In this document: in pieces, positions 1 to 34,446 of the stretch
Layout: every line of letters starts with the position of its first letter
Position numbering within the stretch: the first letter of the stretch is position 1
DNA from: Chloroflexota bacterium
Lineage (GTDB): Bacteria > Chloroflexota > UBA11872
Length of the DNA: 34,446 nt
Direction: 5' to 3'
Assembly (NCBI GenBank): GCA_028874315.1
Contig: JAPPKM010000004.1
Location: forward strand, 1 to 34,446
Translations under genes and position numbers: made by a program
The notes under the pieces: generated by a model
What the model saw: the letters and a program-made list of their open reading frames with translations, nothing else
Databases searched by the model: none
Told to the model about the DNA's origin: nothing

Positions 1-513
1 GGAGAAAGTCCGTAACGTACCGGTGTCCGCCGACGAGTCACCGCGCTGGGATTTCTCGGAATCCGGCTCAAACCCCTGCTCCACCAGGAAGTGGTGATAG
101 TCGCTGAGACGCTGAGCCTCGACGGGGTCTGCGTAGTATTCCCGGTAGCCGTCCTCGATCCCCACGAACTCCGAGAAGCCGCGCTGCGCAATGAGTTCGC
201 TACCCAGGTGCCACTTGCCGTGGTACGTGCAGGCGTAGTCACCTGGAACGCGCTCAGCCAGCGTCAGATGCTCCGGCTTCAGCGGATCGTTGTTCTCCAG
301 GCATTCCGTCGTGTGCGGGTAGTACCCGGTCATAATCGACGAGCGCGAGGGCGTACAGACTGGCTGCGTGCAGTACGCGCGGTCGACGACAAAGCTGTTT
401 TCGGCCAGGCGGTTCAAGTTTGGCGCCTGGATGGTCCGGTTGCCGTAGCAGGCCAGCGTGTCGTCCCGCTGCTCGTCCGTGAATATGAACAGCAGATTGG
501 GCTTCTCAACCAC
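1..513 (-). CDS. Sulfatase (alkaline phosphatase superfamily), 3' end cut off by the window edge
   Basis: Missing from the ORF track because it starts with GTG (511-513) and runs off the edge. Minus-strand reading begins VVEKPNLLFIFTDEQRDDTLACYGNRTIQAPNLNRLAENSFVVDRAYCTQPVCTPSRSSIMTGYYPHT, with the CxPxR sulfatase signature CTPSR. Confidence 0.88.
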   Translation of the reverse strand, partial: MVEKPNLLFIFTDEQRDDTLACYGNRTIQAPNLNRLAENSFVVDRAYCTQPVCTPSRSSIMTGYYPHTTECLENNDPLKPEHLTLAERVPGDYACTYHGKWHLGSELIAQRGFSEFVGIEDGYREYYADPVEAQRLSDYHHFLVEQGFEPDSEKSQRGDSSADTGTLRTFS

Positions 514-607
514 TATGGGCCTCCTATCGCGGATCAGCCCCGCGCGGCTTCACGAGATTCGCCGCAGCCGACTTGCGGCCAAACATGCGGCCGGCTACGG
601 GCGAGAC

Positions 608-826
608 TTAACTGCCCCCTGAAGCTTGCGGGGATGCCTGTGCGCCCTGAGCGTCCTGCTTCTCCTGCCACTGCTGGCGCAGGCGGGCGTGTTCCTCATC
701 GGAGAGATAGCGTCCGCTCTCGGAGCTCGTTCGTGGGAACGAGTAGTCCTCAAAGGCACTCTTTGAGTCGCCGCAACCAGCAAGCACTAGCGCGGCGGCA
801 ACAGCGGCTCCAAGCGAAAGGCGCAC
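608..826 (-). CDS. Small putative lipoprotein (about 72 aa)
   Basis: With a GTG start at 826: VRLSLGAAVAAALVLAGCGDSKSAFEDYSF..., a short signal peptide and lipobox LAGC. The longer ORF (to 1015) would overlap the neighbouring CDS. Confidence 0.5.
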   Translation of the reverse strand: MRLSLGAAVAAALVLAGCGDSKSAFEDYSFPRTSSESGRYLSDEEHARLRQQWQEKQDAQGAQASPQASGGS

Positions 827-938
827 CCAGACGCGCGGGCCTACCCCCGGGTTTCGCTTCACTGACGCTCGGGCTCGCCAAGGCAGCCTTAAGTAGGCGC
901 GAGCCAATTGGCCCGCGCCCACCTGGCGATCCATCCGG

Positions 939-2561
939 TTAGATCCAGCCGCGACTGCGCATCTCCTCAATCTGCAGCGCCTGGTTGGTTTCGGCGGCTG
1001 TCTTGACGTTACCAATCATCTCTTCCAGCGCTACCTCGCCAAGCATGTAGCGCTGCTCGAGTCCGATCCAGCTCTGGTACCACTCACCCCAGTTGGGCAT
1101 GCGGTACTGACGGTGCCGGTTCTCGGTGCCGTCGGCGTACTGCTTGAGGTAATGCATGTTGTTCGGCGGGCCTGACTGCGCTTCCGCCGTCTCGAGCGCC
1201 GGGCGCCACATGGGCAGGTGGCCGCGGTCAACGCCGGCCACGCGATGCTGCACCTCGGTCCCGAAGTACAGGCACACCTCGGTCGTCTCTTCCACGTTAC
1301 CGCGCGCCTCTGCGCCGCTGGTCACGGCGTGGAACTGGCAGGACCAGAACGTGCCCGACCTGCCCGTTGCTGGATTGACGGGCACAGGCGCCAGCGACCA
1401 CTCGAACCGATCCTTGATCTGAATCAGCGGGCGCGCCGTCTGACGGACGCGCTCGGTGAGGTAGTACGCCTGGATGCCTGCCGTGAACGGCGTGCTGAAC
1501 TCGCCGCGAACCTCTCGAATTTCGGCGATGGGCACGGCGACCTCGTGCTGGAATACGGCATCGTGGATGAACTCGATGCCCGCGCTGCCGCCGTTGTCGT
1601 ACATCGTGAATTCGGTGTCGTCGTAGCTGCGGAAGTACTCCTCGTTGCCTGACCAGATCATCGGGTGCCACGAATACCAGTTGCCGCCCCCGTCCATGCC
1701 CCAAAGGCCTTGTTCTGGATCGGTGGTCTTCTGCGCGTTCTCCAGCAGGTCGTCCCAGGTCCAGCTGTCGTCGGGATGACCGGCGCCGAGTTCATCCACC
1801 AGAGTCTGGTTGTACATGAAGCCGCTGATCCCGCCCTGGTAAGTGATCCCGTACTGATTGCCGTGCAATTGGGGCGGAGGCGGAAACCTGTGGTCGTCGT
1901 CGTGCCCGTTGTCGGTCCAGAGGTTGGGGATGTAGTAGTACTCCTCCTCATTCCAGCCGTCCATTTTTTCGAGGACGGAATTGAGCTGGAGGACCGTATT
2001 GTCGTCACGCCACGCATTGAAAAGGTGGCCATCCCAGAGCACCATTTCCGGCAGCGTGCCGGCCGCTGCGCGAATTGACAGGGTGTCCCAATAGCCCCCG
2101 CCCACTGGCTCAACCAGCACCCTCACGTCTGGCCGCCGATTGGCCCAGTTCTCAACCGCCCACTGCACGGCCGCGCCGCGCGGCCCGGAGGTGTGGTCGG
2201 TCGCAAAGGTGAGCACCACGGGCGGGCGCTGAGCCTCGACTTCCACGACCTTCTCAACGACTTTTTCGACGACCTTCTCGACCTCGACTACCTCTTTGAC
2301 GACCTCCGTGACGACTTTCTCGACCTGGACTTCCTGGACCTGGACCTCGACCTGGGTCTGCGTCACGATCTTCTCGACCGGTACTTCCTTAACCTCGGTC
2401 CTGGTCACGATGGTCTCGACCGGCACTTCCTTGACCACGATCTTCTCGACCGGAACTTCCTTGGTGACGACCTGGGTCTCGCCGCACGCTGCCAGCACGG
2501 CCGCGGCACCGGCTCCGAAGCCACCAGCGCCTAGTGCCTTCAGAATGTGTCGTCGTGTCAT
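939..2561 (-). CDS. Extracellular solute-binding protein of an ABC transporter, Tat/lipoprotein signal, long V/E/K-rich linker
   Basis: N-terminus MTRRHILKALGAGGFGAGAAAVLAACGE (twin Arg plus lipobox), then a repetitive EVPVEKIV/VEKVV linker, then a sugar-type SBP fold region (MVLWDGHLFNAWRDD..., GISGFMYNQTLVDELG). Confidence 0.85.
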   Translation of the reverse strand: MTRRHILKALGAGGFGAGAAAVLAACGETQVVTKEVPVEKIVVKEVPVETIVTRTEVKEVPVEKIVTQTQVEVQVQEVQVEKVVTEVVKEVVEVEKVVEKVVEKVVEVEAQRPPVVLTFATDHTSGPRGAAVQWAVENWANRRPDVRVLVEPVGGGYWDTLSIRAAAGTLPEMVLWDGHLFNAWRDDNTVLQLNSVLEKMDGWNEEEYYYIPNLWTDNGHDDDHRFPPPPQLHGNQYGITYQGGISGFMYNQTLVDELGAGHPDDSWTWDDLLENAQKTTDPEQGLWGMDGGGNWYSWHPMIWSGNEEYFRSYDDTEFTMYDNGGSAGIEFIHDAVFQHEVAVPIAEIREVRGEFSTPFTAGIQAYYLTERVRQTARPLIQIKDRFEWSLAPVPVNPATGRSGTFWSCQFHAVTSGAEARGNVEETTEVCLYFGTEVQHRVAGVDRGHLPMWRPALETAEAQSGPPNNMHYLKQYADGTENRHRQYRMPNWGEWYQSWIGLEQRYMLGEVALEEMIGNVKTAAETNQALQIEEMRSRGWI

Positions 2562-2744
2562 TCGCGCCCTCCCTGGTTTCGGCCCCGTACTGCCCTATTT
2601 CAAAGTAATCTAGGCTCGAACCATCCTCACGCTACGCCCAGCGCGGGAGGGCGTCAAACGCGCTGGCGGCATCAGGCCTTAGGCATTGGCAAGGGCAGGC
2701 ATGCTACCGATTTCGCGAAACTGCGCCGCTAGGAGGCACTAACT

Positions 2745-4208
2745 GTGTCCGAGACACGCCCGAACCTCCTGATCATCCTCTGCGACCAGCTAGACGCCAG
2801 TTATCTCGGCGCCTATGGCAACCGCGTGGCCCAGACGCCCCACATAGACCGGCTGGCCGCCGACGGCCTGACGCTGAACCGCGCCTACGTTCCGCTACCC
2901 CAGTGTTCGCCGGCCCGGGCCTCGATGTTCACCGGGCTGTATCCCCACCAACACCATCTGCTCTGCGTCCCCCGGTCAGGCCAGGACGAGCGCTTCGGCA
3001 CCGTCCGGCAGAGGGCCGTGCTTCCGGAGTCCGTTCCGTCGTTGGGTCAGGCATTTCGAGACGCCGGATACCGGATGGGATACACCGGCCCCTGGCACAT
3101 GGGCAACGACGAAATCCCGCATCACGGCTGGGAAGAACACTGGCGGACGTACCGCTATTGGAAAAACGGCCGCGACTACTACATCCAGCATCTCGAACGC
3201 CACGGCCTGGCCGACCTGTTCAAACGGGAGCACCACGAGTTCGGCTTCAGTGAAGGCACAAAGTCCGGCGTAGTGCCCTCAGGGCCATCCGCCATTCCGG
3301 TCGAACATGCGCGGACGTCATGGGCCGTTGACGAGACCATCAACTTCATCGATGGCCGTGACCAGCGACCCTGGGCATTCACGCTTTCGATCAAGGACCC
3401 ACACCCGCCAGTCATATCCCCTGGCGACTTCGCGGATCGCATTGACCCTGCCGATGTTGAGTTGCCGCCGACGATCAACGAGGACTTTCAAGGCAAGTCC
3501 GACGCCTACCAGCGCAGCCTCACCCATCGCTGGGTGCGCAATATGTCCGAAGCCGACTGGCGCCGCTTCATCGCCCACTATCATGGGCTGAACGCCCACA
3601 TCGATACCGAAGTGGGGCGGCTATTCGGTTACCTGGACGCGCAGGGCCTGCGCGACAACACGCTCATCGTCTTCCTGTCGGACCACGGCGAGATGATGGG
3701 CGCCCATCGCATGGCGGGGAAGGGCCCGGCGATGTTCGAACAGTCGATCGGGATTCCGCTCATCATGCGCTGGCCGGCTGGAATCCCCGCCGGAAGGCAA
3801 ACCGACGCCCTGTTCAATACGGTCGACCTGCCGGCCACGCTTGGAGCCCTGTGCGGCGTTCCGATCAGCGCCGGCGCCGGGATCGATCAGAGCGCCATGG
3901 TTCTGGGCGAGGCTTCTGGACCGCGTCACATCGTCTTCAGCGAGTTCTACATCGAAGCCGGCCTTCGCGACGACCTGATGTTCGTCAAGACCGCCGTCAC
4001 CGACCGCTGGAAGTTGAATCTGTGGCTCTACGACATGCCCGAGCTGTACGACATGCACAACGACCCGCACGAGACCCGGAACGTCATTGACGATCCGGCA
4101 ACGGCCGACGTTCGTGCGGAACTCGCGGACGAGATCGTCACCTGGCTGAAGGAGACGGAGGATCCACTCTTGCCGACCGTCGAGTGGACGATCGGTCGTT
4201 TCACTTAA
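2745..4208 (+). CDS. Sulfatase
   Basis: MSETRPNLLIILCDQLDASYLGAYGN...CSPARASMFTGLYPHQH (CxPxR), and the later SDHGEMMGAHRMAGKGPAMFEQSIGIPLIMRWPAG motif. Confidence 0.93.
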   Translation: MSETRPNLLIILCDQLDASYLGAYGNRVAQTPHIDRLAADGLTLNRAYVPLPQCSPARASMFTGLYPHQHHLLCVPRSGQDERFGTVRQRAVLPESVPSLGQAFRDAGYRMGYTGPWHMGNDEIPHHGWEEHWRTYRYWKNGRDYYIQHLERHGLADLFKREHHEFGFSEGTKSGVVPSGPSAIPVEHARTSWAVDETINFIDGRDQRPWAFTLSIKDPHPPVISPGDFADRIDPADVELPPTINEDFQGKSDAYQRSLTHRWVRNMSEADWRRFIAHYHGLNAHIDTEVGRLFGYLDAQGLRDNTLIVFLSDHGEMMGAHRMAGKGPAMFEQSIGIPLIMRWPAGIPAGRQTDALFNTVDLPATLGALCGVPISAGAGIDQSAMVLGEASGPRHIVFSEFYIEAGLRDDLMFVKTAVTDRWKLNLWLYDMPELYDMHNDPHETRNVIDDPATADVRAELADEIVTWLKETEDPLLPTVEWTIGRFT

Positions 4209-4221
4209 GGCCGGGCCGGTC

Positions 4222-4249
4222 GCAAGCGCGTCGCCTTAGCCGCGCTTGC
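4222..4249. terminator. Inverted repeat between convergent sulfatase and lpd genes, possible bidirectional terminator
   Basis: GCAAGCGCG (4222-4230) and CGCGCTTGC (4241-4249), perfect 9-bp arms straddling the lpd stop codon. No U-tract. Confidence 0.35.
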
Positions 4250-5666
4250 GCGCGATGTAGTGCGGGCTGGTGTTGAAGAAGACCTCGGCGGCTTCCATGA
4301 GGGTTTCGGACGTGGTGGGGTGCGGGTGAATGCTCAGCCGCAAGTCGTCGGCTCGCGCTCCCATTTCCACAGCCAACACGCCTTCGGCGATCAGCTCGCC
4401 GGCGCCCCGGCCGGTGATTCCTACTCCGAGCACGCGCTCCGTCGTGGGTTCCAGGATCAGCTTCGTCAGCCCGTCGTTCCGCCCCAGCGTCGTGGCCCGA
4501 CCCGACGCGGCCCAGGGAAACGTCGCGACCTGATGCGGCCGGCCCGACTCGCGTGCCTCCGATTCGGTCAGCCCGCACCAGGCGATTTCGGGATCGGTAA
4601 ACACCACCGCTGGGATGGCTTGCGCGTCATAAATCGCCGCCTGACCGGCCATGGCTGACGTCGCCACGTGCGCCTCATAGGTGGCCTTGTGCGCCAGCAT
4701 CGGCTCACCCGCCGCGTCGCCGATGGCGAAGATGTGGGCGGCACTTGTACGGCGCTGGTGATCGACCTTGATGAAGCCGCGCTGATCGGATTCCACGCCC
4801 GCGGTCGCCAGGTTCAGACCGGCGCTGTTTGGGCGCCGTCCCACCGCGACCAGCACTTTGTCGAAGCGCTGGGAGGGCACTTCGACGCGCGCTCCCGCCA
4901 GTTCGACGTCAACGCCGTCCGGCCGCACGTTCAGGCTCGCAACTCGCGTGCTGAGAAGGATCTCTTCGAACGCAGACTTCAGTTTCCGCTCAAGCGGTCG
5001 AACGAGATCGCGGTCCGCTCCGGGTAGTAGACCGGCCTCCATCTCAACCACCGTCACTCTCGACCCAAGAGCGGCGTAGACCGAGCCCAATTCAAGCCCG
5101 ATGTAGCCACCGCCAACCACCAGCAGTGTGTCGGGGACCTCGGCCATCTCCAATGCAGACGTGGAGTCCAGGACGCGGTCGCCATCGATCTCGAAGCCGG
5201 GCGGGGCCGCAGGCTGCGAGCCGGTGGCTATGACTGCATAGTCGAAGTCGAGACGTTCTGCCTCTCCTCCGTCGGATGGCTCGACCTTCAGCGCGTGCGG
5301 CCCGTCGAAGCGGGCGAGTCCGCGAGTAAATCGCACGCGTCGCGCCCGGGTGAGGAGTCCCAGTCCCGAAGTCATTTTGGAGATGACCTGGTCCTTCCAG
5401 CTTCGCAGCCGGTCCAGATCAATTTCCGGTTGGCCGAAACTCACGCCCCAGTCGGCCGCGTCCTCGGCCTCGCCCAACAGGGACGCCACGTGCAGCAGGG
5501 TTTTCGACGGAATACAGCCCCGATAGAGGCACACGCCTCCCGGATTGGCCTCGGGGTCGATCAGCGTGACGTCCATCCCCAGTTCCGCGGCGTGAAAGGC
5601 GGCCGGATAACCTCCTGGCCCCGCGCCGATGACGGCTACGCGAGGCTGCCGTCCATTCGTGGTCAC
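4236..5666 (-). CDS. lpdA: Dihydrolipoyl dehydrogenase (E3)
   Basis: VAVIGAGPGGYPAAFHAAELGMDVTLID, redox CxxxxC GGVCLYRGCIPSKTLLH, and C-terminal SIHPHPTTSETLMEAAE. Confidence 0.95.
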   Translation of the reverse strand: MTTNGRQPRVAVIGAGPGGYPAAFHAAELGMDVTLIDPEANPGGVCLYRGCIPSKTLLHVASLLGEAEDAADWGVSFGQPEIDLDRLRSWKDQVISKMTSGLGLLTRARRVRFTRGLARFDGPHALKVEPSDGGEAERLDFDYAVIATGSQPAAPPGFEIDGDRVLDSTSALEMAEVPDTLLVVGGGYIGLELGSVYAALGSRVTVVEMEAGLLPGADRDLVRPLERKLKSAFEEILLSTRVASLNVRPDGVDVELAGARVEVPSQRFDKVLVAVGRRPNSAGLNLATAGVESDQRGFIKVDHQRRTSAAHIFAIGDAAGEPMLAHKATYEAHVATSAMAGQAAIYDAQAIPAVVFTDPEIAWCGLTESEARESGRPHQVATFPWAASGRATTLGRNDGLTKLILEPTTERVLGVGITGRGAGELIAEGVLAVEMGARADDLRLSIHPHPTTSETLMEAAEVFFNTSPHYIARKRG

Positions 5667-5673
5667 GTCGCGG

Positions 5674-6987
5674 CTAGTCCCCCATCGCCAGCATCAGCGG
5701 CTGGGCCAGCGCCTCGACAATCCAGGTGAGGAAGCGCGCGCCGTCCGCGCCGTCCACAGCCCGATGGTCGAACGACAGCGCCAGGGGCAGCATGAGCCGC
5801 GGCCGCAGCAGGCCTTCGACATATACGGGCCGCTCCACCGCACGTCCGACACCGAGGATTCCAACCTCCGGCGGATTGATGATTGGCGTGAAATGCCCGG
5901 TGCCGAGTCCGCCCAGGTTGCTGATCGTGAAGGAGGCGCCCTCCAGCCGCTCGGGTGGCAGCTGTCCCTCGCGAACCTGGCCGGCAACTTCGGCCACCTC
6001 GATCGCCAACTCGGAGATGCTCTTCTCGTCGACATCCCGAATAACCGGCACCAGCAGTCCCCGTTCCGTATCCGCGGCGACACCAAGGTGGCAGTAGTCC
6101 TTCAGCACCATCTCATTGGCGGTGAAGTCAGCGCTGGCGTTCATCTTCGGATGCGCCTTCAGTGCGGCGGCCACAACTTTCATCAATATCGGCGTGATCG
6201 TGAGGCTGCCGCCGGCGCTTCGAACACGGTCCTTTTCGCGCTGCCGCATAGCCTCGACGGACGTGATATCGGCGTCGTTGAAGAGCGTCACGTGCGGAAT
6301 GCTCGACCACGACTGCGCGATATTGGTTGCGGTTGCCCGTCGAACCCGATTCATGCGCTCGCTCCTGATCGCTCCGAACTTGCTGAAGTCGGGCAGCGGC
6401 GCCGCAGTCAGACCAACAGAAGCTGCCGGTTGCGTCGATGGTCGAGCGCGGGCGTGGGCCTTGACGTCGTCAATCGAAATACGCCCTGCCGGCCCGGAAC
6501 CCGGAACCTCGCGAATATTGAGACCGATTTCGCGAGCGAACTGGCGCGTGGATGGTGACGCAAACACCGGCATGTCGCCGCCGGCCGGTGGTAGCGGCGG
6601 CGGCGCGGCATGGGTTGTTGCGGCGGGCCCGGGCTGCGCTGTCGGGAGACTTGGTGTAAGGGCAGGGTCTGCCACTGGCGTCTCGGTGGGCGTGGTCACC
6701 TTCGCCTCCGGCGGAGGAGTGGCGGGCGGCCTGCCGTCCACGGCCGACTCGCTCTCTTCCAACTCGAGAATCGTCTGCCCAACCTGCAGCGTGTCACCGG
6801 CGCTCACCAGCACCTGGGTCACCGTGCCGGCCAGTTCGGCGGGAACCTCCAGTGTCGCCTTGTCGCTCTCGATCTCAATGATCGGTTCGTCCTTGGCGAC
6901 CGCCTGGCCGGCGCTGACGAGCACACTCAAAACGTCCGCGTCAGCAATGCCCTCGCCCAGGTCGGGGAGCTTTAGTTCAGTCGCCAT
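5674..6987 (-). CDS. aceF: Dihydrolipoamide acyltransferase (E2) of the pyruvate dehydrogenase complex, single lipoyl domain
   Basis: Lipoyl domain with IEIESDKATLEVPAE, peripheral subunit-binding region PSTRQFAREIGLNIREVPGSGPAGRISIDDVKA, catalytic LSFDHRAVDGADGARFL. Confidence 0.94.
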   Translation of the reverse strand: MATELKLPDLGEGIADADVLSVLVSAGQAVAKDEPIIEIESDKATLEVPAELAGTVTQVLVSAGDTLQVGQTILELEESESAVDGRPPATPPPEAKVTTPTETPVADPALTPSLPTAQPGPAATTHAAPPPLPPAGGDMPVFASPSTRQFAREIGLNIREVPGSGPAGRISIDDVKAHARARPSTQPAASVGLTAAPLPDFSKFGAIRSERMNRVRRATATNIAQSWSSIPHVTLFNDADITSVEAMRQREKDRVRSAGGSLTITPILMKVVAAALKAHPKMNASADFTANEMVLKDYCHLGVAADTERGLLVPVIRDVDEKSISELAIEVAEVAGQVREGQLPPERLEGASFTISNLGGLGTGHFTPIINPPEVGILGVGRAVERPVYVEGLLRPRLMLPLALSFDHRAVDGADGARFLTWIVEALAQPLMLAMGD

Positions 6988-7017
6988 GCCGGTTCCATCG
7001 CGGCGGTGGCGGAAGCG

Positions 7018-9726
7018 TCAGGCGAGCCGGGGGTTGGCCTTGGCCGGGTCGATCTCGAGATCTTCGAGTGCCTCGGAAACGATTTCCCGATCAAGCTCGC
7101 CTTCGCGCGCCAGCGCATACAGCGTCGCCAGCGTAACGTACCGGGCATCGACCTCGAAGAAGTCACGCAGGGCCTCGCGGTCCTCGCTCCGGCCGAACCC
7201 GTCCGTGCCGAGCGAAAGAAGTGGTTGCGGAATCCACTTGGCCACAGCGTCCGACATCGTCTTGACATAATCCGACGCCGCGACCACGATGCCGGGCATC
7301 CCGCTGAGCTGTCGCGTGAGGTACGGGATACGGGGCTCCTCGTGCGGATGCAGCATGTTCCAGCGTTCCACGTCCAGCGCGTCGCGCCGAAGTTCGGTAT
7401 AGCTGGTCACCGACCACACATCGGCAGCCACGCCATACCGCTCGGCCAGCATTGCCTGTGCCTTGATCGCCTCATTCAGAATCGCCCCGCTGCCCAGCAA
7501 CTGCGCCCTGGCCCGCGGCTGCTCCAAGTCCGCCCGCCGGAATCGATACATCCCCCGCAGGATTCCCTTGTCTACGTCCGGTTCCTCAGGCTTGGGTGGG
7601 TGCGCGTAGTTCTCGTTGCCCACCGTCATGTATACGAAGCTGTCCTCGCCGTCCGCGTACATGCGGCGGATGCCGTCGCGGATCAGGGCTGCGACCTCGT
7701 AGGCGAACGCTGGGTCATACGCCCGGCAGTTGGGCACCGACGAAAACAGCAGATGACTGTGCCCGTCCTGGTGCTGCAGACCTTCACCTGCCAGCGTGGT
7801 TCGGCCAGCCGTTCCGCCGATCATGAAGCCCCGCGTGCGACTGTCCGCCGCCGCCCACACTAGGTCGCCGACACGTTGATAGCCGAACATCGAGTAGTAG
7901 ATGTAAAAGGGAATCATTGGCAGGCCGTGGGTGGCATACGCCGTTCCCGCCGCGATAAATGACGAGAGTGAACCCGCTTCGGTGATCCCTTCTTCAAGAA
8001 TCTGTCCGTCCGTCGATTCCTTGTAGTAGAGCAAGGTGTCGGAGTCGACCGGCTCGTAGAGCTGGCCCACGTGGGAATAAATGCCGACCTGGCGAAAAAG
8101 CGCCTCCATGCCAAACGTGCGCGCCTCATCCGGAACGATCGGCACGATCAGGCGCCCGATCTCCGGGTCCCGCAGCAGCTTGGCCAGCAGCCGCACGAAC
8201 ACCATGGTCGTTGAGGCCTGCCGCTCTCCCGTGCCCGTCGAAAACTCGGCGTAAGCGTCGTTGCTCGGGGGTGAGACCGGTTGGTAGGAAGGCGCACGCG
8301 TGGGCAGGTGTCCCCCCATCGCTCGCAGCCGCTCCGCGACATAGCGTCCCTCTGCGCTTTCGCGAAGCGGTCGGTACAGCGGCGCATTAATGACCTCGTC
8401 GTCCGAAAGCGGGATGCGAAACCGGTCGCGGAAGGAGAGAAGCTCGTCCAAATTGAGTTTCTTCTGTTGGTGCGTGATGTTCCGGCCTTCGCCGGCCTCG
8501 CCCAGCCCGTACCCCTTGATGGTGCGGGCGAGGACAATAGTCGGCGCGCCCTTGTGTCGCACGGCGGCGTGATAGGCCGCATGGACCTTGATCGGATCGT
8601 GGCCACCCAGCCGCATGCGCCACAGTTCGTCGTCGCTGCGGTCGGCCACCATGGCCAGCAGGCGCGGGTCCACGCCGTAGAAGTTCTCGCGAATGTATGC
8701 CCCGCCGGCGACCGAGTACTTCTGGTACTCGCCGTCTACGACCTCAGTGGCTCGCTTGGCCAGGATCCCGTCGGAGTCATTGGCGAACAGTTCGTCATAG
8801 TCGCTGCCCCACAGCACCTTGATGACGTTCCAGCCGGCGCCGCGGAACAGGCCTTCCAACTCCTGCACCACGCTGCCGTTCCCGCGCACCGGGCCGTCCA
8901 GGCGCTGCAGGTTGCAGTTAAGGACCCAGGTCAAATTGTCCAGATTCTCCCGGGCCGCCAGCGAAATCGCCCCGCTCGCCTCCGGCGAGTCGAACTCCCC
9001 GTCGCCCAGGAAAGCCCACACGCGGCGGCCGGTGTCCGGGCGCAGGCCGCGGTCGGCCAGATATTGCATGAACCGGGCCTGGTAAATGGACATGAGCGGC
9101 CCAAGGCCCATGGAAACCGTGGGGTACTGCCAGAAGTCGGGCATGAGCCACGGGTGGGGATACGACGACAGGCCGCCGCCATCCGCCATTTCCCGCCGAA
9201 AGTTATGCAGCTGCGCGGGAGGCAGCCGCCACTCGACGTAGGCGCGCGCGTACATCCCGGGCGAGGCGTGCCCCTGGAAGTAGACGATGTCGGCGCCGTC
9301 CGGGTGATTGGGCCCCCGAAAGAAGTGGTTGAAGCCCACCTCGTACAGCGTGGCCGCCGACGCATAGGTGGAGATATGGCCGCCGATCCCGTCCGACTTG
9401 GCATTGGCCTCCACCACCATCGCCATCGCATTCCAGCGAATGATGCTCTTGATAGTCCGTTCAATGTCCCGATCGCCCGGATAGTCGGGCTGCCGCTCAG
9501 GCGGAATGGTGTTGACGTAGGGGGTCCGAGACGTGACCGGCAACGAGACACCGTCCCGCTGCGCATGGATTTGAAGCTCGCGCAGCAGCCCGGCAACGCG
9601 TTCAGGTCCGCGCAGGACGTAGACATCGTCGAGCGAGTCCAGCCAGTCCTGGGTTTCAAGAGACTCGATTGCGGAGTCGTCAGCCTGTCCGTTGACGTCG
9701 ACGGTTGCGATGGCGTCGCACCTCAC
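7018..9726 (-). CDS. aceE: Pyruvate dehydrogenase E1, homodimeric AceE type
   Basis: 902 aa with GHISTYASAATLYEVGFNHFFRG, FLGDGEFDSPEASGAI, GGTAGRTTLAGEGLQHQDGHSHLLFSSVPNC. Confidence 0.96.
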   Translation of the reverse strand: MRCDAIATVDVNGQADDSAIESLETQDWLDSLDDVYVLRGPERVAGLLRELQIHAQRDGVSLPVTSRTPYVNTIPPERQPDYPGDRDIERTIKSIIRWNAMAMVVEANAKSDGIGGHISTYASAATLYEVGFNHFFRGPNHPDGADIVYFQGHASPGMYARAYVEWRLPPAQLHNFRREMADGGGLSSYPHPWLMPDFWQYPTVSMGLGPLMSIYQARFMQYLADRGLRPDTGRRVWAFLGDGEFDSPEASGAISLAARENLDNLTWVLNCNLQRLDGPVRGNGSVVQELEGLFRGAGWNVIKVLWGSDYDELFANDSDGILAKRATEVVDGEYQKYSVAGGAYIRENFYGVDPRLLAMVADRSDDELWRMRLGGHDPIKVHAAYHAAVRHKGAPTIVLARTIKGYGLGEAGEGRNITHQQKKLNLDELLSFRDRFRIPLSDDEVINAPLYRPLRESAEGRYVAERLRAMGGHLPTRAPSYQPVSPPSNDAYAEFSTGTGERQASTTMVFVRLLAKLLRDPEIGRLIVPIVPDEARTFGMEALFRQVGIYSHVGQLYEPVDSDTLLYYKESTDGQILEEGITEAGSLSSFIAAGTAYATHGLPMIPFYIYYSMFGYQRVGDLVWAAADSRTRGFMIGGTAGRTTLAGEGLQHQDGHSHLLFSSVPNCRAYDPAFAYEVAALIRDGIRRMYADGEDSFVYMTVGNENYAHPPKPEEPDVDKGILRGMYRFRRADLEQPRARAQLLGSGAILNEAIKAQAMLAERYGVAADVWSVTSYTELRRDALDVERWNMLHPHEEPRIPYLTRQLSGMPGIVVAASDYVKTMSDAVAKWIPQPLLSLGTDGFGRSEDREALRDFFEVDARYVTLATLYALAREGELDREIVSEALEDLEIDPAKANPRLA

Positions 9727-9788
9727 GAGGTCGAGAGCCCAACCGGTCCGAGCCTAGCGCCCCTGGCCAGGCGCGCGCACCAGTTTTC

Positions 9789-10688
9789 TTACCGTTCGCG
9801 CGTCAGGCCGGCTGCTTTCTCTCGGGCCGCACGGGCCTGTTCTCCCGCATGGTACGAACTTCGCACCAGTGGTCCGGACTCAACGTGGGCGAAGCCGAGG
9901 CCCCGCGCCTCGTCCGCCAGTTCGTCGAACTCGCTGGGACTGTAGTAACGAGTGATCGGCAGATGCTTGCGCGACGGCCGCAGATATTGACCAACGGTGA
10001 GCAGGTCGCAGTCGTGGTCGCGCAGATCGGCCAGCGTCTTGGACAACTCATCCCGCGACTCCCCGAGGCCGACCATGATCCCGGACTTCGTGATCATGGT
10101 TGGATCGATGCGCTTGACCCGCTGCAGCAACTCCAGCGACTGCGTGTAGATCGCCTTGGGCCGTGCGCGCGGATAGAGCCGGGGCACCGTCTCAATGTTG
10201 TGATTCAGGACGACCGGCCTGGCCCGCACAACCGTCGCCAATGCGTCCCAGTTGCCCATGAAGTCCGGAATCAGAACTTCGACCTCCACGTGCGGCGTGC
10301 GATGTCGGATGGCCCGAATGCAACCTGCGAATATCGCCGCGCCACCGTCCGCCTCGTCATCCCGATTAACCGAGGTAATCACGCAGTAATCGAGATCCAT
10401 CTGCGCAACAGCCTGGGCCACGCGAAACGGCTCAAGCGGATCAAGGGACCCGGGCCGTCCCGACGTAACGGCGCAGAAGCCGCAAGCCCGCGTGCACGTG
10501 TCGCCCAGGATCATGAACGTGGCCTCGCCGGCATTCCAACACTCGCCGATATTCGGGCACCGGGCCTCTTCACAGACGGTATGCAGGCGCTCCGAGCGCA
10601 CAAGGTCTCGCAGGCCTTCGAAGCGCTGGCCTCCAGGAACCCTGGCCCGAAGCCACGACGGCCGTGCCACCCGAACCTCAGTAGCCAC
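9789..10688 (-). CDS. lipA: Lipoyl synthase
   Basis: CEEARCPNIGEC auxiliary-cluster motif, CTRACGFC radical SAM motif, C-terminal RSSYHAGE. Confidence 0.96.
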   Translation of the reverse strand: MATEVRVARPSWLRARVPGGQRFEGLRDLVRSERLHTVCEEARCPNIGECWNAGEATFMILGDTCTRACGFCAVTSGRPGSLDPLEPFRVAQAVAQMDLDYCVITSVNRDDEADGGAAIFAGCIRAIRHRTPHVEVEVLIPDFMGNWDALATVVRARPVVLNHNIETVPRLYPRARPKAIYTQSLELLQRVKRIDPTMITKSGIMVGLGESRDELSKTLADLRDHDCDLLTVGQYLRPSRKHLPITRYYSPSEFDELADEARGLGFAHVESGPLVRSSYHAGEQARAAREKAAGLTRER

Positions 10689-11367
10689 AAACAGGCGCCG
10701 GCACAGGTTTGGCTACGTGAACGTCGACGTCATACGCCTCGGCGAATGCGGAAGCAGCCGCATCTTGCACTTCGCCCATCGGCGGTGCACTGCCGATTTC
10801 GCGAGCCACTGACGTCACGCCAAGGCCATGGATTCCGCAGGGCACGATGGCATTGAACCATGCCAGGTCGTTGGTGACGTTGAGAGCCGCTCCGTGCATG
10901 GAGACCCCGCCGCGGATGGAAACGCCGATGGCCCCAATCTTATTCGGGCCGATCCAGACACCCGGCCTCCCCTTGACTGTTCGACCGCGCACGTCAAATG
11001 CATCCAGCGTGTCGAGAATCGTGTGCTCCAGGCAGCGTACGTGATCCACCGGCCGAAGCGCGCGACGCCGTAAGTTGAGGATGGCGTAGAGCACCAGCTG
11101 CCCAGGGCCATGGAACGTTATGTCGCCACCCCGGTCCGTCATGATCAGGTCGGCGCCACGCGCACGGAGGTCGTCACGGGTAAGCAGCATATGGTCATCC
11201 CCGCCGCGCGCCCCCATCGTGTAGACCGGCGGGTGCTCAAGTAACGCGAGAGCGTCAGCCGAGATCTCGGCTCCAACCTCGGCGGCCTTCGTCTGTTGCC
11301 AGTCCAGCGCGTCGCGGTAGGCCATGTGCCCCAGGTCAAACAGGTCGACCGGCAGGTTAGTGGTCAT
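10678..11367 (-). CDS. lipB: Lipoyl(octanoyl) transferase
   Basis: Internal ATG at 11367 (MTTNLPVDLFDLGHMAYRDALDWQ), RGGDITFHGPGQLVLYAILNL, IGAIGVSIRGGVSMHGAALNV, PCGIHGLGVTS. Overlaps lipA by 11 bp. The track start at 11523 lies inside the upstream gene. Confidence 0.93.
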   Translation of the reverse strand: MTTNLPVDLFDLGHMAYRDALDWQQTKAAEVGAEISADALALLEHPPVYTMGARGGDDHMLLTRDDLRARGADLIMTDRGGDITFHGPGQLVLYAILNLRRRALRPVDHVRCLEHTILDTLDAFDVRGRTVKGRPGVWIGPNKIGAIGVSIRGGVSMHGAALNVTNDLAWFNAIVPCGIHGLGVTSVAREIGSAPPMGEVQDAAASAFAEAYDVDVHVAKPVPAPVCGY

Positions 11368-11374
11368 AGGCAGG

Positions 11375-12778
11375 CTACGCCGGAATCTCTTCCAGCGGGC
11401 CGAACTGCATGTCCGTCGGCTCCGCGCAGCAGAACCAGGGCTCGGTGAGTCGCGGACGGACCGGAAGTGGACGGCTGGCGAGCCTGGGCGGAGATCCCGC
11501 GGGCGCCTCTGGCGCCGCAGCACGGACGGCCATCCAAAGCCGTTCGAACAACTCCGCGTCCGAGGATTCCTCGGCGATCCCGCGCTCCACGATTCCAGCC
11601 AGCTCTTCCTGCAGGACGTCGGAGCGCGGATCGCCGGCGCGCCACTGATAGGTCAACCGCTCCTCGTCGTAGCCGCGGAGGTGGGGAACCATCTCTGGCA
11701 GGTCCAACAGCAGCGATCCCTGGGGCAGCAGCAGCCGAATCGTGAACTGAACGGGATCCACATTGGCAATCAGATCGTGATCCCCTACGAACTCCATGAT
11801 CGCCAGCACATCGGCGGGAGTCGTCCAGGGGGTAAACGGCATCCAGGATGGACGGATCTCGATTCCATGACGACGAAGCTGCCAAATGGCCCGAGCCGAC
11901 TCCGCCGCCGTGTGCCCCTTGTCGAGCCGCCGCAAAATCTCGTCGTTCACGGACTCGAATGCCGATACGACGAACAGGCAGCCGGCGGCCGCGAAGTCTT
12001 CCCAGACATTCGCGTGTTCCAGGATGTGCTCCACCTTGGTCGTCACGTCGAACGTCAGGTGTGGATGCCGGGCGTGCATCGCCCGAACCACGCGCTCCGA
12101 GTGCCGTACCCCGTTGAGAAAGTCGGGATCGGCAAAAGTGATGTGGCGCGCGCCGGCCGTCACGAGTTGGTCGATGTCTGCCAACACAACCTCAGGCTCA
12201 ATGATTCGGATGCGCCCGTCGTACACGATCGGGACTGGACAGTGCCGACAGGTATGCACGCACCCTCGACTGGCTTCCGTATAGCCCACCGGTGACTCGT
12301 CGTCGCCGAGCGCCATGTGCGCGTAGCGCGAGATGTCGGGCAGCAGGTGCCTGGCCGGTAGCACGCTGGAACGCCGGGCGAGATCGACCCGAGGCCCCGG
12401 TGTGTCTTCGCGTGAACCTAGCCGGCCCAGCCACTCAACGAGACCGTGCTCGTAGGCCCCCGCGATGTGAGCATCGGCGAGTTTGGAGCCCTCCGGATGA
12501 TGCTCCATGCCGGCATAGAGACCGTAGAAGGCGATCGGCGTGTCGGGATTGTCCTGGCGTATGCGTTGCGCCGCGCGTTCAGCAAGTCGGGTAGCCGTGT
12601 GCATGGGAACCGAAATGGCGACGGCATCTGCCCATGTCACCGAGGCGTCGTCCCACATTTCGACAGACAAGTCCAGGCAGCGAACCTCGTGGCCGGCCTG
12701 CAGCAACGCGCCGGACGCCGATGCCGCATGCAGAGGCTGGTGCCCCAATTCGTAAGTGGAAATCAGGAGGGTTCGCAT
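11375..12778 (-). CDS. B12-binding-type radical SAM protein with C-terminal CCAEP tail (CUAEP/CCAEP-tail rSAM family)
   Basis: N-terminal Rossmann-like region MRTLLISTYELGHQPLHAASASGALLQAGHEV, rSAM motif SRGCVHTCRHCPV, C-terminal tail EPWFCCAEPTDMQFGPLEEIPA. The two Cys codons are TGC TGC. Confidence 0.88.
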   Translation of the reverse strand: MRTLLISTYELGHQPLHAASASGALLQAGHEVRCLDLSVEMWDDASVTWADAVAISVPMHTATRLAERAAQRIRQDNPDTPIAFYGLYAGMEHHPEGSKLADAHIAGAYEHGLVEWLGRLGSREDTPGPRVDLARRSSVLPARHLLPDISRYAHMALGDDESPVGYTEASRGCVHTCRHCPVPIVYDGRIRIIEPEVVLADIDQLVTAGARHITFADPDFLNGVRHSERVVRAMHARHPHLTFDVTTKVEHILEHANVWEDFAAAGCLFVVSAFESVNDEILRRLDKGHTAAESARAIWQLRRHGIEIRPSWMPFTPWTTPADVLAIMEFVGDHDLIANVDPVQFTIRLLLPQGSLLLDLPEMVPHLRGYDEERLTYQWRAGDPRSDVLQEELAGIVERGIAEESSDAELFERLWMAVRAAAPEAPAGSPPRLASRPLPVRPRLTEPWFCCAEPTDMQFGPLEEIPA

Positions 12779-12812
12779 CGACCTATGCTAGGTGTTTTTC
12801 CCTACTTTTGTG

Positions 12813-14036
12813 CTAGGCGGGAGCAATCTCGAAGGCCAGCTCGGCGTGGGCGGCGCGCAGCGACGCTTCGACTTCGCCGGGCTCGTGCCCGCGTGCGAAC
12901 GCGAAGCCTAGGTAGCGGCTGCCCTCCGGTAGGGGCACGAGGTCTTGACCCGGTGCGATCGTGATCTCCACACCGGCGACGCCATCGACTGCTCGCGCTC
13001 TCTCCACGCCGCGAATCGCCAGCAGACGGCCGGCCTGGGGGATCGGCAGCATCATGACTCCCGCGGCGGCATCCGTCAGTGCAAGGTCGTGAATCGGCAG
13101 GTTGAGCGCGTGACGGAGGATCACTTGCTCCAGGCTGATCCCCAGCCCGAACCGGAGTGCACGAGCGCAGAGTCCCCCAATCGAGCGCGCGGCAATCTCC
13201 AGCAGCCGCGCCTCTTCGTCCGGCAGACGTAGTTCGGCATGGATCGGACCTTCACAGAGTCCGAGCGCCTGCGCGCCTGCAGCCGTCACGCTACGTACCG
13301 AGTGCTGCGCGGCTCGCGACAGACGAGACGGCGTTACGTAGATCGTCTCCTCGAAGTAGGGACCGACCAGAGGGTCAGGTTTATCGAAGATGGCGAGAAT
13401 CTCGAGCGATCCGCGGCGCATCAACCCTTCCACCGCCACCTCGGTTCCGGGGACATAGCGCTCCACGAGAACTGGCTCGTTCCGGTCGCGTCCCCGGGCC
13501 TGGGTAATCGACCGGATTCGCCCGAACGTCGTCGGCATGTCGGCGGCTCGATCGACACGTATCACCCCCTGGCTGGCGGACAGGGACACCGGCTTCAGCA
13601 CGACTGGATATCCCAGGTGCCTGGCGGCTGTCTGCGCCTCGCCGACCGTCTCGACAATTCGAAACCCGGGCTGGGCGACGCCTGATGTCGCCAGAAGGCA
13701 ACGCATGTCAGCTTTATTCCGCGTAGCGCTCACGGCCGCTGGCGGATTGTGCGCGAGCCCAAGCTGCTCGCTGGCTCGTGCGGCTGTTGCCACGCCCTGG
13801 TCATCAACCGCAACCACGGCGTCCACAGGGGCTTCACCTGCGTACTCGACAATTGCCGACGCGGCGACGTTGGGTTTGCTGAGGTGGACTTCAATCACTC
13901 CGTCTTCCGCGTCGGCTGATGCCGGGTTACGCCGGTCCGAGGCCACCGTGATTCTCACGCCAAGCTGTCGCGCGGCTTGCAGAAAGTCGGCCGCTCGGTA
14001 GCTCTCGCTGTGAAGCAATAGGACAACGTGCGCCAC
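12813..14036 (-). CDS. ATP-grasp domain protein (carboxylate-amine ligase-like)
   Basis: VAHVVLLLHSESYRAADFLQAARQLGVRITVASDRRN..., ATP-grasp segments GYPVVLKPVSLSASQGVIRV, VLVERYVPGTEVAVEGLMRRG, EIAARSIGG. GTG start at 14036 or ATG at 14075. Confidence 0.85.
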   Translation of the reverse strand: MAHVVLLLHSESYRAADFLQAARQLGVRITVASDRRNPASADAEDGVIEVHLSKPNVAASAIVEYAGEAPVDAVVAVDDQGVATAARASEQLGLAHNPPAAVSATRNKADMRCLLATSGVAQPGFRIVETVGEAQTAARHLGYPVVLKPVSLSASQGVIRVDRAADMPTTFGRIRSITQARGRDRNEPVLVERYVPGTEVAVEGLMRRGSLEILAIFDKPDPLVGPYFEETIYVTPSRLSRAAQHSVRSVTAAGAQALGLCEGPIHAELRLPDEEARLLEIAARSIGGLCARALRFGLGISLEQVILRHALNLPIHDLALTDAAAGVMMLPIPQAGRLLAIRGVERARAVDGVAGVEITIAPGQDLVPLPEGSRYLGFAFARGHEPGEVEASLRAAHAELAFEIAPA

Positions 14037-14086
14037 GCCCTTATCATAGGATTGAGGATTGGAATTGCCGCTCACAGGAAACCGGG

Positions 14087-14746
14087 ATGACGTTCGACAC
14101 CTCGACGTCGGATCAACCGCTGGTTCAGATCACGGATGCCGCCAGGGAGTTGGTATTGGCTTATCGCGGCCACTCCGACAAGCCGAACCCTGAGCGGCTC
14201 GCCATGTGGGTCGAAATCACGGGAGTCTCCGGCTCCGGCTTCAGCTATGACATGTATCTGAAGACCGTTGATGACGCTGCCCCAGGCGATGCCGTCGTGT
14301 CGGCGGCTGAGGGATTGCACGTCGTGATTCCCTCCGGCAGCGTGGACCAGATGCAAGGCTCAACCATCGACTTGTCCGATTCACCTGGCGGCGGCGGGCT
14401 GTTTGTACGCAATCCGCAGAGTCCCAGTCCGGCCGTTGGCGGCGCCGGCCAATCGACCGCGGCACCCACCGGGCCCGTGGCGGAACGTGTAATCCACGTC
14501 CTTGATCAGCAGATCAACCCGGCCATTGCCGCTCACGGCGGACATGCCGAGTTAGTCGCAGTCGAAGACGACATCGCCTACCTGCGCCTGTCGGGCGGCT
14601 GCCAGGGCTGCGGCATGGCCAGCGTGACCCTGTCGCAAGGCATTGAGGTCACGTTGCGCGAAGGCGTCCCTGAGATCTCGCGTGTCGTCGACGTGACCGA
14701 CCACGAAGCCGGAGCGAATCCCTACTACGAAGCCGCCAAGAAGTAA
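14087..14746 (+). CDS. NfuA-like Fe-S carrier: degenerate A-type domain plus NifU C-terminal domain
   Basis: N-terminal IscA-like fold without Cys (ITGVSGSGFSYDMYL); NifU domain VIHVLDQQINPAIAAHGGHAELVAVEDDIAYLRLSGGCQGCGMASVTLSQGIE (CxxC). Confidence 0.88.
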   Translation: MTFDTSTSDQPLVQITDAARELVLAYRGHSDKPNPERLAMWVEITGVSGSGFSYDMYLKTVDDAAPGDAVVSAAEGLHVVIPSGSVDQMQGSTIDLSDSPGGGGLFVRNPQSPSPAVGGAGQSTAAPTGPVAERVIHVLDQQINPAIAAHGGHAELVAVEDDIAYLRLSGGCQGCGMASVTLSQGIEVTLREGVPEISRVVDVTDHEAGANPYYEAAKK

Positions 14747-14815
14747 GCTGCTTAGCGAGAGCTAGCGCAGCGTTCCGGCCAGGAGCAGTTGCACCCATCA
14801 ACAAGGGTTTGTGCC

Positions 14816-15523
14816 ATGCCAGCGGACTTCTCCGACATTGCCGACCAGCTGCAGTCCGGGCTGACGCTTGACTTTCCGCCGGTGGCGCTGACGCGCGTTG
14901 CCGAGGCTCCCGAGGGAATCGCGGTGGCAAGCGCGGCCGTCCCGTCCGCATGCACGTTCTGGCGGCGCGCTGAGCGCGGGGTGTTCTTCGCCGATGCCCA
15001 ATCGCACATGGCCTGCCCCATCGGTGCCATGGTGATGGGCTTTGAACTCGATGAGGCCAAGAGTGCCGAACTGATGAGCCTGGTTGGCGACATGTGCGCC
15101 ATCAATTACATCGACGAAGCCGAAGTCGCGAACATCCCGCACTTCGATCCCCCGGCCGGCGGCATTGTCTACGGACCGCTGGCCGACTTCCCACTGGCTC
15201 CAGACGCCGTGGTCGTGTGGACGACGCCCCGCCAGGCAATGCTCTTGGAGGAGGCGCTGGGAGGAACCCATTGGCACGGCGTCGGCGGGTCGGTTCTCGG
15301 CCGGCCTGCGTGCGCCGCCCTGCCGCGAGCCGCTGCGGACGGAACGGCCACCCTATCCGTCGGTTGCGCCGGCATGCGCACCTTTACCGAGATCCCTGAC
15401 GCTTATACCTTGACCGCTATCCCAGGAGCGCAGCTTGAGGGTCTCGGCCAGGCGCTCGAGACTACGCTGGCCGCCAACACGCACATGCTGGCGGCCTACC
15501 GCGAGATGAAGGCAGCCGTTTAG
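14816..15523 (+). CDS. DUF169 family protein
   Basis: LTLDFPPVALTRV, CTFWRRAERGVFFADAQSHMACPIGAMVMG, HWHGVGGSVLGRPACAALPRA, TLSVGCAGMRTFTEIPD. Several conserved Cys typical of DUF169. Confidence 0.75.
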   Translation: MPADFSDIADQLQSGLTLDFPPVALTRVAEAPEGIAVASAAVPSACTFWRRAERGVFFADAQSHMACPIGAMVMGFELDEAKSAELMSLVGDMCAINYIDEAEVANIPHFDPPAGGIVYGPLADFPLAPDAVVVWTTPRQAMLLEEALGGTHWHGVGGSVLGRPACAALPRAAADGTATLSVGCAGMRTFTEIPDAYTLTAIPGAQLEGLGQALETTLAANTHMLAAYREMKAAV

Positions 15524-15621
15524 CCGGCCGAATTCAGCCAGGCCGTCGGGCGCGTGGGTTGCAGCCCTCCCCAGGAAGTCGCACGCTGGAGTCGCCTGGC
15601 GCTCCCTGGAAGCGAACCGGG

Positions 15622-15801
15622 ATGTTGGGGCTCCGGACCGTTGCAACCGTGCTTTTGCGCGCCTTGGCCGACGTTGGCAGGGGCACTCGTGAGCTTGGGT
15701 CGCCCAAGGCGTACATGACCGATCTGTATCGCTGCGGCGACTCGTCGATGCGGGGTGGTGATCCCAGGCCCGAGGCGCGGCACAGGGACTTCGCGGTATA
15801 G
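15622..15801 (+). CDS. Short ORF, possible distant relative of the 23-kb microproteins
   Basis: MLGLRTVATVLLRALADVGRGTRELGSPKAYMTDLYRCGDSSMRGGDPRPEARHRDFAV. Resembles the LRxLxRILxRALADV...SMGGG pattern, but short and without upstream conservation. Confidence 0.2.
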   Translation: MLGLRTVATVLLRALADVGRGTRELGSPKAYMTDLYRCGDSSMRGGDPRPEARHRDFAV

Positions 15802-15873
15802 ACATGCGCGCCGCGCGGGCCCAGCGTCGCAGTCGTTCTTGCGCGGTCCTCCTCGCTATCGGTCGATAGATTG

Positions 15874-16368
15874 ATGACGCCAGAAGCAACCGACGCGCCG
15901 CACGCCCTCGAAGTCTTCAAGGAGGCAATGGCCTCGCTGGCCTCCGGCGTTGCCGTCGTCACCGGCGTGGATCCTGACTCAGGGCCCTGCGGCATGACCG
16001 TTACGTCAATTGCGTCCTACTCGGCAAAACCGCCCTCGGTAATTGTCTGCGTCGACGAGTCGACTCGGAGTTACCGGGGCATGACGGAAGGCGAGTACTT
16101 CGCCGTCCACCTCCTGAGTGAGGATCAGCCTGACGTGGCGCGCCTGTTCGCTTCCAAGGTCGACGACAAGTTTGAGCAATGTGAGAGCGTTGCAGGCCCT
16201 CACGGGCTTCAGCTGATTGCCGACAGTCTGGCTACGCTCATCTGCCGAAAATCGTTCGTTGCGAAGCACGGCGACCACGCCATCGTGATTGGAACGGTGG
16301 TGGATGGAAGCGTTGAGGATCGGCAGCCGCTGGTGTACTGGCGGAGGGAGTTTTCCGGACGCCGTTAG
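15874..16368 (+). CDS. Flavin reductase family (FMN-binding split-barrel) protein
   Basis: ASLASGVAVVTGVDPDSGPCGMTVTSIASYSAKPPSVIVCVDESTRSY...FAVHLLSEDQPDVARLFASK...VIGTVVDGSVEDRQPLVYWRREF. TTG start possible at 15871. Confidence 0.88.
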   Translation: MTPEATDAPHALEVFKEAMASLASGVAVVTGVDPDSGPCGMTVTSIASYSAKPPSVIVCVDESTRSYRGMTEGEYFAVHLLSEDQPDVARLFASKVDDKFEQCESVAGPHGLQLIADSLATLICRKSFVAKHGDHAIVIGTVVDGSVEDRQPLVYWRREFSGRR

Positions 16369-16395
16369 GCAAGCCGACCGCTGTGCGGATGCTGC

Positions 16396-17487
16396 TCAGG
16401 CCGCTGGCGTGAGGTCCTTGAGGCGCGGCATGACCTCCTGGCTGAGCAGGTGCAGCGAGCGCTTCCAGCCGTCGGCCGGTTCCCACTCGTGGGCCATGGC
16501 CAGCAGCACGCCGAAGCCGCCGACCTCGTCGTAGAGGGCGCGAAGCCGCCGCTCGACTTCGTCGGGACTGCCGACAATCCAGACTTCATCGCACAGGTAC
16601 TCAAGTGTGACGTTTTCGTCCGGAATGTCTGACGAGGTCTTGAACAAGTCGAACATGCCGGCCAGCGGCAGCAGACGGAAAAAATAGTCGCGGAAATCGC
16701 GGCCCATGCTGCCTTCGATGGCCTCTCGCCGGGCCTGCTCGGTGGTATCGGCGACGTAGATCGTTCTGGCGATCCGCCAGTCGGTGCGGCTGGGCTGCTT
16801 GCCCGTCTTCTGCGCGCCCTCTTCCACGGCGTCCCAGTGCGTCTTCAGCGTTACCGGCGGGATGATGTTGATGGACATCGGGATCCAGCCGCGCTCGCCG
16901 GCAAGGCGCAGGGTGCCCGACGACGGCGATACGCCGGCGACTCCGATGGGCGGGTGGGGCTGCTGGTACGGGCGCAAGTGCAGGCGCAGGCCAACGGCAT
17001 CAACGTGCTCGGGAATGGTGTATTCCCAGTACTTCGACTTATACGTTCCCGGCTCCTGGCCGTTCCAGATGTCAAGCACGGCCTGAATAGTCTGGCCGGT
17101 CATCTTGCGGTTTTCACCGGATGTTAGATCGAATCCAAATGCTTCCAAGTCACCCGGAAAACCCCCAGATCCGACGCCCCAGTAGAAGCGTCCTCGTGCC
17201 ATGTGGTCGAGCTGCGCAATCCGGTGGGCGAGACCAAATGGATGGTGGTTAGGCAGGCACGTAACTCCCGTGCCAAGGATGATGTTTTTGGTCCGGCCGA
17301 GTGCCTGGGCTATAAGCAGGTCGGGCGCCGGAATATTCTCCCACTCGGCGGTGAAGTGCTCGCCAATCCAGTATTCGGAGAAGCCGAGACGATCCGCCTC
17401 CACAATTTGCTCGAGATCGGCGGCGATCGTCTCGGTGAAGTTATGGCCGGGTGGATGCAACGGCATCATGAATCCGCCGAGCTTCAT
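16396..17487 (-). CDS. LLM-class flavin-dependent oxidoreductase
   Basis: LGFSEYWIGEHFTAEWENIPAPDLLIAQALGRTKNIILGTGVTCLPNHHPFGLAHRIAQLDHMARGRFYWGVGSGGFPGDLEAFG, bacterial luciferase-like fold. Confidence 0.92.
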   Translation of the reverse strand: MKLGGFMMPLHPPGHNFTETIAADLEQIVEADRLGFSEYWIGEHFTAEWENIPAPDLLIAQALGRTKNIILGTGVTCLPNHHPFGLAHRIAQLDHMARGRFYWGVGSGGFPGDLEAFGFDLTSGENRKMTGQTIQAVLDIWNGQEPGTYKSKYWEYTIPEHVDAVGLRLHLRPYQQPHPPIGVAGVSPSSGTLRLAGERGWIPMSINIIPPVTLKTHWDAVEEGAQKTGKQPSRTDWRIARTIYVADTTEQARREAIEGSMGRDFRDYFFRLLPLAGMFDLFKTSSDIPDENVTLEYLCDEVWIVGSPDEVERRLRALYDEVGGFGVLLAMAHEWEPADGWKRSLHLLSQEVMPRLKDLTPAA

Positions 17488-17612
17488 GCGATCGCCTCGC
17501 TCATCAAACTAGCGCCAACGCCTCGGCGGAAGCGTACGGCGAGCGCAATTCACCGTCAAAGCCGACGCGAGTCTCGCGTGCGCGCCGCCTGCCAAGGGTT
17601 CGCTGGCAGCCG

Positions 17613-18650
17613 TTAGGGCTCATTGCTCAGTGCGACGGCGTCGATGGCCAGCTTCTCTGCCGTGTCCAACAGCGTCTGCAGCGTGGCGGGTGCCACCTCG
17701 ATTCCCGTCCGGCGTTGCTCCCGTCGCGCCCGGCGTTCCGGCTCACCAGGAATCAGAACCTCGTCGAACCCTGGCGCGGTTTTCACGCCGGTTACGCGGT
17801 CGAACAGTCCGTCCACCGCCGCACCGTACTCGTCTCTGGGCCGAAAGACGGCCGGGTCGATGCCAATCAGGATGGAGCCAAGCTTGTTATAGCGGTCCGT
17901 CAGCTCCGATCCCGTCATCCCGCTCCCGAGGGCGTCAATCAGGATCGATAGGGCCGAACCCTTGTGGCCGCCAAAGGGAAGCAGCAAACCGCCGTCGAAG
18001 AAGTCGTCCGGATCGGTCGTTGGATTGCCCGCGGAGTCGAGAATCGAGTTCTCGGGCAGTTGCATCCCGCGGGCTTGCGCGATGCGGATCTTGCCGACGG
18101 CCTGCGCGGAGGTCGCAAAGTCCATGATCATTGGATCGCGCGATCCCGCTGGCACTCCCGCGGCGATTGGATTGGTGCTGAGCGCCGTCTCGGCGCCGCC
18201 GAATGGCGCGGTGACGATGTCGGACGGGCCGCCAATCACCATGATGGCGAGCACGTCGCTCTCGGCCGCCAACTCGACCCACTCGCCCACGCGGCCGAAG
18301 TGATTGCAGTTCATCATGCCGGCCATCGCGATGCCGGAAGTCTTGGCCAGCTTGACGACTTCCGCTACGGCGTCCGCGGCCGTGACCTGCCCAAATCCCC
18401 AGTGGCCATCGACAAACACTGCGTTTGCGGTCGATCGCGTTATGGACGGTCTCACTGTCGGATCGACCAGGCCTTCCTCGATGTAGGTGACGTAGTCCGG
18501 AATACGCATCACCCCGTGGGACGGATGCCCCGAAAGGTCCGCCAACACCAGCGAGCGGGCCACCGCGTCGGCAATGTCGGGCGGGGAGCCGGCGGCTGCG
18601 AACACATCTCGACCGTACTGCTCGAGAACGCTGCTTGAGAATTGCGGCAT
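17613..18650 (-). CDS. Ldh family oxidoreductase (malate/L-lactate dehydrogenase type)
   Basis: LVLADLSGHPSHGVMRIPDYVTYIEEGLVDP, MAGMMNCNHFGRVGEWVELAAESDVLAIMVIGG, FGGHKGSALSILIDALGS. Confidence 0.93.
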   Translation of the reverse strand: MPQFSSSVLEQYGRDVFAAAGSPPDIADAVARSLVLADLSGHPSHGVMRIPDYVTYIEEGLVDPTVRPSITRSTANAVFVDGHWGFGQVTAADAVAEVVKLAKTSGIAMAGMMNCNHFGRVGEWVELAAESDVLAIMVIGGPSDIVTAPFGGAETALSTNPIAAGVPAGSRDPMIMDFATSAQAVGKIRIAQARGMQLPENSILDSAGNPTTDPDDFFDGGLLLPFGGHKGSALSILIDALGSGMTGSELTDRYNKLGSILIGIDPAVFRPRDEYGAAVDGLFDRVTGVKTAPGFDEVLIPGEPERRARREQRRTGIEVAPATLQTLLDTAEKLAIDAVALSNEP

Positions 18651-18794
18651 AGCTAATCCGTAATCTTGACGAGTGGGGTTGCCGGCAGTCTACATTTGCA
18701 CGCCCGGCGACTCAAGATTCCGCGTTGCCGAAGCAGGCTTTTCGTCATTGATCCTGAGCGTGACGGCAAATTACGTTGTGCGCTCTTCATATTT

Positions 18795-18824
18795 TGTATA
18801 GATCCAACCCTATTCACTAAACAA
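18795..18824 (-). promoter_or_regulatory. Candidate sigma70-like promoter upstream of the Ldh gene
   Basis: In an unusually AT-rich gap; minus strand reads TTGTTT - 18 nt - TATACA (3/6 and 4/6 matches to consensus). Confidence 0.3.
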
Positions 18825-18844
18825 TAAAGCAATTTATATTCATC

Positions 18845-20038
18845 TCAATCCGCTTCGAGCTCGGCTGCCTCAACCAGGGCGGCAATACCCATGCCACCGC
18901 CGACACACAGGGCGGCGACACCTCGCCGCGCGTTGCGGCGCCGCATCTCGTGCGTCAGGGTCACGAGGATTCGGCAGCCGCTGGCACCGATGGGATGACC
19001 CAGCGCGATGGCGCCGCCGTTGACGTTGACCCTGGACGTATCCAGGTCAGGCTGGCGCAGGACTCCCAGCACCTGGCCTGCGAACGCCTCGTTGATCTCA
19101 TAGAGGTCAACGTCTGCAGCCCGCAGACCGTGCTGTTCCAGCAGTCCTCGGATCGCCTCGACCGGACCAAGACCCATCAGCCCCGGTTCGATTCCAACCG
19201 TGTTGAAGCCGCGCAGGGTGTGGTCGTAGCGAAGGCCCTGGTCGTCCGCCCAGCGGCGGGAGGCGACGACCGCCAGCGCGGCGCCATCGTTGATTCCCGA
19301 AGCATTTCCGGCAGTGACCGTGCCGCCGTCCTGAAAAACGGGCCTGAGCGCTGCGAGGGCGGCCAGGCTGGTCTCTCGCGGGTGCTCATCGCGGCTGATC
19401 TCGACCGACCCGCCGTCGCGGGCGAGGGAGATTGGGGTGATCTCTTCGGCCAGCCGATGTCGAGCTGCCTGGTAGCGCCGCTGGCTCTCGAGGGCGTACC
19501 CGTCCTGCTCGGCACGCGAGATTCCCAGCTTGGAGACGATGCGTTCGGTGGTACAGCCCATGTGGATGTGCTCGAAGCAGTCCATCAGCCCGTCGCCCTG
19601 CATCGAATCTACCGGTGACGCCGCCAGGTCGGGAGCGCCCTCGAGGTCGCGCGGTGTCAGAAATGGCGCGCCCGACATGCGCTCGACGCCGCCGGCCAGA
19701 ACCACGCGACTCTGTTCCAGCCAGACCTGTTGCGCGGCCTGCTGCACCGCCAGCAATCCGCTGCCGCACACCTGGTTGACTGTAAAGGACGGTCGTTCGA
19801 CCGGGATGCCAGCTCGAACGGCGACCTGCCGAGCTACGTTCATACCCAGGCCGGCCTGAAGGGCGCATCCGACAATCACCTGGTCGACCTGGTCGGGTCT
19901 GACGTGCGCGGTCCGCATGAGGTCAACCGCGAGTTGGCGCCCGAGTTCGTCGGCGCTCAATTCGGCAAATGCTCCCAGATACTTGCCGATCGGGGTTCGC
20001 CGCGCGGCCAGGATGACGGCTTCGGGCTGGTCAGGCAT
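18845..20038 (-). CDS. Acetyl-CoA acetyltransferase (thiolase)
   Basis: ATG at 20038 (MPDQPEAVILAARRTPIGKYLGAFAELSADELG), active-site VNQVCGSGLLAVQQAA, NVNGGAIALGHPIGASGCRILVTL, LCVGGGMGIA. Overlaps the upstream gene by 8 bp. Confidence 0.95.
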   Translation of the reverse strand: MPDQPEAVILAARRTPIGKYLGAFAELSADELGRQLAVDLMRTAHVRPDQVDQVIVGCALQAGLGMNVARQVAVRAGIPVERPSFTVNQVCGSGLLAVQQAAQQVWLEQSRVVLAGGVERMSGAPFLTPRDLEGAPDLAASPVDSMQGDGLMDCFEHIHMGCTTERIVSKLGISRAEQDGYALESQRRYQAARHRLAEEITPISLARDGGSVEISRDEHPRETSLAALAALRPVFQDGGTVTAGNASGINDGAALAVVASRRWADDQGLRYDHTLRGFNTVGIEPGLMGLGPVEAIRGLLEQHGLRAADVDLYEINEAFAGQVLGVLRQPDLDTSRVNVNGGAIALGHPIGASGCRILVTLTHEMRRRNARRGVAALCVGGGMGIAALVEAAELEAD

Positions 20039-22034
20039 GTACGGGCTCCGCTGCGAGGAGTTGTGGACGGAGCGATTCAAAGACGGCCAGGCATTCGGGG
20101 TTCACCAGTGACTCGCGGTTGGTCACCGGCTCGTTTCGCAGGATCCGTGTGACAGCCAACTCGGCCAGCTTGCCGTTACGGGTGCGGGGCAGATCGGGGA
20201 CGGCCAGCACGTGGCGAGGTACATGGCGGGGTGAAGCCGACCTGCGAATGGCGTCCTGAATCGTTTCCCGCAGGGCCTCATCGAGCTTGTCCTGCGGGCG
20301 CACGACCACGAAGAGCACGATCTCATCGCGGCCTTCGCGCCTGACGGTCGTCGCCAGACCCGCGACAACTTGCGGAATCGTCTCGATCGGGCGATAGATC
20401 TCGGCCGTTCCGATCCTGACGCCGCCCGGCATCAGAATTGCGTCGCTGCGTCCCAGAATGACGATGCCGCCGCGCGGGGTGATTTCGACAAAGTCGCCGT
20501 GACGCCAGACCCCCGGATATGTCTCAAAGTACGACGCACGGTACCGCTCGCCGTCGGGGTCATTCCAAAACCGCACCGGCATCGAGGGGAAAGGTCTTCG
20601 GCAAACAAGCTCGCCCTGCTGGCTCCGCACCGAGTTTCCGCGCTCGTCGAAGGCAGCGACATCCATGCCCAGCCCGGCGCACTGAATCTCGCCCGCGTAG
20701 ACCGGCAGCAGCGGATTGCCCAGTACGAAGCAGGAGACGATGTCGGTACCGCCGGAGATGGATGCCAGGTGCAGACCGTCGTTGACGTTGGCGTACACCC
20801 AGCGGAAGGCTGCCGGTGACAGAGGAGATCCGGTGGACAGCAACGTGCGCAGCGCCGAGAGGTCGGCTATCTCGCAGGGACGAATCCCGGCTCGCATGCA
20901 GGCTTCCACGAATGATGCGCTGGTGCCGAAGACTGTGACGCCAAGCTCTTCGGCCAGGCGCCAGGCGGCCGACAGATCGGGGTGGTTAAGGCTGCCTTCG
21001 TACAGGACCAGCGTGCAGCCGGTGGCAAGCCCCGAGACCAGCCAGTTCCACATCATCCACCCGCAGGTGGTGAAGTAGACGATCGTGTCGTCGGGCCGCA
21101 GATCGGTGTGGAGTTGGTGTTCCTTGCGGTGTTGCAGGAGCGTGCCGCCGGCGCCGTGGACCAGGCACTTCGGCACGCCGGTTGTTCCCGACGAATAGAG
21201 AATGTAGAGCGGGTGATCGAACGGCAGCGGCGTGAACTCGGGTTCGTCGGTCGATGCCAGGTCGAGCAGCGCGCCCCAGGTCAGCCAGCCGTGAGGCACC
21301 TGGGTCCAGGACGACTGAGCAAACGGAACCACGACGACGTGTTGAATCGAGGGAACCCCAGCGCTGAAATCCTGGATCGTGGCCAGGCATTCGAACTGGC
21401 GGCTGTTGTAGAAGTAGCGGTCGCTCGTGATCAACACGCGAGGCTCGATCTGCCCCAGTCGATCCCGAGCGCCCGCGACCCCGAAGTCCGGCGAACAGGC
21501 GCTCCAGATGGCGCCGATGCTGGCGCAGGCCAGGAAGGCGATGATGGTCTCGGGGCCGTTGACCAGGTAGCCCGCCACGCGGTCGCCCGGTTCGACGCCC
21601 AACTGACGCAACGCGCTGGCACAGCGGCCGACTTCGTTGCGTAGCTCGGCGTAGGTCCGGCGATGGGTGTGACCGGATTCGGTCCGATAGACGAGTGCAA
21701 CTTTGTCGTCGTTGCGGCGCAGCATGTGTTCGGCGTAGTTGAGCGTCGCCCCGCGGAACCACTCGGTTCCGGGCATGCGATCCGGGCCTTTGACCTCGAC
21801 GGGGGGATCGGTGAAGCGGACGCCGGCGAAATCCGCGTATAACGACCAAAAGTCGGCGCTGTCTTCGACTGACCAGCGGTGGAGCGCGGCGTAGTCAGCG
21901 AAGCACTGACCGGTGTGGGCCTCGGCGGCGCGCCAAAAGCGGGCCATCGCGCTGCTGGATCGCCGCTCCCGGCTCGGCCGCCAGAGCGGCGCGTCATCAG
22001 GCGAGGGCATTGTGGGGGGCGGCACGCGGATCAT
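20031..22034 (-). CDS. Acetoacetate-CoA ligase
   Basis: FAGVRFTDPPVEVKGPDRMPGTEWFRGATLNYAEHMLR, LYILYSSGTTGVPKCLVHGAGGTLLQHRKEHQLHTDLRPDD, TTCGWMMWNW. Start at 22034 or 22010; the N-terminal part of the 765-aa ORF upstream of that is probably not coding. Confidence 0.93.
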   Translation of the reverse strand: MIRVPPPTMPSPDDAPLWRPSRERRSSSAMARFWRAAEAHTGQCFADYAALHRWSVEDSADFWSLYADFAGVRFTDPPVEVKGPDRMPGTEWFRGATLNYAEHMLRRNDDKVALVYRTESGHTHRRTYAELRNEVGRCASALRQLGVEPGDRVAGYLVNGPETIIAFLACASIGAIWSACSPDFGVAGARDRLGQIEPRVLITSDRYFYNSRQFECLATIQDFSAGVPSIQHVVVVPFAQSSWTQVPHGWLTWGALLDLASTDEPEFTPLPFDHPLYILYSSGTTGVPKCLVHGAGGTLLQHRKEHQLHTDLRPDDTIVYFTTCGWMMWNWLVSGLATGCTLVLYEGSLNHPDLSAAWRLAEELGVTVFGTSASFVEACMRAGIRPCEIADLSALRTLLSTGSPLSPAAFRWVYANVNDGLHLASISGGTDIVSCFVLGNPLLPVYAGEIQCAGLGMDVAAFDERGNSVRSQQGELVCRRPFPSMPVRFWNDPDGERYRASYFETYPGVWRHGDFVEITPRGGIVILGRSDAILMPGGVRIGTAEIYRPIETIPQVVAGLATTVRREGRDEIVLFVVVRPQDKLDEALRETIQDAIRRSASPRHVPRHVLAVPDLPRTRNGKLAELAVTRILRNEPVTNRESLVNPECLAVFESLRPQLLAAEPVHA

Positions 22035-22055
22035 GCGTGGGGATGATAGGGGAAC

Positions 22056-22101
22056 TGTCTCTCGCCAGCCCGCCCCATAGGGGGCGGGCTGGCGAGAGAC
22101 A
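22056..22101. repeat. Perfect 21-bp inverted repeat with a 4-nt loop
   Basis: TGTCTCTCGCCAGCCCGCCCC - ATAG - GGGGCGGGCTGGCGAGAGACA, followed on + by AATTTT. Confidence 0.95.
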
Positions 22102-22389
22102 ATTTTGGGCGGGTTTCTTGGGCGGATTGGCGATTTCCGAGGGTCGGGGGGCGGCGTGCGGAGTCGGGCTGACTGCGTGGCGGCGTGGGCGTGACAGGGT
22201 GAGCGCGGCGCGGGGCGCCGGATGGACGCTGCCAGATGGGGAATGGAAGCCAAGGTCGGGCATGGTGACTCTGAACAAAGGGAGATAGGCGGCAGGCCCA
22301 GTGTACACCGAGTGATTACGAGAGGCAAGGGGAGCGTAGGAAGGATTCATCTTGAGATTGCCAGTGGGATGGTGGGGGCGCGCCTTCGG

Positions 22390-22537
22390 ATGTGTCCACT
22401 CGGTCGGGCCAATGTGTCCAATTTTTGGCCGCATGTGTCCACTTTCGAGGGAAATGTGCCCAGTTTGGCGAGGGATGTGTCCACTTTGACGGAGCATGTG
22501 TCCCGTTCTTGGCCAAATGTGTTCAGTTTCTTGGCGA
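22390..22537. repeat. Tandem array 1: seven 21-bp units, consensus ATGTGTCCACTTT + 8 variable nt
   Basis: Unit starts 22390, 22412, 22433, 22454, 22475, 22496, 22517; spacing 22, then 21 x5. Confidence 0.92.
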
Positions 22538-22717
22538 CGTACGCTCCCTGGGTTCAGCCGTTCGCGAAGCGGGGACATTCATCCTTCGGCAAGTCAGGAC
22601 TGGCTTCGACAGGCTCAGGGCGGGCTCTCGGGAGCCTCGGAACGGCAATTCGTGGGGCGCGGTCGGTGGGGGAGCGGACGGTTGTGCTCCGGGTGTCCGG
22701 GCCGAGGCCGGGTGAAC

Positions 22718-22822
22718 AGGTGTTCAATTTGAACGCGAATGTGTTCACTCTTGCCGCAGATGTGTTCACTTTCGCGGGGAATGTGTTCAGTTCAGGCGCC
22801 GAGGTGTTCAGTCCGAGACGGG
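22718..22822. repeat. Tandem array 2: five 21-bp units, consensus ATGTGTTCACTTT + 8 variable nt
   Basis: Unit starts 22718, 22739, 22760, 22781, 22802; all spacings 21. A degenerate further unit (GGGATTCAG) follows. Confidence 0.92.
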
Positions 22823-23058
22823 GAGGGATTCAGTGCGGCGGTCGTCGGAGCTCTGACCGGCAGGCGCCCGGGCGGCATGCGAGAAGCGGGCCATTGCGGT
22901 GCTCGCACACTCCGTCTCGCCCGGATTTCAGGGCGGGACACGCGCGTCCGTCATTTTCGATGTCCGTGAAGCGCTCCCTCGGTCTGACACGACGCCGGAC
23001 ACTACAGCCTATTCGCGCCCTCGTACGCGAGACCGCGGGTGTTAGATGCAAATGCTGA

Positions 23059-23223
23059 GTGTTCCAGCCTGAAATTGACCTGAACATGCGCGTCCTGCGG
23101 TTTCTGGACCGAATACTCAGGCGGGCGCTGGCGGACGTTGGCATGGCGTCGAATGTTACGGCGCGCACCAACGCAAACAAGGTGGAGCAGCTGCACAGCG
23201 GCAACTATTGGCAGCCCCGATAA
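23059..23223 (+). CDS. Microprotein copy 1 (unknown family, amphipathic basic helix)
   Basis: GTG at 23059 or ATG at 23086: VFQPEIDLNMRVLRFLDRILRRALADVGMASNVTARTNANKVEQLHSGNYWQPR. Aligns with copies 2 and 3 with many synonymous third-position changes. Confidence 0.6.
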   Translation: MFQPEIDLNMRVLRFLDRILRRALADVGMASNVTARTNANKVEQLHSGNYWQPR

Positions 23224-23282
23224 GTACGAGCCCTCGTGATAGATTCGGACGTGAAGTTTTCCAGTTTGAGAGTGGCTGGAAC

Positions 23283-23435
23283 ATGCGTGTCTTGAGGTTC
23301 CTGGGCCGAATCCTGAAGCGGGCGCTGGCAGACATCAATAGGTCGGCGAATCAGACGGCCAACACGGGATCCAATCGGATCGACAAGTTCACCGGCGGGT
23401 CGCCCGGCAGCATGGGTGGTGGGCCGCTCGGCTGA
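23283..23435 (+). CDS. Microprotein copy 2 (same family)
   Basis: MRVLRFLGRILKRALADINRSANQTANTGSNRIDKFTGGSPGSMGGGPLG. Upstream residues RDRFGREVFQFESGWN are also conserved, so the true start may be upstream (TTG at 23208). Confidence 0.65.
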   Translation: MRVLRFLGRILKRALADINRSANQTANTGSNRIDKFTGGSPGSMGGGPLG

Positions 23436-23465
23436 CGGCTTGAAGGAGGGCTTAGACCTTCCCTG

Positions 23466-23697
23466 CTAGCCGCCGATTTGGTACATCTCGACTTTTCGGC
23501 CGCTGTGGGGGTGGCCGGATTCGTCGATGAGGTCGGCGCGTCCTTCGGAGTAGCAGTCGGTTCGGGCGGTCCAGGCACCTTGGATTCGGGCGCGTAGGTC
23601 GTCATCGCTTCCGTCGTCTTGGGGCAGGATTCGCATGGTGGCTCTGGTGCCCGCGAAACGGTGGGTCAGGAGCTGCCCGCCGATGGCAAGGCTCGCA
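23466..23697 (-). pseudogene. Duplicated 3'-terminal fragment of moaA
   Basis: Minus-strand reading GASLAIGGQLLTHRFAGTRATMRILPQDDGSDDDLRARIQGAWTARTDCYSEGRADLIDESGHPHSGRKVEMYQIGG* aligns without indels from LLT to the end of the intact MoaA C-terminus. The MoaA Cys in LLTC is His here. Confidence 0.9.
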
Positions 23698-23747
23698 CCC
23701 GTGATAGATTCGAAAGTGAACTGTTTCAGTCTGAGACTGGTTCTAAT

Positions 23748-23897
23748 GTGTGCGCCTTACGATTCCTTGGACGGATTCTGAAACGGGCATGGGCTGACAT
23801 CGTCAAGGCATCGAACACCTCGGTCAATACGAGAGCGAACAAGATCGACAAACTCACCGGCGGCATGGGCGACCAGATCAACATGGGCTCTAGCTGA
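23748..23897 (+). CDS. Microprotein copy 3 (same family)
   Basis: (RDRFESELFQSETGSN)VCALRFLGRILKRAWADIVKASNTSVNTRANKIDKLTGGMGDQINMGSS. The GTG aligns with the ATG of copies 1 and 2. The longer track ORF starts at 23619. Confidence 0.65.
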   Translation: MCALRFLGRILKRAWADIVKASNTSVNTRANKIDKLTGGMGDQINMGSS

Positions 23898-23927
23898 CGA
23901 GTGGGTGGTGAAGTCACTCCTTCGCGT

Positions 23928-24974
23928 TCAACCGCCGATCTGATACATCTCCACTTTGGGGCCGCTGTGGGGGTGGCCGGATTCGTCGATGAGGTTGGCG
24001 CGTTCTTCGGAGTAGCGGTCGGTTCGGGCCGTCCAGACACTTTGGATCAGGGCGCGTAGCTCGTCGTTGCTGGCGCCGTCGCGTAGCGGGGTTTTCAGGT
24101 CGGTTCCGCCGGCTGCGAAGAGGCAGGTGAGGAGATGGCCGTCGGTTGAGAGGCGGGCGCGGGTGCAGTCGCCGCAGAAGGGTTGGCTGACCGAGGAGAT
24201 GACGCCGATTTCGCCCGATCCGTCGGTGTAGCGGTAGCGGCTGGCGACTTCGCCGCGGTAGTTGGGGGCGGCCGGCTCGATGGGGGCGACTTCGTTGACG
24301 CGGGCCACGATTTCGCGGGCGGGGACGACCTCGGAGAGCACCCAGTGATTGAGGTTGCCGACGTCCATGTACTCGATGAAGCGGACGATGTGGCCGGTGC
24401 CCTTGAAGTGGCGGGCCAGCGCTGCCACCGCCTCGTCGTTGACGCCGCGCTGAACCACGCAGTTGATCTTGATCTGATCGAAGCCGGCCGCTCCAGCCGC
24501 CCGGATGCCTTCCAGCACCGGCTCGACGCTGATTTCGCGTCCGTTCATCTGCTTGAACACGTCGTCGTCCAGGCTGTCCAGGCTGACCGTGACGCGATCC
24601 AGGCCGGCTTCGCGCAGCGCGCTCGCGTGGCGGGGTAACAGGTATCCGTTGGTCGTGAGAGCGATGTCCTCCACGCCGTCGATCCGGGCGAGCATTTGCA
24701 CCAACGTGGGCAGGTCGGCGCGGAGCAAGGGCTCTCCGCCGGTGAGTCGCAGTTTGCGGGCGCCGAGGTCCACGAACAGCCGGGTCAGGCGCTGGATCTC
24801 CTCGAAGGTCAGGATTTCCGGCTTGGGCAGAAAGGCGTAGCGCGCGCCGAAGACTTCCGCCGGCATGCAGTAGGGGCAGCGGAAGTTGCAGCGATCGGTC
24901 ACGGAAATGCGCAGATCGCGCAATTCGCGTCCGAGCGTGTCGGTGACTGTCGGCAGGATTGTTGTGGAGGTCAT
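23928..24974 (-). CDS. moaA: GTP 3',8-cyclase MoaA
   Basis: LRISVTDRCNFRCPYCMP, RLTGGEPLLRADLP, FCGDCTRARLSTDGHLLTCLFA, C-terminal GG. Confidence 0.96.
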   Translation of the reverse strand: MTSTTILPTVTDTLGRELRDLRISVTDRCNFRCPYCMPAEVFGARYAFLPKPEILTFEEIQRLTRLFVDLGARKLRLTGGEPLLRADLPTLVQMLARIDGVEDIALTTNGYLLPRHASALREAGLDRVTVSLDSLDDDVFKQMNGREISVEPVLEGIRAAGAAGFDQIKINCVVQRGVNDEAVAALARHFKGTGHIVRFIEYMDVGNLNHWVLSEVVPAREIVARVNEVAPIEPAAPNYRGEVASRYRYTDGSGEIGVISSVSQPFCGDCTRARLSTDGHLLTCLFAAGGTDLKTPLRDGASNDELRALIQSVWTARTDRYSEERANLIDESGHPHSGPKVEMYQIGG

Positions 24975-25253
24975 CTGGGGAGTTTGCGAGGCATTGGCCG
25001 CGCGTTGCTTGAGTCTACGTGGGGCAGTGGCTCGTCGTTAGGGGCTGGTGGGTATTGGCTGGTGAAGTGCGGAAATGACAAGAGGGACGGGACTGCCTGG
25101 AAGGCTGGGTGTTGCCGGGGTGTGGTTCGACACGGGCCTCCGAAAGACTCCGGCCCGGCTCACCACGAACGGATGGCTAGGCCGCCGATGTGACTGACTA
25201 CCCGGATGGATTGCTGTACGGTGAGCGGCGCAGGCGACCGGTGAAGACTTGCC

Positions 25254-26132
25254 ATGGCCGTACCTCTGCGACCGATCAGTGACGTTGAGTTCATCGTGGG
25301 CGGCGTGCCCGGGGACCTGGATCATCCGGAGGGGGTGACGTGGGGGCCGGACGGGTATGCGTATGCGGGCGGCGAGGCGGGGCAGATTTACCGGATCGAC
25401 GTGGAGGCGCGGACCTACGAGCAGATTGCGTCACTCGAGGGATTCGTGGCCGGGCTGTGCTGCGACCGGGACGCCAACATCTATGCCTGCGACATCGGCG
25501 CGCACAAGGTGATGCGGGTCGAGGCCGGGGGCGGGGCCGTCCAGGTGCTGAGCACCGGTACGGCCGAGGTTCCGATGGTGGTTCCGAACTATCCGTGTTT
25601 CCATCCGTCCGGCGACCTGTACGTTTCGGACTCGCAAACGGCGGGCGAGTTCACGGGCCGCATCTTTCGGATCACGCCGTCGGGCGAAACGGTGCTGTTC
25701 AGTGACGCGTCGCGGTACTTCACCAACGGGATGTGCGTGGACCGCAACGGCGAGTGGCTGTACGTGGTGGAAACCTGGCTGCCGGGCGTCTCGCGCATTC
25801 GAATCCTGGACGATGGATCCGCCGGCGAGCGGCAGGTGGTGACCGTGCTGCCCGACCACATGCCGGACGGCGTGCAGTTCGACGAGGACGACGTGCTGCA
25901 CATCACCATGTACACGCCCGACCGGATCTACCGGATGCTGCCGGACGGGCACCTGCAACTGCTGGTGGACGACCCCACGCACGAGACGATCTCGTCGCCA
26001 ACGAACATCGTCTTCGGCGGCGCGGACCGGCGCCTGTTGCTTATGGCTTGCCTGGGCCGCTGGCAGATCAACGGGTTGAGGGTGGAGACGCCGGGGATTC
26101 CGCTGGTTTATCCGGCGCCGATTGGCGGCTAA
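25254..26132 (+). CDS. SMP-30/gluconolactonase-like beta-propeller protein
   Basis: DLDHPEGVTWGPDGYAYAGGEAGQIYRID, NGMCVDRNGEWLYVVETWLPGVSRIRI, PDGVQFDEDDVLHITMYTPDRIYRM. Confidence 0.85.
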   Translation: MAVPLRPISDVEFIVGGVPGDLDHPEGVTWGPDGYAYAGGEAGQIYRIDVEARTYEQIASLEGFVAGLCCDRDANIYACDIGAHKVMRVEAGGGAVQVLSTGTAEVPMVVPNYPCFHPSGDLYVSDSQTAGEFTGRIFRITPSGETVLFSDASRYFTNGMCVDRNGEWLYVVETWLPGVSRIRILDDGSAGERQVVTVLPDHMPDGVQFDEDDVLHITMYTPDRIYRMLPDGHLQLLVDDPTHETISSPTNIVFGGADRRLLLMACLGRWQINGLRVETPGIPLVYPAPIGG

Positions 26133-26163
26133 CAGCTCTCGCTAGCGAGCGCCTTGCCGGGAG

Positions 26164-26211
26164 CTCGCACGCCAACCCTTGGACGGTGCGTTCAGCGGAC
26201 CGGCGTGCGAG
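26164..26211. terminator. Inverted repeat between convergent genes, possible bidirectional terminator
   Basis: CTCGCACGCC (26164-26173) and GGCGTGCGAG (26202-26211), perfect 10-bp arms, preceded by the 12-bp palindrome CTCGCTAGCGAG (26138-26149). Confidence 0.45.
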
Positions 26212-26228
26212 ACGAGTCCGTTAGGTAC

Positions 26229-27020
26229 TCACACTTCGCATACGACGCCGTCGCCATCGCCGTCGCGGGCGGACGGAACGGTTGCGTGCGGAAAGCCGCG
26301 GCCGCCTCCGGAGCTGCCCAGGACACGAGGCTCGCCGGCCGCCACCGCGGCCTCGCACGAGTCATAGACCGTGCCAGTTGATGTCGCCGGCGCTGTCGCG
26401 GAGCCAGTCGCGCCTGGTGATTCGGTGGATGCGCCCTGGCCCTTCACGTGCCCAGCTGCGATTAGCTCGCCAACGACGTCGATTTCCTGGCCCTGGTAGA
26501 CGACGAAGACGTGGCGCAGCAGGCGGCCGAAGTTGTCGCGGTTGCGTCCATCGCGGACCAGCCGGACGGTCTGGCCTTCCACGCGCGCGCGGTTGAATTC
26601 GGTGGCTTCGGCGCCGCCCGGCTCGCTTTTCTCGGGTGTGTCGATGCCCAGGTAGCGGACCTTTTCGATGTGGCCGACGACGGCTTCGCCGCCGCTGAGG
26701 TAGCGGATCTCGATGGTGTCACCGTCCAGGATGCGCAGGACTTGCCCGCGCTCGACGCTTGAGGTGGGGGACGAATCCCCGCCGATGGCCCAGGCGAAGA
26801 CGCTGCGGACGTCGTTGCGATGATCGTTTTGGCAGGCCTGCTCGGCCTGGTCCCCAAAGACCTTCTGATAGATGCCGACGTTGTGGTCGTTGCCCAGATG
26901 GGCTTCGACAATGTCGTTGAGTTCGACGCAGGTCGTCGGCCATTGGGCCGCCGCGTACGAAACCGATACCGCTGTGAACAGCGCTGCCAGAACGACAGCC
27001 CAAACCGCCCGTGTTCGCAT
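26229..27020 (-). CDS. Secreted thermonuclease-like (SNase) protein with C-terminal Excalibur motif
   Basis: Signal peptide [21 protein letters not shown]; SNase motifs [51 protein letters not shown]-terminal [11 protein letters not shown]...[11 protein letters not shown]. Confidence 0.88.
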
Positions 27021-27257
27021 AACCCCGCCCAGTGTTAATGCGTAAGGCTCTGATCAGAGCCCCGGCGGAGGGTATCCGCAGCCGCAGGTTCGCGGCGTCG
27101 CCGGGCCGAGGCCGCGGGAAACCGTAGCCGTCCTACGCGGCGTCCCGTGGAGTGAAGTCGTTAAGGTGCAACACTATTGGCGGGAAACGGACGCCACGAT
27201 CAGGCCCATGAAGGTGCGACTGGCGAGCGCGCTCTACAAGCCGTGCGGGAGTCGGGA

Positions 27258-27599
27258 ATGAACAGGACTTCGCTAGGCGATACCAACGTCACGACCAGCG
27301 ACGTTCAGGAGGTCGTCAGGCGCATCGTCGAGGTGGCGCAGCCGGAGAAGATCATCCTCTTCGGATCTGCCGCGCGCGGCGAGATGGGGCCGCACAGCGA
27401 CCTAGGCATTTTGGTCGTCAAGTCGGGCGCCGATCACTGGGGTCTCTCCAGCAAGATACGCCGGGCGCTGCGAGGCGTGAATGCGGCGGTTGACCTGGTC
27501 GTCGCAACCCCTGAGAACATCGAGCGGTACAAGGACAGCCACCCGCTGGTGTACAAGCCCGCGCTGCGAGAGGGACGCGTGGTGTATGACGCAGCCTGA
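27258..27599 (+). CDS. MNT-type nucleotidyltransferase with degenerate catalytic motif
   Basis: IILFGSAARGEMGPHSDLGILVVKSG. Family motif is GSxARGE...SDxD, but the second Asp is Gly here (GAC CTA GGC). Confidence 0.82.
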   Translation: MNRTSLGDTNVTTSDVQEVVRRIVEVAQPEKIILFGSAARGEMGPHSDLGILVVKSGADHWGLSSKIRRALRGVNAAVDLVVATPENIERYKDSHPLVYKPALREGRVVYDAA

Positions 27600-27771
27600 A
27601 CGCTTCCTACCCGACGATCCACGGGAGTGGATGGGCCGGGCCAGAGGCAACCTTGCGCGAGCCAAGCGCCGCGCCCCTGGCGACTATCTGGAAGACCTCT
27701 GCTTTGACGCACAGCAGGCGGCCGAGAAGGCTCGCAAGTCGCTGTTCATACGCCGAGGTGTTGAGGCCTAG
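27586..27771 (+). pseudogene. Truncated HEPN-domain protein (61 aa)
   Basis: MTQPERFLPDDPREWMGRARGNLARAKRRAPGDYLEDLCFDAQQAAEKARKSLFIRRGVEA*. Canonical HEPN N-terminal half (CFxAQQAAEKAxKxL) that stops where family members normally continue. Overlaps the NTase stop by 14 bp. Confidence 0.7.
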
Positions 27772-28890
27772 ATGACTGGAAACGAGAACGCAGGATTGCC
27801 GACTCTCACGGAGGATATTTCCAAGACTGCCTTACGCGAGTTCTTCCGCGACAAGCCATTTGTCTTTCTCGGAACGGGCATGTCTTGCGCCGTCGACTCC
27901 CGCTTCGGTATGCCCGCGCTCACAAGCGAGCTCAAACGGTCTGTAATCGTCGATGCCGGTAATCGCCAGCAAAGTATGCAGTGGAGTGAAACATTGGAAT
28001 CTCTCAATTGCGGAGACGACCTTGAGACAGCATTGGATCACGTAACAGATCCTCAGTTGCTACACACTATCACGTCTGCCACTGCTGACTTCATATCTGG
28101 ACTCGATCGTGAATTTGCTCTAAGAATGTCACAAGGTTATGTCGAGTGGCCTGCCGTTGTATTCTTCAAGCTTCTGGTAGATTCACTCCCGTCGTCCGAC
28201 AGCACCCTGCACGTCTTAACGCCAAACTATGACACGCTACTAGAGCACAGCTGTGATGCACACTCCATACCGTACACAACGGGATTTTGTGGTGGCTTAC
28301 AGCGTACTATAGATTGGCCTACAGCAATTCGCTCCATGCAATATACAAGCAGGGTGATGCAGCGTCGCCGATTACGTACTGTCACGAAGGATCGTAAGCA
28401 TATCCGGCTATACAAGGTTCATGGATCACTGAACTTATTCTTTCAAAATAATATCGTGGTTGAGAATAACTCTTGGATGTGGAATGCACCAGATTTTACA
28501 AGCCGCGTAATGATTGCACCCGGTCTTTCAAAGTTTCAGACATTGCAGAACTATAGACGAGAACTGTTGGCATATGCTGATGCGGCAATCGACCAGGCAA
28601 ACAGGTTTATCTTTCTTGGCTATGGATTCAACGATAGTCATCTCGAATCCTATATCAATCGCAAGCTGATCGAGAATTCGTGCAGGGGTATAATTGTCAC
28701 TAGGGATTCAAACGTCCGGATCGAATCTTTACTTCGGCGATCAGAGAACCTCTGGCTAGTATGCAAAATGTCGGAACCCAATCAAGAAGGGACTCGCATA
28801 TTCAATAAGCAATATTCAGATTGGCTAGTCATTCCCGACAAGCGGCTTTGGGACATCGCGACCTTCACAGCGGAAATTCTAGGAGGCTGA
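27772..28890 (+). CDS. SIR2-domain protein of a SIR2-HerA antiphage pair
   Basis: FVFLGTGMSCAVDSRFGMP, VLTPNYDTLLEHSCD, IRLYKVHGSLNLFF, FIFLGYGFNDSHLESYI, characteristic of SIR2-like defence effectors. Confidence 0.9.
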   Translation: MTGNENAGLPTLTEDISKTALREFFRDKPFVFLGTGMSCAVDSRFGMPALTSELKRSVIVDAGNRQQSMQWSETLESLNCGDDLETALDHVTDPQLLHTITSATADFISGLDREFALRMSQGYVEWPAVVFFKLLVDSLPSSDSTLHVLTPNYDTLLEHSCDAHSIPYTTGFCGGLQRTIDWPTAIRSMQYTSRVMQRRRLRTVTKDRKHIRLYKVHGSLNLFFQNNIVVENNSWMWNAPDFTSRVMIAPGLSKFQTLQNYRRELLAYADAAIDQANRFIFLGYGFNDSHLESYINRKLIENSCRGIIVTRDSNVRIESLLRRSENLWLVCKMSEPNQEGTRIFNKQYSDWLVIPDKRLWDIATFTAEILGG

Positions 28891-28891
28891 C

Positions 28892-30631
28892 ATGCCGATT
28901 TTCTCTTTTGATTCATCGCACACGCTCGGAAGCATCCGAGCTGTTGACACCCGGAGAGTCGACGTCCAGGTGAACAGCGATGAGGACCTTCGAAAGGCAA
29001 GGGTTGGCCAGCTGCTGGCGATTGAACTGCCTGGCCCAATTGAAGAGTGGCTCATAGGAGTTATCGATCGGGTGGTAAAGACACCGGTTCTTGAAGACCT
29101 GGCAGATTCCGAATTGGAGGAAGAGCTCGAGGACGGAAGCGTGACAGTCCAACGCGAGGGTGTTCTGAACACTGTTCGAGTCACCCTAGTGGGGACCGTA
29201 GGTCTCTCTCTCGAAAACACACCTCAGTTCTCACGTTCGCTGATTCAAGTGCCTGAGATCGATGGAAACTGTCTTGTGCTTAGGGATGCTCCGCTGCAAA
29301 CTTTCATGTCATTGCTTTCTGCCGAAGGAAGTGGATCCGAGTCTCTCGAAGTTGGTCGGTACACAATAGATGAAAATGCGACCGCCTATTTGGATGGAAA
29401 CAAGTTCTTTCAACGGCATGCTTCCTTACTTGGGAGTACTGGATCCGGAAAGTCGTGGGCAGTGGCCGCAATTTTGGAGCAAGCCGCACGCCTTCCGTCG
29501 GCCAATATGATCGTGTTCGACCTTCACGGCGAGTACGGAAGATTGTCCTACGCCCGACATCTCCGAGTGCCAGGTCCTGAGGAACTTGGACAAGCTGACG
29601 AGTCACTCTTGTTCCTACCCTACTGGTTGCTGAATGCGGAAGAGCTTCAGGCAATGTTCATAGACCGAAGTGAGTTTAGCGCACACAACCAAGTAATGGC
29701 GTTCCAGGACGCCGTGGTAGCCGAAAAGATGAGACAGTTACAAGACCTAGAGAAGATGGAGGTGCTGAGCGCTTTCACGTTGGACAGTCCGATTCCCTTT
29801 TCCATTTGTGATGTATTGAAAGAGCTACGGCGTTTGAATGAAGAGCGGGTGCCGGGATCAAGTGGGAGAGACAGGAATGGACCGTTCCATGGCCAATTTA
29901 GTCGGTTGCTTGTTCGACTCAATAGTAGACTAACTGACAAAAGGTATGGTTTTCTGTTTCAAGCTCCCTGCGATTCACACAAGTACGGCGCGATGGTTGA
30001 TATTGTCGAGCAACTCATGGACTACTCCACCGACAAATCGCAGATCAAGGTCATTGACTTCTCCGAAGTGCCGGCTGAGATCCTCCCGGCAATTGTCGGG
30101 CTTGTTGCGCGTATTATATATCAAGTGCAGTTTTGGACTGATCGTCAGGGTCGAAAGCCAATGGCTCTGGTGTGCGATGAAGCTCATGTTTATTTGTCCC
30201 ACAAGGAAGGAGCTAACCCGGTCGAACAGCGCGCAATCGAGAACTTCGAAAAGATCGCCAAAGAAGGGAGAAAATATGGAGTGGCTTTGTTTGTAGTTAG
30301 CCAGCGTCCTTCAGACGTAAGTGAGACGATATTGAGCCAGTGCCACAACGTGATGTCGTTGCGTCTAACGAATCACGATGACCAGGCAACAGTTCGTCGT
30401 TTGATGCCTGAAAGCCTCGAAGGTCTGATGGATACACTTCCAATTCTGGACATTGGTGAGGCACTTGTCGTAGGTGACGCTGTACTTCTGCCGAGTCGAA
30501 TTCGAATTCGTCCACCGCGCGAGGAGCCGCTAAGTGCGACTATCGAATTCTGGGACGAGTGGTCGGAGAAACCGGACGATCCGAAGTTTGAACAGGCGGT
30601 TGAGAATATGCGTAGACAAAATAGAGCATGA
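28892..30631 (+). CDS. HerA-like ATPase (DUF87) of a SIR2-HerA antiphage pair
   Basis: N-terminal HAS-barrel-like region, Walker A SLLGSTGSGKSWAVAAILEQAA, Walker B PMALVCDEAHVYLS, then GRKYGVALFVVSQRPSDVSETILSQCHNVMSLRLTN. 1 nt after the SIR2 gene. Confidence 0.92.
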   Translation: MPIFSFDSSHTLGSIRAVDTRRVDVQVNSDEDLRKARVGQLLAIELPGPIEEWLIGVIDRVVKTPVLEDLADSELEEELEDGSVTVQREGVLNTVRVTLVGTVGLSLENTPQFSRSLIQVPEIDGNCLVLRDAPLQTFMSLLSAEGSGSESLEVGRYTIDENATAYLDGNKFFQRHASLLGSTGSGKSWAVAAILEQAARLPSANMIVFDLHGEYGRLSYARHLRVPGPEELGQADESLLFLPYWLLNAEELQAMFIDRSEFSAHNQVMAFQDAVVAEKMRQLQDLEKMEVLSAFTLDSPIPFSICDVLKELRRLNEERVPGSSGRDRNGPFHGQFSRLLVRLNSRLTDKRYGFLFQAPCDSHKYGAMVDIVEQLMDYSTDKSQIKVIDFSEVPAEILPAIVGLVARIIYQVQFWTDRQGRKPMALVCDEAHVYLSHKEGANPVEQRAIENFEKIAKEGRKYGVALFVVSQRPSDVSETILSQCHNVMSLRLTNHDDQATVRRLMPESLEGLMDTLPILDIGEALVVGDAVLLPSRIRIRPPREEPLSATIEFWDEWSEKPDDPKFEQAVENMRRQNRA

Positions 30632-30828
30632 AGATACTAAGAACGGGTAGGTGTTCTTGGATCTAGCCGTCCGGTTCGGTCGGATGATCCCGGTATCTTG
30701 TCGACATCAGTCGAGTGTCAGCCTTCCCATTGGCGAGGTATCACGGCATGGGGCAGGGTTGAAGTCGGCTATCTATTGGCATCCCCCAGACGCTGCTTCT
30801 GCGGTGGGAAATCCAGTAGCGGATTCCG

Positions 30829-31593
30829 CTAGTCGGTTACGGCCATGGCGGAGGTGACGCCGCCGTCGACGTAGAGGACAGCGCCGGTGATGTAGCGGGC
30901 TTCATCGGAGGCCAGGTAGGCGGCGGCGCCGGCGATGTCCTCGGGATAGCCGAGTCGCTGGTTGGGGATGGACGTGCGAATGGCTTCGAGGTCGCGGTTG
31001 TCGCGGTCGTAGCGTTCGACGTAGATGGCGCCGGGGGCGATGACGTTGGAGGTGATCTGGTGCGGCGCCAGCTCAACGGCGAGGGCGCGTGTGAAGGCGT
31101 TGATGGCGCCCTTGGTTGCGCCGTATATCACGTGACCGTTGGCGTGCAGCCCGCCATGCACCGAGCTGATGTTGATGATGCGTCCGCCGCCGCGCTCGAT
31201 CATGTGCGGGGTGGCGGCGTGCGCCGAGGCGATCATGGCCTGGACGTTGATGTTGAAGAGCGAGGACCAGTCGTCGGGCGTGGTTTCGAGGAAGGGCTTG
31301 TCGAGCGTATAGCCGGCGTTGTTGACCAGCACGTCGACGCCGCCGAAGTTGCTGACGGCCGTAGCGACGACGTCAATGGCCGTGGTGGGGTCGCGGAAGT
31401 CGGCCTGCACCGCCAGGGCCGATCCTCCTGAAGCGGTGATCTCGTCGGCGAGGTCGTGAGCGCCCTGGATGCTGCTGGCGGCGGAGACGACCACGCTGGC
31501 GCCTTCCTGGGCCAGGCGGCGGGCGATGCCGACGCCGATGCCGGTGCCGGCGCCGGTGATTACGGCAACGCGGTCTGTGAGGCGCTGGTTCAT
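30829..31593 (-). CDS. Short-chain dehydrogenase/reductase
   Basis: VAVITGAGTGIGVGIARRLAQ (TGxxxGxG), VDVLVNNAGYT, IINISSVHG, YGATKGAINAFTRALA. Confidence 0.94.
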   Translation of the reverse strand: MNQRLTDRVAVITGAGTGIGVGIARRLAQEGASVVVSAASSIQGAHDLADEITASGGSALAVQADFRDPTTAIDVVATAVSNFGGVDVLVNNAGYTLDKPFLETTPDDWSSLFNINVQAMIASAHAATPHMIERGGGRIINISSVHGGLHANGHVIYGATKGAINAFTRALAVELAPHQITSNVIAPGAIYVERYDRDNRDLEAIRTSIPNQRLGYPEDIAGAAAYLASDEARYITGAVLYVDGGVTSAMAVTD

Positions 31594-31647
31594 GGGTTGG
31601 TTCGCTTTGGGCTTGGTTGCTGAGGGCGCGATCGACCCTCACCCCAG

Positions 31648-31841
31648 CCCTCTCCCTGGCAGGGAGAGGGAGAAGAGTGGCGGCGCGTCATCGTTGGGTG
31701 CCGGGACGGGAAACCTCGGCCGGAAGACCCCTCACCGATTTCCGGCGAAGACGCCGGAATCTGCCTCTCCCCCAGGAGAGGGGAAGAACGGCACGCCCAG
31801 GCGTTCATTTGGCGTCTGACACAGCCTTTCCCTGGTAGGGA
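31648..31841. repeat. Cluster of four short hairpins (REP/intergenic repeat-like)
   Basis: CCCTCTCCCT-GGC-AGGGAGAGGG (31648-31670), TCCGGCG-AAGA-CGCCGGA (31741-31758), CCTCTCC-CCCA-GGAGAGG (31764-31781), TCCCT-GGT-AGGGA (31829-31841). Confidence 0.75.
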
Positions 31842-31869
31842 GAGAGATCGCACGGGCGCCGGAGCATTG

Positions 31870-34137
31870 TTAGGTGCTGGCGGCGACGGCGGCCTGGACT
31901 TCGCGGGGGGAGGCGGGGAGGTCGCGGATGCGGACGCCGATGGCGTTGGAGATGGCGTTGGCCATGGCCGCCAAGGGCGGAACGATGGGGACTTCGCCGA
32001 CGCCACGGACGCCGTAGGGGTGACCGGGGTTGGGAACCTCAACGATCACCGTTTCGATCATCGGCAGGTCGAGCGAAGTAGGCATGCGGTAGTCGAGGAA
32101 GCTGGCGTTGAGCATTCGCCCGTCCGGGCTGTAAACGTACTCCTCGTTGAGCGCCCAGCCGACGCCCTGAGAAACGCCGCCCTCCATCTGGCCCTCGACG
32201 TAGGGCGGGTAGATGGCGGTGCCGGCGTCCTGCAGCGCGGTGTAGCGCAGGACGTCGACCTTGCCCGTTTCGGTGTCGACTTCCACGTCGGCGATGTGGA
32301 TGGCGAAGGTGTTGCCGGAACCGTCGGGCGACGCGGTGGCCTTGCCCACGACTTCCAGGCCGTCGTCCTGAAGCGCCGCCGCAGCTTCCTGGAAGCTGAG
32401 GCTGGTTCCGTTCTGGCTGAACACGCCGGCCTCGAATGTGACCGAATCTGCCGGCACGTCCCAGTAGTCGGCGAGACCCTCGGCCATCTGGTCTTTCAGG
32501 TCCTCGGCGGCCTCGATGGCCGCCCAGCCGGTGGCGAAGGTGACGCGGCTGCCGCCGGTGACGCCGGTGAAGGCGATGGAGTCGGTGTCGGGGACGATCG
32601 GGTCGACGTCCTCAATGGGAATGCCCAGGAATTCGGCCAGCTGCATGGCGATGGAGGTGCGGGTGCCGCCGATGTCCATGGAGCCTTCCAGCAGGGTGAC
32701 GGTGCCGTCGCCATTGAGCCGGGCCACGGCGCTGGATTTGCCGCCGCCGTTGAGCCAGTAGCCGGAGGCCACGCCACGGCCGCGGCGCTTCGTGCCGGTG
32801 GACTGGCCCAGGTCCGACTGCCAGTGGTCGGTGGCGATGGCGGCGTCGATGGTCTCGATGTTGCCGATGGGATGGAAGCGCGTGCCGTCCACCCGGAGGT
32901 CGCCTTCCTTGGACGCGTTGAGGCGGCGGAAATCGAGCGGGTCCATGTCGAGCTCTACGCAGATCTCGTCGATCAGGGCGTCAACGGCGAACTCGGCCTG
33001 GGGCGCGCCGGGGGCGCGGTAGGCGTGCGACTTGGGCTTGTTGACGATGACGTCGTAGCCGTCGACGCGGAAATTCTCAATATCGAACGGCCCGATGCAG
33101 CACAGGCAGCCGGCACTGACGGCCGAGCCGGGATAGCCGCCGGCCTCGAAGGCCAGGTCGACGTTGACGGCCGTGATCTTGCCCTCGTTGGTGACGCCCA
33201 TCTTGACCGTCATGAACGCGCCCGGGGCGGGACCGGTGCCGATGAGGACCTCGGTGCGATTCATGGTCATCTTGACCGGGCGGCCGATCTTGCGCGACAG
33301 CACGGCCGCGAGCGGTTCGAGATAGACGGTGGTCTTGCCGCCGAAGCCGCCGCCGATTTCCGCCGGGAGCACGCGGATCTTCGACTTGGGGTGTTCGAGC
33401 ATGGTGGCCAGCTCGTCGCGGATGCCGAAGTGGCCCTGCGAACTGGACTCCGCGATCAGGTGGCCGTCCGGGTTCCAGTAGGCCAGGGCGTTGTGCGGCT
33501 CGATGTAGCCCTGGTGGACCATGGCGGTGGAGTAGGAGCGCTCCATGACCAGGTCGGCCGCGGCATAGCCGGCCTCGACATCGCCTTCTTCGAAGATGAA
33601 GTGCTTGGCGATGTTGCTGGGGTTGTCGTCGAAGACGCCGCCGGTCTCGGTGTACAGGTCGTCCAGGATGACCGGGGCGTCGTCGCGCATGGCTTCGCGG
33701 ACGTCCAGCACGGGCGGCAGGACTTCGTAGTCGACGTCAATCAGGCGCAGGGCTTCCTCGGCCTCGTGCACGCTGGCTGCGGCCACGGCGGCGATGACCT
33801 GGCCCTCGTAGGTGACGCGGCCGCGGGCGATGACCCGCTCGGCCATGTAGCGCAGGCTCTGCATGCCGGACTCGTTGGCTTCGGCCTCGCCGGCGCCCGG
33901 GTCCGGAAAGTCGTCGCCGGTGACCACGGCGAGCACCTGGCTCGAAGCCTCGGCGCGCGAGGTGTCGATGCCGCGAATGCGAGCCCTGGCGTGCGGGCTG
34001 CGCAGCACTTTGCCCCAGACCATGCCGGGCATGTGGGCGTCCACGCCGTAGCGTGCGCGTCCCGTGACCTTGTCCACGCCGTCGTGGCGGACCGGTCGGG
34101 TTCCAACGACTCGATACGCGCCGTTGCCTGCTGTCAT
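31870..34137 (-). CDS. Xanthine dehydrogenase/aldehyde oxidase-family molybdopterin-binding large subunit
   Basis: VGTRPVRHDGVDKVTGRARYGVDAHMPGMVWGKVLRSPHARARI, EIGGGFGGKTTVYLEPLAAVLSRKIGRPVKM, SHAYRAPGAPQAEFAVDALIDE, GVRGVGEVPIVPPLAAMANAI. Confidence 0.93.
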   Translation of the reverse strand: MTAGNGAYRVVGTRPVRHDGVDKVTGRARYGVDAHMPGMVWGKVLRSPHARARIRGIDTSRAEASSQVLAVVTGDDFPDPGAGEAEANESGMQSLRYMAERVIARGRVTYEGQVIAAVAAASVHEAEEALRLIDVDYEVLPPVLDVREAMRDDAPVILDDLYTETGGVFDDNPSNIAKHFIFEEGDVEAGYAAADLVMERSYSTAMVHQGYIEPHNALAYWNPDGHLIAESSSQGHFGIRDELATMLEHPKSKIRVLPAEIGGGFGGKTTVYLEPLAAVLSRKIGRPVKMTMNRTEVLIGTGPAPGAFMTVKMGVTNEGKITAVNVDLAFEAGGYPGSAVSAGCLCCIGPFDIENFRVDGYDVIVNKPKSHAYRAPGAPQAEFAVDALIDEICVELDMDPLDFRRLNASKEGDLRVDGTRFHPIGNIETIDAAIATDHWQSDLGQSTGTKRRGRGVASGYWLNGGGKSSAVARLNGDGTVTLLEGSMDIGGTRTSIAMQLAEFLGIPIEDVDPIVPDTDSIAFTGVTGGSRVTFATGWAAIEAAEDLKDQMAEGLADYWDVPADSVTFEAGVFSQNGTSLSFQEAAAALQDDGLEVVGKATASPDGSGNTFAIHIADVEVDTETGKVDVLRYTALQDAGTAIYPPYVEGQMEGGVSQGVGWALNEEYVYSPDGRMLNASFLDYRMPTSLDLPMIETVIVEVPNPGHPYGVRGVGEVPIVPPLAAMANAISNAIGVRIRDLPASPREVQAAVAAST

Positions 34138-34192
34138 TCCCTGCTCCCGCGGTGCTGTGGTGAATCCGAGTCGAAACCGGACCTTGGAAAGT

Positions 34193-34446
34193 CTAGCCGC
34201 CGCCGAGCGCTTCTACGAAGAACAGCTCGCTCTCAGGCTGGAGCCTGGTGCGCAGGCGCCGGCCCACGTTCGCGCCGTCCACAAAGGCCGAAAGGCCCGG
34301 GCGGAGCTGGCCGTCGTCGACCAGCCGTCCGCCCAGGCCCGGGTAGCTCGCTTCCAGGCGCTCCACGACTTCCCGAACCGTGGCGCCTTCAATCTCAACC
34401 CTGGCGGCGCCGTTCGTCGCCTCCCGCATGGGGGTGGGGATGTGAA
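34193..34446 (-). CDS. MoaD/ThiS-family sulfur-carrier protein, 5' end probably beyond the window
   Basis: REATNGAARVEIEGATVREVVERLEASYPGLGGRLVDDGQLRPGLSAFVDGANVGRRLRTRLQPESELFFVEALGGG*, C-terminal Gly-Gly. The frame stays open to the edge (FTSPPPMREAT). Confidence 0.85.
   Translation of the reverse strand, partial: HIPTPMREATNGAARVEIEGATVREVVERLEASYPGLGGRLVDDGQLRPGLSAFVDGANVGRRLRTRLQPESELFFVEALGGG

Follow-up and report, generated by a model that had tools for sequence, protein, structure and literature searches.

Helically phased arrays of a 13-bp word beside predicted promoters in one Chloroflexota genus, and their possible origin as operators from IS481 ends

Operator or enhancer arrays for activators are known in bacteria, and AraC, with half-sites 21 bp apart, is an example. 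Plasmid iterons are 17-22-bp direct repeats that Rep monomers bind, and homotypic site clusters are usually linked with eukaryotic enhancers. Literature searches found nothing on arrays like those described here, which lie at 22390-22822 of the window, i.e. the whole stretch of 34,446 nucleotides of Chloroflexota DNA that was analysed. They comprise 12 units, each of them ATGTGTYCASTTT followed by 8 nucleotides, arranged as seven plus five. Array 1 (22390-22537, + strand in the ATGTGTYCASTTT orientation) has seven 21-bp units that start at 22390, which is the head unit, and at 22412, 22433, 22454, 22475, 22496 and 22517, so that the first step is 22 bp and all others 21 bp; six units are of the TCC type and the seventh, the last, is of the TTC type. 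Array 2 (22718-22822, + strand) has five 21-bp units of the TTC type, starting at 22718, 22739, 22760, 22781 and 22802 with steps of 21 bp throughout, and the GTGAACA directly before it creates a palindromic head, TGAACAGGTGTTCA. Read on the minus strand, as the downstream gene is, the core is AAASTGRACACAT. The unstranded spacer between the arrays (22538-22717) is missing in orthologs with a single array. A REP-like CTTCGACAGGCTCAGGGC lies in it at about 22605-22632, and REP-like CTTCGACAGGCTCAGGRC words occur both there and in the promoter-array spacers of many array loci.

The periodicity of the window arrays is confirmed to be far beyond chance, as the longest run of cores at 20-23 bp spacing is 7 in the window and was 1, once 2, in 60 first-order shuffles. 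A lone core with 3 mismatches allowed is not enriched within the window, and it is thus the periodic array that constitutes the signal. The original prediction, of 12 units in two 21-bp arrays with one 22-bp step and GTG in every unit, is borne out by the coordinates and by a GTG count of 12 in 12, and a genome-wide search at 21-bp periodicity, which it had proposed, gave 41 matches to a two-unit pattern in the source genome and 0 to the reversed control. The window also holds three micro-ORFs in tandem, each about 45-50 residues long (23085-23220, 23283-23434 and about 23750-23899), with (M/V)..LRFLGRILKRALADI in common; they adjoin partly duplicated 3' pieces of a neighbouring gene (about 23455-23700, and from about 23925 onward) and have orthologs near three other collected loci (L070, L097 and L100).

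The arrays are a family of one Chloroflexota genus and are kept at orthologous positions across its species. Nine such regions, on different contigs, are found in the source genome, and arrays are abundant in 10 of the 13 genomes of the genus, so the absence from every relative that could have refuted the original prediction is not met. Genome G004 of the same genus has a single match, the pattern was searched for without a match in G002 and G003, and none of the six sister-genus genomes searched was positive; G049, from another family, gave a single weak match. An exact-pattern scan of genome_contigs gave 63 stretches, nearly all from Chloroflexi MAGs. Only two small contigs carry other labels, L055 ("bacterium") and L056 (Bryobacterales), and the latter was rejected as an array outside the genus since its identity to L043, a Chloroflexi locus, is about 84%, which makes misbinning likely. 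Judging from isolate names, the genus is probably sponge-associated. The collected set holds 109 arrays in 72 elements, and the counts are not independent, as the set includes overlapping and orthologous loci. The genomes are draft MAGs throughout, and polyC/polyG runs, N runs and contig ends were seen at six loci near the leader hairpins described below; these are apparently assembly or sequencing artefacts, and many array contigs therefore break at hairpins.

Arrays of 5-7 units are in the majority. In 90 of the 109 the opening step measures 22 or 23 bp, later steps are mainly 21 bp, and the head units have a consensus of their own. Counted without bias, the steps fall at 20-23 (476), 31-32 (13), 42-44 (8), 53 and 62 bp with nothing between, and are thus whole helical turns (about 21, 31.5 and 42 bp), even if some 42-bp steps may conceal one decayed unit. 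TTC and TCC units sit in blocks, with an agreement between adjacent units of 93.6% compared to the 49.7% expected, and 311 of 407 body units are distinct sequences. Agreement between neighbours is absent at position 10 and at spacer positions 15, 18 and 20, and tandem duplication alone is therefore insufficient to account for the coherence of the types. An origin by chance or slippage was excluded on the same grounds, i.e. type coherence without a general homogenisation of the spacers. The comparison of unit number and position in relatives, suggested at the outset, showed that positions are kept, while the content of one locus varies by species, with one or two arrays and differing mixes of types.

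The original prediction also held that the nucleotide sequence appears to be what is maintained or homogenised. Heptad repeats could be encoded, as the + frame is open over both window arrays, within a mechanical 278-aa ORF, and + frame ORFs cover the arrays at a few other loci. The irregular first steps and the 31-32-bp steps break this frame, however, and in the 407 body units its third codon positions are near-fixed (100%, 94% and 96%) while the variable positions alter the amino acid, which is the opposite of protein selection; we see next to no chance that the arrays are coding. The heptads with freely varying synonymous sites that would have refuted maintenance of the DNA are thus not found in the relatives. 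In 24 confidently aligned comparisons of orthologous arrays, divergence is 3.5% in the core, 4.7% at the T/C position, 12.9% at the S position and 12.4% in the spacer. The core is thereby about 3.5 times better conserved than the spacers, and as the pairs were picked by spacer identity the contrast is a conservative one. Maintenance at the DNA level stands on this contrast and on the variation being at non-synonymous and not at synonymous positions.

The minus strand beside the window arrays carries a predicted sigma70-type promoter at 22300-22328 (TTGCCT at 22328-22323, a 17-bp spacer with a conserved TCGTAATCA, and TACACT at 22305-22300), a C-rich leader at 22105-22292 (92 C and 38 G in 189 nt counted), a leader hairpin at 22053-22104 (24-bp stem with one mismatch) and, downstream of the promoter, a gene for an AMP-binding acyl-/acetoacetyl-CoA synthetase at 20031-22034 (likely ATG at 22034). 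If the predicted promoter is real, it can be inferred that the leader is transcribed toward the gene. A leader peptide was considered and rejected, as the frame is not conserved between two orthologs when judged by eye. Across the collected set, the promoter motif beside the arrays is CTTGCCNNTCGTAATCANNNNGTGTACAMT (TTGCCN-N17-TACAMT, by prediction sigma70-type) and is directed away from the array. In 39 of the 72 elements it was found at a distance of up to 700 bp, always on the same side and strand, and the other three combinations of side and strand gave 0, 0 and 0; in the remaining 33 elements nothing reached the calling threshold, in many cases because the contig stops at the hairpin. Promoter and array are 76-387 bp apart, and this distance shows no significant phase (p 0.06). 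Of 49 elements, 40 have the nearest gene on the promoter side facing away from the array, and directions on the opposite side are mixed (29/36). At all 12 array loci of genome G010 that have the hairpin module, array, promoter and hairpin follow each other on one strand. The hairpin is about 25 bp across the genus and covaries, with 13 pairs changed on both sides and almost only Watson-Crick pairs. Matches to its model are confined to the genus among 41 genomes, and a known RNA family was excluded because Rfam gave no match at the gathering threshold. Other downstream genes encode SecD, UvrA, oligopeptidase F, MoeA, cytidylate kinase, HisG, oxidoreductases and a sulfatase, and they have no pathway in common.

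Some hairpin modules have no array, and these often carry a symmetric bidirectional promoter. In G004 the pepF hairpin is retained and the promoter and array are missing, and hisG has arrays in RHO3 and none in G010 or G004; the leader module therefore seems to be the older part, with the arrays added upstream of it at a later time. The symmetric promoter, TTGCC...AGTGTACACT...GCAA, was seen at eight array-less modules and has one -10 palindrome common to both promoters. A second conserved leader hairpin, AGAGTTTTTTGGAAAAAACTCTTA, precedes several genes at six loci, hisG leaders among them.

The IS481-type transposases of the genus contain the Pfam domains HTH_32, rve and LZ_Tnp_IS481, and the IS copies have the tips TGTGTAGACCGG and GGTCTGGACA. 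The reverse complement of the array core, STGRACACAT, is the repeated word at the left ends of these elements, where TGRACACC and GTGRACACAT occupy positions -111 and -88 relative to the HTH motif, a step of 23 bp. One group of arrays immediately precedes a terminase-like gene. The product of this gene begins with an HTH domain of ~62 residues, the same as that at the start of the IS481-type transposases, and the sites of these arrays are at -111 (all) and -88 (several), just as in the IS ends, with an upstream extension in 21-bp steps. The variant of the recognition helix goes with the site: IAPATGY with A, IAPMTGY and ISHTTGY with G, and ISAPTGY with TTTACAC, in array or end. The independent lineages behind this association are few, and three elements have mixed ends. 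IS21 ends were rejected as a source, there being a single weak IstB-type match in the source genome, probably DnaA-like.

What the computation shows is the architecture with its whole-turn phasing and coherent types, the maintenance at orthologous loci, the conservation of the core and the placement on the promoter side. The explanation that we prefer, and in which our belief and our doubt are evenly balanced, is that the arrays serve IS481-type helix-turn-helix proteins as operators, which probably arose from IS ends. They would be double-stranded DNA-binding ladders of non-palindromic 13-bp sites (AAASTGRACACAT in gene orientation), with one site per two helical turns and all of them on a single helix face. 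The putative reader would be an IS481-transposase-type HTH domain, and the two flavours of the site (R is A or G) would fit two variants of its recognition helix. By their word, their direction relative to the gene and their irregular 22-23-bp first step, the arrays may be expanded IS481 left ends, which may now serve as an upstream operator or enhancer at a recurring promoter-leader-hairpin module before many unrelated genes. Protein-binding sites in helical phase, and a possible regulatory role for the adjacent genes, had been part of the original prediction; this reading is supported by the relatives, through the whole-turn spacing and the placement upstream of a conserved, predicted promoter motif. 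The prediction did not extend to the promoter and leader hairpin, to the direction of the gene, to the array loci at orthologous positions or to the link with IS481 ends. Recognition by an IS481-type HTH is only suggested, as there are no binding data and, for most species, including the source, the protein that binds has yet to be identified: the HTH profile detected no IS481-type HTH in the source genome or in G012, both array-bearing draft MAGs, and found no conserved stand-alone HTH regulator. That binding tunes the transcription of the downstream gene, and with which sign, is inferred from position, phasing and conservation, without expression data.

The same resemblance to IS481 left ends also fits another view, in which the arrays are what an IS481-like transposon lineage has left behind as it spread by transposition: multi-site ends, as solo ends or non-autonomous relics, which persist passively or because they act as sinks for transposase. 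Insertion preference would then explain why they lie near promoters. The differences among species in array number and type mix at one locus, and the hisG arrays that RHO3 has and G010 and G004 have not, also fit such relics. At the array loci, however, there is no TGTGTAGACCGG tip and no inverted partner end, paired arrays have the same orientation, and no full-length IS481 transposase was found, only the HTH-terminase fusions and short C-terminal fragments. Neither the better conservation of core than spacer at orthologous loci nor the constancy of side and strand with respect to the promoter favours relics, and we regard this alternative as unlikely, without dismissing it.

Sites for chromosome organisation, segregation or DNA packaging, which the HTH-terminase fusion could use as dispersed starts in four species, are a further alternative. 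For the nucleoid or segregation role that the original prediction had named as possible, no direct support came up. There are dozens of dispersed arrays per genome (in draft contigs), and an array-associated HTH is fused to a terminase large subunit. The arrays are however located at promoters, and the fusion occurs at one conserved locus in only 4 of the 13 genus genomes searched, without phage structural neighbours among the proteins scanned; we consider this very improbable. The fusion is an orphan gene, seen in seven collected loci, with its own array upstream, a leader-type hairpin past its stop codon and restriction genes nearby. That it is a mobile element was rejected, as its flanks are common to relatives.

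Returning to operators, a bolder version is that enhancer ladders derived from transposons, in phase with the helix and of two specificities, are the core around which many promoters of the genus were rebuilt, with paired IS481-type HTH readers, one of them fused to the terminase. We offer this tentatively, as a possibility that we rather doubt. If true, the ladders would be a bacterial counterpart of the exaptation of transposons into a regulatory network, and a genus-wide promoter architecture would have been made of homotypic site clusters assembled from insertion-sequence ends. Since one base covaries with the recognition helix, the idea can be tested with short DNA and a 60-residue domain.

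Of the known systems, the ends of IS481 elements share with the arrays the TGRACACAT word, its orientation to the HTH gene, the 22-23-bp first step and the A/G flavour matched to the helix. The arrays have 5-7 units at 21 bp and not two at 23 bp, are without tip or inverted partner and usually without transposase, and are fixed beside promoters. REP and MITE repeats are likewise dispersed and intergenic, and REP-like words occur in the spacers of array loci, but the array units are non-palindromic and their loci orthologous and linked to promoters. Plasmid iterons resemble the arrays in being direct and non-palindromic, in the unit length of about 21 bp, in the copy number of about five and in the whole-turn spacing, but the arrays are found at dozens of dispersed chromosomal loci by promoters. 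Like the operator arrays of activators they are direct repeats at whole-turn spacing upstream of a sigma70-type promoter, here a predicted one, but with many more sites per promoter, in two coherent flavours, and before unrelated genes throughout a genus.
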